A model generated the notes under the pieces. It was not told the origin of the DNA, made no database searches, and saw only the letters and a list, made by a program, of their open reading frames with translations. A stretch of 64,000 bases of DNA. Source: Celeribacter baekdonensis (lineage in GTDB: Bacteria; Pseudomonadota; Alphaproteobacteria; Rhodobacterales; Rhodobacteraceae). The stretch lies in NCBI RefSeq assembly GCF_900102315.1, contig NZ_FNBL01000006.1, positions 1-64,000 of the forward strand. Reading direction: 5' to 3'. A program made the position numbers and the translations under genes. Below, in pieces: positions 1-64,000 of this stretch (position 1 is the stretch's first letter; each line of letters opens with the position of its first letter).

Positions 1-1550
1 GGGCGTATTTTGTTGAAAAACTCGTGCTTGATCGAAGCGTAAGTTGCTGATTCAATTCTTCTGACGGGCGGGAGGGTTTGACGATGATGGGGCCGAGACA
101 GGAAGCACAGGCAGCACTTTTCTACGAGTTCTCGCTTGAGGATCATGTCCCGCAAGACCACCTGCTGCGATCGATCGACCGGTTTGTCGACCTGAGCAGC
201 ATCCGTGCCCATTTGGCGGATTTCTACAGCCACACCGGCCGTCCCTCCGTCGATCCCGAGCTGCTGATCCGGATGCTGCTGGTCGGATACTGTTTCGGCA
301 TCCGGTCGGAACGACGGCTCTGTGAGGAAGTGCATTTGAACCTGGCTTATCGCTGGTTCTGCCGTCTCGATCTGAACGATCGCATTCCAGACCATTCGAC
401 CTTCTCAAAGAACCGCCATGGCCGTTTCCGCGAGAGCGAGCTGCTGCGCCATCTGTTCGAGACGACAGTTGCACGTTGCATCGAAGAAGGACTTGCCAGC
501 GGGCAGCGCATGGCAGTGGACGCCAGCCTGATCGAAGCGGATGCGAACAAGCAGAACTCAACCCCGAAGGAAGAATGGGATGCGTCGACCATCGATCCGG
601 CAGACGCGGGGCGCGCGCGCGGTCCGCGAGTATCTCGACACGCTCGACGATGCCGCATTTGGCGCTGCCAGCGATGTCCAGCCCAAGTTCACCTCGCATT
701 CCGATCCGGCCAGCCAGTGGACTGCGGCCCGCAAAGGGCCTGCTTTCTTTAGCTATTCCGACAATTACCTGATCGACACGGATCACGGTGTTATTTTGGA
801 CGTCGAAGGCACCCGTTCGATCCGGCAAGCCGAGGTTGGATCGACGAAGACCATGCTGACACGGGTGAAAGACAAGTTCGATCTGGTCCCTGACTGGATG
901 ATTGCCGATACCGCCTACGGCTCCGGCCCGATGCTCGGCTGGCTCGTGGATCGCAAGATCGATCCTTACATCCCGGTGATCGACAAGGCCGGACGAGAGG
1001 ACGGCACCTGGACACGCGCAGATTTCGACTGGGATGCGCAGAACGATCAATACATCTGCCCCGAGGGTCACGCGCTCAAGCAGTTCCGCCGGAATTACTC
1101 TGATCCAAACCGGGGGCCGACGGGCAAGGGCACCGCACGCTATCGCGCCTTGAAAGAAGTCTGCCAGGTCTGCCCGTCCAAGCAAAAATGCTGCCCCAAC
1201 GCTGATGCGCGCAAGATCACCCGCGAGGAGCACGAAGATGCGCGTCAGGTCGCTAGGGATCTGGCCAAAACCGCAGAATACCAGATTGCAATGAAGCTCA
1301 GGAAGAAGGTCGAAATGCTCTTCGCCCACCTCAAACGCATTCTCGGGCTGGGACGACTGCGATTACGTGGGCCGTGCGGCGCAAATGACGAATTCCTCCT
1401 CGCCGCCACCGCCCAAAACCTCCGCAAACTAGCCAAGATCCTTCCTGCACCGCAGCAAACGCGAAAAGCCTGACAGAAAAGGCGCGCGCGCCCGATTTGG
1501 AACGGCTATTTCTGCGTTTGCAAACGTCTGTTTTTCCACAGAATCGGCTC
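1..1550 (+). mobile_element. IS1182-type insertion sequence, copy 1 (inactive)
   Basis: The left end is at 1-23 and contains the core TGTTGAAAAACTC. The transposase gene begins about 83 bases in, the same offset as in copy 2. A degenerate right end (16 of 23 positions matching the right end of copy 2) lies at 1528-1550, which makes the element almost the same length as copy 2. However, the best inverted partner of the left end is at 3376-3398 (21 of 23). A nested arrangement, with copy 2 inserted inside copy 1, is therefore possible. The element may also begin upstream of the window. The 120 bases from 1551 to 1670 hold no gene I can support. Confidence 0.6.
84..1473 (+). pseudogene. IS1182-family transposase, frameshifted
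   Basis: The N-terminal half shows the IS1182-type DUF772 region (HVPQDHLLRSID, then RSERRLCEEVHLNLAYRWFC) and the first catalytic aspartate in AVDASLI. The reading frame then shifts by one at the GC-dinucleotide run 611-620. It continues with VREYLDTLDDAAFGAAS, the second aspartate (IADTAYGSG) and the glutamate region (KKVEMLFAHLKR) to the stop at 1473. Comparison with the neighbouring copy, which is unbroken at this point, shows that only the frame is disturbed and all three catalytic residues remain. The start ATG at 84 follows a GGGAGGG Shine-Dalgarno. Dinucleotide slippage is the likely cause; a sequencing error or programmed frameshifting is the alternative. Confidence 0.85.
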
Positions 1551-1670
1551 TCAACAGCCATTCGCCGCAGTCTAAACGAAAGGCCGCGGTCGGGAAATGG
1601 GCCAAACTTTGCAAATTCCGTTTCCTGCGCATCGCTGCCGTTGGTCCTGAACGCAGCGAATGTCCCCAAT

Positions 1671-3226
1671 CCGCCCATGCTGTTGAAAAAGTCTTTGTTG
1701 CGGCGCGGCAAGTCGTTTGATTCACTCAACTATGAGGGAATTGGAGGATTTCATCATGATGGGAACTCAGGACGCACCGGCGCAGTTGTTTTATGACTTC
1801 GATTTGGACCGGCACGTGCCCTCGGATCACATGCTCCGAGAGATTGACCGTTTCCTCGATATGGATGGCATGCGGGAGGTTCTGCGCCCGTTCTACAGCT
1901 CCCCTAGGACGTCCCTCAATCGACCCGGGCTGATCATCCAGATGCTGGTCATCGGCTATGTCATGGGGATCGGTTCCGAACGCCGACTTTGTGATGAGGT
2001 CCATCTGAACCTGGCCTATCGCTGGTTCTGTCGGCTCGGCCTTGAAGGCAAAGTCCCGGACCACTCGACCTTCTCCCGCTATCGCCACGGCAAATTCCGC
2101 GACAGCGATCTGCTTCGGCAGGTGTTCGAGGCGACCGTCGAGCGCTGCCTGAAAGAGGACCTCGTTTCGGGTGAAGGCTTTGCCGTCGACGCCAGTCTGA
2201 TCCCGGCGGACGCGAACAAGACCCGGTCGATTGCCGCAAGCGATTGGGACGCATATGTCGCGCGCAAGGCAGGCAACAGGGCAGCGCGCGAATATCTGGA
2301 AACCCTCGATAACGCTGCCTTCGGAGCTGCCTCCTCGGTCCAGCCGAAGTTCGTCGCCAAGTCCGACCCGGCGGCGCAATGGACCCGCGCGGATGAAAGC
2401 CGCCCGTATTTCGCCTATGCCACCAACTACCTGATCGACATCAAAAGCTCAGTGATCATGGATGTTGAAGCCACGCGCGCCATTCGGCAAGCCGAGGTGG
2501 GTGCATCGCGCACGATGCTTGATCGGACCGAGAAACGGTTCGGCATTCGGCCGGAGTGGTTGGCTGGTCGAAAGGCGCAGCATCATTCCGTTCATCCCTG
2601 TCATTGATAAGTCGGAGCGCACGGATGGCACCTTCTTCAGATCCGACTTCGAATGGGACGAAAAGAATGACCAGTACATCTGCCCCGAGGGCCATGCGCT
2701 GAAACAGTTCCGCCACACCTATTCCGATCCAAACCGAGGTCAGGCTACCGTTGGAAGAAAGAAATACCGCGCTCTGAAGGCGGCCCGTCAGGTTTGTCCA
2801 TCCAAGGACATCTGCTGTCCGAAAGCCAAAGCGCGATACGTGACCCGCGAGCCGCACGAGGAAGCACGCGAGTTCGCCCGGGCATGCCGCAAGACCAAAG
2901 CCTACAAGATCTCACGGGACAAAAGGAAAAGGGTCGAGATGCTATTCGCTCACCTGAAGCGCATCCTGAACCTCACGCGGCTCAGGCTTCGAGGACCGAA
3001 CGGCGCAAAGGACGAATTTCTCATCGCCGCCATCGCCCAGAACCTGCGAAAACTCGCCAAACTCCGCCCGCAGTGCGTTCAAAAGGAGGCCAACGCATGA
3101 CCTGAACGGTCAAAATAGCCGATCTCCGGCAAACCAACCGGCAAAATCCGTAGCCAAAGGGGCGCTCTGTCACCAACGACGCGAAAATTCTCCAAAACAC
3201 TCCGACTTTTTCAACAGTATCCGCCC
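1671..3226 (+). mobile_element. IS1182-type insertion sequence, copy 2 (inactive)
   Basis: The inverted ends share the 13-base core TGTTGAAAAAGTC at 1681-1693 (left) and its complement at 3204-3216 (right). The element is about 1.56 kb and carries one broken transposase gene. It lies head-to-tail directly after copy 1. The core differs by one base from that of copy 1 (AAGTC versus AACTC), so the two copies are related but distinct, and not a recent duplication. Exact outer boundaries are uncertain because the sequence ATCCGCCCAT recurs at each junction. Confidence 0.75.
1756..3100 (+). pseudogene. IS1182-family transposase, internal deletion and frameshift
   Basis: The N-terminal part is intact through AVDASLIPADANK (first catalytic aspartate) and REYLETLDNAAFGAAS. 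At about 2560 roughly 40 bases are missing relative to copy 1. The loss removes the stretch with the second catalytic aspartate (IADTAYGSG in copy 1) and shifts the frame. The remainder reads GWLVERRSIIPFIPVIDKSE to the stop at 3100 and keeps the glutamate block VEMLFAHLKRILN. With a catalytic residue deleted this copy cannot encode an active enzyme even with frameshifting. The start ATG at 1756 follows TTGGAGG. Confidence 0.85.
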
Positions 3227-3398
3227 ATTCCGTTGAAAAACTCTTTGCTGCATTTGCAAATTGCGGAAATGTGGGAAACGATTCCTCGACGAGCTGATTG
3301 CACCTCGTGATGCCGCTAGAGTTTGAATAATTCGGAATATTGTTCTGCCAAATTTGGCCCCAAAGCGCTGCATGAGAGTTTTTCAACACAATCCGCCC
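3221..3398. repeat. 178-bp remnant with both IS1182-type ends (MITE-like)
   Basis: The left side (3231-3250, GTTGAAAAACTCTTTGCTGC) matches the left end of copy 2 at 18 of 20 positions. The right side (3376-3398) is an inverted IS end with the core GAGTTTTTCAACA. Between them are about 130 bases without an ORF. This is either a miniature derivative, an internal deletion product, or the displaced right end of copy 1 beside a left-end fragment. Together with the IS right flank it accounts for the gene-free stretch 3101-3551. The remaining bases 3399-3551 hold nothing I recognise. Confidence 0.4.
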
Positions 3399-3551
3399 AT
3401 ACTCACAAAAAAAGCTTCACAAGGGATTAAGCTTATAAGATGCTTGAACCCCGAAATCATCTGACGAGGAAAGGTGCCTATTTTATGAGCCAGAGGCAGA
3501 ACTATGGGGGGCAAAGTGGCAAAACTATGGGGCATACCCCAAAGGTTACAT

Positions 3552-3628
3552 TGGTCGGGCTGAGAGGATTCGAACCTCCGACCCCCTGCTCCCGAAGCAG
3601 GTGCGCTACCAGGCTGCGCTACAGCCCG
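3552..3628 (-). tRNA. tRNA-Pro (anticodon CGG)
   Basis: Read on the minus strand this is a 77-nt cloverleaf. The acceptor stem pairs CGGGCTG with CAGCCCG, the discriminator is A and CCA is encoded. The D arm contains GTAGCGCAGCCTGGTAGCGC. The anticodon stem CCTGC/GCAGG encloses TTCGGGA with anticodon CGG. The T arm carries GGTTCGAATCC. It lies about 150 bases from the IS cluster. Confidence 0.97.
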
Positions 3629-3676
3629 ACCGTGACGGGCGGGATATAGCGACTTGCGCGGATTTGCAAGGGCCAA

Positions 3677-4621
3677 TTAGCGCTGTTTTACACGGCGAAT
3701 AAAGGGCGAGATTCGAAAGGAGGCGGCGGAGGAGGCCCGCGAGCGGGTTCTGAGCACGGGCGTGTTTTCCGAATGCCCGCCCCGTGATTCCCGGAACACG
3801 ATGTAAAGACCAGACAGGATGATGATCCCGGCGCCGATCACCGTGGGCATATCGACGGTTTCGCCGAAGATAAAATAGCCAAAAATCGTTGCCCAGATGA
3901 TTTGGGAATACTGCATCGGTGCCACGACTGCAGCCTCTGAGGCACGGTAAGCCAAGATCAAAAGCACCCCACCTGTGAAGCCCAACAGCGACACCATGCC
4001 GACACCGCCGAGGTCCAAAAGGGGCAGGGGTTTGTAGAAAAAGATCATCATCGCCCCCATGACGACGAAGTTGGCGATCAGCGGATAGAGCATCAAAACG
4101 GCGGTGCGTTCTTCGCGGCCGACTTTGCGCACCACGATGGAGGCAAACGCGCCGAAAAAGGCACAGGACAGCGCCGCCATATGGCCAAGTGTGAAGTCTG
4201 TCCCACCGGGGCGCAACACCACCAGCACCCCGATCAGCCCGGCAACGACAGCGGCCCAACGGTGAAATCCCACTTTTTCACCCAAGATCGGAATGGACAG
4301 GATGGTGATGACAAGGGGGGTGGCAAAGATCAGGGCGTAGACCTGCGCCAGCGGCAAAACGGAAAAAGCATAAAAGGCGGCGACCGTGTTGATCATGGCC
4401 GCCATGGTCCGAAGCAGGGTCCACAACGGGTACACCGGGCGCAAATGCCCCTCCGTGCGATCGCGGATCAGCATGAACATCACCAACGGGAAAGAGAACA
4501 GTGTTGAGAAAAAGATGATTTGAAACGGCGCATAGACACCGCCCAGGAATTTGATCACCACGTCATGGGTTGAAAAAATGGCAAAAGCCGCAAGGGCGTA
4601 AAATGCGCCTGTGATATTCAT
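3677..4621 (-). CDS. DMT-superfamily (EamA) exporter
   Basis: A 314-residue integral membrane protein with about ten hydrophobic helices arranged as two EamA repeats, typical of drug/metabolite transporters of the inner membrane. The chosen start (ATG at 4621, MNITGAFYALAAFAIF) puts the first helix at the N-terminus as in the family. An upstream in-frame extension to 4813 is Cys-rich and unlike coding sequence, so I reject it. Conserved-looking patches are STHDVVIKF near the start and PLVITILSIPILGEKVGF at the end of the first repeat. The substrate cannot be told from sequence. The gene stands alone between a tRNA and a divergent small gene. Confidence 0.85.
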   Translation of the reverse strand: MNITGAFYALAAFAIFSTHDVVIKFLGGVYAPFQIIFFSTLFSFPLVMFMLIRDRTEGHLRPVYPLWTLLRTMAAMINTVAAFYAFSVLPLAQVYALIFATPLVITILSIPILGEKVGFHRWAAVVAGLIGVLVVLRPGGTDFTLGHMAALSCAFFGAFASIVVRKVGREERTAVLMLYPLIANFVVMGAMMIFFYKPLPLLDLGGVGMVSLLGFTGGVLLILAYRASEAAVVAPMQYSQIIWATIFGYFIFGETVDMPTVIGAGIIILSGLYIVFRESRGGHSENTPVLRTRSRASSAASFRISPFIRRVKQR

Positions 4622-4723
4622 AAGATCATCCCACCTGCTGTTTGCGCTATCAATAGGCCAGATTTCAAAACACACAAGGGTGCATCCCTTGTCACAGCCA
4701 TACATCAGCCCCACATTGGGCAG

Positions 4724-5008
4724 ATGTATCGCACACATAAATCGGCAACCTGTTGTTACTGCGGCTCTAAAACCGTGCTGTCTTTCGGACAGGGTGCCCG
4801 GCATGAATTGCAATGTAAAGCCTGCGGTGCGCCTTTATCGCGGCTCAAGGCACTGCGCACGGATCATGTCGAAGACCCGTTTATTGTCAGCGGGAAAAAG
4901 CGTCCCCCTCCTGAGCGCGGGCCCAAAAAGAAGAAAAAGAAAAACCAAAAATCCATCGCGCATCGGTTGTTTGATGTGGCTGATGATGTGTTTGATCTGT
5001 TTGATTAA
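4724..5008 (+). CDS. Small zinc-ribbon protein with poly-lysine segment
   Basis: A 94-residue protein. The N-terminal half holds two CxxC knuckles (C10/C13 and C31/C34) separated by 17 residues, a classic zinc-ribbon spacing. The middle is very basic (GPKKKKKKNQK at about 69-79). The C-terminus is an acidic amphipathic tail (FDVADDVFDLFD). A nucleic-acid or ribosome-associated role is an inference from the ribbon and basic stretch; no function is established here. It is divergent from the EamA exporter and convergent with leuB, sharing a terminator hairpin at its stop codon. Confidence 0.7.
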   Translation: MYRTHKSATCCYCGSKTVLSFGQGARHELQCKACGAPLSRLKALRTDHVEDPFIVSGKKRPPPERGPKKKKKKNQKSIAHRLFDVADDVFDLFD

Positions 5009-5032
5009 AGGGCACCCGTGAGGATGCCCTTT
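5007..5032. terminator. Bidirectional terminator between zinc-ribbon gene and leuB
   Basis: A perfect 8-bp stem, AAAGGGCA (5007-5014) with TGCCCTTT (5025-5032), and a 10-base loop. It begins inside the stop codon of the upstream plus-strand gene and lies 28 bases beyond the leuB stop on the minus strand. A/T runs are built into the stem ends, as expected for a terminator serving both convergent genes. Confidence 0.7.
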
Positions 5033-5059
5033 CGTATATGTCAATCGCAGTGCCGATGT

Positions 5060-6163
5060 TCAAAGCGACGCGTTCAGCGCCTCGATGATCTTGTCGCCCA
5101 TCTCGGAGGTGGTCACAGGCGTTGCGCCCTCTTCCCCCAAAAGATCCGCTGTGCGCACACCATCGGCCAGCACTTTTTCAATCGCGGCTTCCAAACGCGT
5201 GGCCTCAGCGCCCTCATCAAAGGAATAGCGAAGCGCCATGGCAAAGGAGAGGATACAGGCGATCGGGTTGGCTTTGCCTTGACCGGCGATGTCGGGCGCG
5301 GAGCCGTGCACCGGTTCGTACATGGCGCGCGGGCGGCCATTGGCCATCGGAGCCCCCAAGGAGGCGGAGGGCAACATGCCAAGCGAGCCGGTGAGCATCG
5401 CCGCACAATCGGACAGGATGTCACCAAACAGGTTGTCGGTCACGATGACGTCGAACTGTTTCGGGGCCCGCACCAACTGCATCGCGCCATTGTCGGCATA
5501 CATGTGGCTGACAGCGACCTCGGGGTAATCTTTGGCCACCTCTTCGACGACTTCGCGCCACAGAATGCCAGATTCCATCACGTTGGCTTTTTCCATCGAG
5601 CACAGCTTTTTGCCGCGCTTCATCGCCAACTCAAAAGCCGCAATCGCCACGCGGCGGATTTCGGATTCGGTGTAGCGCTGGGTGTTGATGCCAACGCGCT
5701 CGTTGCCCTCGGTGATGATACCGCGCGGCTCACCAAAATAGATGCCCGAGGTCAATTCGCGCACGATCATAATATCAAGTCCGGCGACGATGTCTTTTTT
5801 CAGCGAAGAGAAATCGGCCAGCGCATCAAAACATTGTGCCGGGCGCAGGTTGGCAAACAGGTCCAATTCTTTGCGCAGACGCAACAGCCCGCGTTCGGGT
5901 TTCACCGAGAAATCAAGCACATCGTATTTCGGCCCCCCCACGGCACCCAACAAAACGGCATCGACCTCATGCGCCTTTGCCATGGTTTCATCGGCCAAAG
6001 GCACGCCATGTTTGTCATAGGCCGCGCCCCCCACGAGGTCCATTGAGACATCAAAGTTCAGGCCGCGCTTGTCGCCGTACCAGTCAATGATTTTGATGAC
6101 TTCGGCCATCACTTCGGGGCCAATACCATCGCCGGGCAGAATGAGGAGAGAGGGCGTGCTCAT
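5060..6163 (-). CDS. leuB: 3-isopropylmalate dehydrogenase
   Basis: Catalyses NAD-dependent oxidative decarboxylation of 3-isopropylmalate to 2-oxoisocaproate, step three of leucine synthesis. At 367 residues it has the normal family length. Visible signatures are the N-terminal [21 protein letters not shown] with the catalytic tyrosine region, the MEKANVM lysine region, [12 protein letters not shown] with metal-binding aspartates, and [16 protein letters not shown] for NAD binding. The ATG at 6163 gives the canonical N-terminus; a longer reading to 6310 adds sequence foreign to the family. It is on the same strand as leuC-leuD but separated from them by about 5 kb of unrelated genes. Confidence 0.97.
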
Positions 6164-6221
6164 ATCGCATCGAGTCCTTATTTTTAGGGTCGACCCGGCG
6201 TAACGGACCGCCGCGCGGACG

Positions 6222-7274
6222 TCAAGGAATCCGCGCGAGATCGACCCAGACAAGCCCATGTCGAAACGGATTTTCCAAACCTTCCGAGGGGGCCCAGGCC
6301 ACCCCGGCATCCAAGACGGTCATCGCCTTGGACGGCAGCACATAATCGACCCGCAAATTGCCGGGCACAGGGTCACTCCAATCGGCGGTGTCCAAGGTCG
6401 GATCACCCAGATGATCGGGTGTGGCGATCGTAGCGTCCAAATCAGAGCGCGGTTTTGGGTCTTGCAGGCGCGGATCGGACAGCAAAGCCACCATATCCAC
6501 CCGCAGCCCATCGCCATCGGAGGGATCAAGGTTGCTATCGCCAAGGATCACAAAGGGCGCATCGGGCGGTGGCAGGGCCAGCGCGCCATCGAGATACAAT
6601 TGCCAAAACCGGGTTTCGTCGGCGTTGCGCCGGCCATTGCGATCCTCGTCGCCATCAAACACCGGAGAGGTGGCGGCATAGGTGAACAGATGCAATGGCG
6701 TGTCGTTCCAAAGCACGGGAACATCCCAATGGGCATGAGAGGAGAGGCGCAAAACGTCCAAATCTTTTGGATCAAAATAGCCCTTTGGAATGCGTGCACC
6801 GGGCAAATCCCGCCACAGCATTTCGGAAAAATCGCGGATGCCATCGACATCAATCGGCAAGCGCGACAAAAAAGCGATGCCACCCTGTCCGGTGAAGTCG
6901 CCGTAGGATTGCGCGTCTTCCGGTTCGCCAAACCGCCCGTCTTTGTCCATGTCGATGCCCGTTGAGCGACCGGAATTGCCCGAACGGGTGAAAAGATACG
7001 GATAGTCGAGTTCGCGGGCAAATTGCGCCAAGGCGTGGCCATCAAGGTCGGTGTCAAATCCAACGAGCAGCAGAATATCGGGGGACAGCGTTTTGATGTG
7101 AGTTTGAGCGGCGAGGATTTGAGCGTCATCGCCTTTGAGAATATCGCGCAGCAAAACTCCCGGCCCTTTGCGCGTCAGTTCGACGGTCCATGTTGCCACG
7201 CGCAGCCGATCTTGCGCTTGGCCGACAAGGGGCCAAACGACAAGGCAGAGGGTAAGGAAAAGACGGCAGATCAC
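6222..7274 (-). CDS. Exported endonuclease/exonuclease/phosphatase-family protein
   Basis: 350 residues beginning at a GTG that overlaps the preceding gene's stop (GTGA), giving a clean signal peptide ([17 protein letters not shown]). The mature part has EEP-fold marks: RVATWTVEL near the N-terminus, [12 protein letters not shown], and the [14 protein letters not shown] block with its metal-binding aspartate and asparagine. The protein should act in the periplasm or outside the cell on a phosphodiester or phosphomonoester. The true substrate is unknown. A DxDxDG-like calcium-type loop ([13 protein letters not shown]) lies in the middle. It is translationally coupled to the membrane protein gene upstream. 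Confidence 0.8.
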
Positions 7275-8107
7275 ACCAGTTGGTGGTCGAAATCGGCCTT
7301 CGCGTAGGTCTGACGCCGCTTTTCGGCGATCATCGAGGCCACGCGCTCCATGGCGATGCCGCGCATGAACAAAGAGGATGGCAAAAACGCCCATGCGGTC
7401 ACGGTCCAGATCAGGGATTGGTCGTTGGTGACACTCAAACCACCGAACAGGTTTGAGGCGGATTGTATCACGGCCGGGATGAGGAATGGCAATAAAAAGC
7501 CAATCACAATGTTGATCCGCGCATCGCGTTTGAGACGTGCAATCACGTCGCCACCGGCGGTGGGATCGAAGGTGGGCAGGTTGATCCAGACATTAAAGGA
7601 GCCGGATTTGGAGGGCCAATGGCCAAGCCGCAAAATGATCACAAAGACTGACAGGGCGACCAAGGAGATGAGATAGCTGAGGCCTGCGGCTTCGCGCATC
7701 ATCTCAATCTCGCTCAAAGACGCGCCTTCGGGCAGGGCAAGCAACATGAGCCGCACCGGAGAGTAGGGGAAATCGAGCACATAGCCGATCAAAGCCCCCA
7801 CTGAGGTCACAAAATCGGTGGCGATCGTGGGCTCGGTGGTTCCACGAAAAATCAACGTGAGCAACAAGACGGTGAGAAACAGCGACCCAAACCGCACACG
7901 ATTGAACGGCGGTGCATCGCGAAACTCGACAAGACCCGGATAGGCGGAGACATATTCGAAAAAGGTCAAAGCCGCGCCGAACAGCGCCACGAGGGCAACG
8001 ATTTGCGCACCATCAGCGGATACATTTGGCAACAAAACCGACGGCGTTGTGATCAGCATGACCACCAACACCGCGCGCACAATCGCTCCCAGGATGCGAT
8101 ATATCAC
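7271..8107 (-). CDS. Hypothetical multi-pass membrane protein
   Basis: 278 residues from a GTG at 8107 preceded by AAGGGA. About six hydrophobic segments: two near the N-terminus (AVLVVMLITTPSVLL and IVALVALFGAALTFF), two in the middle and two near the end (IVIGFLLPFLIPAVI, WTVTAWAFLPSSLFM). No family motif that I recognise. It shares a GTGA junction with the exported EEP-family protein, so the two are probably made together and may cooperate at the membrane. An in-frame ATG at 8206 is possible but has a weak ribosome-binding site and adds a polar leader. Confidence 0.65.
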   Translation of the reverse strand: MIYRILGAIVRAVLVVMLITTPSVLLPNVSADGAQIVALVALFGAALTFFEYVSAYPGLVEFRDAPPFNRVRFGSLFLTVLLLTLIFRGTTEPTIATDFVTSVGALIGYVLDFPYSPVRLMLLALPEGASLSEIEMMREAAGLSYLISLVALSVFVIILRLGHWPSKSGSFNVWINLPTFDPTAGGDVIARLKRDARINIVIGFLLPFLIPAVIQSASNLFGGLSVTNDQSLIWTVTAWAFLPSSLFMRGIAMERVASMIAEKRRQTYAKADFDHQLV

Positions 8108-8472
8108 TGCCCATTTCCCTTCAAACTGGTCGAGTGCGATACGATGCCGCTCTCTTTTCCCATTTTGATCCTGCCAAATATGGCCGACTGCCTCAATCTT
8201 GCCCAACTTTTGCCTTCTTTCATCTGCTCCAGCAAGGAATGGTTAAGGTTAACGGGGCAATTGGGGCCGTTTCGTGGACAAAGCGGTGCGATTTTACATC
8301 ATTTTTCGCGAGCCTATGGGGGGCAAGCAAAGTCGCCACAATATGCTGTGTGCCTGCTCTGTCATCGTTTCTCCGCCCATGGTCTTTTGCCCCACGTTGA
8401 CCGAGCGCATGGAAATGATCACCCATCCGTGATTTGATTACCCTTGAAAATGGAAAGGGAGGGAGGAAAACC
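8108..8472. other. Divergent intergenic region
   Basis: 365 bases between the minus-strand membrane protein gene and the plus-strand atoD-like gene. I see a tandem hexamer GGTTAAGGTTAA at 8241-8252 and a purine-rich Shine-Dalgarno just before 8473. I could not identify a convincing -35/-10 pair or any gene. It should hold promoters for both directions. Confidence 0.4.
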
Positions 8473-9126
8473 ATGCATCTTGCCATATCGCTCCATGACG
8501 CGGTCGATCTGATCCCGGATGGGGCCTCTGTGATGCTGTCGGGATTTATGGGCGTGGGCGTCCCCGACGGGATCGTTCATGCGCTGGCAGCGGCCGGCAA
8601 AAAAGACCTGACCCTGATCTCAAATGACACCGCGCGGGACACCACCGGGCCGGGGCCGCTGTTTGCCGCGCATTGCGTCAAGAAACTGATCTGTAGCCAT
8701 ATGGGGCTGAACACCATCGTTCAGGCGCAATATGCCTCGGGTGAGTTGGAGGTGGAATTGGTGCCGCAGGGCACATTGGTCGAACGCATCCGTGCCGCGG
8801 GTATGGGCCTTGGCGGTATTTTGACACCGACGGGTGTGGGTACGTTAGTGGCCGAGGGCAAACAGATCATCGAGGTCGATGGCAAAGACTATTTGCTCGA
8901 ACTGCCGCTCTCCGCCGATTTTGCTCTGATCGCCGCGCGCTCCTGCGACTACGTTGGCAACCTGTCCTATATGCTCACCGCCACCAATTTTAACCCGATC
9001 ATGGCGCTCGCAGGTCGCACCGTGATTTGCGAACCCGAAGAGATCGTGCCCGTGGGTGTGATCCCGCCCGATGCGGTCAAAACCCCCGGCGTTCTCGTTG
9101 ATCACGTCATCCAAACCACGACATAA
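8473..9126 (+). CDS. atoD: 3-oxoacid CoA-transferase subunit A (AtoD-like)
   Basis: 217 residues. Closely follows E. coli AtoD in sequence order: SGFMGVGVPDGIVHAL, DLTLISNDTA, VPQGTLVERIRAAGMGLGG, LTPTGVGT and NFNPIMALA. As the alpha subunit it binds CoA and pairs with the next gene to move CoA between acetyl-CoA or similar donors and acetoacetate or short-chain acids. The ATG at 8473 follows GGGAGGAAAACC, preferred over an upstream ATG at 8434 without a site. The gap to the beta subunit is 11 bases. No thiolase or dehydrogenase lies nearby, so the in vivo acid is not set by context. Confidence 0.9.
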   Translation: MHLAISLHDAVDLIPDGASVMLSGFMGVGVPDGIVHALAAAGKKDLTLISNDTARDTTGPGPLFAAHCVKKLICSHMGLNTIVQAQYASGELEVELVPQGTLVERIRAAGMGLGGILTPTGVGTLVAEGKQIIEVDGKDYLLELPLSADFALIAARSCDYVGNLSYMLTATNFNPIMALAGRTVICEPEEIVPVGVIPPDAVKTPGVLVDHVIQTTT

Positions 9127-9137
9127 GGAGGCACATC

Positions 9138-9794
9138 ATGGACCCCAAAGCCCTTATCGCCCGCCGCGTGGCGCAGGAGATTGAGCCCAACACATTGGTG
9201 AACCTCGGCATCGGCATTCCCACGCTTGTGTCTGATTATCTCGACGAAGATATGGGGGTGTTTTTTCAGGCCGAAAATGGCGCGGTCGGGATGGGGCATC
9301 GTCCGCCCGAAGGCATGGGCGACCGTCACCTCACCGATGCGGGCGGCAGGTTCGTGTCCTTCGTACCGGGTGCATCGACAATTGATTCCGCTTTTTCCTT
9401 TGGTCTGATCCGGGGTGGGCATCTTGATTTGACGGTGCTTGGCGCGCTTCAGGTCGATGAGGCCGGGCATCTCGCCAATTGGACCATCCCCGGCCAGTAC
9501 ACGCCCGGCATGGGCGGCGCGATGGATTTGGTGACCGGCGCGAAAAAGGTGATCATCGCGATGCTCCACAGGGCCAAAGGCGAGGCCAAAATCCTGCGTG
9601 AATGCACGCTGCCGCTGACCTCCCAACGTCGGGTCGATTTGATCGTCACCGAGCTTGGCGTGTTCAAACCCGAAGACGACGGCCTGCATCTGATCGAACG
9701 CGCACCAAACGTCACGCTTGAGGTGATCCTTGCGATGACGGAGGCCAGGCTCATTCACGACACAAATGTGCCGGAAATGCATCTGGGCTGTTGA
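9138..9794 (+). CDS. atoA: 3-oxoacid CoA-transferase subunit B (AtoA-like)
   Basis: 218 residues. Starts IARRVAQEI as in E. coli AtoA and has VNLGIGIPT, the QAENG motif with the catalytic glutamate (E46) that forms the glutamyl-CoA intermediate, PGASTIDSAFSFGLIRGG and VPGK-type NWTIPGQYTPGMGGAMDL. A good Shine-Dalgarno (AAGGAGG) precedes the ATG. It forms a two-gene operon with atoD. The length and motifs are complete, so the enzyme should be functional. Confidence 0.9.
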   Translation: MDPKALIARRVAQEIEPNTLVNLGIGIPTLVSDYLDEDMGVFFQAENGAVGMGHRPPEGMGDRHLTDAGGRFVSFVPGASTIDSAFSFGLIRGGHLDLTVLGALQVDEAGHLANWTIPGQYTPGMGGAMDLVTGAKKVIIAMLHRAKGEAKILRECTLPLTSQRRVDLIVTELGVFKPEDDGLHLIERAPNVTLEVILAMTEARLIHDTNVPEMHLGC

Positions 9795-9956
9795 ATCCCT
9801 GCCGGAGGATCAGCGTATTTTATATCAAGGGGGGTCTATGCCGCCCTTTCTCATACGGGCGTCATCTCGCCGATTTTCGGCCTCAAACGCCGCCTATTCG
9901 CTGAAAGCTGCCGAAAAATGCGCAAGATGTTGCGAGGCTGTGGCGAGCTTGTGCGC

Positions 9957-9974
9957 AAAATATTCCAATATTTT
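9957..9974. promoter_or_regulatory. AT-rich 18-bp near-palindrome upstream of EF-hand gene
   Basis: AAAATATTCCAATATTTT is an 8-bp inverted repeat with a 2-base spacer, in a locally AT-rich patch 113 bases before the EF-hand gene. It could be an operator or an upstream promoter element; nothing identifies a protein. The rest of 9795-10086 shows no gene. Confidence 0.3.
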
Positions 9975-10086
9975 TAAGCTCTTGTGCCTTTGCCTTTCAA
10001 ACGTATCTCTCAAGGCAGCGGTTCAAAACCGTTTCAATGTGCCCGCAGATATGACGCGGGTGCCACACACTGAAAGGACACATGAC

Positions 10087-10326
10087 ATGACACGTATCGC
10101 TTTGACTTTTGGCGCACTGACTTTGCTCGCAGCCCCGGCTTTCGCGCAGATGACTCTGATGGATGCCGATGAAAACGGCACTTACTCCATGGAGGAAATG
10201 CTGATGGCCTATCCCGACATGACGGAAGATACCTTTGCGGCAATCGACACGGATGAGAGTGGGGAAGTGTCCATTGAGGAACTGGCCACGGCGCAAACCG
10301 AGGGTCTGCTTCCGCCCATGGAATAA
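10087..10326 (+). CDS. Small exported EF-hand calcium-binding protein
   Basis: 79 residues. A signal peptide (IALTFGALTLLAAPAFA) ends near residue 20. Two canonical 12-residue calcium loops follow, DADENGTYSMEE and DTDESGEVSIEE, each with the acidic 1/3/12 pattern and glycine at position 6. Mature length is only about 58 residues, so it is essentially an EF-hand pair in the periplasm. Start chosen at ATG 10087, because the ATG five bases earlier hits a stop at once. The site AAAGGA lies upstream. Calcium buffering or sensing is inferred; no partner gene is evident. Confidence 0.85.
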   Translation: MTRIALTFGALTLLAAPAFAQMTLMDADENGTYSMEEMLMAYPDMTEDTFAAIDTDESGEVSIEELATAQTEGLLPPME

Positions 10327-10338
10327 AAGGACTGGATG

Positions 10339-10364
10339 CGGCGGCCTGTAAGGGCCGCCGTTTC
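10339..10364. terminator. Terminator between EF-hand gene and hdeD-like gene
   Basis: A perfect 8-bp GC stem, CGGCGGCC (10339-10346) with GGCCGCCG (10353-10360), a 6-base loop and TTTCC afterwards. It lies between two convergent genes (stops at 10326 and 10367) and can serve both, better on the plus strand. Confidence 0.65.
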
Positions 10365-10366
10365 CG

Positions 10367-10885
10367 TTATGAGCGATGGCTGCGCAGGAACAATCCAAAT
10401 CCGACCAGACCCGCGCCATTCACCAAAAGCTCAATGCCAAGCAAGATGCCCAAAAGCGACAGCGACACGGCGGCAAAATTGGCAAAGATATAGCCAGCCA
10501 GCAGGACGGTCACGGCACCGGACAAGAGCATGGCCCAAAAGAACCGCGTCTGCCGCATTTGCCATGACATCACCAACCGGATCACACCGGAGGCCAAAAG
10601 AAAGGCCATGACCACCATGGTCAGGGACAGGGTGCCCTCAACCGGATTGGCGATAAAACTCACCCCGATCATCAAGCTGATCAACCCCCAAAGCAGGCTA
10701 AAGATACGGTGCCCTCCAGCCTCTGCGGAAAATCCGGCCCAAAGTTGCGCCGCACCTGTGATGGCGAACAGCGTGCCGAGAAGAATCGTGATGGCCAGCG
10801 AGGCGATCACCGCATTGCCCAGCGCCAAGACGCCAAAGAGAAAGGCCAAGGCACCAAGGCCGACCCAAGTTTTCCAGTTGATCAT
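10367..10885 (-). CDS. HdeD-family membrane protein (DUF308)
   Basis: 172 residues, six predicted transmembrane helices in three pairs, matching the DUF308/HdeD layout (acid-resistance membrane protein in E. coli). Helices include WVGLGALAFLFGVLALG, ITILLGTLFAITGAAQL and LSLLGILLGIELLVNG. The ATG at 10885 follows GGAGGGCGCT; an ATG four codons earlier is not supported by a ribosome-binding site. A role in acid or envelope stress is known for the E. coli member and only inferred here. Single gene, convergent with the EF-hand gene. Confidence 0.8.
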   Translation of the reverse strand: MINWKTWVGLGALAFLFGVLALGNAVIASLAITILLGTLFAITGAAQLWAGFSAEAGGHRIFSLLWGLISLMIGVSFIANPVEGTLSLTMVVMAFLLASGVIRLVMSWQMRQTRFFWAMLLSGAVTVLLAGYIFANFAAVSLSLLGILLGIELLVNGAGLVGFGLFLRSHRS

Positions 10886-10942
10886 AGCGCCCTCCATGGG
10901 ATTGGGGATTTTAGACAAGATATAAACACTCAGGGCCAAATT

Positions 10943-10968
10943 AAAACGGCGACCCGAGGGGCCGCCGC
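10943..10968 (-). terminator. Terminator downstream of leuD
   Basis: On the minus strand a GC stem CGGCG...CGCCG (10947-10951 with 10963-10967), extended by three C-G pairs, is followed by TTTTAATTT. It lies 34 bases beyond the leuD stop and should end the leuC-leuD transcript. Confidence 0.6.
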
Positions 10969-11001
10969 TTCAAATCTGTCGTGATGGTCTTTAAGTTGCG
11001 C

Positions 11002-11607
11002 TTAGACCCAAGGACGTTCCTGTGCCATTTTGGCTTCATAGGCGTCGATATCTTTGACATTCGCCATGGTCAGGCCGATGTCATCGAGCCCTTCCAGCAA
11101 GCAATGCTTTTTGAACGCATCGACTTCAAACGGGAACTCTTGGCCGTCCGAAGTGGTCACGGTCTGAGCCTCAAGATCAACGGTCATACGTGCGTTTGCA
11201 CCCTTTTCGGCATCGGACATCAACACATCCACAACCTCTTGTGGCATCACAATGGGAAGGATGCCGTTTTTGAAAGAGTTGTTGTAAAAAATGTCGGCGA
11301 AAGAGGTCGAGATGATGCATTTGATGCCAAAATCCGCCAAGGCCCAAGGCGCGTGTTCGCGTGAAGAGCCACAGCCAAAGTTGTCACCGGCAACGATGAC
11401 CTGAGCCTCACGATATTGCGGTTTGTTGAGCACGAAATCGGGGATTTCGTTGCGGTCGTCATCATAGCGCATCTCATCGAACAGGTTCACACCCAGACCA
11501 GAGCGTTTGATCGTTTTGAGAAAGTTTTTGGGAATGATCATATCGGTGTCGATATTCACAAGCGGCATGGGTGCCGCGATACCCGTGATCTTTTCAAATT
11601 TTTCCAT
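11002..11607 (-). CDS. leuD: 3-isopropylmalate dehydratase small subunit
   Basis: 201 residues, the usual length. With LeuC it isomerises 2-isopropylmalate to 3-isopropylmalate. Signatures: [16 protein letters not shown] near the N-terminus, [17 protein letters not shown] (swivel-domain substrate loop) and [14 protein letters not shown] at 11607 has AAAGG ten bases upstream; a GTG two codons earlier is too close to that site. The gene begins 14 bases after the stop of the two-domain esterase, which sits between it and leuC in the same operon. Confidence 0.97.
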
Positions 11608-11621
11608 GTCCACGAATCCTT

Positions 11622-13160
11622 TCAGGTCGTTTCACGCGCGGACAATGTCTCGCGCAATTTTTTGAGTTTCCATTTGGGGCCACCGACCTCAAGGCAACGG
11701 TCAATGGCATAAAGGGCAAGACCCGGGCGGCGCTCGGCGCTTTTGTTGGCCAGGGTCAGCCAATAGACTTTGCTGTCACGCCGCCGGTCGCGGGCGGCTT
11801 TGCGGATGTCATTCACGGGCGGGCCGTCTTCAAACAGACCTTCGAACAGAAGGGGCAGGGATTTGCTGTCCAAAAGCCGCTGCGCCACCTGATGCGAGGC
11901 CAGCGGAATTTTGATCAGGGACCACGTCTCATCGGTGTCAAACAGGGCAATCTGATTTCGGTCAGCATTGAGCGGATCATAGAACACAAGCTTTTGCGCC
12001 GTCGGCGACACGTGGTCCTCCATCCGATGCACAAACCCGTTGATCCGCTTTGCCGCTTTGCTCCACCGTTTTTCCCAAGGCACAATCGCCCGGTCGATGG
12101 AATATTGCGGAGCCACGGCCAGAACCCGATCCGCGCCCAAAGCCCCGGACAGCAAAAGCCCGCCATAAGCGCCCATTGAGGCCCCGTAGGCGACGAGTTT
12201 GGTCTCTTTCGGGACAAAGGCCCGGATCGCCCTGGCCATTTCAAAGACCTCATCGTCCTGAAACCAATTGGACATCCGCGCGCGGACATAGACCACAGCC
12301 GTGCCGCGTTTGCGAAAGAACCTTTGGCCAAAGCCCGGTTCAGCAAAGCCATCGTCAGCCACCGCATGAGGTAATGAGATCACGACACCATTCGGCGTCA
12401 GGGTCTCGCCCTCATACCATGCGTGATACTGGCCGCTGGTCCAAAGCCACTGGCGGATCAACACGCTGTCCTCAAAAGAAGACAGCGCATCGGCAAAGCG
12501 TTGCCCCAGTGCCGCAAGCCCGGAGGCCATCAGATGAATGCCGTCAGGACGATGCGCGAGGTCGCGGGTTTCCACCGTTTTGAACGCCGTTACGTCGGCA
12601 GAGGCTATGGCGTCGCGCACCAGATCAACGTGATCGCCCGGAGCCGTGATCAGCCCCGCCACAACCGGCAAATCGGGCACACCGAGGTCTTGTCGCAACC
12701 GGGCGACAAAACCTTCGAACCGTGCGCCGTAAGCCTGTGCATCCTCAAGATCCAAGGCATCGCTTTCGCCCTGCATCCAAAGTAAGCCCCGCAACCGCAT
12801 TGGCCCTGTGGCCATTGCGGCGCGCGCCTCGGCCACCAAACGCTGGTAGAGCGGACCACCACGCCCCTCGGCGGACCAGCCGCGGGACAGGTAAGACCCG
12901 CCTTTGGCCAGTTTGACGATGGACAGGGGGCGTCCGGTCTGGACTTGCCACTGACGTGCAAAGCTCAGTTCAGGGCCAAACCCCCGTTTCTGATAGCCCG
13001 CATCAACGCCGAGCGGCACCCAAGCCCCATCGGCCCAAATGCGCGCACCCTCGATCAGACCCCGCTCTGTTTCAGCGAGATCATCCACACCAACCTTGTG
13101 GCCAGCCATGTTGCTTTGGCCAGCCATCAGGATCAGATCAGAGGGTGTGTTTTGCACCAT
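11622..13160 (-). CDS. Two-domain SGNH/SASA esterase plus alpha/beta-hydrolase fusion
   Basis: 512 residues. The N-terminal half (about 8-225) looks like the SASA/sialate-O-acetylesterase family (CE6-like). It has AGQSNMAG with the putative nucleophile S16, [10 protein letters not shown], and RPDGIHL with D206/H209 completing the triad. The C-terminal half (about 240-400) has an alpha/beta-hydrolase nucleophile elbow GASMGAYGG (S328) and a probable acid/His region further on. No signal peptide is visible, so it is probably cytoplasmic. It sits 18 bases after leuC and 14 before leuD, so it is in the leucine operon. Link to leucine synthesis is unknown; deacylation of a small ester or of a surface polysaccharide precursor is speculation. 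Confidence 0.75.
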
Positions 13161-13178
13161 ACCCGTGGCCCAAGCTGC

Positions 13179-14588
13179 TTAGAGCATCTCGCGCACGTCG
13201 GTCAGATGACCGGTGAGCGCCGCCGCCGCTGCCATGGCCGGGGACATCAGGTGGGTGCGTCCGCCGCGGCCTTGCCGACCTTCAAAGTTGCGGTTTGAGG
13301 TGGCGGCACAGCGCTCACCCGGCGCAAGCTGATCCGGGTTCATCGCCAAACACATGGAACACCCGGCCAGACGCCATTCAAAGCCCGCGTCGATAAAGAT
13401 GTCGGCCAAGCCCTCCTCTTCGGCTTGCGCGCGCACAAGGCCGGAGCCCGGAACGATCATCGCTCGCATGCCGTCTTTGATCTTTTTGCCTTTGAGGATC
13501 GCGGCGGCTGCACGCAGATCTTCGATCCGGCCGTTGGTGCAGGACCCGATAAACACGGTGTCGATTTTGATGTCGGTCAGTTTCTGACCCGGTTCGATGC
13601 CCATGTAGTCGAGCGCGCGTTTGACCGCGTCAACCTTGCCGCCGGTGAAATCGTCGGGCGAGGGGACAACTGCGGAGATCGGCAACACGTCTTCGGGCGA
13701 GGTGCCCCAGGTCACAACCGGCTGAATGTCTTCGCCTTTCAGCGTCACGACCTTGTCAAAATGGGCGCCTTCGTCGGTGTAGAGGGTTTTCCACCAATTC
13801 AGAGCCGCGTCCCACTGTGCGCCTTTGGGGGCGTGTGGGCGGCCTTTGACATAGTCAAATGTGGTTTCGTCCGGTGCGATCAGGCCCGCGCGCGCGCCGC
13901 CCTCAATCGCCATGTTACAGACGGTCATGCGGCCTTCCATCGACAGATCGCGGATCGCTTCGCCACAATACTCAATCACATAGCCGGTGCCGCCGCCGGT
14001 GCCGGTTTCGCCGATCACCGCCAGAGTGATGTCTTTCGCGGTCACGCCGGGCTTCAACTTGCCGGTGATTTCGACCTTCATGTTTTTGCCCTTGCGCTGG
14101 ATCAGCGTCTGGGTGGCCAGAACATGTTCGACCTCAGAGGTGCCGATGCCATGCGCCAAAGCGCCGAATGCGCCGTGGGTGGCAGTATGGCTGTCGCCGC
14201 AAACCACGGTCATGCCGGGCAGGGTCCAACCCTGTTCCGGGCCAACAATGTGCACGATGCCCTGACGGATGTCAGACACCGGATAGTAATGCACACCGAA
14301 TTCCTTGGCATTGGTGTCGAGCGCCTCAAGTTGGATGCGGCTCTCTTCATTGGCGATGATGCCAGAGACGCGATCCAGTGTGGTCGGCACATTGTGATCC
14401 GGCACGGCGATCGTTTTTTCCGGCGCGCGGACTTTGCGGCCGGTCATGCGCAGACCTTCAAAGGCCTGCGGGGACGTCACTTCGTGAACGAGGTGACGGT
14501 CGATGTACAGCAAACAGGTGCCATCTTCGTCCTCGTGGGTCACGTGGGCGTCCCAGATTTTATCATAGAGTGTCTTCGGGGCGGTCAT
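13179..14588 (-). CDS. leuC: 3-isopropylmalate dehydratase large subunit
   Basis: 469 residues, normal length for the aconitase-like large subunit. It holds the [4Fe-4S] cluster through cysteines in GSCTNGR and in [12 protein letters not shown]. Other signatures are [30 protein letters not shown] and the C-terminal [13 protein letters not shown]. The ATG at 14588 follows GGGAGAGC. First gene of the leuC-esterase-leuD operon, divergent from the mscS gene with about 280 bases between them. Confidence 0.97.
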
Positions 14589-14867
14589 TTCGCTCTCCCG
14601 TGGATATGTGAGTGAATTTTAGGAATATGGGTGGCGTGCGGACACACCTGTCCAGGCCGCATCAAAGTCGGGCAAGGACTGAGCACATCGCTCCGAAGAA
14701 GCGCCAGGGCAACCAGGCCCGGTCAGCGATTTCAAACATACGTTCCATGCGGATCACATATAGATTGGCATTGAGTCCCGCAAGGGAGTTGACACGTTGC
14801 GGGGTCGCTGCGCTTGCGCGCTGGCGCTTTGCCGTGCCAAGCTGACCCAAACACCAAAGGACTGCGC

Positions 14868-16184
14868 GTGGAACCGACCCAGATCACTGAGCTTTTGAAC
14901 CAAACCGGCGGTGATATCCTCGGGTTTCTCCAAGGCCTGCTCAGACGGTGGAACCTCTATCAGATCGGCATCACCCTTGTGACGCTCGCTGGCGCGATCT
15001 TGATCGGGCGCATTCTCAGCGCCCGGATGCGCAATTGGATGCGCAGCTTAGAAGGTCGGCCAAAATGGCAATTGCGCCTGCTTTTGGCAATGGAAAAGCG
15101 GCTGCCTTTGTTGGTTTGGGCGCTGCTCCTCTGGGCCGTCTATCTCGTGATGCACGAGATCACATGGCCGTCGCGCTCCTATTTGATCGCCATCATCGCG
15201 CGGGTCGTCTCGGCGTGGTTCGCGGTGGAATTTGTGGTGCAACTGGTCCGCAACCGATCCTTGCGTCGCACGGTACGCTGGGGGCTATGGGCCTATGTGA
15301 CGCTCTATTTCTTTGGTGGGTTGGGCTGGGCGGCATCGTTTTTAGACAGCATCGCGGTGGAGTTTGGCGATTTTCGCCTCTCCGCCCTTTCGCTGTTGAA
15401 GGCCTTGGTGGTGACGGGTCTTTTGGTCACCTTCGCCCGCATCACCGCACGCCAAACCTCGACCCGCATTCGGCGCAACGAAGACATTTCGCCCTCAATG
15501 CGCGAACTTATCATCAAAGGCGTTCAGGTGGTTCTCTATGGTGCCGCGTTTTTCATCGGGCTGAAAGCGGTTGGTTTTGATCTGACCGGGCTTGCGGTCT
15601 TGTCCGGGGCAATTGGTGTGGGGCTTGGTTTTGGCTTACAGAAAGTTGTGTCAAACCTCGTGTCCGGCGTGATCATCCTTTTGGACAAATCCATCAAACC
15701 GGGCGATGTGATTTCGCTGGGCGATACCTTTGGGTGGATCAACACGCTGGGCGCGCGCTATGCCTCGATCACCACCCGTGATGGCAGAGAGTTTTTGATC
15801 CCGAACGAAGACCTGATCACCGGGCAGGTGGTCAACTGGTCGCATACAAACGATTTTGTTCGCCTCGACATCTTTTTTGGCACCGCATATGACGATGATC
15901 CGCACCAAGTCCGCCAGATCGCAATTGACGCCGCCAAAGCCGTTAATCGGGTCCTGACCACCAAACCGCCCGTCTGCCATATCGTTGGATTTGGCGACAG
16001 TTCGGTGGATTACATCCTGAGGTTTTGGATTTCCGATCCCACTGGCGGACTGACCAATGTGCGCGGCGATGTCTATCTTGCGCTTTGGGATGCATTCAAA
16101 GAGGGCGGTATTTCCATCCCCTTCCCGCAACGCGAAGTCCGCGTTTTGGAAGGGTCACAGCTTGTCACAAAGGGGGTTGATTGA
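14868..16184 (+). CDS. MscS-family mechanosensitive channel
   Basis: 438 residues. N-terminal helices (ITLVTLAGAILIGRIL, LPLLVWALLLWAVYL, LIAIIARVVSAWFAV, WAYVTLYFFGGLGWAA) lead to the pore-lining helix with the glycine/alanine pattern GLAVLSGAIGVGLGFGLQ and VVSNLVSGVIILLD. The cytoplasmic beta domain follows (IKPGDVISLGDTFGWI, NEDLITGQVVNW). A channel of this type opens under membrane tension to release solutes during hypo-osmotic shock. The GTG at 14868 is chosen for the AAAGGA seven bases upstream; no ATG fits. Single gene, with a separate promoter for the next operon. Confidence 0.9.
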   Translation: MEPTQITELLNQTGGDILGFLQGLLRRWNLYQIGITLVTLAGAILIGRILSARMRNWMRSLEGRPKWQLRLLLAMEKRLPLLVWALLLWAVYLVMHEITWPSRSYLIAIIARVVSAWFAVEFVVQLVRNRSLRRTVRWGLWAYVTLYFFGGLGWAASFLDSIAVEFGDFRLSALSLLKALVVTGLLVTFARITARQTSTRIRRNEDISPSMRELIIKGVQVVLYGAAFFIGLKAVGFDLTGLAVLSGAIGVGLGFGLQKVVSNLVSGVIILLDKSIKPGDVISLGDTFGWINTLGARYASITTRDGREFLIPNEDLITGQVVNWSHTNDFVRLDIFFGTAYDDDPHQVRQIAIDAAKAVNRVLTTKPPVCHIVGFGDSSVDYILRFWISDPTGGLTNVRGDVYLALWDAFKEGGISIPFPQREVRVLEGSQLVTKGVD

Positions 16185-16201
16185 TCGGCGCGCAGGGTAC
16201 A

Positions 16202-16230
16202 TTGAGATTTACCTCTACTGATGTTATATT
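16202..16230 (+). promoter_or_regulatory. Sigma70-type promoter for rsfS-rlmH
   Basis: TTGAGA (16202-16207), a 17-base spacer, then TATATT (16225-16230). It is 18 bases after the mscS stop and about 50 bases before the leader ORF of rsfS. This is the best -35/-10 pair I can see by eye in the window. Confidence 0.55.
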
Positions 16231-16280
16231 GACTATATGCCCAGCGCCGGGGCATGACGGCGCGCTTTGATAGGAGGACT

Positions 16281-16340
16281 ATGTCCTGTCTCAAACTCAG
16301 ACCGCAGCCCTTGACGCTGCACATTCGGAGATGCCCATGA
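16281..16340 (+). CDS. Possible 19-codon leader ORF of rsfS
   Basis: An ATG at 16281 lies three bases after a strong AGGAGG (16272-16277) and opens a 19-codon frame (starting MSCLKLRPQP). Its TGA overlaps the ATG at 16337 of the rsfS frame (ATGA). The peptide is in a different frame from rsfS. It could be a translational-coupling leader. Alternatively the AGGAGG serves a longer rsfS whose frame is broken by one base here, since the upstream rsfS frame reads as plausible protein (LSQTQTAALDAAHSE). Confidence 0.35.
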   Translation: MSCLKLRPQPLTLHIRRCP

Positions 16341-16726
16341 CAGGCGCAGCCTCTGAAAAATTTGGTGGCCAGAAATTGTTGAATTTCATCACCGACTTCC
16401 TTGACCAAGACAAAGCCGAAGACATCGTGACCATCAGCTTGCAGGGCAAGTCTGAAATGGCGGATTATATGGTGATCTGTTCCGGTCGCTCGACCCGTCA
16501 GGTTTCTGCGACCGCCGAAAAACTCTCTGCGGCGCTGAAAATGGAACACGAGGTGTTTTCGCGCATCGAAGGCAAAGATCAGGGCGATTGGGTTTTGATT
16601 GATGCGGGCGACGTGATTGTTCATATTTTCCGTCCCGAAGTCCGCGAATTCTACCAGCTCGAAAAAATGTGGATGTCGGCAGAAGACTCCCGCGCTGCGT
16701 CGAAGTCCAAACCGACTGAGAGCTGA
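16331..16726 (+). CDS. rsfS: Ribosome silencing factor RsfS
   Basis: 131 residues as drawn. RsfS binds ribosomal protein L14 and blocks subunit joining in starvation. The core is plain: DQDKAEDIVTISLQGKSEMADYMVICSGRSTRQ split as DKAEDIVTISL, then SGRSTRQVSA, then DWVLIDAGDVIVHIF and VREFYQLEKMW. The start is uncertain: ATG at 16331 or 16337, neither with its own good Shine-Dalgarno, while the strong AGGAGG site upstream is aligned with an out-of-frame ATG at 16281. The stop overlaps the rlmH start (TGATG), so the two are translationally coupled. Confidence 0.93.
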   Translation: MPMTGAASEKFGGQKLLNFITDFLDQDKAEDIVTISLQGKSEMADYMVICSGRSTRQVSATAEKLSAALKMEHEVFSRIEGKDQGDWVLIDAGDVIVHIFRPEVREFYQLEKMWMSAEDSRAASKSKPTES

Positions 16727-17196
16727 TGAAAGTTCACATCAATGCCGTGGGCCGGCTGCGTGCCGGTCCTGAAGCGGTGTTGATTGAGGATTATACCACC
16801 CGGTTTGACCGCACCGGGCGCGCGCTTGGCCTTGGGCCTTTGATCCTCTCTGAGGTTGAGGACAAAAAGGGCGGCGGGATGAAAGCGGAAGCGGTGCTTT
16901 TGGAACGGGCCTTGCCGAAAGGTGCGGTGATCGTGACCATGGATGAGCGTGGCAAACTGCTCACCTCCCCTGAATTTGCAGATAAGTTAGCGGGCTGGCG
17001 CGATGCCGGGCGCTCTGATGTGGCCTTTGTCATTGGCGGGGCAGACGGGATTGACCCCTCACTGCGCGCACAGGCGGATTTTTCAATCTCTTTGGGCAAA
17101 ATGGTCTGGCCGCATATGTTGGTTCGCGCCATGCTCACCGAACAACTCTACCGTGCCGCCTCTATTCTGGCCGGATCGCCCTATCATCGCGAATGA
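16726..17196 (+). CDS. rlmH: 23S rRNA pseudouridine-1915 N3-methyltransferase
   Basis: 156 residues, standard for the RlmH SPOUT family. It methylates pseudouridine 1915 in helix 69 of 23S rRNA using SAM. Signatures: MDERGKLLTSPEFA, FVIGGADG (SAM-binding trefoil knot), SLGKMVWPHMLVRAMLTEQLYRA and the C-terminal SPYHRE. It overlaps the rsfS stop by one base, as is common for these neighbours. Confidence 0.97.
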   Translation: MKVHINAVGRLRAGPEAVLIEDYTTRFDRTGRALGLGPLILSEVEDKKGGGMKAEAVLLERALPKGAVIVTMDERGKLLTSPEFADKLAGWRDAGRSDVAFVIGGADGIDPSLRAQADFSISLGKMVWPHMLVRAMLTEQLYRAASILAGSPYHRE

Positions 17197-17299
17197 TCCA
17201 AGTATTTTTGCTGCAATGAAGCCCTTGGTGGTTCAACAAGCGGTGACGGCACGTTAGATAGGGTGCAACTGCTTTGCTCTGTTTAGAAGGAAGCCCGTC

Positions 17300-18826
17300 A
17301 TGGCCACACCGAAACCCGTCGTCCTTTGTATTCTCGATGGCTGGGGGATTGGCCCAACACCCGAGGCAAACGCCCCCGTTTTGGCCAAAACCCCAACCTT
17401 TGATCGGCTGATGGCGGAGTGTCCGCATGACACGTTGATCACATTTGGCCCGGATGTGGGCCTGCCGAGCGGACAAATGGGCAACTCCGAGGTCGGTCAC
17501 ACCAACATCGGCGCAGGGCGGGTTGTGGCGATGGATTTGGGTCAGATTGATTTGGCGATCGAAGACGGGTCTTTCTTTCAAAACGCCGAAATTGTCGCCT
17601 TTGCCGAAAAGGTCAAAGCCGCGGGCGGCACCGCGCATTTGATGGGCGTGATCTCGGACGGTGGTGTGCATGGCCATATCGAACACACGCTGGCCGCCGC
17701 CAAAGCCATCACGGATCATGGCGTGCCGGTGATCCTCCATGCCATCACCGATGGCCGCGATGTTGCACCGCAATCCTCGGCAACATTCATCCCCGATCTT
17801 GTTGCTCGTCTGCCCATAGGCGCATCCGTCGGCACCGTCATTGGTCGCTATTACGCGATGGACCGCGACAATCGGTGGGAACGGGTGTCCCAGGCTTATT
17901 TCGCGATGATCAATGGCACAGGGGTTGAAACCGCCGCCACGACCAAAGACGCCGTCACCGCCTCTTATGCGCGCGGCGAGCATGATGAGTTTATCAAAGC
18001 CACGGTGATTGGCGATTACGCGGGCGTCAAAGATGGCGATGGCTTTTTCTGTCTCAACTTCCGCGCCGACCGCGCCCGTGAGATCCTGCGCGCCATTGGC
18101 GAGCCGGGGTTTGCCGAGTTTGACACTGGCCCGCGTCCGCGCCTGTCGGCATTCTTGGGCATGGTCGAATATTCCGTCAGCCACGGCGCCTATATGACCA
18201 CCGCCTATCCCAAAAGCGACATCGTCAACACGTTGGGGGAATGGGTGGCCAAGAAAGGCCTGAGACAATTCCGCTTGGCCGAGACCGAAAAATATCCGCA
18301 TGTGACGTTTTTCCTCAATGGCGGCAAAGAGACGCCGGAGGTGGGCGAGGATCGGTTCATGCCAAAATCGCCGAAAGTGGCGACTTATGATTTGCAACCT
18401 GAAATGAGCGAACCCGAGGTGGCCGAGAAATTCGTCTGGGCGATTGATGAAGGTTATGACCTGATCGTCACCAATTTCGCCAACCCCGATATGGTCGGTC
18501 ACACGGGCATCTTGGAGGCCGCAATGGCCGCATGTGAGGCGGTGGATGATGGTCTGGGCAAGGTTGTGGCCGAGCTTGAAAAAGTCGGGGGCGCGATGTT
18601 GGTGATTGCCGATCACGGCAATTGCGAAACCATGATCGACCCGATCACGGGCGGGCCCCACACCGCGCATACCACCAACCCGGTTCCCGTGATCCTGTTC
18701 GGTGGCCCCAAAGGCGCGCGGTTGCGTTCGGGCGGGCGTTTGGCGGATGTGGCACCGACGATCCTTGAGTTGATGGGGCTCGATCAGCCCGCTGAAATGA
18801 CGGGCGAAAGCCTCATCGTCACATGA
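17300..18826 (+). CDS. gpmI: 2,3-bisphosphoglycerate-independent phosphoglycerate mutase
   Basis: 508 residues, family length. Interconverts 3- and 2-phosphoglycerate in glycolysis with two manganese ions. Visible: LCILDGWGIG (metal-binding D13), MGNSEVGHTNIGAG with the phosphorylated serine S63, ITDGRD, NFRADRARE, TNFANPDMVGHTG and IADHGNCE near the end. Good Shine-Dalgarno (AGAAGGAAG). The stop overlaps the next start (ATGA), so the envC-like gene is coupled to it. Confidence 0.97.
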   Translation: MATPKPVVLCILDGWGIGPTPEANAPVLAKTPTFDRLMAECPHDTLITFGPDVGLPSGQMGNSEVGHTNIGAGRVVAMDLGQIDLAIEDGSFFQNAEIVAFAEKVKAAGGTAHLMGVISDGGVHGHIEHTLAAAKAITDHGVPVILHAITDGRDVAPQSSATFIPDLVARLPIGASVGTVIGRYYAMDRDNRWERVSQAYFAMINGTGVETAATTKDAVTASYARGEHDEFIKATVIGDYAGVKDGDGFFCLNFRADRAREILRAIGEPGFAEFDTGPRPRLSAFLGMVEYSVSHGAYMTTAYPKSDIVNTLGEWVAKKGLRQFRLAETEKYPHVTFFLNGGKETPEVGEDRFMPKSPKVATYDLQPEMSEPEVAEKFVWAIDEGYDLIVTNFANPDMVGHTGILEAAMAACEAVDDGLGKVVAELEKVGGAMLVIADHGNCETMIDPITGGPHTAHTTNPVPVILFGGPKGARLRSGGRLADVAPTILELMGLDQPAEMTGESLIVT

Positions 18827-19956
18827 GACTGGGGATTGTCGCTGTTTGTTTTGCGCTTCTGACCGGGGCCGCACTGGCGCAGGAGGAAAGCCCTGCTGCG
18901 CTGGCCGAAGGGGCCGTGGCGCAATTCAATATGGCGCATTCTGAATTGGAAGCGGCGCAATCTGCCGGGGATCGGGTCAAGGCCCTGACCCGTGTCGTGC
19001 GCGCCTATGAAGACGGCTTGGAAGCGATGCGCGCGGGGCTACGGCAAGTGTCCCTGCGCGAAGGTGAGTTGGCCCGTGAGTTTCAGGATGAAAGCGGCCA
19101 AGTCGCGCAACTTCTTGGCATTTTGATCAACCTCAAACCCAATGCCTCCCCCGAAGCCTTGGTGCATCCGACCGGGCCTTTGGGTCACGCGCGCGCGGGC
19201 ATGTTGGTCTCTGCGATCACGCCCGCGATGCAGGCGGATGCCGATGCACTTCGGATCAAACTCGAAGAGGTCTCTATTTTGCGGGAATTGCAAGATGAGG
19301 CGCTTGAGACCCTTGCCCGAGGTCTCAAAGACGCGCAACAGGCGCGCACCGACCTGTCTCAGGCGATGTCGGAGCGCACTGACCTTCCGCGTCGGTTCAC
19401 CACTGATCCCGATCGCTTAAAGACCCTGATTGACAGTTCCGAGACACTTGAGGCCTTTGCCTCCGGCCTTGCCGTGATGGATGTGGTGGATGGGATCAGT
19501 CCCTTGCCCGATCTGGACGCGGCAAAGGGCACATGGCCGATGCCAGTCAGCGGCGTTTTCATCCGCGGCTATAAAGAACCCGATGCGGCGGGCGTGGCAC
19601 GTCCGGGATGGCTTTGGGCCACGCGGGCGCTGTCCTTGGTCTCAACGCCATGGCCCGCCACCATCCGCTACAAGGGCGCGTTTCTGGACTACGGAAATGT
19701 GATCATACTTGAGCCTGGAAATGACGTATTGCTTGTTTTGGCAGGGCTTGATGAGGTCTACGGTGAAGTTGGCGAGGTGATCCCTGCTGGCACAGCCGTT
19801 GGCCTGATGGGCGGAGCCGCGCCCGATTTGGACGCCTTTGTGGAAAATGCCACCCAGGGCACTGGCGCTGGCCTGTCAGAGACGCTTTATATAGAGGTCA
19901 GAGAAGGCGGAAAGCCGGTGAACCCGGAGCAATGGTTCGCGAACGCACCGCTTTAG
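18823..19956 (+). CDS. EnvC-like murein hydrolase activator (degenerate M23)
   Basis: 377 residues with a signal peptide (VAVCFALLTGAALAQ). Residues about 25-215 form a helical, heptad-rich coiled coil. The C-terminal third is a LytM/M23 fold (GTWPMPVSGVFIRGYKEP, LDYGNVIILEPGNDVLLVLAGL, GEVIPAGTAVGLMG). The histidines that hold zinc in active M23 peptidases are absent; for example the usual YGHL position reads LLVLAGL. This is the mark of amidase activators such as EnvC. It should act in the periplasm during cell separation. ATGA overlap with gpmI and followed 42 bases later by ctpA. Confidence 0.85.
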   Translation: MRLGIVAVCFALLTGAALAQEESPAALAEGAVAQFNMAHSELEAAQSAGDRVKALTRVVRAYEDGLEAMRAGLRQVSLREGELAREFQDESGQVAQLLGILINLKPNASPEALVHPTGPLGHARAGMLVSAITPAMQADADALRIKLEEVSILRELQDEALETLARGLKDAQQARTDLSQAMSERTDLPRRFTTDPDRLKTLIDSSETLEAFASGLAVMDVVDGISPLPDLDAAKGTWPMPVSGVFIRGYKEPDAAGVARPGWLWATRALSLVSTPWPATIRYKGAFLDYGNVIILEPGNDVLLVLAGLDEVYGEVGEVIPAGTAVGLMGGAAPDLDAFVENATQGTGAGLSETLYIEVREGGKPVNPEQWFANAPL

Positions 19957-19998
19957 TCGATCAAGGGCCCGCATGGCGGGCGGGTGAGAGGAACAAGA

Positions 19999-21324
19999 AT
20001 GAAGAAATATTTGATGGCGGGCGTGGCCGGTATCCTTGCAGGCACATTGATCTCGACGCAATTCGCCGGCCCGCTTTTGGCGCAAGAAGCCGAGAAGTCC
20101 AGCAACGTCTACGAGCAGCTTGATCTTTTTGGTGACGTGTTTGAACGCATCCGTGCGCAATATGTCGAAGAGGTTGACTCCGAAGAACTGATCGAGGCGG
20201 CCATTGACGGCATGCTCTCTTCACTTGACCCGCATTCCTCCTATCTGTCCCCCAAAGACGCCGCCGATATGCGGGTGCAAACCTCCGGCTCCTTTGGCGG
20301 GCTTGGCATTGAGGTCACGCAAGAAGAGGGCTTTGTCAAAGTCGTCGCCCCGATGGACGGCACGCCCGCCGATATCGCAGGTGTCGAAACCGGCGATTAT
20401 ATCACCGCCGTGGATGGCAGCAGCGTGATGGGCATGACCCTTGATCAAACGGTGGAATTGATGCGCGGGCCGGTTGGGTCCGAGATTGTCATCACCGTGG
20501 TGCGCGAGGGGGTTGAAGAACCGTTTGACATCTCCATCATCCGCGACACGATCAAATTGACCGCCGTGCGCTCGCGAGTCGAAGGCCACACCATTGTGCT
20601 GCGTGTCACCACGTTCAACGAACAAACCTATCCGAACCTCGAAGATGGCCTGAAAAAGGGCGTTGAAGAACTGGGCGGCATGGCCAATGTTGATGGCATC
20701 GTCGTCGATTTGCGCAACAACCCCGGCGGGCTTTTGGATCAGGCGATCAAGGTCTCTGATGCTTTCCTGGAAGAGGGTGAAATCGTCTCGACCCGTGGCC
20801 GCACGCCCGAAGACAGCGAACGCGTCAATGCGCGTCCGGGCGATTTGGCCGAGGGCAAACCGATTGTCGTGCTGATCAATGGCGGTTCGGCCTCGGCCTC
20901 TGAAATCGTCTCGGGCGCCCTGCAAGATCACCATCGCGCGGTTGTTGTCGGGACGAAATCCTTTGGCAAAGGCTCGGTGCAAACGGTCATGCCACTGCGC
21001 TCTGATGGTGCGATGCGCCTGACCACGGCGCGCTACTATACGCCGTCGGGGCGCTCGATTCAGGCGCTTGGCATTTCGCCCGACATCATCGTCGCACAAC
21101 CGCCGCGCCAGCCCGAAGCCGACGAGACGGCGGATGCGCCGACGTTGCGTTCCGAGGCGGATTTGCGCGGGGCGCTCAACAACGACAGCTTCACCGAGGA
21201 TGAGCGCCGCAAAATCGAAGAAGAACGCGCCGCCGCCGAAGAGGCCGCGAAACTGCGCGATGAGGATTTCCAACTCGCCTATGCGATCGACTTGCTGAAA
21301 GGTCTGTCGAAAATCGGCAATTGA
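19999..21324 (+). CDS. ctpA: Carboxyl-terminal processing protease (S41)
   Basis: 441 residues. Signal sequence ([19 protein letters not shown]), then a PDZ domain (about 75-160; [30 protein letters not shown]) and the S41 catalytic core. GGSASASEI contains nucleophile S299, and K324 in SFGKGSVQT is 25 residues later, the classic Ser-Lys dyad spacing. A long charged C-terminal tail rich in E/A/K follows. It degrades or trims periplasmic proteins, in other bacteria including murein hydrolases. ATG at 19999 follows GAGAGGAAC; an upstream start at 19984 is weaker. Ends at a strong terminator. Confidence 0.93.
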
Positions 21325-21335
21325 TCCTATGGAGA

Positions 21336-21360
21336 GGGGGCCCGCGTGGCCCCCTTTTTT
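21336..21360 (+). terminator. Rho-independent terminator after ctpA
   Basis: A 7-bp stem, GGGGGCC (21336-21342) with GGCCCCC (21348-21354), a 5-base loop and six T residues. It lies 12 bases after the ctpA stop and ends the gpmI-envC-ctpA unit just before rppH. Confidence 0.9.
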
Positions 21361-21374
21361 CTTGCGAGGACCTG

Positions 21375-21854
21375 ATGACCAAAGACCTATCCACTCTGCC
21401 CTACCGCCCTTGCGTGGGGATCATGTTGTTGAATGCCGAGGGACGGATTTTTGTCGGTGAACGCATCGACACGCCCGGTGCGTGGCAGATGCCGCAAGGC
21501 GGGATTGACGCCGGTGAAACGCCGGAGGAGGCCGCTTTACGCGAGCTTTGGGAAGAAATTGGCGTGAATTCAGATCATGTCGAGGTGCTCGCGCAGTCCG
21601 CGGATTGGCTGACATATGATTTGCCGGATCACCTTTTGGGCAAGGTCTGGAAGGGCAAATATCGCGGTCAGAAACAGCTCTGGTTTGTGCTGCGCTTCAA
21701 AGGGCCAGAGAGCGCCATCAATATCGACACCGACCACCCGGAATTTGCCCAATGGAAATGGACCGATTCAGCCGGATTGGTGTCAGATATCGTGTCCTTT
21801 AAGCGCGATATTTATCAGGCCTTGGTGACGGAATTCTCAGGCCATTTGGCCTGA
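21375..21854 (+). CDS. rppH: RNA pyrophosphohydrolase
   Basis: 159 residues, the Nudix family member that removes pyrophosphate from 5'-triphosphate mRNA ends and starts decay. It begins with [11 protein letters not shown] as in E. coli RppH and has a full Nudix box, [20 protein letters not shown] plus IGV. PQGGID and the later [13 protein letters not shown] are typical of the group. ATG at 21375 with GAGGA upstream; an earlier in-frame start lies inside the terminator hairpin and is rejected. Confidence 0.93.
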
Positions 21855-21861
21855 GATCCTC

Positions 21862-23124
21862 TTATTTCAACAGTTTCAAAAGCGTCTGTGACGGATAACC
21901 ATCCGGCGTCACGCCGACCGCGTTTTGAAACGCCCGGATCGCATTGATCGTGTTCGGTCCGATGATGCCATCCACCTTGTCGTCCAAGAAGCCTTTGCGC
22001 TTCAAAATCCGCTGCATCTGCATCTTTTCTTTAAACGACAACGGCGCATAGCCGCGCGGCCAAGAGGCCTGAATCGCCGGGCCACCACGCAGCCGGTCGG
22101 ACAGATGCCCAACCCCGATCACATAGGCATCTGCCTTGTTGTAGCGCTCAATCACCGCGAAGTTGTCAAAGATCATAAAGGCCGCGCCTGACGCACCCGC
22201 AGGCAAAAGGATCGAGCCTTTGCCGTAGTTCGGCACGGGCCGCCCGTCGATTCCCATTACCCCCAAGGAGGCCCAATCGGACGGGGCACGCATGGTGTCG
22301 CGGCGCGCCGAACTATAGTCAAATCCAGCCGGAAGTCGCACTTCCACGCCCCAGGGCTGCCCTTTTTTCCAACCGTGTTTGGCCAAATAGGCGGCCGTGG
22401 AGGCCAGCGCATCGGTCGGATCATTCGACCAAATATCGCGTTTGCCATCGCCGTTGCCATCGACCGCAAAGGCCAGAAAGGAGGTCGGAATAAACTGGGT
22501 GTGGCCCATAGCGCCCGCCCAACTGCCCTTCATATTATGAGGCGAGGTGTCACCCGACTGAAGGATTTTCAAAGCCGCCAAAAGTTGGCTTTCAAAAAAC
22601 CGCCCGCGTCGCCCGTCATAGGCCAGCGTCGCCATGGCTTCGATCACATTGGTGTCGCCGCGGGTCGCGCCATAGGCGCTCTCAACGCCCCAAATCGCCG
22701 CAACCACATGTTTATCGACGCCATACACCCGTTCGACCCCGTCCAGAACCGCCGCATGTTTGCGCATCGCCGCCTGACCGTTCGACACCCGTGTGGGGGA
22801 GGCGGCACTGTCGAGATAATCCCAGATTTGCTTGGTAAATTCGGACTGTTTGCGATCCTTGGCGATCACATCCTCATTGTATCTCACACCGCGAAAGGCG
22901 CGATCAAAGGTGGTTTGAGAAATGCCTTCACGCATGGCGCGTGTTTTGAACCCGGCGATCCACGCGTCCAACCCGGCTTGTGATGTGGATGAGACCAAAG
23001 TCACGGCGCTCTCCCGATTAAGATGATGCGGAAATTCCGCCATCGGCCCCGAAGGTTGTGCGGTGGCGGAGGTAAGGCCAAGCCCGAAAAACAGACCAAA
23101 GACAGAGAGGAAAACAGGGCGCAT
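21862..23124 (-). CDS. Lytic murein transglycosylase (MltB type) with peptidoglycan-binding domain
   Basis: 420 residues with an N-terminal signal peptide (VFLSVFGLFFGLGLTSATAQ). The SLT_2/GH103 catalytic domain spans about 45-340: AIWGVESAYG contains the catalytic glutamate, followed by AMGHTQFIPTSF and VDGNGDGKRDIW. The C-terminus (about 355-420) is a PG_binding_1 repeat (LDDKVDGIIGPNTINAIRAFQ). It cleaves peptidoglycan glycan chains to 1,6-anhydro ends in the periplasm. ATG at 23124 with GGAG upstream; a longer reading to 23163 has no signal-peptide logic. Confidence 0.92.
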   Translation of the reverse strand: MRPVFLSVFGLFFGLGLTSATAQPSGPMAEFPHHLNRESAVTLVSSTSQAGLDAWIAGFKTRAMREGISQTTFDRAFRGVRYNEDVIAKDRKQSEFTKQIWDYLDSAASPTRVSNGQAAMRKHAAVLDGVERVYGVDKHVVAAIWGVESAYGATRGDTNVIEAMATLAYDGRRGRFFESQLLAALKILQSGDTSPHNMKGSWAGAMGHTQFIPTSFLAFAVDGNGDGKRDIWSNDPTDALASTAAYLAKHGWKKGQPWGVEVRLPAGFDYSSARRDTMRAPSDWASLGVMGIDGRPVPNYGKGSILLPAGASGAAFMIFDNFAVIERYNKADAYVIGVGHLSDRLRGGPAIQASWPRGYAPLSFKEKMQMQRILKRKGFLDDKVDGIIGPNTINAIRAFQNAVGVTPDGYPSQTLLKLLK

Positions 23125-23223
23125 TCTAACAACTCCAATAACAGTTACTCGACCGTAAACCAAAACCTTGGCGGGGTTGAAGCCGTGACCTCGGAGGCGG
23201 CGATAATCCGCTATCCGCGCCGT

Positions 23224-25479
23224 TTAACTCCGCCGCCGTTGTACCTTTTTACGGATTTTTTCCTTATGTGCCTTGCCTTTATTGTACTTGCGCGACACCA
23301 CGCGGCCTTTGGCCCGGCGCGGTCCGCGCGGCATCAAAGCCCCGTCAATCGACAGCAATTCCAACTCCAACCCGCCGGTCACAGGCACCGCCTCGGCAAT
23401 GCGCACGACGACCTTTTGACCAATCGAAATTTTCATGCCGGTGTCAGCCCCCATGAGCGTTTGCTCGTCTGGGTCGTAATGGAAAAACTCTGCGCCCATC
23501 GTGCGGACCGGCACAAGGCCATCGGCGCCAGTTTCATCCAGTTTGATGAAAGCGCCAAATTTTTGGATGCCCGAAATATGCCCGGTCATCTCATTGCCGA
23601 TCCGTTCGCTCAGATAAGAGGCCAGATAGCGGTCATTCGTGTCGCGCTCCGCCGTCATTGAACGGCGCTCGGTTTCCGAGATGTGTTTGGCCGTCGCCTC
23701 CAAGCGCTCGATTTCCTCCGCAGACAACCCGTCCTTGCCCCAACCATGGGCCGAAATCAGACCGCGATGGACGATGAGATCGGCATAGCGGCGGATCGGC
23801 GAGGTGAAATGCGCGTAAGAGCGCAGGGCGAGACCGAAATGGCCGTAATTCTCAGGGTGGTAATAGGCTTGGGTCATCGAGCGCAGGGTCGAAATGTTGA
23901 TCAATTCGTCCTGCTCCGTGCCTTCGGCCTGAGCCAGAAGTCTGTTCAGATGCGAGGTGTGGATCACCTGTCCCTTGGCCAGCGTAAAGCCGGAGGCCTG
24001 CGCCACTTCGCGCAGCGCGTCAAGTTTCTCGCCCGAGGGTTCTTCATGCACACGGTAGAGCAGCGGTCGGTTGCGATGAAACAGTTCTTCGGCGGCGGAG
24101 ACATTGGCCAGCACCATGAATTCCTCGATCAACCGATGCGCATCAAACCGTTCGGCCAGAGCAACAGAGGCGACACGCCCATCTTCGCTCAAAACGATTT
24201 TGCGCTCAGGCAGATCCAAATCCAGCGGCTGACGGTCATGGCGCGCGCGTTTGAGAGCCTCGTAAGCCTCATAAATCGGCCCGATCACCGTTTCCATCAA
24301 CGGGGCACAGGCCTCATTCGGTTGCCCATCGCGGGCCGCTTGCACTTCGGCGTAATTCAGGGCGGCGACCGATTTCATCAAGCCGCGCATGAAGCGATGC
24401 GATTTCTTTTTGCCGTCGGAATCAATCACCATCCGCACGGCCAAACAGGCACGCGGCACCCCTTCGTGCAGCGAACACAGATCGCCAGACAGGCGATCCG
24501 GCAACATCGGCACAACCCGGTCCGGGAAATAGGTCGAGTTGCCACGATTCCACGCCTCGCGATCAAGCGCGGAACCGGGCGTCACATAATGCGCCACATC
24601 GGCGATCGCGACCCAAAGGATGAAACCTCCGATATTGGCTGAATCAGGGTCGAATTCGGCCCAAATCGCATCATCACGGTCGCGCGCATCGGCCGGATCA
24701 ATCGTCACCAGAGGTAGATCGCGCAGGTCCTCGCGGCCCTTGAGACCCGCCGGTTTGGCGGCATCGGCCTCGGCGATCACATCATCGGGGAAATCATCGG
24801 GGATGCCATGTTGGTGGATCGCGATCAGCGACACGGCCTTGGGCGCACTTGGGTCGCCCAAACGGGTGATGATACGCGCCATTGGCAGGCCCATACGTCC
24901 CTTTGGCCCGGCCTGTTCGGCCTCAACCAATTCACCATCCTGCGCGCCATAGTCATTGCCCGACCGAACCAGAAAGTCTTTTTCGTTGCCTTTGTCGATC
25001 GGTACAACCCGCCCGCCTTCGGCATCTTTGCGATAGACACCTATGATTTTGCGTGGATTAGAGCCTATCTTGCGGATCAGGCGGGCCTCATATTGATGAT
25101 CCTCGCCCTTCACCTCTTGCAGCTTGGCTAAAATCCGTTCGCCTTCGCCCAAGGCAGCATCGCTTTCACGCAGCACCATCAAGATCCGGGGCTCGGGGCC
25201 TTCGCCGGTCCATTCCAGCGGGCGCGCAAACAAATCGCCCTGAGCGTCAGGGGCAAACACGGACAAAACCGACACCGGGGGGAGTTTGTCCGGATCGCGA
25301 TAGGTCTTGTGCCGCTTTTGCAGGTGACCCTCCGCCTCAAGTTCTTTGAGGATACGTTTCAGGTCAATCCGCGCAGCACCTTTGATGCCAAAAGCCTTGG
25401 CAATATCGCGTTTTGCGCTCTCAGTCGGGTGATCGGAAATCCATTGGAGGATTTCGTCTTTGGTGGGGATCTTGTTCAT
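23224..25479 (-). CDS. rnr: Ribonuclease R
   Basis: 751 residues. A winged-helix-like N-terminus (KRDIAKAFGIKGAARIDLKRIL) precedes cold-shock domains, the RNB catalytic core with TIDPADARDRDDAIW (metal-binding aspartates) and HYVTPGSALDREAWNRG. A C-terminal S1 domain (ISGIQKFGAFIKLDETGADG) and a very basic tail follow. It degrades structured RNA 3' to 5', including rRNA and tmRNA-tagged messages. The ATG at 25479 gives a standard N-terminus. About 75 bases separate it from the DUF2064 gene upstream on the same strand. Confidence 0.96.
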   Translation of the reverse strand: MNKIPTKDEILQWISDHPTESAKRDIAKAFGIKGAARIDLKRILKELEAEGHLQKRHKTYRDPDKLPPVSVLSVFAPDAQGDLFARPLEWTGEGPEPRILMVLRESDAALGEGERILAKLQEVKGEDHQYEARLIRKIGSNPRKIIGVYRKDAEGGRVVPIDKGNEKDFLVRSGNDYGAQDGELVEAEQAGPKGRMGLPMARIITRLGDPSAPKAVSLIAIHQHGIPDDFPDDVIAEADAAKPAGLKGREDLRDLPLVTIDPADARDRDDAIWAEFDPDSANIGGFILWVAIADVAHYVTPGSALDREAWNRGNSTYFPDRVVPMLPDRLSGDLCSLHEGVPRACLAVRMVIDSDGKKKSHRFMRGLMKSVAALNYAEVQAARDGQPNEACAPLMETVIGPIYEAYEALKRARHDRQPLDLDLPERKIVLSEDGRVASVALAERFDAHRLIEEFMVLANVSAAEELFHRNRPLLYRVHEEPSGEKLDALREVAQASGFTLAKGQVIHTSHLNRLLAQAEGTEQDELINISTLRSMTQAYYHPENYGHFGLALRSYAHFTSPIRRYADLIVHRGLISAHGWGKDGLSAEEIERLEATAKHISETERRSMTAERDTNDRYLASYLSERIGNEMTGHISGIQKFGAFIKLDETGADGLVPVRTMGAEFFHYDPDEQTLMGADTGMKISIGQKVVVRIAEAVPVTGGLELELLSIDGALMPRGPRRAKGRVVSRKYNKGKAHKEKIRKKVQRRRS

Positions 25480-25553
25480 AGGACGAATCTACCACGGCCC
25501 GCTGCGCCTCACCACTGACAAAGCAGGGGATGTGATGAAATCATCATGGGCGG

Positions 25554-26144
25554 TCAGTCGCGCTTACTCAGCCGGCGCAGATCAGAGAGGTCATCGACAT
25601 CTGAAAGCGTCTCTAACTCGGCCCAACTCATCTCTTTTGCCGAAGCAAGCGTGTCCTCTCGCGCCCATCGTGTTGACCAGCGCACAGAGGTTAAAAATCC
25701 GGCGGGTTGCCGTGCCGAATGGCGCAGTCCGATGAGCCAATATCCCCCATCCGTGGCAGGGCCGATCACAGCAGAATGCGACCCTAATCCCGCAAAAGCC
25801 TGTCGAATGTGGGATTTTTTCAGACCCGGAATATCGGCGCCAATGACACAGGTTGGATGCGGAGCGCAGGCCCGCATCACGCGCGCCATGCGGGCACCGA
25901 GGTCGCCGGGGCCTTGGGGGATTTTGATAAGATCAGCGGGCCAAACCCGACTTAAAAGACCTTCGTGATCTGGCGAGACAGCCAACACAATATCCCAACG
26001 AGGATCGCGTAGGCGTCGGATGGTCCCAAGCGCTTGGTGGCGGAACCACCACGCCGCGCGGACCATACCGATGTCGCGGCCCAGCCGGGTTTTGACCCGA
26101 CCGGGATGCGGCTCTTTGACCATAAGGACCAGACGTGGCCTCAC
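25554..26144 (-). CDS. DUF2064/TIGR04282-family glycosyltransferase-like protein
   Basis: 196 residues. It starts at a GTG overlapping the preceding stop (GTGA). Family features: MVKEPHPGRVKTRLG near the N-terminus (nucleotide-sugar binding), GDLGARMARV, IGADIPGL and GPATDGGYWLIGL. These resemble nucleotidyl/glycosyltransferase-fold enzymes annotated as DUF2064; the reaction is not established. It is the last gene of the dapE-GNAT-DUF2064 operon, whose members are joined by 4-base overlaps. Confidence 0.8.
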   Translation of the reverse strand: MRPRLVLMVKEPHPGRVKTRLGRDIGMVRAAWWFRHQALGTIRRLRDPRWDIVLAVSPDHEGLLSRVWPADLIKIPQGPGDLGARMARVMRACAPHPTCVIGADIPGLKKSHIRQAFAGLGSHSAVIGPATDGGYWLIGLRHSARQPAGFLTSVRWSTRWAREDTLASAKEMSWAELETLSDVDDLSDLRRLSKRD

Positions 26145-26566
26145 AGGGCGAGGACCATGTCATGATGTGGGATGCCACCGTCCATATATTCGTCGCCAAT
26201 CACGCGAAAACCGAAGCGTTCGTAAAATCCGATGGCGTGATTTTGCGCGCCGAGTTTCGCGGTTTTGATATGCGGGCGGGTCTTGAGATCGGCCAAACAC
26301 GTCTCGATCAAAGCCGCCCCAAGACCCGTGCCTCTTTGTGATTTTTCGACACAAACCCGGCCAATTTTACCGATTTCACCAACTTCGATGATGCGCGCGG
26401 TGCCAACAGCCATACCTGCCTCATCTTCGGCAAGAAAATGCGTTGCCACATCGTCAAACGCGTCGATTTCTTCTTCAAGTGGGACGTTTTGTTCCTCAAC
26501 AAAAACCACCAGCCTCAGCGCCAAACAGGCCTTGATGTCGTCAGTCTTGCGAATGGTGATACTCAT
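26141..26566 (-). CDS. GNAT N-acetyltransferase (ElaA-like)
   Basis: 141 residues. A GNAT fold with [20 protein letters not shown] at the N-terminus, [19 protein letters not shown], the acetyl-CoA loop [12 protein letters not shown] and the C-terminal [19 protein letters not shown] with HHDMVL. This pattern is typical of the ElaA-like subgroup. The acceptor substrate is unknown. It is coupled by ATGA to dapE upstream and GTGA to the DUF2064 gene downstream. Confidence 0.85.
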
Positions 26567-27720
26567 GCGAAATAGTCTCCAATCAGGCGGGAATAGACCC
26601 TTTTTAGGTCCTTGATTTGTGATACGGGCACCTGTTCGTCGACCTTGTGCATGGTCTTGCCGACGAGGCCGAATTCGACCACAGGGCAGTGGTTTTTGAC
26701 AAACCGCGCATCCGACGTGCCGCCCGTGGTTGAGAGTTCCGGGCGCAGGCCTGTGACCGCTTCAACCGAGCCGGCCACCAAGTCCACGAAGGCTCCGGGA
26801 GGGGTCAGGAAACTTTCGCCCGAAATGGAAAACCGCACCTCGATCTCGATCCCGGTTTCCTTGGCCATGCGCGCGGCTTTGGCGCGCAGCCACTCAGACA
26901 GCGATGCGCCAGAATGAGCGTCGTTAAAGCGGATGTTGACGGTGGCCTGACAGAGTGCCGGAACCACATTGGTCGCCGGATTTCCCGTATCAAATGTCGT
27001 GATTTCGAGGTTGCTCGGGTCAAAATGCGCCGTGCCCTGATCCAGCGTATGCGCCGAAAGATCGGCCATCAGCCGCGCCAAAACCGGGACCGGATTATGG
27101 GTCTGATGCGGGTAGGCGACATGGCCCTGCGTACCGCGCGCGGCGAAATAGGCGGTAAGAGAGCCACGCCGTCCTATTTTCATCATCTCGCCCATGGTGT
27201 TCGGACAGGTCGGTTCGCCGACGATGCAATCACTCATCGCCTCGCCGTTTTGCGCCATCCAATCGAGCAAAGCGATGGTGCCATCAGTGGCATCGCCCTC
27301 TTCATCGCCTGTGATGGTGATGATGATGGCATCATCTTTGGGCTGGGTTTGGGTCGCATAGTCGCAAGCGGCGGCAACAAAAGCCGCCACGCCGGATTTC
27401 ATATCCGTGGCCCCACGCCCCCACAAAACACCATCGGCAATCTCGCCACCAAACGGATCATGGGTCCAAGCCGCAGCATCGCCGACGGGGACAACATCTG
27501 TGTGACCATTAAAGCCCAAACTGCGGGTCGCGCCCTTTTTGCCCCAGCGGGCAAACAGGTTTGGCGTGCCATTGCGATCGACCCGAACACAGGTAAAACC
27601 GGCCTGCGTCAACACGCGTTCCAAAAGGACCAGCGCACCGGCCTCGTCTGGTGTGACACTTGGGCAGCGGATCAGGTCGGCTGTCAGTTGAACGGGATCG
27701 AGCGGTGTATCGAGCGCCAT
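26563..27720 (-). CDS. dapE: Succinyl-diaminopimelate desuccinylase
   Basis: 385 residues, M20 peptidase family. Hydrolyses N-succinyl-LL-diaminopimelate in lysine and peptidoglycan precursor synthesis. Di-zinc site residues are visible in [44 protein letters not shown] and the C-terminal [14 protein letters not shown]. The substrate-type signature [10 protein letters not shown] is present. ATG at 27720 with AAAGGAG. First gene of a three-gene operon. dapD, the previous step's partner, lies 4.3 kb away on the same strand in a separate unit. Confidence 0.96.
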
Positions 27721-28063
27721 TGCGGTCTCCTTTGGTCCCCAAATATGGCCTCAAGAGTTACCCGCCCAGCCCGCGCGGGGCAATCCGAAGATTGTTGCGC
27801 GGCTGTAACAGATCACACCGCCATTCTTGTGCGGGCGGAAAAGTGTTAACTAAATCTGAATTGCATGTTTGAGTATGATCAAAACAAAGATGAGGCAGGC
27901 GTCAGACCCAGTTGCGGGCAAACCCGAACGGTTCTGTCACCCATTAACAAGTCAATAAAACGCGGGTTTCCGTGTGGTTTCCCAGGTGTTGGATCTGCGT
28001 CATCGGCACTGTGCAGATTATGGTCTTTGCACAAGGTCATGGTCATGAGGGGGCGGGCATCAT
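27721..28063. other. Divergent intergenic region, nothing recognised
   Basis: 343 bases between dapE (minus) and the Hint-domain gene (plus). I see a short GC palindrome CCCGCGCGGG at 27770-27779 and an AT-rich patch near 27840-27890. There is no convincing gene, RNA or promoter pair. Short frames here have no ribosome-binding sites. Confidence 0.4.
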
Positions 28064-29146
28064 ATGGCGTGGCTTGGGGCAGTGGCAACAAAGTGCCACC
28101 CGGTTTACAACTCACTTGGATTGCAGCAAGGCGCCGCGCGTGGGCCTGTGAGCCGCCGTGTCTTGCACAGCGGCAGTGTGATCCTTGAGACTGCGATCCC
28201 GGACCAATTTCGCCAGCCGCTTGATCTGGTGGACTATGAGCGCCACGCTGACGTTCGGCGCAGTTTCCATATGGTGATGGGGCCCAATGGTCGGCTTTGG
28301 GTGGCCGTCGAACAGGGTCGAACCCTCTCTGTTCTCTCTCTTGATCTATCCGCATGGCGCAAAGAGACCCCCATTCGCATCACCTACAGTTGGTGTTGTG
28401 AGGCGAATAACGCGTGGGTTGGTGCCGAGAATCTTGAGACTGGCGCCATAACATCCAAAGCATCCGCCGAGCGTCCTGTGCCCTTACACGAAGACGACCT
28501 TGCGCGGATTTTGTTTGCCATCGACGGCCCGTCTCTGACCTCCGATGTCACCTGTTTTGCCTTTTCTGATCATGTTGAACCTATAGGGTATTCCGAAGGT
28601 ATCGCCGCCAACGCGTTGGTCGATACCGAACACGGGCCCCGCCCGATCGAAACGCTCACACCGGGGACACTCATTTCCACCCATTCCGGCGGCCTGTCGC
28701 CTTTGGTGGCCCTGATCGAAACCACATTGCCAAACATCGGACGCATGAGGTTGGTCCGCCTGCGCCGTCCGTTTCAAAACCTGCTCCAAACCCTCGACGT
28801 CACACCGAGCTGTGAAATCCTGACGGAAGGGGTTGATACCGCCTATCTCTTTGGCGTCGAAGACGTGTCGATCAAAGCGATGCACATCGCGCCTTTCCTT
28901 CCGGTCACGACCTCTTCGGCCGGATTGGTGTCGAAGCGCTACAATCTCCTGCTTGCGGAGTTTCAGGCCTACCACGTCGCCGGCATTCGCGTCATGCCCC
29001 TCGCCTTGAACCATGACCCACACCAATCTGCGTCAACCCGGCTGTCGCATCTCAACGCGATACAGATCCCAAAACGATGCGGTCATGACCCCGCATCCCT
29101 GTTGCGCCATGAAGCCCTCGCGCTTCTTTCCGACCGCTACCTGTGA
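28064..29146 (+). CDS. Hint-domain protein lacking the catalytic cysteine
   Basis: 360 residues. The N-terminal half (about 35-175) is a beta-rich region (HMVMGPNGRLWVAVEQG, RITYSWCCEANNAWVG). From about 179 it has the outline of a Hint/Hedgehog-intein domain, ALVDTEHGPRPIETLTPGTL, and a later FQAYHVAGI resembling the block with the conserved His. In this family a CF-x-x-GT start is usual. Here the equivalent position reads IAANALVDT with no Cys or Ser, so self-cleavage is doubtful. Proteins of this type are common in Rhodobacteraceae but their role is unknown. ATG at 28064 follows GAGGGGG. Confidence 0.65.
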   Translation: MAWLGAVATKCHPVYNSLGLQQGAARGPVSRRVLHSGSVILETAIPDQFRQPLDLVDYERHADVRRSFHMVMGPNGRLWVAVEQGRTLSVLSLDLSAWRKETPIRITYSWCCEANNAWVGAENLETGAITSKASAERPVPLHEDDLARILFAIDGPSLTSDVTCFAFSDHVEPIGYSEGIAANALVDTEHGPRPIETLTPGTLISTHSGGLSPLVALIETTLPNIGRMRLVRLRRPFQNLLQTLDVTPSCEILTEGVDTAYLFGVEDVSIKAMHIAPFLPVTTSSAGLVSKRYNLLLAEFQAYHVAGIRVMPLALNHDPHQSASTRLSHLNAIQIPKRCGHDPASLLRHEALALLSDRYL

Positions 29147-29205
29147 TCCGCGATTGAAAGCGAGGCCAAGCTTATGCCATATGCGATCTGGATGGGGGTG
29201 ATGCT

Positions 29206-30258
29206 ATGAATCACATTTTCCGCCTTTGGGCGTTTCTTTTGCTGTTGTTCAGTCCTATGTCGGGCTGGGCACAAGATCTTAAAATAATGACCGTCTCTCG
29301 CGTGCCGTTTTCTATGGTCGAGGCCGGGCGTGACACCGGCTTTTCCATGGAGCTTTGGGACGCATTGGCCACTGAACTTGGCTGGAGCTATGCCATCGAG
29401 CGGGTGGACAGCTTTACAGAGATGCTTGGCGCGATTGAGAATAACACGGCAGACGTCGCTATCGCCAATATTTCGATCACCGCAAGCCGCGAGTCGGTCT
29501 TGGATTTTTCCCAGCCGATCTTTCAGGCCGGCCTGCAAATCATGACCCCGCTGGGCAATGACAGCAGTTCCATTTGGGCCGTTATCCTCTCAAAAGATCT
29601 TTTGATCGCTTTGGCGGGGGCTTTCGCGCTTTTGCTTGGGGGTGGCATGTTGATGTGGCATTTTGAAAAGCGGCATCAAGAGTATTTTGACATGCCCGCC
29701 AGCCAAGCGATGTTCCCGGCCTTTTGGTGGGCCTTGAACCTTGTCGTCAATGGTGGGTTTGAGGAACGGCAACCACGCTCGCCTATGGGCCGTCTGTTTG
29801 GCGTGTTTCTGGTGATTTCGTCTCTGTTTTTGGTGTCCGTTTTTGTTGCGCGCATCACCGCCGCACTGACAGTGGATGCGATCCAAGCCAATGTGAACGG
29901 GCTTAATGATCTCTATGGCAAAACCATCGGCACGGTTGAGCGCTCGACGGCTGCGGAGTTCCTCACTCGGCGTGATCTGACCTTCACGCCTTATCATGAT
30001 CCCGCGACGTTGATTGAGGCGTTTGAACAGGGCGAGATTGACGCGGTGGTTTATGATGCTCCAATCCTCGCGTATTATGTGACCCAAAAGGGTCGGGGCA
30101 AAGCGCGGCTCATTGGGCAAGTCTTTGTGCCAGAAAACTATGGGATTGCGCTGCCCTCGGGGTCTGAGCTGGCCGAGCCAATCAATCAGAGCCTTTTGGA
30201 ACTGCGGGAAAATGGCACTTATGATGCGATTTATCGCAAATGGTTTGGGTCGAAATAG
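29206..30258 (+). CDS. Prokaryotic ionotropic glutamate receptor-like channel
   Basis: 350 residues. A signal peptide ([14 protein letters not shown]) precedes a split solute-binding domain: S1 about 24-115 ([33 protein letters not shown]) and S2 about 235-348. Between them lie a helix (about 131-152), a pore-loop-like stretch ([15 protein letters not shown], 173-187) and a second helix ending [14 protein letters not shown]. That motif parallels the SYTANLAAFLT sequence of eukaryotic receptors. The S1-M1-P-M2-S2 order is that of GluR0-type channels. The GluR0 potassium filter TVGYG is not present, so selectivity is unclear. Probably an amino-acid-gated cation channel. Confidence 0.75.
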
Positions 30259-30270
30259 ACCCGAACCGCT

Positions 30271-31278
30271 TTAATTGTGCCAAAAATCGGGATGTCCAAA
30301 ACCCCATAACGCCAGCGTCACCAACAGGACCAGCCCGACAGAGATCGCAAGGCTCACGCGCACAGATGTGGCGTGGGCTTTGCTTTTCCACCGTCTTGGG
30401 CGGATGCCTTTGAGAACAAAAACCACCTGTGCGGCGAGGTTGATGGCGACGATGTTGACGGCCACGCTCGCCAAGGCGCGCAAGGCCATGTCCCAGTTTT
30501 GCCCCCCGATCAAAAGACCGAACCCCGCCAGCGGTGGCAAAAGCGCAGCGGCCACCATGACGCCAATCAAAGCGGAGGTGCCACCAGAGGCAACCATAAG
30601 TGCGGCGGCCGCACCTGAGGCCAAGGGCAAGATCACGGTCTGAAGCGACAGGACGCCGGAGTAATCCAAAAGGCCCGTGTCCTGAGGCGCAGGAAACACC
30701 TGCCCGATCACCGCACCGACCAGGACCGACACCAAAACCCCCGCCGCCAAAGAGCGCGCCGAGAGTTTCAACAAAGCGAGGTTCCCGAGCGCCGTGCCAA
30801 AGGCAAAGGCGATGATCGGACCCAAAAGCGGGGCGATCACCATAGCGCCAATGACCACCGCAACTTGACCTGATCTCAGCCCAATTGCCGCGACACAGGT
30901 CGCTAGGGCGGACATGATCAAATAGTCTTTGGTCAGCGCGGCACCGGCACGAATATCACCGTATATGTCTTCGCGTGTCGCCGCCGTTTCCTTTTGGGCG
31001 ATCCGTTCCTGTTCGTCCTCATCGGTGTTTTCAGGCAGGCTGGATTCCGTGGCCAAGGCATAGAGCCGCCAGCCTGTGCGACCGTCCAATGTCTCGGCCA
31101 GACGGTCGACAACCTCTTGGGCATCCGTTTTGTGCAGGGCAATAAAAACCGTCACCCGCCCGTCATCACCGCCACAGGGCACTTGCCACCAATCACGGGA
31201 CGACATGTCGGCAAGACAGTCAGAGACATCCTCGAAATCTTGTTTTGAAATCACAAGCTGGACGAGGCGATCCGCCAT
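30271..31278 (-). CDS. DUF389/TIGR00341-family membrane protein
   Basis: 335 residues. The N-terminal third (1-110) is a soluble ferredoxin-like region (LVQLVISKQDFEDVSDCL). Then come eight or so transmembrane helices with the family-typical VVIGAMVIAPLLGPIIAFAFG and GVMVAAALLPPLAGFGLLIGG. Function is unknown for the family. It is 3 bases downstream of the 116-residue gene, in a two-gene operon, and convergent with the glutamate-receptor-like gene. Confidence 0.85.
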   Translation of the reverse strand: MADRLVQLVISKQDFEDVSDCLADMSSRDWWQVPCGGDDGRVTVFIALHKTDAQEVVDRLAETLDGRTGWRLYALATESSLPENTDEDEQERIAQKETAATREDIYGDIRAGAALTKDYLIMSALATCVAAIGLRSGQVAVVIGAMVIAPLLGPIIAFAFGTALGNLALLKLSARSLAAGVLVSVLVGAVIGQVFPAPQDTGLLDYSGVLSLQTVILPLASGAAAALMVASGGTSALIGVMVAAALLPPLAGFGLLIGGQNWDMALRALASVAVNIVAINLAAQVVFVLKGIRPRRWKSKAHATSVRVSLAISVGLVLLVTLALWGFGHPDFWHN

Positions 31279-31281
31279 GGC

Positions 31282-31632
31282 TTAGTGCCTCACACCATCA
31301 TCGCCTTCAAAAAACGGCGTCAGTTGCGCAACGATGACCGAATTTTCATCCAAGGCCCGCTGCATCAGCTCTCGTTCGTCGTCGGAAATATCGTGGCCCT
31401 CGGCCAACCGCTCCTCCAACGTGCCATAGCCCGTCACATCAAGCGGCGCGAGGTCGGCCTGTTTCAGGATCGCAACGCTTTCACGCACGGCCTCGGCTTC
31501 GTCCACGCCAGAGGCATAAATCATAAGCGCGCCGCCGGTGGCCCCTTTGGGCAACCCGTCGCCTTCTTTGCGACCCACTTCGACCAACAGGGTGTAGACC
31601 TTTTGGCGGCTGATTTTTGGTTCTTTTGTCAT
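31282..31632 (-). CDS. Conserved-looking hypothetical soluble protein
   Basis: 116 residues, acidic, no signal peptide or helix. It has a compact alpha/beta pattern: KVYTLLVEVGRKEGDGLPKG, GALMIYASGVDEAEAVRESV and LDVTGYGTLEERLAEGHD. The GVDEAEAVRESVAILKQADLAPL portion resembles a small ACT- or ferredoxin-like fold; this is a guess from pattern. Start ATG 31632 lies two codons after another ATG with no better site. Three bases separate it from the DUF389 gene, so a shared role is likely. Confidence 0.6.
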   Translation of the reverse strand: MTKEPKISRQKVYTLLVEVGRKEGDGLPKGATGGALMIYASGVDEAEAVRESVAILKQADLAPLDVTGYGTLEERLAEGHDISDDERELMQRALDENSVIVAQLTPFFEGDDGVRH

Positions 31633-31688
31633 GCCATCCGTTTGCTGAGGCGACAGGGGAAAGTCAAGCCTCAGCGGATTGACAAGTG

Positions 31689-31717
31689 ATGATCCCGCCA
31701 AACAGGGGCGGGATCAT
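31689..31717 (-). terminator. Perfect 11-bp hairpin downstream of the YeaQ-like gene
   Basis: ATGATCCCGCC (31689-31699) pairs fully with GGCGGGATCAT (31707-31717) around a 7-base loop, 11 bases beyond the stop at 31728 on the minus strand. There is no T run, so it may act as a 3' stabiliser rather than a terminator. It also sits in the leader region of the next minus-strand gene. Confidence 0.5.
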
Positions 31718-31727
31718 GATAGGCGGC

Positions 31728-31970
31728 TCAGCGCACCCGGCGCGCCACCCAGATCAAAAGGCTTGCGCCAAGAACGCTTACGACAAGCTGCGGGAGCCAA
31801 GCATTCGCGGCGTAAATCCCCATAAGCGACAGGATCAGGTTCAACACAAAGGCGCCGACAATCCCCAGAACGATGTTCATCAGAAGGCCTGTGTTGGCTT
31901 TCATCAGGTTGCTTGCGATCCAGCCCGCAATGCCGCCGATGATGATAGATGCGATAAGTCCAAGTCCCAT
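31728..31970 (-). CDS. GlsB/YeaQ/YmgE-family membrane protein
   Basis: 80 residues with three transmembrane helices: GLGLIASIIIGGIAGWIAS, then LLMNIVLGIVGAFVLNLIL and LPQLVVSVLGASLLIW. The GGIAGWIASNLM and NIVLGIVGA motifs are those of the transglycosylase-associated/YeaQ stress family. ATG at 31970 follows GGAGTG; an in-frame ATG eight codons earlier is without a site. Function in the family is poorly defined. Confidence 0.85.
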   Translation of the reverse strand: MGLGLIASIIIGGIAGWIASNLMKANTGLLMNIVLGIVGAFVLNLILSLMGIYAANAWLPQLVVSVLGASLLIWVARRVR

Positions 31971-32001
31971 AAAACACTCCACATTTACTGACATTTAAGA
32001 A

Positions 32002-32037
32002 CGAAAAGGGCGCGCAAAGGTTGCCCTCCGCGCGCCC
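32002..32037 (-). terminator. Terminator downstream of dapD
   Basis: A perfect 8-bp stem, GGGCGCGC (32008-32015) with GCGCGCCC (32030-32037). Read on the minus strand it is followed by TTTTCGTTC. It begins 24 bases beyond the dapD stop. Confidence 0.75.
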
Positions 32038-32060
32038 GCTCTCAACAAGTATAGGATAGA

Positions 32061-32888
32061 TCAGTCGCGAAGCAACTCATTGATCCCGGTTTTCGAACGC
32101 GTTTTCTCATCCACGCGTTTCACGATGACCGCGCAATAGAGGTGCACACCGTTTTTCGATGGCATGGACCCCGCGACGACGACGGAATAGGGCGGCACTT
32201 CGCCGTAGAAGACTTCGCCCGTGTCGCGGTCGAGGATTTTGGTCGATTGGCCGATAAACACGCCCATGCCCAAGACCGAGCCTTCGCGCACGATCACGCC
32301 TTCGACGACTTCAGAACGTGCACCGATGAAACAATTGTCTTCGATGATGGTCGGGCCGGCCTGCATCGGTTCCAAAACGCCACCAATGCCCACACCGCCG
32401 GAGAGGTGCACATGTTTACCGATCTGCGCACAGGAGCCAACGGTGGCCCATGTGTCCACCATCGTGCCTTCGCCGACATGCGCGCCGAGATTGACGAAAG
32501 ACGGCATCAACACCACGCCCGGCGCGATATAGGCGGATTTACGAACCACGGCGTTCGGCACGGCGCGAAACCCGGCGGCTTTCCATTGATTGTCGCCCCA
32601 GCCTTTGAATTTGCTGTCGACCTTGTCCCACCAACCAGAGCCTTGCGGGCCGCCAGCGTGCTCTTCCATGTCCTTGATGCGAAAGCCAAGCAAAACGGCC
32701 TTTTTCGCCCATTGATTGACGTGCCAATCGCCGTTCTCCAGCTTTTCAGCCACACGCAATGTGCCGCTGTCGAGCGCGTTCAACGTCTCTTCGATCGCCT
32801 CGCGGGTTTCGCCCGTGGTGGCGGAGGTGATCGTGTCGCGCGCCTCCCAGGCGGCTTCGATGGCGGCTTCGAGCAGTGCATTGGACAT
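32061..32888 (-). CDS. dapD: Tetrahydrodipicolinate N-succinyltransferase
   Basis: 275 residues, usual size. Transfers succinyl from succinyl-CoA to tetrahydrodipicolinate in the lysine/diaminopimelate pathway, giving the substrate later released by DapE. An N-terminal helical domain is followed by left-handed beta-helix hexapeptide repeats ([23 protein letters not shown] broken as [12 protein letters not shown] and [10 protein letters not shown], then [19 protein letters not shown]). The ATG at 32888 follows GGGAGACC. Long upstream extensions of the frame overlap the divergent gene and are rejected. Confidence 0.97.
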
Positions 32889-33011
32889 GTGGGTCTCCCG
32901 GATCAACATGGAATATCTGTTGGCAGAGGCTATAGTCGGTCCAGACCCCCCGCGCAACGCGTACGACAGCAAAGCGCGGCAAAGCATAACACTTGTGAGG
33001 CACTGCACATC

Positions 33012-33872
33012 ATGACCGACCACCCCAAAGCCCCCTCCACGCGCCGCCATCCGTTGCGTGACAGCCATATGGATATGGAAACGGCACGGCATATTCCCGA
33101 TACGCCGCAAACCCGTTCGCCGTCTTATGCTTTGGCGTTTACCGATGGCACGTTCATGTGCCGTGATGAATTGCGTCCGGTGCGGCTTCAGTTGGAACTG
33201 CTGAAACCTGAATTGATGATGGCCGAATATGGCGTCGAAAGCACGATTGTGCTGTTCGGCGGTGCGCGCATTCCCGAACCTGCCAAAAAGGACACAGCCC
33301 GGACCAAGACCTTGGCCGAACTGACGAAATACTACGCGGAGGCGCGCAGTTTTGCCCGAATGATGACCGAGCGCGCCAAGGTGAACGGGCATCGCCATAA
33401 TGTGATCGTCACCGGCGGCGGGCCGGGGGTGATGGAAGCGGGCAATCGCGGTGCCAAGGATGCGGGCGGGGTGTCAATCGGTCTCAACGTCGTGCTCCCG
33501 CATGAACAAGCGCCAAACGAGTATGTCACGCCGGAGCTGTGTTTCAATTTCCACTATTTCGCGATCCGCAAAATGCATTTTCTGATGCGCGCAAAAGCGA
33601 TTGCGGTGTTTCCGGGCGGGTTTGGCACGCTTGATGAGATGTTTGAAAGCCTGACGCTTATTCAAACCGGGCGGATGAGCCGGGTGCCGTTCTTGTTGTT
33701 TGGTCGGGCCTTTTGGGAAAAGATCATCAATTGGGAGGCCTTGGCCGAGGCCGGAACGATTGCCCGGTCCGACCTCGATTTGTTCAAATTCGTCGAAACC
33801 GCCGAAGAGGCCGTGGCGGTCATTGATGCGTGGCCCATGGAGGGCGCGCGCGATCATATCGACGGGCGCTGA
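33012..33872 (+). CDS. LOG-family Rossmann protein (TIGR00730)
   Basis: 286 residues. Contains the family motifs GGGPGVMEA and PGGFGTLDE, the active-site region of the Lonely Guy/cytokinin-riboside-monophosphate phosphoribohydrolase fold, plus [13 protein letters not shown] at the start of the Rossmann core. About 70 N-terminal residues precede the core, as in the longer bacterial group. Biochemical members release nucleobases from nucleoside 5'-monophosphates; the substrate here is unproved. Divergent from dapD. The short gap holds both promoters. Confidence 0.88.
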
Positions 33873-33874
33873 AT

Positions 33875-34081
33875 TTAGGTTTTTTGGGCGACGGAGACGT
33901 CGGCGTCCAAAAGATACTCCGCCGCGCTGTCGGCAAACCGAACACCGTCCATCGCCCGGTGCATGTAGCGATCAAGGGCCATTTCATGCACCACGGTGCC
34001 GATGGTTTGACCGCTTTCGCGCGCCAAAAGATGTAGCATTTCAACCGTCGATTCAGACAGCAAAAGGGTGATTTGTTCCAT
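33875..34081 (-). CDS. Small ribbon-helix-helix-like protein
   Basis: 68 residues. It begins MEQITLLLSESTVEMLHLLARESG: a short beta strand followed by two helices (TVEMLHLLARE, TIGTVVHEMALDRYM), the outline of an Arc/CopG/MetJ-type DNA-binding fold. A very strong GAGGAGG precedes the ATG. The stop lies 2 bases from that of the convergent LOG-family gene. It is 26 bases downstream of the 143-residue gene on the same strand, so the two are probably one unit. Could be an autoregulator or an antitoxin-like partner; evidence is limited to the fold outline. Confidence 0.6.
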   Translation of the reverse strand: MEQITLLLSESTVEMLHLLARESGQTIGTVVHEMALDRYMHRAMDGVRFADSAAEYLLDADVSVAQKT

Positions 34082-34107
34082 TTTGGAACCTCCTCGCGGC
34101 ATGCGCG

Positions 34108-34539
34108 TTAAAAGGGCAGGGTGGCCTGACCCAGAGAGCGTTGAGCCAAGTGCGTATGCGCGTGCCCGGCAAAGGGCGCGCCAAATCGTTTCATCAGGGC
34201 CGAGTGAGGTTGGCCAATCTGGGAGGTCTTGCACAGGCGTTCGCCTTCGGTGGTGTGCAAGATCAATCCACCCCCGCGTTCGGTCAATTCATAGCCCTTG
34301 GCGCGCAGCACGTCCTGAAGATCCTCCCAGCCAGAGGCATAGGCGAAATCATGAGCCAAATAGGCCTGAAGCGCATGGGGGTGTTTGGGGCCTTTGTAGC
34401 CGAACGCCCCTTCACCGGGGCGCACCGCAACGTCTAATATGTCGCGAATATACGCGCCCATGGGTTGACCGGCACATTGGGCCGCGTGTTGAACGCGGGT
34501 GCCAAGGTCGTCATCGAATCTGATCTGTATCCATTCCAT
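34108..34539 (-). CDS. RHH-like N-terminus joined to a relaxase-associated-like module
   Basis: 143 residues. The N-terminus (IQIRFDDDLGTRVQHAA, then PMGAYIRDILDVAV) looks like another ribbon-helix-helix strand-helix-helix unit. The rest (ASGWEDLQDVLRAKGYELTERGG cut here, then LILHTTEGERLCKTSQIG, SALMKRFGAPFAGH) follows the pattern of the small domain behind MobA/TraI-type relaxases, where a short-loop 'Gl l..rg.Glv' unit precedes 'L..RfG'. No relaxase catalytic Tyr/His motif is present. This comparison is from memory of the pattern only. Function unknown. Confidence 0.5.
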   Translation of the reverse strand: MEWIQIRFDDDLGTRVQHAAQCAGQPMGAYIRDILDVAVRPGEGAFGYKGPKHPHALQAYLAHDFAYASGWEDLQDVLRAKGYELTERGGGLILHTTEGERLCKTSQIGQPHSALMKRFGAPFAGHAHTHLAQRSLGQATLPF

Positions 34540-34638
34540 GTCGGGGACTGTGCCCGGACATGGTTAAAGCCACGTTACCGTTCAAGAACCAAGCGCGAAC
34601 ACACTGTTTCCACAACGTGGTTTCCACAATGTGGAGCG

Positions 34639-35817
34639 TCACTTCCCGGCTTCGGCTTCGATTTGCTTGCGGGATTTGCGTTCGCGTTCGGTCGCGGATT
34701 TGAGCTGACCACAGGCGGCCATGATGTCCTCGCCCCGCGGGGTGCGAATGGGCGAGGCATAGCCCGCCGCCAGGAGGATTTTGGCAAAGGCGTGGATGCG
34801 GTTGTTCGACGAGCGTTTGTAGGGCGCACCGGGCCATTCGTTGAACGGGATGAGGTTCACTTTCGACGGGATGCCATCGAGCAGCTTGATCAAACGATAG
34901 GCGTCTTCGTCGCTGTCATTCACGTCTTTGAGCATCACATATTCAAAGGTGATGCGTTCAGAATTGGACACTTTCGGATAATCGCGCAGCGCGTCCAACA
35001 GCGCCTCGATATTCCAGCGTTTGTTGATCGGCACCAACATGTCGCGGGTCTCATCGGTGGTCGCATGGAAGGACACGGCCAAAAGACAACCGATCTCTTT
35101 GGCGGTGCGGTGAATTTCCGGCACAACCCCGGAGGTGGACAGTGTGATCCGGCGCCGCCCAAGGGCAATGCCATCGCCATCCATCACGATTTTCATCGCG
35201 TCGCGCACGTTTTCAAAATTATAAAGCGGCTCGCCCATGCCCATCAAAACGATGTTGGACAAAAGCCGTACATCCGGTTTGCGCGCGCCTTTTTCGGGCC
35301 ATTCGTCCAAATCATCGCGCGCCATCATCACCTGACCGACGATCTCGCCCGCCGTGAGATTGCGCACCAATTTTTGCGTGCCGGTGTGACAGAAAGAACA
35401 GGTCAGTGTGCAGCCAACCTGCGAGGAAATGCACAGCGTGCCACGCCCCTCTTCGGGGATATAAACGACCTCGACCTCATGACCGCCATTGATGCGGACA
35501 AGATATTTGCGGGTGCCATCCTCGGAGACCTGTTTGGACACAACCTCGGGGATGCGGGCTTCGAACTTTGCGTCAAGCTCGTCGCGGTAGGCTTTGCCCA
35601 GGTTCGTCATCTGGGTGAAATCGCGCACACCCCATTGATAAATCCATTGCCAAATCTGGCCTGCGCGCATCTTTGCCTGTTTCTCAGGCGTGCCGTTTTC
35701 GATTAAGACCGCGCGCAGGTCCTCACGGGACAGACCGACAAGATTGATCTTGTCGCTGGGGTCCTCCTTGCGGGGGATGGTCAAAACATCCTGCGTGATC
35801 GGGGCGCGGGTTTGCAT
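34639..35817 (-). CDS. rlmN: 23S rRNA (adenine-2503-C2)/tRNA methyltransferase
   Basis: 392 residues, radical-SAM enzyme that methylates A2503 in 23S rRNA and A37 in some tRNAs. The cluster motif CTLTCSFC is clear, with upstream [45 protein letters not shown] and the C-terminal [14 protein letters not shown], with its catalytic cysteine, are present. The ATG at 35817 is supported by family length. Single gene on the minus strand. Confidence 0.97.
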
Positions 35818-35886
35818 GCTCGGGGTCTCTTCTGTGATGGATTAGCGCGGCACATACAGGATTCTGCCTTACAAGGAAACCCATAT

Positions 35887-35918
35887 GAAAAGGGCCCCGC
35901 CGTGACAGCGAGGCCTTT
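35887..35918 (-). terminator. Terminator downstream of ialB-like gene
   Basis: On the minus strand AAAGGCCTCGC, a 6-base loop, then GCGGGGCC (35893-35900) and CTTTT: an 8-bp stem with one G-T pair. It starts about 20 bases beyond the stop at 35939. Confidence 0.75.
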
Positions 35919-35938
35919 AGGGATGTAGCAAAATGGGT

Positions 35939-36478
35939 TCAACCGCCGCAGCGTTTGGCGGCCTCTTCAACAGAGGCGGTAAAGCCCAAAAGCGAGAACG
36001 TGTCTTTGGTGATCGTGCCGCGTGCAGAGCGCGCGGTCAGTGTCGCCGCAGAGCCACGTTTCATCGCCGCAATGATTTTTGCGTCATCTTCGGGGGTCAC
36101 GGCCCAGGCCGTTTCATCCTCGGATTTGGTGAACAGGGTGAAATCTGATCCGCCAATGTCGAGGCTGACCTCTGAACCGGGGGCAAAAGGATAGCCGCCC
36201 AAGAACGACACCTGACCGTTGACACCGCTGGCCGGACCGTAGGTCACGAACAACAGGATTTCACTGCGGGTGACCGATTTCAAACGGCCCGCGCTGTCGG
36301 TGTTGACGGTTTCTTTCGGTTTCGACACCGCCCAACAGGTCTTTGACGGGGCGGCCTCTTCATAAACGTACCAATCGGTGTTTGCGCCGACTTGATTGGT
36401 GCTTTCCTGCGCGACTGCATGGCTCGCAACCATAGCAAACCCCACCGCAAGAAGGCCCTGTTTCACGGAAAAACTCAT
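35939..36478 (-). CDS. Invasion-associated locus B (IalB)-family periplasmic protein
   Basis: 179 residues. Signal peptide (LLAVGFAMVASHAVAQ) and a single beta-rich domain. Family-like features are DWYVYEEAAPSKTCWAVS, the SEILLFVTYGP stretch and the closing CGG. The paired cysteines (about 48 and 177) may form a disulphide. IalB proteins are named for Bartonella erythrocyte invasion, but in free-living alphaproteobacteria their role is unknown. Divergent from the asparaginase gene. Confidence 0.82.
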   Translation of the reverse strand: MSFSVKQGLLAVGFAMVASHAVAQESTNQVGANTDWYVYEEAAPSKTCWAVSKPKETVNTDSAGRLKSVTRSEILLFVTYGPASGVNGQVSFLGGYPFAPGSEVSLDIGGSDFTLFTKSEDETAWAVTPEDDAKIIAAMKRGSAATLTARSARGTITKDTFSLLGFTASVEEAAKRCGG

Positions 36479-36657
36479 GTTATCTCGCTGCCTCTAGCTA
36501 TCATGGCCCATATTCGATACGCCTCCGCCGTCTATAGCTGCGGTTTCGTGGCGTGATGAGACCTTTTTCGATGTTCCGCGGGCACAGTAACGTAAATCCG
36601 CTGATTTGGGAAAGGCCCCTTGGCGGAAATTCGCTGAAACGTGAAAGGAAAGAGCAA

Positions 36658-37668
36658 ATGGATCAAAAACGCCCCTCCGCGCACCCGATGGTCGACGTCT
36701 GGCGCGGACCGATTTGCGAAAGCCGACATGATGGGTTTGCGGTGATTTGCAATGCAAAAGGCGAGGTCATTGAGGGCTGGGGCGATCTCGATACGGTGAT
36801 CCTGCCGCGCTCTTCGGTGAAGATGATCCAAGCGCTGCCTTTGGTCACATCGGGTGCCGCCGATGCCTTTGGTCTGAGTGTTGAACAACTGGCGCTGTCT
36901 TGCGCCTCGCACCAAGGCGCGCCGATCCACACCACGCGGGTTCTGAGCTGGCTGAATGGGCTGGGGCTGAGCCAAGAGGATCTGATCTGTGGCCCGCAAC
37001 GGCCATGGGACACGGACACGCTTCACGCACAGATCAAAGCGGATGAGAGCAAATGCAAGGTGCACAACAATTGCTCCGGCAAACATTGCGGATTTTTGAC
37101 TCTGACCCAACATTTGGGCGCGGGGCCGGATTATGTTGATCCTTCCCACCCGGTGCAGGTCGCGGCACTTGAGGCCTTTGAAACGGTGACGGGCGAGACC
37201 TCGCCGGGCTACGGTATCGACGGTTGTTCCGCGCCAAATTTCGCCACCACCGTGCGCGGGCTTGGTCGGGCGATGGGATATTTTGCCGGTGCGCGCGAAG
37301 AGGGCGACACGATGGAGCGCGCGGCGTTTCGATTGGCCAAGGCGATGCGCACCCATCCCGATCTGGTCGCCGGAGAGGGCCGCGCCTGTACCGAATTGAT
37401 GCGCGCCGCCGGGGGCAAAGTCACGATCAAAACCGGGGCTGAGGGCGTGTTTACCGCGATTTTGCCAGAGCAAGGCTTGGGCATTGCGTTGAAAATCGCC
37501 GATGGGGCCACACGCGCCTCCGAATGTGCGATTGCCGCACTTTTGGTCAAGCTAGGTGCCTTGGATGCCAATGATCCGATGGTGAAAAAGCACCTGAACC
37601 CGGATGTGCCAAACTTTGCCGGAATCAACACTGGCGAGATCAAAATAGCCCCCGGATTTCCGGCCTAA
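36658..37668 (+). CDS. Zinc-type asparaginase (Rhizobium etli ReAV/AnsA class)
   Basis: 336 residues of the class PF06089, unrelated to the classical two types. The serine/lysine pair of the active site is in PRSSVKMIQALP (S52/K55). The zinc ligands of R. etli ReAV (Cys-Lys-Cys) correspond to C139 and K142 in HNNCSGKHCG and C190 in IDGCSAPNF. It should hydrolyse L-asparagine to aspartate and ammonia in the cytoplasm. ATG at 36658 follows GAAAGGAAAG; the longer reading from 36553 has no site. Its stop overlaps the TSUP gene's stop by 4 bases on the opposite strand. Confidence 0.85.
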   Translation: MDQKRPSAHPMVDVWRGPICESRHDGFAVICNAKGEVIEGWGDLDTVILPRSSVKMIQALPLVTSGAADAFGLSVEQLALSCASHQGAPIHTTRVLSWLNGLGLSQEDLICGPQRPWDTDTLHAQIKADESKCKVHNNCSGKHCGFLTLTQHLGAGPDYVDPSHPVQVAALEAFETVTGETSPGYGIDGCSAPNFATTVRGLGRAMGYFAGAREEGDTMERAAFRLAKAMRTHPDLVAGEGRACTELMRAAGGKVTIKTGAEGVFTAILPEQGLGIALKIADGATRASECAIAALLVKLGALDANDPMVKKHLNPDVPNFAGINTGEIKIAPGFPA

Positions 37669-38423
37669 AACCAGTCAGCCATGAGTTTCAACGCCAATGC
37701 CGTGGAGGCGATGACCAACACCGGTTTGATCAGCTTTGCACCGACACGCGTGGCCAAGGTTGATCCAACATAGGCTCCGGCAATCTGCGCCGCACCCATC
37801 GCCAAACCCAACACCCAAAAGGGTTTGGCGACCAGGATAAACCCGGTCAAACCGCCAATATTTGATGCGAAATTCAACAGCTTGGTGTGGGCCGTGGCTT
37901 TCAAAATGCCATAGCCCGCAAGACCGACAAAGCCGAGCATGAAAAACGCGCCTGTGCCGGGACCAAGCAGACCATCGTAAAATCCGATGAACGGCACAAA
38001 GGTTGTGGCAAAGACCACAGGTGTGATGCGCTGGGTTCGGTCCACATCGCTCAGCCCCGGTTTAAACGCAAAGAACAGCGCGATGGCGATCAACAGGATC
38101 GGCAGGCCAAGACGGATCACATCGGTCGGCAGAGAGCTTGCCAACAGCGCGCCGACCAAAGCCCCGACAAAGGACAAAAGCGCCGGGCCGATTTGGCGTT
38201 TGAGGTCCACATGCCCCGCACGCGCATAATTGATCGCGGCCATGCCCGCGCCAAACAGCCCCTGCACTTTGTTGGTGGCCAAGGCGGTGATCGGCGGCAG
38301 GCCTGCGAGCATCAAAGCGGGCACGGTGATCAAACCACCCCCGCCCGCGATACTGTCGACAAAACCCGCAGCAAAGGCCGCCGCGATCAACAGAAACAGA
38401 AGGTCGGTTGAGACCTCAAACAT
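37665..38423 (-). CDS. TSUP/TauE-SafE-family membrane transporter
   Basis: 252 residues with eight hydrophobic helices. TauE/SafE signatures: FAAGFVDSIAGGGGLITVPALML in the first repeat (here broken as FVDSIAGGGGLIT and VPALMLAGLPP) and FYDGLLGPGTGAFFML in the second. The fold exports sulfite, sulfoacetate or organosulfur anions in characterised members; the substrate here is unknown. ATG at 38423 overlaps the end of serB by 8 bases; an alternative start at 38459 adds 12 polar residues. Probably cotranscribed with serB. Confidence 0.85.
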   Translation of the reverse strand: MFEVSTDLLFLLIAAAFAAGFVDSIAGGGGLITVPALMLAGLPPITALATNKVQGLFGAGMAAINYARAGHVDLKRQIGPALLSFVGALVGALLASSLPTDVIRLGLPILLIAIALFFAFKPGLSDVDRTQRITPVVFATTFVPFIGFYDGLLGPGTGAFFMLGFVGLAGYGILKATAHTKLLNFASNIGGLTGFILVAKPFWVLGLAMGAAQIAGAYVGSTLATRVGAKLIKPVLVIASTALALKLMADWF

Positions 38424-39309
38424 TCTGGCATTCAACGTGGGCGAACTCGGATTTGGCATAGCCTTGGATATAAAGCAGTGCCGTCAGATCGCCATGATTG
38501 ATGCGAATGTCGCATTCGGCGGCGACAGTTGGCTTGGCATGAAGCGCGACCCCGGCCCCCGCCAGCCCCAACATGCCCAGATCATTGGCCCCGTCGCCCA
38601 CGGCCATCACGTCATCATGGCCAAGGCCAAGGCGGGCGGTGATGTCTTTGAGCGCTTGCACCTTGGCTTCGCGACCAAGGATCGGCATCCCCGGCGCGCC
38701 GGTGAGTTTGCCATCCTCGATCAACAGGGTGTTGGCGCGGTTCTCATGAAACCCAAGGGTCTGTGACACATAGCCCGTAAAGGCGGTGAATCCGCCCGAG
38801 ACCAGCGCGCAATAGGCCCCATCGCGTTTCATCGTCGCCAAAAGCGCACAGCCACCCGGCATGAAAGTGATGCGTTCGTCGATCACCCGTTGAATGACGG
38901 ATTCGGGCAGACCTTTGAGCAAGCCGACCCGTTCTTTCAACGCGCCTTCAAAATCCAATTCGCCGTTCATCGCCTTGGCAGTGATGGCTTTGACGTGATC
39001 GCCGACGCCCGCGACATCGGCCAATTCATCAATGCATTCCTGTTGGATCATGGTGCTGTCCATATCCGCCAAAAGCATTTTTTTACGTCTATTTTCAACA
39101 GGTTGAACGATCATGTCGATCCCCTGTCCTTGAAGTCCCGCCCACACGTCCCAAAGGTTTGATGGCACAACCTCAAGCAAAAACTCCGCCGCATCGCCCA
39201 TGGACAGCCACCGCAATGCCCCCCCGCCCCATGCAGAGCGCAGCGCTTCAACGGTGGTGAGATCAAGAGCGGGGTTCTTGGGGTCGGTCAAAAGCGTGAC
39301 AGCGTACAT
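38416..39309 (-). CDS. serB: Phosphoserine phosphatase
   Basis: 297 residues, HAD superfamily. Catalyses the last step of serine synthesis. The nucleophile motif LLADMDSTMIQQE is clear, with VSGGFTAFTGYV (motif II) and AVGDGANDLGML (motif IV with metal-binding Asp). The N-terminal 80 residues are an extra ACT-like or swivel region. It is divergent from serC-serA with about 210 bases between, so the whole pathway is clustered. Confidence 0.96.
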   Translation of the reverse strand: MYAVTLLTDPKNPALDLTTVEALRSAWGGGALRWLSMGDAAEFLLEVVPSNLWDVWAGLQGQGIDMIVQPVENRRKKMLLADMDSTMIQQECIDELADVAGVGDHVKAITAKAMNGELDFEGALKERVGLLKGLPESVIQRVIDERITFMPGGCALLATMKRDGAYCALVSGGFTAFTGYVSQTLGFHENRANTLLIEDGKLTGAPGMPILGREAKVQALKDITARLGLGHDDVMAVGDGANDLGMLGLAGAGVALHAKPTVAAECDIRINHGDLTALLYIQGYAKSEFAHVECQNV

Positions 39310-39431
39310 GGGGACAGCTCCAAAGGGGTCATTTGGCTGGGTGATAGCGCGACCCGCGGCCGCTTTCCAGTTTTAACCGCGCGCTGATCTTGCTGCGACA
39401 AATCAGGCCTAAATCGCTGTGCTCACAAAAT

Positions 39432-39466
39432 TGGCAATTGCCAGACTCGTTTGAACCCACTACATG
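39432..39466 (+). promoter_or_regulatory. Palindrome overlapping a putative serC promoter
   Basis: TGGCAATTGCCA at 39432-39443 is a perfect 12-bp palindrome. Its right half is the hexamer TTGCCA (39438-39443), a -35-like box, and 17 bases later comes TACATG (39461-39466), a weak -10. A palindrome over -35 suggests operator control of the serine genes; no regulator is identified. Confidence 0.35.
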
Positions 39467-39479
39467 CGTCGACGGGACA

Positions 39480-39515
39480 CCTCTCCCCAACGAGAGGCAT
39501 TTATCTGTAAGGATA
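39480..39515 (+). promoter_or_regulatory. Leader hairpins before serC (candidate serC RNA element)
   Basis: A perfect 6-bp hairpin CCTCTC/GAGAGG (39480-39497) is followed by a small TATC/GATA stem (39502-39515) whose loop and right arm hold the Shine-Dalgarno AAGGA (39509-39513). A structured serC leader, the serC motif, is known in Alphaproteobacteria. This region has the right place and shape, but I cannot confirm the consensus. Confidence 0.4.
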
Positions 39516-39521
39516 CCAGCA

Positions 39522-40664
39522 ATGGCTACTAAGCACCCGCAATCGCGTCCTGCGAATCCGCGTTTTTCCTCCGGCCCCTGTGCCAAAATCCCCACATTTT
39601 CTCTCGATCTTCTGGCTGACGCCCCTCTGGGTCGCTCGCACCGTGCCGCTGTTGGCAAGGACAAGCTGAAGGCCGCGATTGAGACGACCCGCGAGATTCT
39701 CGGCATCCCCGAGGACTATAAAATCGGTATCGTTCCGGCCTCTGACACCGGCGCTGTCGAGATGGCCATGTGGTCGCTCCTGGGCGCACGCAAAGCCACG
39801 ATGGTGGCTTGGGAATCTTTCGGCGCGGGCTGGGTCACCGATGTTGTGAAACAGCTCAAAATCGACGCCGATGTGAAAACCGCCGACTATGGCCACATTG
39901 TCGATTTCGCCGAGATTGATTTCGACACTGACGTTGTCTTTACTTGGAACGGCACCACCTCCGGTGTGCGCGTCCCAAATGGCGATAAAATCCCGGCGGA
40001 CCGTGACGGTCTGACCATCTGTGATGCCACCTCTGCGGCCTTTGCGATGGACCTGCCTTGGGACAAACTCGACGTCACCACTTTTTCCTGGCAGAAAGTG
40101 ATGGGCGGCGAAGCGGCTCATGGGATGATCGTCCTGTCGCCGCGCGCTGTTGAGCGTCTCGAATCCTACACCCCTGCATGGCCGATGCCGAAGATTTTCC
40201 GCATGACCAAAGGCGGCAAGCTGATCGACGGTATCTTTAAGGGTGAAACCATCAACACGCCCTCCATGCTCGCGGTCGAAGATTACCTTGTGGCACTTGA
40301 GTGGGCGCAAAACATCGGCGGTCTGCCGAAGCTGATCGAACGCTCCACCACCAACGCAAAAGTGCTTTGGGACTTCTGTGACCGCAACGACTGGATTGCC
40401 AACCTGGCCGAGGATGAGACCACCCGGTCCAACACCTCCGTATGTTTGAAATTCACCGACGATCGCATCAAAGACGGTGCGGCTTTTGCAAAAGCAGTGG
40501 CGAAAAAGCTTGAAGACTACAACGCCGCTTATGACATCGGCGCGTACCGCGATGCTCCGGCTGGCCTGCGCGTGTGGTGTGGGGCGACAGTTGAATCCTC
40601 TGACATTGAGGCGCTGACGCTCTGGCTCAAATGGGCCTTTGAAGAGTGCATCAACGCGCAGTAA
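39522..40664 (+). CDS. serC: Phosphoserine aminotransferase
   Basis: 380 residues. PLP enzyme of serine (and pyridoxine) synthesis that converts 3-phosphohydroxypyruvate and glutamate to phosphoserine. The PLP lysine is in [14 protein letters not shown]. The N-terminal [13 protein letters not shown] and [11 protein letters not shown] are typical of the alphaproteobacterial subgroup. ATG at 39522 with AAGGA eight bases upstream. First gene of the serC-serA operon, whose leader may be structured. Confidence 0.96.
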
Positions 40665-40738
40665 CGCGCCGGATTTTCAAACATTCAGTCGGGCGAAACA
40701 CGCCCGACACCCCATCCAAATTCTCAGGAGTGCCCATC

Positions 40739-42331
40739 ATGGCCCCCAAAGTTCTCGTCTCCGACAGCCTGTCTGAAACCGCTGTTCAAATTTTCCGTGA
40801 CCGTGGCATCGAAGTGGATTTCGAACCCAAACTCGGCAAGGACAAAGACAAACTCGCCGAAGTGATCGGCAAATATGACGGTCTCGCGATCCGTTCCGCG
40901 ACCAAAGTGACCGCCGCCCTTTTGGAACATGCCACCAACCTCAAAGTGGTCGGTCGTGCAGGCATCGGCACCGACAACGTCGACAAAGAAGCCGCTTCGA
41001 AAAAAGGCGTGATCGTCATGAACACGCCGTTCGGCAACATGATCACCACTGCCGAACACGCGATTGCGATGATGTTCGCCGTGGCGCGTCAATTGCCCGA
41101 AGCTTCTGCCTCGACCCATGCCGGCAAATGGGAAAAATCCAAATTCATGGGGGTCGAGCTGACTGCGAAAACCCTTGGCGTCATCGGCGCGGGCAACATT
41201 GGTGGCATCGTGTGCAACCGTGCGCTTGGCCTGAAAATGAAAGTGGTCGCTTATGACCCCTTCCTCTCCGAAGAGCGCGCCTCTGAGATGGGTGTTGAGA
41301 AAGTTGAACTCGACGAGTTGCTCAAACGCGCGGACTTCATCACCCTGCACGTGCCGCTGACGGATTCCACGCGCAACATCCTCTCGAAAGAGAACCTTGA
41401 GAAAACCAAAAAAGGCGTGCGCATCATCAACTGTGCCCGCGGTGGTTTGGTGGACGAGATGGCTTTGGCCGAATTGCTGAAATCCGGCCATGTGGCTGGT
41501 GCGGCCTTTGACGTGTTTGCCGTCGAACCCGCCACCGAGAATCCGCTGTTCAACCTGCCGAACGTGGTCTGCACCCCGCACCTTGGCGCCTCCACCACGG
41601 AAGCCCAAGAAAACGTGGCACTGCAAGTGGCCGAACAAATGTCCAACTACCTGTTGGACGGCGCGGTTGAAAACGCATTGAACATGCCGTCGATGACCGC
41701 AGAAGAAGCCAAAGTCATGGGGCCTTGGGTCAAATTGGCCGAAAGCCTTGGCTCCTTCATCGGTCAGGTCACCGAGGAAGCCATCGAAACCATCAATATC
41801 ACCTATGATGGCGTGGCCTCCGAGATGAACGTCAAGGCGTTGGAAGCCGCCGTGATCGCAGGTATCATGCAGGCGGTGAACCCGGACGTGAACATGGTGT
41901 CGGCACCGCTGATCGCCAAAGAGCGCGGCATCCAGATTTCCAAAACCACCCAAGATGCGTCTGGCACATTTGATGGCTTCATCAAACTCGACATCCAAAC
42001 GGTTGAGAAATACCGCACCATCGCGGGCACCGTGTTCTCCGATGGCAAGCCGCGCTTTATCCAGATCAAAGGCATCACCATTGATTCCGAGATCGGCGAG
42101 CACATGCTTTACACCACCAACAAAGACGTTCCGGGTGTGTTGGGCAAACTCGGGACATTGTTGGCCGAGCATGACGAAAACATCGCGAATTTCACGCTGG
42201 GCCGCGCCTCCGAGGGCGGTGATGCGATTGCGATGACTTTCCTTGATACGCCGATCAAAGCGGAAACTGTGACCGCGCTGAAAGACACCGGATTGTTCCA
42301 ACGCGTGATCCCGCTGCATTTCAAAGCGTAA
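40739..42331 (+). CDS. serA: D-3-phosphoglycerate dehydrogenase
   Basis: 530 residues, the long form. The catalytic/NAD part (1-310) has VGRAGIGTDNVD, GVIGAGNIGGIVCNRALGLK (Rossmann loop), the catalytic arginine in INCARGGLVDE and the His of TPHLGASTTEAQENV. An ASB domain (about 320-450) and a C-terminal ACT domain (HMLYTTNKDVPGVLGKLG) follow; serine feedback acts through such domains in related enzymes. The ATG at 40739 follows CTCAGGAG. It lies 74 bases after serC. Confidence 0.97.
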   Translation: MAPKVLVSDSLSETAVQIFRDRGIEVDFEPKLGKDKDKLAEVIGKYDGLAIRSATKVTAALLEHATNLKVVGRAGIGTDNVDKEAASKKGVIVMNTPFGNMITTAEHAIAMMFAVARQLPEASASTHAGKWEKSKFMGVELTAKTLGVIGAGNIGGIVCNRALGLKMKVVAYDPFLSEERASEMGVEKVELDELLKRADFITLHVPLTDSTRNILSKENLEKTKKGVRIINCARGGLVDEMALAELLKSGHVAGAAFDVFAVEPATENPLFNLPNVVCTPHLGASTTEAQENVALQVAEQMSNYLLDGAVENALNMPSMTAEEAKVMGPWVKLAESLGSFIGQVTEEAIETINITYDGVASEMNVKALEAAVIAGIMQAVNPDVNMVSAPLIAKERGIQISKTTQDASGTFDGFIKLDIQTVEKYRTIAGTVFSDGKPRFIQIKGITIDSEIGEHMLYTTNKDVPGVLGKLGTLLAEHDENIANFTLGRASEGGDAIAMTFLDTPIKAETVTALKDTGLFQRVIPLHFKA

Positions 42332-42359
42332 TCAAAGCAACAGTCACGAAAAGATCACC

Positions 42360-42389
42360 AAGGGCCGCTGGAGTTTTCCGGCGGCCCTT
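42360..42389 (+). terminator. Terminator after serA
   Basis: A perfect 9-bp stem, AAGGGCCGC (42360-42368) with GCGGCCCTT (42381-42389), extendable by three pairs, followed by CTATTTT. It ends the serC-serA operon. Confidence 0.8.
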
Positions 42390-42418
42390 CTATTTTGGCC
42401 TCAGCACAGGAGAGACAC

Positions 42419-43162
42419 ATGCGCATCTACGCCATCGGAGACATTCACGGACAACTCGACATGCTCAAGGCCGCCCATAAGCGGATTGAAGCGGATAAGG
42501 TGCGCGTTGGTGACCCCGATGCGAAGATCATCCACCTTGGGGATTATGTCGATCGTGGCCCGGACAGCAAAGGTGTGATCCAATATCTGATGGATGGGAT
42601 GGCGGCGGGTCAGCCATGGTTGGCCATTCGCGGCAACCATGACCGGATGTTCACCCGCTTTGTGCGCCACGGGATCGCCCATGATGCTCAGATCAAATCC
42701 GGCAAAAGCTGGCTGCACCCGGCGCTTGGCGGGGTCGAAACGCTGGCCTCTTATGGTGTTGAGGCCAAAGACGGAGACTTTGAACTTTGTCACATGCGGG
42801 CCCATAAAGGCGTCCCTGCGGCCCATTTGGACTTTATCGAAAACCTGCCGCTGACCCATCAATGGGGGGATTATCTTTTTGTGCATGCGGGCATTCGGCC
42901 CGGTGTGGCACTTGAGGATCAAGACGAAGAGGATCTGATCTGGATTCGCGAAGGCTGGCTCGATTATCACGGGACGCTACCGATGATGGTGGTGCATGGG
43001 CACACGGCCTTGGACGAACCCACCCATTTTGGCAACCGCATCGACATTGATTCGGGCGCGGGCTATGGCCACCCGATGACGACATTGGTGATCGAACACG
43101 GCCATGAAGAGGTGGTGACCGAGACCGGTCGCAAGCCTTTGACACACGCCAAACCCGGATAA
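42419..43162 (+). CDS. Metallophosphoesterase (PPP-type phosphatase-like)
   Basis: 247 residues. The di-metal signature is complete: IGDIHGQLD, LGDYVDRGPDS, RGNHDRM, then FVHAGIRPG and a VHGHTALDEP histidine. These are motifs of serine/threonine-phosphatase-like or diadenosine-tetraphosphatase-like enzymes. The substrate is not set by sequence. ATG at 42419 follows AGGAGAG. No operon partner is obvious; the gap to the kinase downstream is about 205 bases and has nothing I recognise. Confidence 0.88.
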   Translation: MRIYAIGDIHGQLDMLKAAHKRIEADKVRVGDPDAKIIHLGDYVDRGPDSKGVIQYLMDGMAAGQPWLAIRGNHDRMFTRFVRHGIAHDAQIKSGKSWLHPALGGVETLASYGVEAKDGDFELCHMRAHKGVPAAHLDFIENLPLTHQWGDYLFVHAGIRPGVALEDQDEEDLIWIREGWLDYHGTLPMMVVHGHTALDEPTHFGNRIDIDSGAGYGHPMTTLVIEHGHEEVVTETGRKPLTHAKPG

Positions 43163-43367
43163 GCTGCGACATCGCACGGCCTCGCCATCGGCAATCTGAC
43201 AGCCTCAACGCATGACATCTCTTGTGTGATCGCGCGGATTTGCGCCTCTGCGCAGTCTTTTCCTGTCAATTTTCGCAATTTGATTAAGACTCTTTTCACC
43301 CTGTCTGGACCATTCTACCGCAAAGCCCCGGTTGAACAGGACCGGGCAGGGTTTGAAGAGGTCCCAC

Positions 43368-45551
<2,184 letters not shown>

Positions 45552-45570
45552 TCCGCCAAGTGTTTCGGGT

Positions 45571-47643
45571 TTAAGCCGCCGCGATCGCGTCCAACATGGC
45601 CGGTCCAAACCGCTCGGCGGGCTTTTCACCGATGATGCGAGCCATCGCGGTAAGATCTCGCGGACGCAACTGGACGATTTTGGCAATCTGTCCGGGCGAA
45701 AGCGTCAGCGGCTTCAACGTTCCGCAATCGCCGCGCGCGAGCTGACTCTGAATCTCTTGCAGGTGATCAAACAGATCGCCACCGCCAGAACTCGCAAGTT
45801 TACGTCGAGACGGATGCACCTCGGGGCTGGGCGCGCCTAAGATGACCGAGAGAAAGGCATCCCCATAACGTTCGAGCTTTTTGGCTCCAACGCCGCCAAT
45901 CCGCCCCATGTCATCCAGACTCTGTGGCCGTGTTTCGGCCATTTCGATCAGGGTGCGATCAGCAAACACAACATAGGCTGGCACACGTTGCTCTTCGGCA
46001 AGGGCGCGGCGTTTGGCCTTGAGCGCGGACAAAAGCGGCGCGTCTTCGTCCGACACCAGCGCCTTGGCCACCGGGCCTTTGTGCGCTTTCGCCAATGTGT
46101 CGCGGCGCAGGGTGATGCTGGCCTCGCCTTTGAGGATCGGCATCGCGGGTTCGGTCATGAACAACGCGCCAAACCGATCCGGGTTGGGCCGCACAAGATC
46201 GGCCCCCATCATTTGCCGAAACACCGCATTCCATTGCCGTTTGTCATACTCTTTCCCAACGCCGAACACCGACAATTGGTCGTGATTCCATTGCTTGACC
46301 TTATCCGTCAGCGTCCCGGTGAGCACGTCGATCAGATGGCCCGCGCCAAAGCCCTCGTCACACCGCAACACGGCAGACAGCGCCTTGCGCACCGCGACCG
46401 TGCCATCAAACAGCGCAGGCGGACTGTCGCACAGGTCACAATTTCCACAAGGCGCCGAGGTCTCACCAAAATAGGAGAGCAAGGTTTGGCGCCGACAGGT
46501 TTGCGCCTCCGCCAATCCCAACAGCGCGTTCAAGCGAGCATGATCGGCGGCGCGGCGTTCGGAAGGGGCCGGACTTTCGTCAATCTGGGTGCGGCGAAAC
46601 CGGATGTCGTCAGGACCAAAGAGCGTGAGGGTTTCAGCCGGCGCGCCATCGCGGCCCGAACGCCCGATTTCCTGATAATAGCTTTCGACCGATTTCGGTA
46701 GATCGGCATGGGCGACCCAGCGGATGTCCGGCTTGTCGATGCCCATGCCAAAGGCAACGGTGGCGACGACGATCAGCTCGTCCTCTTGTTGAAACTGACG
46801 TTCAACATCGCGGCGGCGCTCCGGCTCCATGCCGCCATGATAGGCCTGCGCGAGGTGGCCCGCATCGGTGAGCGCCTTGGCGAGGCTTTCGGTTTTGGCG
46901 CGTGTGCCGCAATAGACGATGCCGGATTGGCCCTTGCGCGCAGAGGCAAAGCCAAGGATTTGGCGGCGGGGCTGATCCTTGACCGCGAAGGCGAGGTGGA
47001 TGTTTGGCCGATCAAAGCCGCGCAGAAAGGCCTCGGGCGTTTGACCGTCAAACAGCCGGGTGATGATTTCGCCACGGGTTTCTTCGTCTGCGGTCGCAGT
47101 AAATGCGGCCAATGGGACATCAAGCGCGCGGCGCAGATCGCCGATGCGCAAATAATCGGGCCGGAAATCATGGCCCCATTGCGACACACAATGCGCCTCG
47201 TCCACGGCAATAAGCGACACATTGGCCCGACGCAGCAGGGGCAAAGTGCCACCAGAGGCCAAACGTTCGGGGGCCATGTACAGGAGTTTGAGACGGTTCT
47301 CAGACAGGGCTGCGAAGACCTCATCGGTCTCCTCATCGGTGTTGCCAGAGGTGAGCGCGCCCGCCTCGACCCCCACCGCCTTGAGCGCCTGAACCTGATC
47401 GCGCATCAGGGCAATCAGGGGAGAAATGACCACGGTCAGCCCGTCACGCACCATCGCGGGAAGTTGGAAACACAGCGATTTGCCGCCACCCGTCGGCATG
47501 ATCGCCAAGACATTGCGCCCCGCGATGACGGCATCAACGATCTCTTCCTGGCCGGGACGAAACGCGTCAAATCCGAAAACGGAAGAGAGAAGCGCGCGCG
47601 CGTGGTCTCCTGTGTGCGTCGGGTCCGCCTGTAAGGTGTCCAT
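45571..47643 (-). CDS. recQ: ATP-dependent DNA helicase RecQ
   Basis: 690 residues. Superfamily-2 helicase: Walker A IMPTGGGKSLCFQLPA, DEAH in VDEAHCVSQWGHDFR, motif IV-VI VATVAFGMGIDKPDIRWVAH and YYQEIGRSGRDG. RQC zinc cysteines are visible in AQTCRRQ and APCGNCDLC. A HRDC domain lies near 545-620, and about 70 further residues carry a second helical repeat. It unwinds recombination and replication-fork intermediates. Convergent with the histidine kinase, 19 bases apart. Confidence 0.96.
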   Translation of the reverse strand: MDTLQADPTHTGDHARALLSSVFGFDAFRPGQEEIVDAVIAGRNVLAIMPTGGGKSLCFQLPAMVRDGLTVVISPLIALMRDQVQALKAVGVEAGALTSGNTDEETDEVFAALSENRLKLLYMAPERLASGGTLPLLRRANVSLIAVDEAHCVSQWGHDFRPDYLRIGDLRRALDVPLAAFTATADEETRGEIITRLFDGQTPEAFLRGFDRPNIHLAFAVKDQPRRQILGFASARKGQSGIVYCGTRAKTESLAKALTDAGHLAQAYHGGMEPERRRDVERQFQQEDELIVVATVAFGMGIDKPDIRWVAHADLPKSVESYYQEIGRSGRDGAPAETLTLFGPDDIRFRRTQIDESPAPSERRAADHARLNALLGLAEAQTCRRQTLLSYFGETSAPCGNCDLCDSPPALFDGTVAVRKALSAVLRCDEGFGAGHLIDVLTGTLTDKVKQWNHDQLSVFGVGKEYDKRQWNAVFRQMMGADLVRPNPDRFGALFMTEPAMPILKGEASITLRRDTLAKAHKGPVAKALVSDEDAPLLSALKAKRRALAEEQRVPAYVVFADRTLIEMAETRPQSLDDMGRIGGVGAKKLERYGDAFLSVILGAPSPEVHPSRRKLASSGGGDLFDHLQEIQSQLARGDCGTLKPLTLSPGQIAKIVQLRPRDLTAMARIIGEKPAERFGPAMLDAIAAA

Positions 47644-47749
47644 GTGATCCTGCTCTTTGTTGCGGGCAGAATCGCACGGGCAGACGTGAGGCTCAAGGGC
47701 TTAAGGTGTTTCGGGTTTAAATCATGTCTGAACTTAGCTTTGAAACGCT

Positions 47750-48037
47750 TTAGTAGAACATGCCCGCGTTGTTGTAGATGATCCGCTCCAGCGCATAGAT
47801 GGCAATGAAGGCCACAAGCGGGGCAAGATCCAGACCGCTCATCGGCGGCAGGATTTTACGGATCGGGCGATAGATTGGCTCAAGCAGACGCGAGAGGCCT
47901 TCCCAGATTTGATAGACCAAAGGCTGGCGCACGTTGAGCACCTGAAAGTTGATCAACCAACTCATGATGATCTGAACGATCATGACGAATTTCACAATGC
48001 CGAGGATCATGAGGAGAATGTCGAAAATTGATTTCAT
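47750..48037 (-). CDS. YggT-family membrane protein
   Basis: 95 residues with two hydrophobic helices (about 4-30, FDILLMILGIVKFVMIVQII, and 70-90, LAPLVAFIAIYALERII) and the YggT signature LEPIYRPIRKILPPMSGLDLAP. Family members are linked to osmotic tolerance and division-site placement; role here not set. Start at 48037 is supported by family length. A 300-bp longer in-frame reading is rejected. Confidence 0.85.
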   Translation of the reverse strand: MKSIFDILLMILGIVKFVMIVQIIMSWLINFQVLNVRQPLVYQIWEGLSRLLEPIYRPIRKILPPMSGLDLAPLVAFIAIYALERIIYNNAGMFY

Positions 48038-48171
48038 CGCTTGGGTCCGCTGTTTCAGATCAAATAGACACCTAAGGGCTCTGTCCCGATCGTGCAAGAT
48101 GGACGATGCCGCATCCTGTGCCGCAACGTCCCGGCTTGACCGAATTTGCCGCGACTGCGAAAGGTTTACGC

Positions 48172-48708
48172 ATGTATCCATTTGTCCGCATGATCCATCA
48201 AGCTCGAAAAGTGCGTAACACGCCGAAACTTGGCCTGTTCGACGCACATCTGTCGCATCACTATTGCCTGCCTTGGGACATCGACCTTTGGCTTGAGTTG
48301 AATAACGGAAGAACCTTAACACTCTTTGACCTTGGTCGAATTCCGATGTCGATCCGCAATGGCACGGCACAGGCCGCGAAAGCCGGTGGGTTTGGCATGG
48401 CTGTGGCTGGGGCCTCGGTGCGCTATCGCAAGCGGGTGACGACGTTTCAAAAGGTCGATATGTGGACCAAACCTTTGGGGTTTGACGACAGGTTTCTCTA
48501 TATCGAACAATCCATGTGGGACCAAAAAGGCGAATGTTGTAACCACATTTTGCTTCGGGGGGCCGTGATCAAGAACCGCAAAATGGTACCGCCACGCGAC
48601 CTTTTGACGATGATCGAGCCTGAGGTCGAAAGCCCAGCCCTACCCGAGTGGGTTCAAAATTGGATTGAGGCGGATAACACGCGGCCATGGCCACCTGTGC
48701 GCGATTGA
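48172..48708 (+). CDS. Acyl-CoA thioesterase-like (4HBT_2/THEM6 type) protein
   Basis: 178 residues from ATG 48172, which follows AAAGG; an in-frame start at 48106 is less likely. A hot-dog fold pattern is seen: CLPWDIDLWLELNNGRTLTLFD corresponds to the D-x-x-GHLNNARYL-x-x-xDLGR block of the thioesterase family, though the usual GH pair is replaced by LE. DMWTKPLGFDDRFLYIEQSMW is a second strand pair. The catalytic capacity is therefore uncertain. The gene lies between yggT (divergent) and the MFS gene. Confidence 0.75.
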   Translation: MYPFVRMIHQARKVRNTPKLGLFDAHLSHHYCLPWDIDLWLELNNGRTLTLFDLGRIPMSIRNGTAQAAKAGGFGMAVAGASVRYRKRVTTFQKVDMWTKPLGFDDRFLYIEQSMWDQKGECCNHILLRGAVIKNRKMVPPRDLLTMIEPEVESPALPEWVQNWIEADNTRPWPPVRD

Positions 48709-48777
48709 TGTCTTAGGCGTTGCGCACGTCACGGTTTGCCTGTTCTATCGCGTCAAATGAGGTGAGAAGGCAGGACC

Positions 48778-50166
48778 ATGGGCGCACCAAGTCACAAAAA
48801 ACGTATCTGGGGCTGGATGATGTATGACTGGGCGACGCAGCCCTTTCACACGCTCATCATCAGCTTTATTTTCGGGCCTTATTTTGCTGAACAGGTGATT
48901 TCTTATCTGACTGCTGGCGGTATGGAAACGCTGGAGGCCAAGGCACAGGCGCAATCCATCTGGGGCTATGGTTTGACCGTGACCGGATTGTTGATTGCGG
49001 TCAGCGCGCCTTTGCTCGGCTCCATCGCGGATGAAAGCGGCAGCCGGATGCCGTGGATCAAACTGTTTTCAGCGCTTTATGCCATTGGCGCGGCGGGGCT
49101 TTGGCTCGCGGCACCGGGCGATTTTCCCACGGTTCTTGTGCTGATTTTCTTTGGGTTGGGCCTTATTGGGGTCGAATTCACCACGATTTTCACCAACGCG
49201 CTGTTGCCTGCTTTGGGCACGCGCGCCGAGATTGGCAAAATCTCAGGCGACGGTTGGGCTTGGGGCTATGTCGGCGGGATCATTTCACTGGTGATCATGC
49301 TGTTGCTCTTTGCCGAAAATGCCTCTGGCGTGACGCTTTTGGGCATCCCGCCCCTGTTCGGGTTTGACCCGGAGATGCGCGAAGGCACGCGGTTTGTCGG
49401 CCCTTTCGTGGCGCTTTGGTTTGTGATCTCGATGATCCCATTTTTCCTTTGGGTCAAAGAGCCAAAGGTCAAAGGCCTGTCGCTCACCGACGCTGTGTCA
49501 AAGGGCATTCGTGATCTGGGTCGCACGCTCGAATCCCTGCCCTCGCGCAAATCGTTGTTCTCCTATCTGATCTCGTCGATGTTTTACCGCGATGCGTTGA
49601 ACGGCGTGTTCACCTTTGGCGGAATTTACGCCCTTGGTGCGCTCAACTGGAGCGTGGTCGACATTGGCGTGTTCGGCATTTTGGCGGCGCTCACCGGCGC
49701 GATTTTTACCTATTTTGGCGGCTTTGCAGATCAAAAATTTGGCCCCAAACCCGTGATCGTTTTCTGCATCCTTGTGCTGGTTTCGACCTGTTTGGTGATC
49801 TTGACCATCACCCGCGACAGCGTGTTGTTCATGGCTGTAGATGCCACAAGCAAACTGCCGGATGTGGCGTTTTACATCTGCGGCGCGGTCTTGGGCGCTG
49901 TCGCGGGCGTGATCCAATCGGCGAGCCGCACAATGATGGTGCGTCAGGCTGACCCGGATCGGATGACAGAAGCGTTCGGACTTTACGCATTGTCGGGAAA
50001 AGCGACGTCTTTTCTGGCACCTGGCTTGATCGCTGTGATGTCTGATGTCACAGGATCGCAGCGCCTCGGCATTATGCCGCTGATCGGGCTTTTCCTTCTT
50101 GGGCTTGTGCTGTTAGCTTGGGTCCATCCTGAGGGAACGCAAGAAGGAACGAAGGTGTCAGAATGA
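48778..50166 (+). CDS. MFS transporter, UMF1/Atg22-like
   Basis: 462 residues with about twelve helices. The N-terminus GWMMYDWATQPFHTLIISFIFGPYF is the UMF1/Atg22 mark (MYDWA.qPf). Other parts are GSIADESGSRMPWI (MFS loop 2-3) and MVRQADPDRMTEAFGLYALSGKATSFLAPGL cut short here. Eukaryotic Atg22 exports amino acids from vacuoles; the bacterial substrate is unknown. It overlaps mepA by ATGA. Confidence 0.85.
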   Translation: MGAPSHKKRIWGWMMYDWATQPFHTLIISFIFGPYFAEQVISYLTAGGMETLEAKAQAQSIWGYGLTVTGLLIAVSAPLLGSIADESGSRMPWIKLFSALYAIGAAGLWLAAPGDFPTVLVLIFFGLGLIGVEFTTIFTNALLPALGTRAEIGKISGDGWAWGYVGGIISLVIMLLLFAENASGVTLLGIPPLFGFDPEMREGTRFVGPFVALWFVISMIPFFLWVKEPKVKGLSLTDAVSKGIRDLGRTLESLPSRKSLFSYLISSMFYRDALNGVFTFGGIYALGALNWSVVDIGVFGILAALTGAIFTYFGGFADQKFGPKPVIVFCILVLVSTCLVILTITRDSVLFMAVDATSKLPDVAFYICGAVLGAVAGVIQSASRTMMVRQADPDRMTEAFGLYALSGKATSFLAPGLIAVMSDVTGSQRLGIMPLIGLFLLGLVLLAWVHPEGTQEGTKVSE

Positions 50167-51086
50167 TGCGTAATTGGGTTGGCGTGTTGGCCTGTGTGAT
50201 ACTTGTCGCCTGTGTGGGCGGCGCAAAAGACCGCGCGCCCGCGCACAAGGTCCCCGCGCACAAGGTCACGGTGTCCTCGTCGGATCACAGGCCCGCCAAA
50301 GAGGTCTTTGGTCCAATCGCGGCCCCCTCAAGACAAGACCCCGCCTCCTTTGGCAGCTATGCCAAGGGCTGTATCGGAGGGGCGGCGCAATTGCCCGAAA
50401 CCGGGCCGACATGGCAAGCCATGCGCCTGTCACGCAACCGCAATTATGGCCATCCTGTTTTGATTGATTTCCTCGAAGATTTGTCTCGCAAAGCGGCCGT
50501 GCAACCGGGATGGGTCGGCATTTATGTGGGTGACATGAGCCAGCCGCGTGGCGGACCGATGTCCTCGGGCCATGCCAGCCACCAGATCGGACTGGACGCT
50601 GACATTTGGATGCTGCCGCCGAAACGGTTGGATTTGACCGCGTCGGAACGCGAAAACATTTCGTCGATTTCGATGCGACGCGCCGCTGGTGCCTATGTCA
50701 ACGACAGTTGGACGCCACAGCATCATCAGGTTTTGAAAGCGGCGGCAAGTGACCCTCGCGTGGCGCGGATTTTTGTCTTTCCGGGCGCGAAAGTTCAGAT
50801 GTGTCAGGATGAAACGGGCGACCGGGCGTGGCTGCGCAAAATCCGCCCATGGTATGGTCACCACTATCATTTCCATGTGCGGCTGAATTGTCCGAAAGGC
50901 GATAGATCCTGTGAGGATCAAGCCCCGCCACCGCCGGGCGATGGCTGTGCCGATGCACAGGACTGGGTGAACAACATCCTCAATCCGCCGCCGCCAAATC
51001 CCAATGCCAAGCCTGCGAAACCGAAACCCCTAATCACCCTCGCAACACTGCCTGCACAATGCTCCGCCGTAGCCTTCTCGCGCTGA
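50163..51086 (+). CDS. mepA: Penicillin-insensitive murein endopeptidase (M74)
   Basis: 307 residues. The N-terminus is a lipoprotein-type leader ([13 protein letters not shown], lipobox LVAC). Zinc ligands of the LAS fold lie in [14 protein letters not shown] and [15 protein letters not shown]. Paired cysteines (CIGG, MCQD, LNCPK, SCED, GCADA) suggest disulphides. The C-terminus is proline rich. It cuts D-Ala-meso-Dap cross-links in the periplasm. Overlaps the MFS gene by 4 bases and the next gene by 28 bases. Confidence 0.93.
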
Positions 51087-51940
51087 TCGCGAGCCTTGTC
51101 CCGCTCACAGGACAGGCCGAAAGCGCGCGCTACCTGGGCAGATTTGTGTGGTCCTCAACTGAGGAGCGTTTTGGTGGGTTTTCAGGATTGGAAATCTCTG
51201 AAGATGGGCGTCACTTTTACGCGCTCTCAGATCGCGCAAACCTGTTTTCCGGGACATTGACCCGCACGGAGAATGGCGCCGTGTCCGCAGCTCAGATTGA
51301 AACGATTCAACGCCTTAAATCAAAGGATGGTATCGCTTTGGGGGTGGTCAAAGGCGATTCTGAAGGGTTTGCTTTGGCACCAAACGGCACCGCCTATGTC
51401 TCCTTTGAAGGCAAACATCGGGTCGCGAAACTGTCGCTGGCAAATGGTCAGACGGTGGATCTCAAGGGCCACCCCGATTTCGCCAAGATGCAGGCCAATT
51501 CATCGCTTGAGGCCATTGCCGTGGATGCCTCCGGCGCGATTTTTACGCTACCGGAACGCTCCGGGGCGATGGAGCGACCCTTTCCGCTCTATCGTTATCG
51601 CGCCGGGACAGGCTGGGATCAGCCATGGTCGATCCCACGGCAAAGTGGCACGGATTTCCTGCCCGTCGGGATGGATTTTGGCCCGGATGGGAAACTCTAT
51701 CTTTTGGAACGTTGGTTCACCGGGATCGGGTTTTCAAGCCGTGTGCGGCGGTTCGATATGACGCCCAATGGCCCCGCCAATGAGGTCGAGGTGTTGCGCA
51801 CAATGACGGGCACACATGACAATCTTGAGGGCATTTCCGTTTGGTCCGATGCGGCGGGGATTCATTTGACGATGATCTCCGACGACAATTTTCGATTCTT
51901 CCAACGCACCGAATTGGTCGATTACCTGATCCCGAAATAG
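51059..51940 (+). CDS. Exported phytase/esterase-like beta-propeller protein
   Basis: 293 residues with a signal peptide ([15 protein letters not shown]). The mature part has repeated beta-propeller blades: [73 protein letters not shown] and [14 protein letters not shown]. This is the 'esterase-like activity of phytase' family. The repeated GxEGI/SLEAI unit binds metal in relatives. Substrate unknown. It overlaps mepA by 28 bases, so the two envelope proteins are made together. Confidence 0.8.
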
Positions 51941-51997
51941 CGCTTGAATTACATCTATGCTGGGGTTAAACGCGCCCATCGCCTCGCAGTCGCGGGG

Positions 51998-52029
51998 CCG
52001 AGTTGCCGTCACCTTCGATAAAAAACGGA
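51998..52029 (+). promoter_or_regulatory. Candidate preQ1-I riboswitch
   Basis: A compact H-type pseudoknot can be drawn. P1 pairs CGAG (51999-52002) with TTCG (52014-52017), with one G-U. The loop CCGT (52006-52009) pairs with ACGG (52024-52027) at the end of the A-rich tail ATAAAAAACGG. This reproduces the Bacillus queC arrangement GUUC-UAG-...-ACACC-...-AUAAAAAACUAA, including a C just before the P2 strand and CACC before the P1 3' arm. The downstream gene is a queuosine-precursor transporter. The tail includes GGA (52027-52029), six bases before the start, so ligand binding would hide the ribosome-binding site. Confidence 0.65.
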
Positions 52030-52035
52030 TCACAT

Positions 52036-52677
52036 ATGAAACGCATCCTTCCTGGCATTCTTGCCATGGCCGCCATTGTTGTGGCCTCCAATATCCTCGT
52101 TCAATTCCTCATCGCTGATGGGCTTCTGACTTGGGGCGCATTCACTTACCCCTTCGCCTTTCTCGTCACCGATGTGATCAATCGCGTCTATGGCGTGCAA
52201 TCTGCGCGCAAGGTGATTTTTGCAGGCTTTGCCACCGGCATCCTGTGTTCGCTCATCGGGACGCAAATCATGTTGCAAGGCGATGGCTACACCTACGCCG
52301 CAGTCGCGTTGCGCGTGGCTGTGGGGTCTGCCACGGCGTTCCTTGTCGCTCAGCTTGTTGATGTCTTTATTTTCAATAAGTTGCGGGATGGGGCATGGTG
52401 GAAAGCACCATTTGCCTCCTCCTTCATCGGATCGGCCTTGGACACCACGATCTTTTTCACTCTCGCCTTTTCTCAGTCCATTGTTTTCTTTGGCGAAACT
52501 GCGGACATGGAAATTTCCTGGGCCTGGGACGCGGTGCCGTTTCTTTTGGTCGGGCCTGCTGTTCCGCTCTGGGTCTCGCTCGCAGTGGCCGATTGGGGTG
52601 TAAAACTTGCCCTCGCCTTAATCGCTCTTGTGCCTTTCCGCCTCATTGTTAGGCGGATGACGGCACCTTTGGTATAA
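52036..52677 (+). CDS. Queuosine precursor transporter (YhhQ/VUT family)
   Basis: 213 residues, six to seven helices. Family marks: LIADGLLTWGAFTYPFAFLVTD (split as LLTWGAFTYP and FAFLVTDVINRVYG), ARKVIFAGFATG and ALRVAVGSATAFLVAQLVDVF. E. coli YhhQ takes up preQ0/preQ1-type 7-deazaguanines for queuosine in tRNA. ATG at 52036; the ribosome-binding bases lie in the tail of a candidate preQ1-I riboswitch directly upstream. Single gene after the mepA cluster, in the same direction. Confidence 0.88.
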   Translation: MKRILPGILAMAAIVVASNILVQFLIADGLLTWGAFTYPFAFLVTDVINRVYGVQSARKVIFAGFATGILCSLIGTQIMLQGDGYTYAAVALRVAVGSATAFLVAQLVDVFIFNKLRDGAWWKAPFASSFIGSALDTTIFFTLAFSQSIVFFGETADMEISWAWDAVPFLLVGPAVPLWVSLAVADWGVKLALALIALVPFRLIVRRMTAPLV

Positions 52678-52747
52678 TTTTACTTGCCATATACCAAATC
52701 TGTGCCACGATCCAACTATCGGCAATTCATCGAAAGGAGGTGGTCCA

Positions 52748-52804
52748 GTGTCTAGAGTGATAGTGGAGAATGAGGTCAAGACAGTCGGGGGGGCCGCGAC
52801 CTAG
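52748..52804 (+). CDS. 18-codon ORF with a 17-base anti-16S ribosome-binding region
   Basis: GTG at 52748 starts an 18-residue frame (MSRVIVENEVKTVGGAAT) ending TAG at 52802-52804. The 17 bases 52732-52748, GAAAGGAGGTGGTCCAG, are complementary to the last bases of alphaproteobacterial 16S rRNA, which end ...CTGGATCACCTCCTTTC; the pairing is complete with one G-U. This is far beyond a normal Shine-Dalgarno. The AAAGGAGG core is 7 bases from the GTG, the best spacing. A perfect terminator follows at 52872. The product could be a short peptide, or the RNA itself could bind ribosomes. Unknown function. Confidence 0.5.
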   Translation: MSRVIVENEVKTVGGAAT

Positions 52805-52871
52805 AGGCAGTCCTTTGGGTTAAACACCCCTGATTGGGCCTTTCCTAACTGGCCCATCTCCGAAGATCTCG

Positions 52872-52900
52872 AAGGGCTGTCTGATCTGGACAGCCCTTTT
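52872..52900 (+). terminator. Terminator of the small 52.7-kb transcription unit
   Basis: A perfect 10-bp stem, AAGGGCTGTC (52872-52881) with GACAGCCCTT (52889-52898), and TTTT. It closes a gene-free unit after the 18-codon ORF. The 60 bases between ORF and hairpin contain GGGTTAAACACCCC, another small stem. Confidence 0.85.
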
Positions 52901-52935
52901 CCTTTGCCCGTCTCTTTGGCCAAAGCGGAGCCAAC

Positions 52936-53853
52936 TCAGATGCGCAACAACACCTCGTCGTAGAAATCCTTGGCGGCCTGTGGCAGCTCCTTGAAGCGGT
53001 TGCGGATGATGTAATAGGGCGAAACGGTGATCTTTTCCGCAAGGTCAATGGTGGTCAGATGCCCGCCTAAAATGGGGCCGCTGAGCAAGCTCGCAACCTC
53101 TTTGGATTGCGGTGCAATCACGTTCAAACTTTCGAGCATGGCCAACACGATCAACAAAGACGAACTGTTGATAATGCGTGGTGGCGTGGGTTCGCCCGCG
53201 CTGTGAAACGCCTCTTCTACCGCAAGCCGGATGGGTGAACCGCGTTCCTGAATGACCCAATCATAGTCATGCAAATCCTCAAGCCGCACATTGGCGCGGC
53301 CCGCCAAAGGATGGGTGTCGCGGATGATCAGACGGACGATTTCCTCCTGTGCCGGATGCACCAAAAAATCCCGGCTGTCTTGTGTTGCCGGGATACGGGC
53401 AAAGATGAAATCGAATCGACCTTCGTCCAGCCCCCGCACCAGATCGACGGAGGGACCAACCTCGATGGTCACGTCAATATGCGGCGAACGCGCGCGCACC
53501 GCCTCAAGCGCGGGCATCAGGGTCGAGACCGCAGGGCCTGTGACGGACCCGATCCGAACCTCCCCCGCCTGTCCGCTTTTGAGCCGCTGAACGTCTTTGT
53601 CCAAACCATCGAGTTCCGAGAGGATCACGCGGGCATGGCGGACAAAGGCCATGCCAAGCGGCGTGACCTCCATGCCCTTTGGCCCGCGCTTAAACAGCGG
53701 CGCACCCACGTTTTTTTCTATATCGGCCAAGATACGAGAAGCGGCAGGTTGCGACATCGCCATGGAAGACGCGGCCTTTTGCAACTGCCCCACTTCGGCG
53801 ATTTTGAGGATCAATCCAAGGTGGGTTGCTTTGGTTTGTCGCAGATGGGCCAT
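52936..53853 (-). CDS. LysR-type regulator of the sugar locus (GbpR-like)
   Basis: 305 residues. An N-terminal winged helix-turn-helix (about 5-65; EVGQLQKAASSMAMSQPAASR split as EVGQLQKAASSMAMSQ and PAASRILADIE) and a C-terminal co-inducer domain (PLAGRANVRLED, LIVLAMLESLNVIAPQS). It is divergent from chvE. In Agrobacterium the LysR protein GbpR next to chvE controls it in response to sugars, so the same role is inferred. A T-N11-A dyad lies between the two genes. The start at 53853 (MAHLRQT) is preceded by a weak site. Confidence 0.85.
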   Translation of the reverse strand: MAHLRQTKATHLGLILKIAEVGQLQKAASSMAMSQPAASRILADIEKNVGAPLFKRGPKGMEVTPLGMAFVRHARVILSELDGLDKDVQRLKSGQAGEVRIGSVTGPAVSTLMPALEAVRARSPHIDVTIEVGPSVDLVRGLDEGRFDFIFARIPATQDSRDFLVHPAQEEIVRLIIRDTHPLAGRANVRLEDLHDYDWVIQERGSPIRLAVEEAFHSAGEPTPPRIINSSSLLIVLAMLESLNVIAPQSKEVASLLSGPILGGHLTTIDLAEKITVSPYYIIRNRFKELPQAAKDFYDEVLLRI

Positions 53854-53881
53854 GGGGATACGCCTTACATAACTTAAATGA

Positions 53882-53898
53882 TATGCAAAACACGCATA
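53882..53898. promoter_or_regulatory. LysR-type operator between regulator and chvE
   Basis: TATGCAAAACACGCATA is a perfect 5-bp inverted repeat with a 7-base spacer. It contains TGC-N7-GCA, a T-N11-A spacing typical of LysR boxes. It is 29 bases before the regulator start and 118 bases before chvE, in an AT-rich segment that also contains a wider CATAAC...GTTATG repeat. Confidence 0.6.
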
Positions 53899-54015
53899 AT
53901 AGAATTTTACAGTTATGTGAACCCTGCCTAGGGTCCGTCCGCAGGGGATCAACCCTGAAACGGGACGTGGGAGACGGCCGGGGAGGCCGTGTGGAGCGTC
54001 CGATTGGGAGGAACT

Positions 54016-55068
54016 ATGAAACTCAAAACCATTCTTGCCGCAGCCACTGCGGCAATCGCATTGTCGGCGGCGGCCTATGCAGACGGGCTTGTGGGCATTG
54101 CCATGCCGACCAAATCCTCGGCGCGTTGGATCGCGGACGGGGACAATATGGTCAAGGAACTTGAAGCGGCAGGCTACACCGCCGATCTTCAATATGCAGA
54201 GGACGACATTCCAAACCAATTGGCGCAGATCGAAAACATGATCACCAAAGGTGTGGACGTGTTGGTGATTGCGGCAATTGACGGCACCACCTTGTCGAAC
54301 GCCTTGGAAAATGCGGCGGCGGCTGGCGTGAAAGTCATCGCCTATGACCGGTTGATCCGCGACTCGGGCGATCTTGATTACTATGCTACCTTTGACAACT
54401 TCAAAGTCGGTGTGCAGCAAGCAACCTCCATCGTTGAGGGCCTGAAAGCGCGGTTTGGCGACGGGCCGTATAATGTCGAACTCTTCGGCGGCTCGCCGGA
54501 CGACAACAACGCCTATTTCTTTTACAATGGCGCGATGTCGGTTCTTCAGCCTTTGATTGACGATGGCACGGTCGTTGTACAGTCCGGCCAAATGGGCATG
54601 GACAAAGTCGGCACCCTGCGCTGGGACGGCGCTGTTGCGCAGGCCCGGATGGATAACATCTTGTCCGCCAATTACACCGACAAAGAGGTCCACGGCGTGT
54701 TGTCGCCCTATGACGGCCTCTCCATCGGCATCCTGTCCTCGCTCAAAGGCGTGGGGTACGGCTCCGGCGATTTGAAAATGCCGATCGTGTCCGGTCAGGA
54801 CGCAGAAGTGCCGTCGGTGAAATCCATCTTGGCAGGCGAGCAATATTCGACCGTGTTCAAAGACACGCGCGAGCTTGCAAAAGTGACCGTTGGCATGGTG
54901 AACGCGGTGCTGGGCGGCTCAGAGCCGGAAATCAACGACACCACCACCTACGACAACGGCGTCAAAGTCATCCCTTCCTACCTGTTGGAACCTGTCGCAG
55001 TTGACGCCAGCAATTGGGAAGAGGTGCTGATCGGCTCCGGGTATTACAGCATGGATCAGATCAAGTAA
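54016..55068 (+). CDS. chvE: Multiple-sugar periplasmic binding protein ChvE
   Basis: 350 residues with a signal peptide ([17 protein letters not shown]). Ribose/galactose-type binding fold: [61 protein letters not shown] and [17 protein letters not shown]. It matches ChvE, which delivers arabinose, galactose and other aldoses to GguAB and, in Agrobacterium, to the VirA sensor. No VirA-like gene is nearby. ATG at 54016 follows GGGAGGAAC. Two strong hairpins separate it from gguA. Confidence 0.93.
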
Positions 55069-55089
55069 CCTCCACTTGATTTGAGATCA

Positions 55090-55161
55090 GCGTCGTCCGG
55101 GTCCTTTCCGGGGTCGGGCGACGCGTTTCCTTTGTCCCACCGGGGTGGGCGCGGACAAAGG
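55090..55161 (+). promoter_or_regulatory. Tandem hairpins between chvE and gguA
   Basis: Stem one is GCGTCGTCC (55090-55098) with GGGCGACGC (55116-55124). Stem two is a perfect CCTTTGTCC (55129-55137) with GGACAAAGG (55153-55161), and its loop contains a CCCAC/GTGGG pair. Neither is followed by a T run. They probably stabilise the 3' end of chvE mRNA and lower ATPase gene expression relative to the binding protein, as is common in such operons. Confidence 0.6.
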
Positions 55162-55195
55162 CGGGACGGAGCGCGTGGCGCTCAAAGGGGACATC

Positions 55196-56713
55196 ATGAC
55201 CATACTTCTCGAAATGCGAGACATCACCAAAGAGTTCCCCGGCGTGAAGGCGCTTGATCAGGTGAACCTTGCGGTAAAAGGCGGCGAAATTCACGCCATT
55301 TGCGGCGAAAACGGTGCCGGAAAATCAACCTTGATGAAGGTTCTGTCCGGCGTCTATCCGGCAGGCAGCTATGACGGCGAGATTCATTTTGAGGGCGCTT
55401 TGGCGCAGTTTCAGGGCATCCGCGACAGCGAAGATCGCGGCATCATCATCATTCACCAAGAGTTGGCTTTGGTGCCGCAACTGTCGATTGCTGAGAACAT
55501 TTTCCTCGGCAATGAGACGGCCAAAGCCGGTGTGATCAATTGGTATGAGGCCAACCAACGCACCAGCGCGCTTTTGAAAAAAGTTGGCCTCAAAGAAAGC
55601 CCGACCACGCTGATCGACAGTCTTGGTGTCGGCAAACAACAACTTGTCGAGATCGCAAAAGCGCTCTCCAAGGATGTGAAGCTTTTGATCCTCGACGAGC
55701 CGACAGCGGCGCTGCAAGAGGGTGACTCGCGCAAACTTTTGGACCTGATGTTGGAACTCAAGGCGCAGGGCGTCACCTCTATCATCATCTCGCACAAGCT
55801 GGGCGAGGTGCGTTATGTCGCCGACACGGTGACTGTGATCCGCGATGGTCGGTCGGTGTCGACATTGGACGCTAAGGCGGGCCTGTCCGAAGATCAGATC
55901 GTGCGTGATATGGTGGGGCGCGACATGTCCGACCGCTATCCGGCACGCACCCGCCGGGCGGGCGAAATGTTGATGGAAATCAACGGGTGGAACGTCTGGC
56001 ACCCCGAACATTCTGAGCGTCAGGTGATCAAAGACATCGCGTTCAATGTCCGCGCCGGTGAAGTCGTTGGCATTGCGGGCCTGATGGGGTCAGGACGAAC
56101 CGAATTGGCGATGTCGATTTTTGGCCGCTCCTATGGGCGGGGCATCACGGGCACGGTCAAATTGCATGGCAAAGAGGCCGACGTCTCTCGCGTCGATCGC
56201 GCGATCAAGGCGGGCTTGGCCTATGTCACCGAGGACCGCAAAAGTCTTGGGTTGATCCTGGACGAAACCATTCGGTTCAACACCACTTTGGCCAATCTGG
56301 AAGGCGTGTCCAAAGGCGGAGTTTTGAACGCCAACGCAGAGACCAAAGTGGCCGAAGGTTACCGCGAGGCGCTGCGCACCCGCACGCCTTCGGTGTTTCA
56401 AAAGGTCGGCAATCTGTCAGGCGGCAACCAGCAAAAGGTGGTTTTGGCCAAATGGCTGAACACCTCGCCCGAGGTTTTGATCCTTGATGAACCGACCCGC
56501 GGCATCGACGTGGGCGCGAAATATGAAATCTACGCGATCATCAATGAGCTCTCGGCACAGGGCAAAGGGGTCGTGATGATCTCTTCTGAGATGCCGGAAC
56601 TCCTGGGCATGAGCGATCGCATTTACGTCATGAACGAAGGGGCTTTTGTCGGCGAACTCTCCGCCGAAGAGGCCAACCAGGAGCGCATCATGTCGCTCAT
56701 CGTCAACGAATAA
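55196..56713 (+). CDS. gguA: Sugar ABC transporter ATPase GguA
   Basis: 505 residues with two ABC domains, as in RbsA/MglA-type proteins. The first has GENGAGKST and the Walker [15 protein letters not shown] with [13 protein letters not shown]. The second has GLMGSGRTE and [15 protein letters not shown] with [13 protein letters not shown]. It energises ChvE-dependent uptake of aldoses. ATG at 55196 follows AAAGGGGAC. Gap to gguB is 12 bases. Confidence 0.95.
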
Positions 56714-56725
56714 GGGACCGTGGAA

Positions 56726-57937
56726 ATGGACACTCAAACCAAAGGGATCAAGGCACATTTGGCCGCCCATATGCGCGATTTCGGTCTGTTGTTTGCACTG
56801 ATCGCCATCATGGTGTTTTTTCAAATCGTCACCGGCGGCACGTTGATGCGCCCGGTGAACATCACCAACCTGTTCTTGCAAAACAGCTATGTGATCATCA
56901 TGGCGCTGGGGATGCTCATCGTCATTGTCTCAGGCCATATCGACCTGTCTGTCGGCTCGGTGATGGGATTTGTCGGCGCTTTGGCCGCCGTGTTGATCGT
57001 TCACTACAATATGCCAGTGGCAGTAACTGTGCCGATATGTTTGATCGCGGGGGCCGCCATTGGCGGTGCGCAGGGCTATTTCGTGGCCTATTGGCGCATC
57101 CCGTCCTTCATCGTGACCTTGGCGGGCATGTTGGTGTTTCGTGGGCTGTCGCTGTGGCTGCTTGAAGGCCAATCGGTTGGCCCCTTCCCCAAGAGTTTTC
57201 AAATCATCTCAACCGGCTTCGTGCCGGAGCTTTTCCCGGCAAGCTGGGGCGAAGGTCTGGCGATGCTTTTTGACGCGCGCAAATTCAACGTGCTGTCCTT
57301 TGTCTTGGGCCTTGCCGCCGCAGCCACTGTCATCCGCATGGGTTTGAAGGCGCGCAAACGCGATATGGACTATGGCATTGAGAGCGAACCTGCGGGGCTG
57401 TTCTGGGCCCGTACGTTGATCGTCAGTGCGGCAATCGTGTTCCTGATGTTCAAACTCTCGACCTTCCGTGGTCTGCCCAATGTGGTGGTGACCATGGGCG
57501 TGTTGATCATGATCTACGCTTTCGTCACCGAACGCACCGTCATTGGCCGCCGCATCTATGCGCTGGGCGGCAATGAAAAGGCCGCGAAACTGTCGGGTAT
57601 CAAAACCGAACGTCTGACCTTTTTGGCCTTTGTGAACATGGGCGTTTTGGCCGCTTTGGCCGGGTTGGTCTTTGCCGCGCGGTTGAACACAGCGACACCC
57701 AAGGCAGGGTTTTCACTCGAACTCGATGTGATCGCGGCGGTGTTCATCGGCGGCGCGTCGATGTCGGGCGGATCGGGCAAGATCATCGGGGCCGTGGTCG
57801 GTGCCTTTATCATGGGCGTGATGAACAACGGCATGTCGATCATGGGCATCGGCATTGATTACCAACAGGTGATCAAAGGCTTGGTGCTGCTCGCTGCCGT
57901 GTTCTTCGACGTTTACAACAAAAACAAACAAGGCTGA
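56726..57937 (+). CDS. gguB: Sugar ABC transporter permease GguB
   Basis: 403 residues, around ten helices, BPD_transp_2/RbsC type. Family marks: VNITNLFLQNSYVIIMALGML, VSGHIDLSVGSVMGFVGAL (cut as IDLSVGSVMGF), YALGGNEKAAKLSGI and FIGGASMSGGSGKIIG. A long cytoplasmic insert near residues 190-230 (KARKRDMDYGIE) is typical of GguB. ATG at 56726 with AAGGGA eight bases upstream; a GTG two codons earlier is too close. Forms the importer with chvE and gguA. Confidence 0.93.
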   Translation: MDTQTKGIKAHLAAHMRDFGLLFALIAIMVFFQIVTGGTLMRPVNITNLFLQNSYVIIMALGMLIVIVSGHIDLSVGSVMGFVGALAAVLIVHYNMPVAVTVPICLIAGAAIGGAQGYFVAYWRIPSFIVTLAGMLVFRGLSLWLLEGQSVGPFPKSFQIISTGFVPELFPASWGEGLAMLFDARKFNVLSFVLGLAAAATVIRMGLKARKRDMDYGIESEPAGLFWARTLIVSAAIVFLMFKLSTFRGLPNVVVTMGVLIMIYAFVTERTVIGRRIYALGGNEKAAKLSGIKTERLTFLAFVNMGVLAALAGLVFAARLNTATPKAGFSLELDVIAAVFIGGASMSGGSGKIIGAVVGAFIMGVMNNGMSIMGIGIDYQQVIKGLVLLAAVFFDVYNKNKQG

Positions 57938-57961
57938 GGCCTGACGGAAAGGAGCCATCCC

Positions 57962-59707
57962 ATGGCATTTACTCCTGCAAAATGGCCGCGCAGACTCAGA
58001 AGCCAAGAGTGGTACGGCGGCAATTCCCGCGACACGATTTACCATCGCGGCTGGATGAAAAACCAAGGCTACCCGCATGACCTGTTCGACGGACGCCCGA
58101 TCATCGGCATCCTGAACACATGGTCCGAACTGTCGCCCTGCAACGGTATCCACATGAAGGAACTGGCCGAAAAGGTGAAAGCGGGCATTTGGGAAGCCGG
58201 CGGTTTCCCGGTCGAAGTGCCCGTGTTCTCCGCCTCGGAAAACACCTTTCGCCCGACCGCGATGATGTTTCGCAATCTGGCCGCTTTGGCGGTGGAGGAA
58301 ACCATTCGCGGACAACCGATGGACGGCTGTGTGCTTTTGGTCGGCTGTGACAAGACCACGCCGTCACTGATGATGGCCGCGGCCTCTGTCGATCTGCCCG
58401 CCATCGTGGTCACCGGTGGGCCGATGCTCAATGGCTATTATCGCAATGAACGGGTCGGATCAGGCACGCATTTGTGGAAATTCTCCGAAGCTGTGAAAGC
58501 CGGAGAGATGACGCAGGACGAGTTCTTGGAGGCTGAAGCCTCGATGTCGCGCTCCACCGGCACCTGCAACACCATGGGCACCGCCTCGACCATGGCGTCG
58601 ATGGCCGAAGCCTTGGGCATGGCGCTCTCTGGCAATGCCGCGATCCCCGCCGTGGACAGCCGCCGCCGCGTCATGGCACAGCTGTCCGGGCGACGCATCG
58701 TTCAGATGGTCAAAGACGATTTGAAACCCTCCGATGTGATGACCAAAGAGGCGTTTGAAAACGCCATTCGCACCAATGCCGCCATCGGCGGATCGACCAA
58801 CGCGGTGATCCACCTTTTGGCCATGGCGGGGCGTGCAGGCGTTGATCTGACGCTTGAGGATTGGGACCGTTGTGGCCGGGATGTGCCGACGATTGTGAAC
58901 CTGATGCCCTCGGGCAAATACCTGATGGAAGAGTTCTTTTACGCCGGTGGTCTGCCTGTGGTGCTCAAACGCTTGGGCGAAGGCGGATTGCTCCACAAAG
59001 ACGCGATCACTGTCTCCGGTCAGTCGATGTGGGACGAGGTCAAAGACGTCGTGAACCACAATGAGGACGTGATCCTGCCGACCGATAAGGCGCTCACACA
59101 ATCGGGTGGCATCGTTGTGGTCAAAGGCAATTTGGCCCCGAAAGGCGCGGTGCTCAAACCCTCCGCCGCCACGCCCGCTTTGTTGCAACACAAGGGCCGC
59201 GCAGTCGTGTTTGAGGACATCGACGATTATAAAGCCAAAATCAACGACCCCGATCTCGACATTGACGAGACCTGTATCATGGTGATGAAAAACTGTGGCC
59301 CCAAAGGCTATCCGGGCATGGCCGAGGTTGGCAACATGGGCCTGCCGCCGAAGATCCTGAAAAAGGGCATCACCGACATGGTGCGCCTCTCTGATGCGCG
59401 CATGTCGGGCACGGCATACGGCACAGTGGTACTGCACACCTCGCCCGAAGCCGCCGCCGGTGGCCCGCTGGCCGTGGTGCAAAATGGCGATATGATCGAG
59501 TTGGACGTGGCCAATCGTCGCTTGCATTTGGACATCTCGGATGCGGAATTGGCCGAACGGCTCGCAAGCTGGACACCCCAGCATGAGCGCGCCGACAGTG
59601 GTTATGCCTGGTTGCACCAACACCACGTTGAGGGTGCCGACACGGGTGCCGATCTGGACTTCCTCAAGGGCTGTCGCGGTTCGGCGGTTGGAAAGGATTC
59701 GCATTGA
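57962..59707 (+). CDS. Sugar-acid dehydratase (L-arabinonate/D-galactonate type, IlvD/EDD family)
   Basis: 581 residues. IlvD/EDD enzyme with iron-sulphur cysteines in LLVGCDKTTPS and TGTCNTMGTAST plus DGRPIIGILNTWSELSPCN. The alphaproteobacterial L-arabinonate dehydratase group has this length and order. It removes water from L-arabinonate to give L-2-keto-3-deoxyarabonate; the same enzymes often accept D-galactonate and D-fuconate. ATG with AAAGGAG, 25 bases after gguB. It overlaps the next gene by one base (TGATG). Confidence 0.9.
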   Translation: MAFTPAKWPRRLRSQEWYGGNSRDTIYHRGWMKNQGYPHDLFDGRPIIGILNTWSELSPCNGIHMKELAEKVKAGIWEAGGFPVEVPVFSASENTFRPTAMMFRNLAALAVEETIRGQPMDGCVLLVGCDKTTPSLMMAAASVDLPAIVVTGGPMLNGYYRNERVGSGTHLWKFSEAVKAGEMTQDEFLEAEASMSRSTGTCNTMGTASTMASMAEALGMALSGNAAIPAVDSRRRVMAQLSGRRIVQMVKDDLKPSDVMTKEAFENAIRTNAAIGGSTNAVIHLLAMAGRAGVDLTLEDWDRCGRDVPTIVNLMPSGKYLMEEFFYAGGLPVVLKRLGEGGLLHKDAITVSGQSMWDEVKDVVNHNEDVILPTDKALTQSGGIVVVKGNLAPKGAVLKPSAATPALLQHKGRAVVFEDIDDYKAKINDPDLDIDETCIMVMKNCGPKGYPGMAEVGNMGLPPKILKKGITDMVRLSDARMSGTAYGTVVLHTSPEAAAGGPLAVVQNGDMIELDVANRRLHLDISDAELAERLASWTPQHERADSGYAWLHQHHVEGADTGADLDFLKGCRGSAVGKDSH

Positions 59708-60636
59708 TGAAACTCGCACTTGTAGGGATTGGCAAAATCGCGGTGGACCAACATGTCCCCTCGATTGCGGCCTCGGATCAATGGGAACTGGCGGCCACGT
59801 TATCCCGCCATGGCACCCTTGACGGCATCGACAGCTACACCGATTTTGACAAGCTCCTGAGCGAGCACCCGGACATCGCCATGGTGTCTCTGTGCTTGCC
59901 TCCCGTGCCGCGGTTTGAATACGCCGCCAAGGCGCTCAAGGCCGGTCGTCATGTGATGTTGGAAAAGCCCCCCGGAGCGACCTTGGCCGAATGTCATGCG
60001 CTGACCAAACTGGCCGAGGACCAAGGCCTTTCGCTCTATGCCACATGGCATTCGCGCGAAGCGGATAAGGTGGCTCTGGCCAAAGCATGGTTGTCGGATA
60101 AGACGCTTTTGAGCCTGAAAGTGACGTGGAAAGAAGATGTGCGGCGCTGGCACCCGAACCAAGACTGGATTTGGGAGCCGGGCGGTATGGGCGTGTTTGA
60201 TCCGGGCATCAATGCGCTGTCTATCGTGACCGAGATTCTGCCCGTGGACATCCACCTGCGTGACGCCACACTGATGGTGCCGACCAATCGCCAGACCCCG
60301 ATTGCCACCAATCTGGCATTTTATCATCCCCGTGGCGCCGAGGTCAGTGCCGTGTTTGATTGGCGCCAAGAGGGGGATCAAATATGGACCATTGAGGCGG
60401 TGACCGATCAAGGCACGCTGACGCTTTTGGATGGCGGCGCGCGGATCATGGTTGATGGCCGTGAAGATGCGCTTGTCGACAACAATCCGCTCTCTGGCGA
60501 ATACCCACGCCTCTACGCCAATATGGCCGCTTTGATCGCGCGTGGTGGTATCGACATGGACCTGCGCCCGATGGTGCATGTCTCGGACGCGCTGGCCCTT
60601 GGCCGCCGGGTCGCCGTTGACCCTTTTCACGACTGA
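59707..60636 (+). CDS. Sugar 1-dehydrogenase (D-galactose/L-arabinose type)
   Basis: 309 residues, Gfo/Idh/MocA family. VGIGKIAVDQHVPSI is the NAD(P) fold start. HVMLEKPPGATLAE holds the catalytic lysine, and WKEDVRRWHPNQDWIWEPGG with MGVFDPGINALSIV closely follows Pseudomonas galactose dehydrogenase. It should oxidise D-galactose and L-arabinose at C1 to the lactone. The two sugars share stereochemistry at the tested carbons, so one enzyme can do both. Coupled to the dehydratase. Confidence 0.9.
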   Translation: MKLALVGIGKIAVDQHVPSIAASDQWELAATLSRHGTLDGIDSYTDFDKLLSEHPDIAMVSLCLPPVPRFEYAAKALKAGRHVMLEKPPGATLAECHALTKLAEDQGLSLYATWHSREADKVALAKAWLSDKTLLSLKVTWKEDVRRWHPNQDWIWEPGGMGVFDPGINALSIVTEILPVDIHLRDATLMVPTNRQTPIATNLAFYHPRGAEVSAVFDWRQEGDQIWTIEAVTDQGTLTLLDGGARIMVDGREDALVDNNPLSGEYPRLYANMAALIARGGIDMDLRPMVHVSDALALGRRVAVDPFHD

Positions 60637-60654
60637 CACGAAAGATTTCCCGCT

Positions 60655-61572
60655 ATGAAACACCCCTTAACTGGCATTCTTCCCGTCGCCCCCACGCCGT
60701 TTTTTGCCGATGGTCAAGTCGACAGCGAAGGCATGAAACGCGTGTTGGATTGTATGATCGACCAAGGTGTCGATGCGATCTGTATCCTGGCCAATTACTC
60801 TGAACAATTCCTGTTGTCCGACGAGGAACGCGCGCTTTTGACCCGTGTGAGTTTGGAACATGTCGCGGGCCGCGTTCCGGTGATCGTGACCATTTCGCAT
60901 TTCGCCAATGAGATTGTTGTCGCGCGTGCACGCGAAGCACAGGCCATGGGCGCCGCGATGTTGATGATGATGCCGCCCTATCATGGCGTCGGACTTGTCC
61001 CGCCCGAACACGCCATTTTTGGCCAATTCAAAGCCGTCTCTGACGTGGTGAACATCCCGATCATGGTGCAAGATGCCCCTTTGTCCGGGGTGACATTATC
61101 TGTGCCCTTCTTGGTTCGAATGGCAAAAGAGATCGAAAACGTGTCTTATTTCAAGATGGAGACACCCTTTGCCGCCGATAAACTCGCCGCCCTCATCGAG
61201 GCGGGCGGGGATCACATCGTCGGCCCCTTTGATGGCGAAGAGGCCGTCACACTTTTGGCCGATCTGGACGCGGGCTGTACTGGCACGATGACCTCCGCGC
61301 TTCAGCCGGAAAAAATCCGCCCCATCCTGATCGACTACCGCGCCGGCAACATTGACGCGGCTTTGGATCAATGGCGTCTGTGCCTGCCGTTGATCAATCA
61401 TGAAAACCGCCAATGTGGTCTCAAAGCTGCGAAAACCGTGATGATGGAGGGCGGCGTGATCCAAAGCGATCATGTCCGCGCCCCATTGCAACCGATGAGC
61501 GCGCGCACCAAAACACGACTGTTGCAATTGGCGCATGAGCTTGACGTTATCGCCCTGAAATGGGGCAAATAA
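60655..61572 (+). CDS. L-2-keto-3-deoxyarabonate dehydratase-like (DapA-family) enzyme
   Basis: 305 residues, DHDPS/NAL superfamily TIM barrel. It begins LTGILPVAPTPFFADGQVD and has the Schiff-base lysine in VSYFKMETP. The typical DHDPS tyrosine is not seen in the VQDAPLSGVTLS segment. Size and neighbours fit KDA dehydratase, which converts L-2-keto-3-deoxyarabonate to alpha-ketoglutarate semialdehyde. An aldolase of the same fold is the alternative. Eighteen bases after the dehydrogenase. Confidence 0.82.
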   Translation: MKHPLTGILPVAPTPFFADGQVDSEGMKRVLDCMIDQGVDAICILANYSEQFLLSDEERALLTRVSLEHVAGRVPVIVTISHFANEIVVARAREAQAMGAAMLMMMPPYHGVGLVPPEHAIFGQFKAVSDVVNIPIMVQDAPLSGVTLSVPFLVRMAKEIENVSYFKMETPFAADKLAALIEAGGDHIVGPFDGEEAVTLLADLDAGCTGTMTSALQPEKIRPILIDYRAGNIDAALDQWRLCLPLINHENRQCGLKAAKTVMMEGGVIQSDHVRAPLQPMSARTKTRLLQLAHELDVIALKWGK

Positions 61573-61588
61573 GATAGGACATCCTCCC

Positions 61589-63106
61589 ATGACCTTTACT
61601 CCACACGGCAAACACCTGATCGCGGGCGACTGGGTTGCAAGCGCGGAAAGTTTTGCCTCCGCCCCGGCTCACGGCCCGTCGCATCCGTTCTCACATGGCA
61701 CACCTGACCTGGTGGACCGTGCAGTGCAGGCCGCCGAAGAGGCGTTTTGGTCCTTTGGCTATAGCTCCCGCGACGATCGCGCGGCGTTTTTAAACGCCAT
61801 CGCGGACGAGATCGAAGCCCGTGCCGAGACGATCACCGAGATCGGGTCGCAAGAAACCGGCCTGCCCGAAGGCCGCCTTCAGGGCGAACGTGGCCGCACC
61901 ACTGGTCAGTTGCGCCTGTTTGCAACGCATATCCTCAAGGGCGCGTATCTGGATCGTCGTCACGATGTGGCGCTGCCAGATCGTCAACCTTTGCCACGCC
62001 CCGACATTCGGATGATGCAGCGCCCGATTGGCCCGGTTGCGGTGTTTGGCGCGTCGAATTTCCCACTGGCCTTTTCGACTGCAGGCGGCGACACCGCGTC
62101 GGCGCTGGCGGCGGGCTGTCCGGTTGTGGTCAAGGGCCACGACGCTCACCCCGGCACCGGCGAAATCATCGCCGAGGCGATCCACGCCGCGATCCAAAAA
62201 TGCGGTGTGCATCCGGGCGTATTTTCACTGGTACAAGGCGGCTCGCGCGATGTCGGGGCGGCGCTTGTGCAGCATCCGCTCATCCGCGCCGTGGGCTTCA
62301 CCGGTTCCTTGGGTGGCGGTCGTGCCTTGTTTGATCTCTGCGCCCGGCGTCCGGAACCGATCCCGTTCTTTGGCGAATTGGGCTCGGTCAATCCGATGTT
62401 CCTTTTGCCAAACGCCATGTCGGCCCGCGCCGAGGCGCTTGGTGCAGGTTGGGCCGGATCGTTAACCATGGGCGCGGGGCAGTTTTGCACCAACCCCGGC
62501 ATTTCCGTCGTCATCGACGGGCCTGACGCCGACACCTATATGGACGCCGCTGTCAAAGCCCTGTCTGCCACGGGTGCTCAAGTCATGCTTACCGATGGGA
62601 TTGCCAAGGCCTACCGCTCTGGCCGTGACAAAATCGCCGCCACAAGCGGTGTGCAGGAGGTGCTGACCACGACCTGCGACCTGCGCAACGCCACCCCTTA
62701 TCTTTTTGCCGCGACCGGGGCCGAATGGCTGGCCAATGAGGCTTTGGGCGAAGAGGTCTTTGGGCCGCTTGGGCTGATTGTTCGGGTGGCGGATGTGGAT
62801 GAAATGCGTGCGGTGGCCAAATCGCTACAGGGTCAGTTGACCTGTACGCTGCACATGGATGCGGATGACGCCGATCTGGCACAGAGCCTTCTGCCGATCC
62901 TCGAACGCAAAGCCGGGCGCATCCTCGCCAATGGCTTTCCAACCGGGGTCGAAGTCTGTGATGCGATGGTGCATGGCGGGCCTTACCCCGCGTCCACCAA
63001 TTTTGGCGCAACCTCTGTCGGCACCATGGCGATCCGCCGCTTCCTGCGTCCCGTCAGCTACCAAAACCTCCCAGAGGCCATCCTGCCGGGAGATCTTGTC
63101 GGGTGA
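61589..63106 (+). CDS. Alpha-ketoglutarate-semialdehyde dehydrogenase
   Basis: 505 residues, aldehyde dehydrogenase superfamily of the 2,5-dioxovalerate type. GASNFPLAFSTAGGDTASAL is the NAD-binding segment, FGELGSVNP has the general-base glutamate and GQFCTNPG the nucleophilic cysteine. It oxidises alpha-ketoglutarate semialdehyde to 2-oxoglutarate, finishing the arabinose route. Its TGA overlaps the GTG of the kinase gene (GTGA). Confidence 0.9.
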   Translation: MTFTPHGKHLIAGDWVASAESFASAPAHGPSHPFSHGTPDLVDRAVQAAEEAFWSFGYSSRDDRAAFLNAIADEIEARAETITEIGSQETGLPEGRLQGERGRTTGQLRLFATHILKGAYLDRRHDVALPDRQPLPRPDIRMMQRPIGPVAVFGASNFPLAFSTAGGDTASALAAGCPVVVKGHDAHPGTGEIIAEAIHAAIQKCGVHPGVFSLVQGGSRDVGAALVQHPLIRAVGFTGSLGGGRALFDLCARRPEPIPFFGELGSVNPMFLLPNAMSARAEALGAGWAGSLTMGAGQFCTNPGISVVIDGPDADTYMDAAVKALSATGAQVMLTDGIAKAYRSGRDKIAATSGVQEVLTTTCDLRNATPYLFAATGAEWLANEALGEEVFGPLGLIVRVADVDEMRAVAKSLQGQLTCTLHMDADDADLAQSLLPILERKAGRILANGFPTGVEVCDAMVHGGPYPASTNFGATSVGTMAIRRFLRPVSYQNLPEAILPGDLVG

Positions 63107-64000
63107 ACACTTGGGCAAACTGGATTGCCGTCGATTGGGGCACGTCGAACCTCAGGCTTTGGGCGATAGATACCCAAGGTCAGGTGAGGATCGAACGGGA
63201 CTCGGATCAGGGCATGGGGCGGTTGACGCCGAACCAGTTTGAGGCGGTGCTCCTGACCCTTTGCGAGGGGTTGCTTGATCCTGCGCGCACGACCCCTGTG
63301 CTGATCTGTGGCATGGCGGGCGCGAGACAAGGCTGGGCCGAAGCGCCGTATCTGTCGGTTCCCGTAGCTTTGAGTGCGCTCGGGGCCGGGGGCATCACCC
63401 CTTTGGTCACATCGCCCTTGATCGCCGTGCGCATCCTTCCGGGCCTGTCCCAAGCCACGCCCGCCGATGTGATGCGTGGTGAAGAGACCCAAATCGCCGG
63501 GTTCGCGGCCCTTCATCCCGAGTTTGACGGCACCCTTTGCCTGCCCGGCACCCACAGCAAATGGGTGTCTTTGGCGCAGGGCAGCGTAAGCGGCTTTCGC
63601 ACCGTCATGACGGGCGAGATGTTTGCGCTTTTGTCCGAACACTCCGTGTTGCGGCACAGTGTTGGCCGCGACCTTGCCGGGGATGACTTGGATGAGATCG
63701 CGTTCATTGAAGGCGTGCGACAGGCTTGGCGCGCGCCCGATGCGACTTTTGCCACGCTGTTCGCCCTGCGCGCCGAAAGCCTTTTGTACGCCACGCCCCC
63801 CGCGACGCTGCGCGCACGGCTGTCCGGGCTTTTGATCGGCATGGAACTGGCCGCGACCCGCGATTTTTGGGAGGGGCAAAAGGTGGCTTTGATCGGTGCC
63901 GGGTCCTTGACCGCGCTTTACGCGCGCGCCCTTTCCGAGATTGGTGCTGTGCCGCAAATTGAGGATGGGCGTGATCTTGCCCTGCGCGGATTATGCGCCG
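63103..64000 (+). CDS. dgoK: 2-keto-3-deoxygalactonokinase, cut by the window end
   Basis: The first 299 codons are in view. GTG at 63103 overlaps the previous stop. IAVDWGTSNLRLWA is the phosphate-binding loop of the DgoK kinase family, followed by ICGMAGARQGWAEAPYLS, GEETQIAGF and LPGTHSKW, then LIGMELAATRDFW and IGAGSLTALYARAL. It phosphorylates 2-keto-3-deoxy-D-galactonate. Its presence after an arabinose-type set points to a galactose branch. The family is about 300-330 residues, so little is missing. An aldolase (dgoA) would be expected next. Confidence 0.9.
   Translation, partial: MNTWANWIAVDWGTSNLRLWAIDTQGQVRIERDSDQGMGRLTPNQFEAVLLTLCEGLLDPARTTPVLICGMAGARQGWAEAPYLSVPVALSALGAGGITPLVTSPLIAVRILPGLSQATPADVMRGEETQIAGFAALHPEFDGTLCLPGTHSKWVSLAQGSVSGFRTVMTGEMFALLSEHSVLRHSVGRDLAGDDLDEIAFIEGVRQAWRAPDATFATLFALRAESLLYATPPATLRARLSGLLIGMELAATRDFWEGQKVALIGAGSLTALYARALSEIGAVPQIEDGRDLALRGLCA

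Follow-up and report, generated by a model that had tools for sequence, protein, structure and literature searches.

A gene located between leuC and leuD in the marine bacterium Celeribacter baekdonensis encodes a protein in which a SASA-type esterase domain is joined to a second domain with an alpha/beta-hydrolase fold. We propose that this protein is a glycan-modifying enzyme whose C-terminal half (C-half) acetylates and whose N-terminal half (N-half) deacetylates, and that the gene is cargo of the leuC-leuD junction, with leucine not being the signal; we consider this reading about equally likely to be right or wrong. The C-half is probably an O-acyltransferase rather than a second hydrolase, because its nearest folds in the VIA-align comparison are those of Gap2/Asp2 and CsaC, and because it carries a glutamine, Q352, at the spacing found in CsaC, which is kept in almost all relatives.

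Organization of the leuC-leuD region

The window, that is, the whole stretch of DNA analyzed, comprises 64,000 nucleotides of contig NZ_FNBL01000006.1. The features of the region are as follows.

10367..10939, minus strand: HdeD-like gene next to the end of leuD (score below the cut-off of the HdeD model)
11002..11607, minus strand: leuD, 3-isopropylmalate dehydratase small subunit (TIGR00171, 252.7 bits)
11608..11624, minus strand: fusion/leuD junction, TGA stop followed by AAAGGA, the likely leuD ribosome-binding site (read by eye)
11622..13160, minus strand: fusion gene, 512 aa, SASA-type esterase domain and alpha/beta-hydrolase-fold domain (open reading frame, Pfam, model)
11622..12476, minus strand: C-half, residues 229-512, alpha/beta-hydrolase-fold domain, probable glycan O-acyltransferase (model, VIA-align, alignment)
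11892-11894 (H423), 11976-11978 (D395), 12105-12107 (Q352) and 12177-12179 (S328), minus strand: C-half residues (alignment)
12477..13160, minus strand: N-half, residues 1-228, SASA (PF03629) O-acetylesterase domain (Pfam E 6.1e-49)
12534-12536 (H209), 12543-12545 (D206) and 13113-13115 (S16), minus strand: N-half residues (alignment)
13161..13178, minus strand: leuC/fusion junction, 18 nt, no clear Shine-Dalgarno sequence (read by eye)
13179..14588, minus strand: leuC, 3-isopropylmalate dehydratase large subunit (TIGR00170, 797 bits)

The initial annotation had described, without naming the strand, a 512-residue two-domain reading frame lying between leuC and leuD with operon-like spacing. 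The frame is present there on the minus strand, and the spacing is indeed tight, with a gap of 18 nt to leuC and of 14 nt to the ATG start of leuD at 11607, or of 8 nt if the possible in-frame GTG upstream, at 11613, is considered. The leuD genes of relatives with an empty site start at the same ATG. Both leuC and leuD matched their NCBIfam equivalog-domain models above the cut-off. The 15 insert-free junctions of the genus, read by eye, contain the motif TAAGGAG (14 junctions) or TGAGGAG (one), and in these closed junctions the leuD ribosome-binding site apparently overlaps the leuC stop codon. In the window, the TAAGGAG-type motif is gone after leuC, and it is replaced by the AAAGGA after the fusion stop. 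The fusion gene is presumably cotranscribed with leuCD.

The neighbors scanned around the fusion gene include HdeD-like, mechanosensitive-channel, leuB, CoA-transferase and similar genes, and no glycosyltransferase gene was found among them. The counts obtained in promoter and terminator scans were near the shuffled means. A search for RNA families between 9500 and 16500 gave no match above the gathering score; an RNA leader or attenuator near leuC was rejected as a candidate, and the two sub-threshold matches (E 0.3 and 0.83) were taken as chance. The GC content of the fusion gene (0.602) does not differ from that of leuC (0.609), and its base composition therefore does not point to a recent acquisition from elsewhere. 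The gene order is the same in C. baekdonensis B30, in which the fusion is 93% and leuC and leuD are 99% identical to those of the window.

The N-half is a SASA-type esterase domain

The SASA domain spans residues 7-226 (167.1 bits against a cut-off of 24.8), and the N-half matches the solved structures 2apj (Z 30.3 over 220 residues), 1zmb (Z 27.1) and NanS 3pt5 (Z 23.1). It thus resembles the SASA family (2apj At4g34215, 1zmb, NanS 3pt5, SIAE) over the whole domain, with fold Z scores of 20-30, and it shares with this family the serine (S16) and the DxxH motif (D206, H209), whose catalytic roles we assume from the family. The assignment of the N-half to the SASA esterase family is thereby borne out, and S16, D206, H209 and, in the C-half, S328 are located at the positions that had been claimed for them. 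In contrast to the SASA family, the window protein is fused to a second alpha/beta domain and has no signal peptide visible by eye, and within the set of fusions catalytic residues are lost or the frame is broken in four of ten copies.

The model of the complete fusion, built from nine sequences of its own locus, has a mean pLDDT of 86.8, and the fold sets in right at the N-terminus, with a strand at residues 7-14. The enzyme is probably cytoplasmic. Among phages, four records match the N-half (one of them to residue 285), two of which carry the annotation minor tail protein; proteins with this annotation in the Arthrobacter phages Giantsbane and Bolt007 contain SASA-type domains akin to the N-half.

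The C-half has a hydrolase fold with an additional glutamine

A domain search had been proposed to confirm both folds. Pfam gave no match for the C-half of the window protein, and its fold comes from the model. Modelled alone, the C-half adopts an alpha/beta-hydrolase fold with confidence (pLDDT 88.5). Of the earlier description as a second GxSxG hydrolase, the GxSxG motif and the fold therefore stand, whereas the hydrolase function is probably wrong in view of the VIA-align folds and the extra glutamine.

In the VIA-align comparison of the C-half alone, Gap2/Asp2 (6oyc_B) was first (Z 17.2, rmsd 2.9, 209 aligned residues), followed by four CsaC entries (Z 15.7, 15.6, 15.4 and 15.0) and then by ordinary esterases, beginning with a row at Z 14.3 and many of them at Z 13-14. 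Rows closer than 1 in Z were regarded as tied, so that the lowest CsaC entry ties with the row at 14.3, which counts against the acyltransferase reading. The same holds for the Foldseek ranking, in which an ordinary hydrolase (2fuk, XC6422) was first, CsaC second and Gap2 twelfth, and which also contained feruloyl esterases and a lipase. At the sequence level, a profile of nine sequences found no CsaC chain among its 11 matches at E <= 10, and a C-half profile of 59 sequences found none among the 60 matches listed, to E 2.3; the latter profile matched Gap2 at E 0.6 and, again counting against an acyltransferase, matched ordinary esterases best. The Asp2 profile PF16929 did not match the window C-half at E <= 0.1, and it matched two of the 59 C-domain relatives, with a best E of 0.053.

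According to the available text of PMC7501274, CsaC of Neisseria meningitidis serogroup A is a capsule O-acetyltransferase that takes the acetyl group from acetyl-CoA via S114; its active site consists of S114, D198 and H228 with an added glutamine, Q138, and the exchange Q138A abolished 96.8% of the transfer. In that text the authors also state that the glutamine is conserved in uncharacterized proteins, and they raise the question of whether it makes transferases out of esterases. Q138 is located 24 residues after S114, and Q352 is located 24 residues after S328; the two were matched by this spacing and not by superposition of coordinates.

The +24 position was scored mechanically in 64 of 66 relatives, the other two having no GxSxG in the matched stretch. 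A glutamine was found at exactly +24 in 58 of the 64, and one position off in three more. L154 and L155 lack it, which counts against the proposal, and L010 was read at the wrong motif. In an alignment of 59 C-domains, S328, Q352 and H423 are present in all sequences and D395 is Asp in 58. This alignment excludes L010, the glutamine-less L154 and L155 and some near-duplicates, and the invariance of Ser, Gln and His is therefore limited to the chosen 59. All four residues are kept in the nine fusion proteins aligned and also in the C-half of the fusion in G296, that is, in ten of ten.

As a control, 26 Abhydrolase_6 places of the window genome were considered, of which five have no elbow, one (L198) ends before +24 and one (L205) is itself a relative; for L193 and L195 a second candidate elbow was used as the likelier one. 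None of the 19 non-relative places with a readable elbow has a glutamine at +24, and the only control place that has one is L205.

Some observations on the C-domain relatives can be added. The window genome contains a C-domain paralogue (G000:C13:122202-122651; L002, L205) with a glutamine at +24, in whose frame no SASA domain was seen by eye. Five other relatives (L007, L008, L043, L030 and L016) lie in long frames and are apparently fused, by eye, to sulfotransferase-like, glycosyltransferase-like and other domains.

The C-half thus resembles CsaC, as described in the available text, in its alpha/beta-hydrolase fold (VIA-align Z 15.0-15.7), the GxSxG serine, the order of Ser, Asp and His and the glutamine at +24. 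It differs from CsaC in giving no sequence match to it among the profile matches listed and in having no sure counterpart of His201, the partner of the glutamine in CsaC: at the candidate column, 403, 50 of the 59 sequences have His but the window has Gln, a further point against the acyltransferase reading. Extra C-terminal helices and the esterase domain in front are other differences. Owing to the missing sequence match, the C-half was not filed as a member of the CsaC family; by analogy, it probably works like CsaC without belonging to it. Asp2, as far as described in the consulted parts of PMC5578698 and PMC7948813, O-acetylates GlcNAc through a Ser-Asp-His triad in accessory Sec systems. 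The C-half shares with Asp2/Gap2 this triad and its best VIA-align fold, and its family gives the weak sequence echoes mentioned above; the two differ in that identity over the aligned part is 8% and that the leu neighborhood has no export role among the neighbor genes scanned.

The leuC-leuD junction is a cargo site in the family

The initial annotation had assumed that leuC and leuD are usually adjacent. We searched 149 genomes of the family and found leuC in 143 and leuD in 144; the 130 genomes with both genes on one contig and strand were scored, three of the 143 leuC-positive genomes being left unscored and ten more either lacking leuD or having it on a different contig or strand from leuC. 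The gap was 60 bp or less in 41 of the 130 (with an overlap of one base in one case), 61-299 bp in 21, and at least 300 bp in 68, including the window. The assumption therefore fails across the family, but it holds within the genus, where 15 of the 19 scorable genomes (of 20) are closed, with a gap of 11-33 bp; the remaining ones contain the fusion (three genomes) or a different gene (G300).

The 68 loci fetched, from 67 family genomes (one of them, G019, with the fusion) and G300, contain 108 mechanically called ORFs in their gaps, with at least one ORF in 67 loci. These ORFs fall into many unrelated clusters, and the leuC-leuD junction is therefore regarded as a general cargo site. A Pfam scan covered 40 of the 108 ORFs, many of which had no match; the matches found include MFS transporters, group 1 glycosyltransferases, an AAA ATPase and DUF4276 pair, isochorismatase, HupE/UreJ, amidase, DUF429 and more. 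The largest cluster, DUF308, is present at 17 loci (two representatives were scanned). Insertions at leuC-leuD were not found described in the literature searched.

Two of these insertions deserve mention on their own. In 17 other genera (among L068-L121), DUF308 relatives of the window HdeD-like gene occupy the gap between leuC and leuD, and the window gene matches all 17 members of the cluster with 34-53% identity; the HdeD-like/DUF308 gene is a recurrent companion of the leu operon. In two genera (L117:163-1919, L115) this gap contains a pair of AAA_21 ATPase and DUF4276 genes, which may be a defence module.

Occurrence and genomic settings of the fusion

The full-length fusion was found in four of 394 family genomes, including that of the window (E <= 1e-50), in three of 20 genus genomes, and in none of the other 384 genomes sampled from the class (E <= 1e-30), a sample that contains some family members. 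All six fusions from the genome searches (the four of the family, G295 and G296) are located between leuC and leuD. When named genomes were scanned separately, eight full-length relatives were obtained, of which five lie at leuC-leuD and the other three at different loci. Altogether, the fusion is present at leuC-leuD in seven genomes (G000, the window, and G295, G296, G156, G019, G154 and L131) from at least four genera; four of them also have named records, L129, L133, L135 and L136. The proposed check for recurrence of the insertion in relatives thus found it at this locus in six other genomes, and in other genera as well. A recent random insertion was rejected, given that seven genomes share the site and that dN/dS between the window and L129 is 0.11. 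No plasmid-borne copy was found at E <= 1e-20. Some match to the window protein exists in 223 of 295 sampled family genomes, and most of the matches listed concern the C-half only.

The best tree topology places L132 of Roseovarius aestuarii, which is not at leu, among the leu-located copies; branches are long, and a constraint joining the leu-located copies in one clade was not rejected (AU p 0.073). The relatives outside leu are L130, L132 and L134. L130 and L132 directly follow GT2_4/GT92 glycosyltransferase and FkbM-type methyltransferase genes, and in the case of L130 a YjbH exopolysaccharide gene and a gene for an epimerase are also close by. L134 is flanked by scpB and a dCTP deaminase gene with no glycan cluster, which counts against a role in glycan modification. 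The earlier suggestion of an action on a polysaccharide ester gains support from the glycosyltransferase genes that adjoin two of these three relatives. In the window genome, PF13704-type glycosyltransferases are found elsewhere at ten places, nine of them over the cut-off, which says little, since PF13704 also matches in 12 of 14 control genomes. Separately, an eCIS_core-domain protein adjoins the fusion in R. aestuarii (L132:7579-9678).

Selection on the fusion gene

The fusion gene is under purifying selection. Between the window and L129, dN/dS is 0.109 for the whole gene, 0.122 for the N-half and 0.098 for the C-half, and about 0.012 for leuC and leuD. Between the window and G296 it is 0.107 for residues 1-95, 0.153 for residues 104-228 and 0.106 for the C-half; between L129 and G296 it is 0.307 for residues 104-228 and 0.084 for the C-half. 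SASA residues are lost in L129 (D206), L133 (S16) and L135 (S16 and H209), and the SASA half of G296 has a broken frame, which could be a sequencing error. S16, D206 and H209 are all kept in six of ten copies, including that of the window. The four losses in the SASA half are all among the seven leu-located copies and none is among the three located elsewhere, although these numbers are small.

Proposed function and alternative explanations

In the proposed mechanism, an acetyl group, probably from acetyl-CoA, would be taken onto S328, with the H423/D395 charge relay assisting the serine and Q352 positioning the acetyl. The group would then be passed from S328 to a sugar hydroxyl, presumably of a growing surface glycan, and the SASA esterase of the N-half, with S16 and D206/H209, would take O-acetyl groups off this glycan or a related one. 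The gene would be placed at leuC-leuD as a common cargo site of the family and expressed with leuCD, without leucine supply being its signal. More specifically, and only tentatively, one polypeptide may combine an acetyl-CoA-dependent writer with a glutamine-extended triad and a SASA eraser of surface-glycan O-acetyl, the C-domain representing a large alphaproteobacterial family of glycan O-acyltransferases that has no Pfam family of its own, like the glutamine-bearing proteins to which the CsaC paper pointed.

The protein might instead be a double esterase, with both halves being hydrolases that strip different acyl groups from acetylated sugars, either imported or recycled. The SASA half belongs to a clear esterase family with its three residues in place, and both the Foldseek ranking and the best sequence matches of the C-half profile agree with this. 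We nevertheless regard it as doubtful, because no signal peptide is visible by eye, the closest VIA-align folds are those of O-acetyltransferases, the extra glutamine is missing in all 19 ordinary hydrolases of the window genome whose elbow is readable, and two relatives stand in a context of synthesis, beside glycosyltransferases. A gene that merely hitchhikes while its N-half decays, so that mainly the C-half matters and the SASA half is a scaffold or on its way out in several lineages, would account for the lost residues in L129, L133 and L135, the broken frame in G296 and the contrast of 0.31 to 0.08 between L129 and G296; against it, the comparisons of the window with L129 (0.12 to 0.10) and with G296 (0.15 and 0.11 to 0.11) show little contrast between the halves, and six of ten copies keep all three residues. 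This explanation appears unlikely to us.

It was also suggested that leucine status controls the esterase, in the sense that the coupling to leuCD was selected so that branched-chain status sets the level of an esterase or acyltransferase and hence of glycan modification. The tight spacing (18 and 8-14 nt) fits this, as does the leuC-leuD location of all four fusions from the 394 family genomes and of both further ones from the genus. However, the junction hosts many unrelated genes and is open by at least 300 bp in 68 of 130 scorable genomes, three of the relatives from the separate scan are located elsewhere, no RNA family exceeded its gathering score near leuC, and the full-length fusion is missing from 17 of the 20 genus members. 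The suggestion is thus not upheld, and we give it very little credence.

Implications

No fusion of SASA and alpha/beta-hydrolase types was found described in the literature searched. In Klebsiella, according to the available part of PMC11556721, an esterase of the acetylated capsule and a second enzyme bear on capsule acetylation, that is, two enzymes there against one polypeptide here. What is of interest is that a single protein combines the two parts, the leucine link probably being just a favored parking place for genes. The family-wide cargo site at leuC-leuD is a warning against inferring function from an insertion beside metabolic genes. Should the C-domain prove to be an acyltransferase, a function could be given to such proteins, which are matched in most of the sampled family genomes. 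It would also bear on the question raised in the available text of PMC7501274, whether the extra glutamine generally turns hydrolase-fold esterases into transferases, and a writer fused to an eraser would be an architecture not seen before for adjusting the acetylation of glycans.
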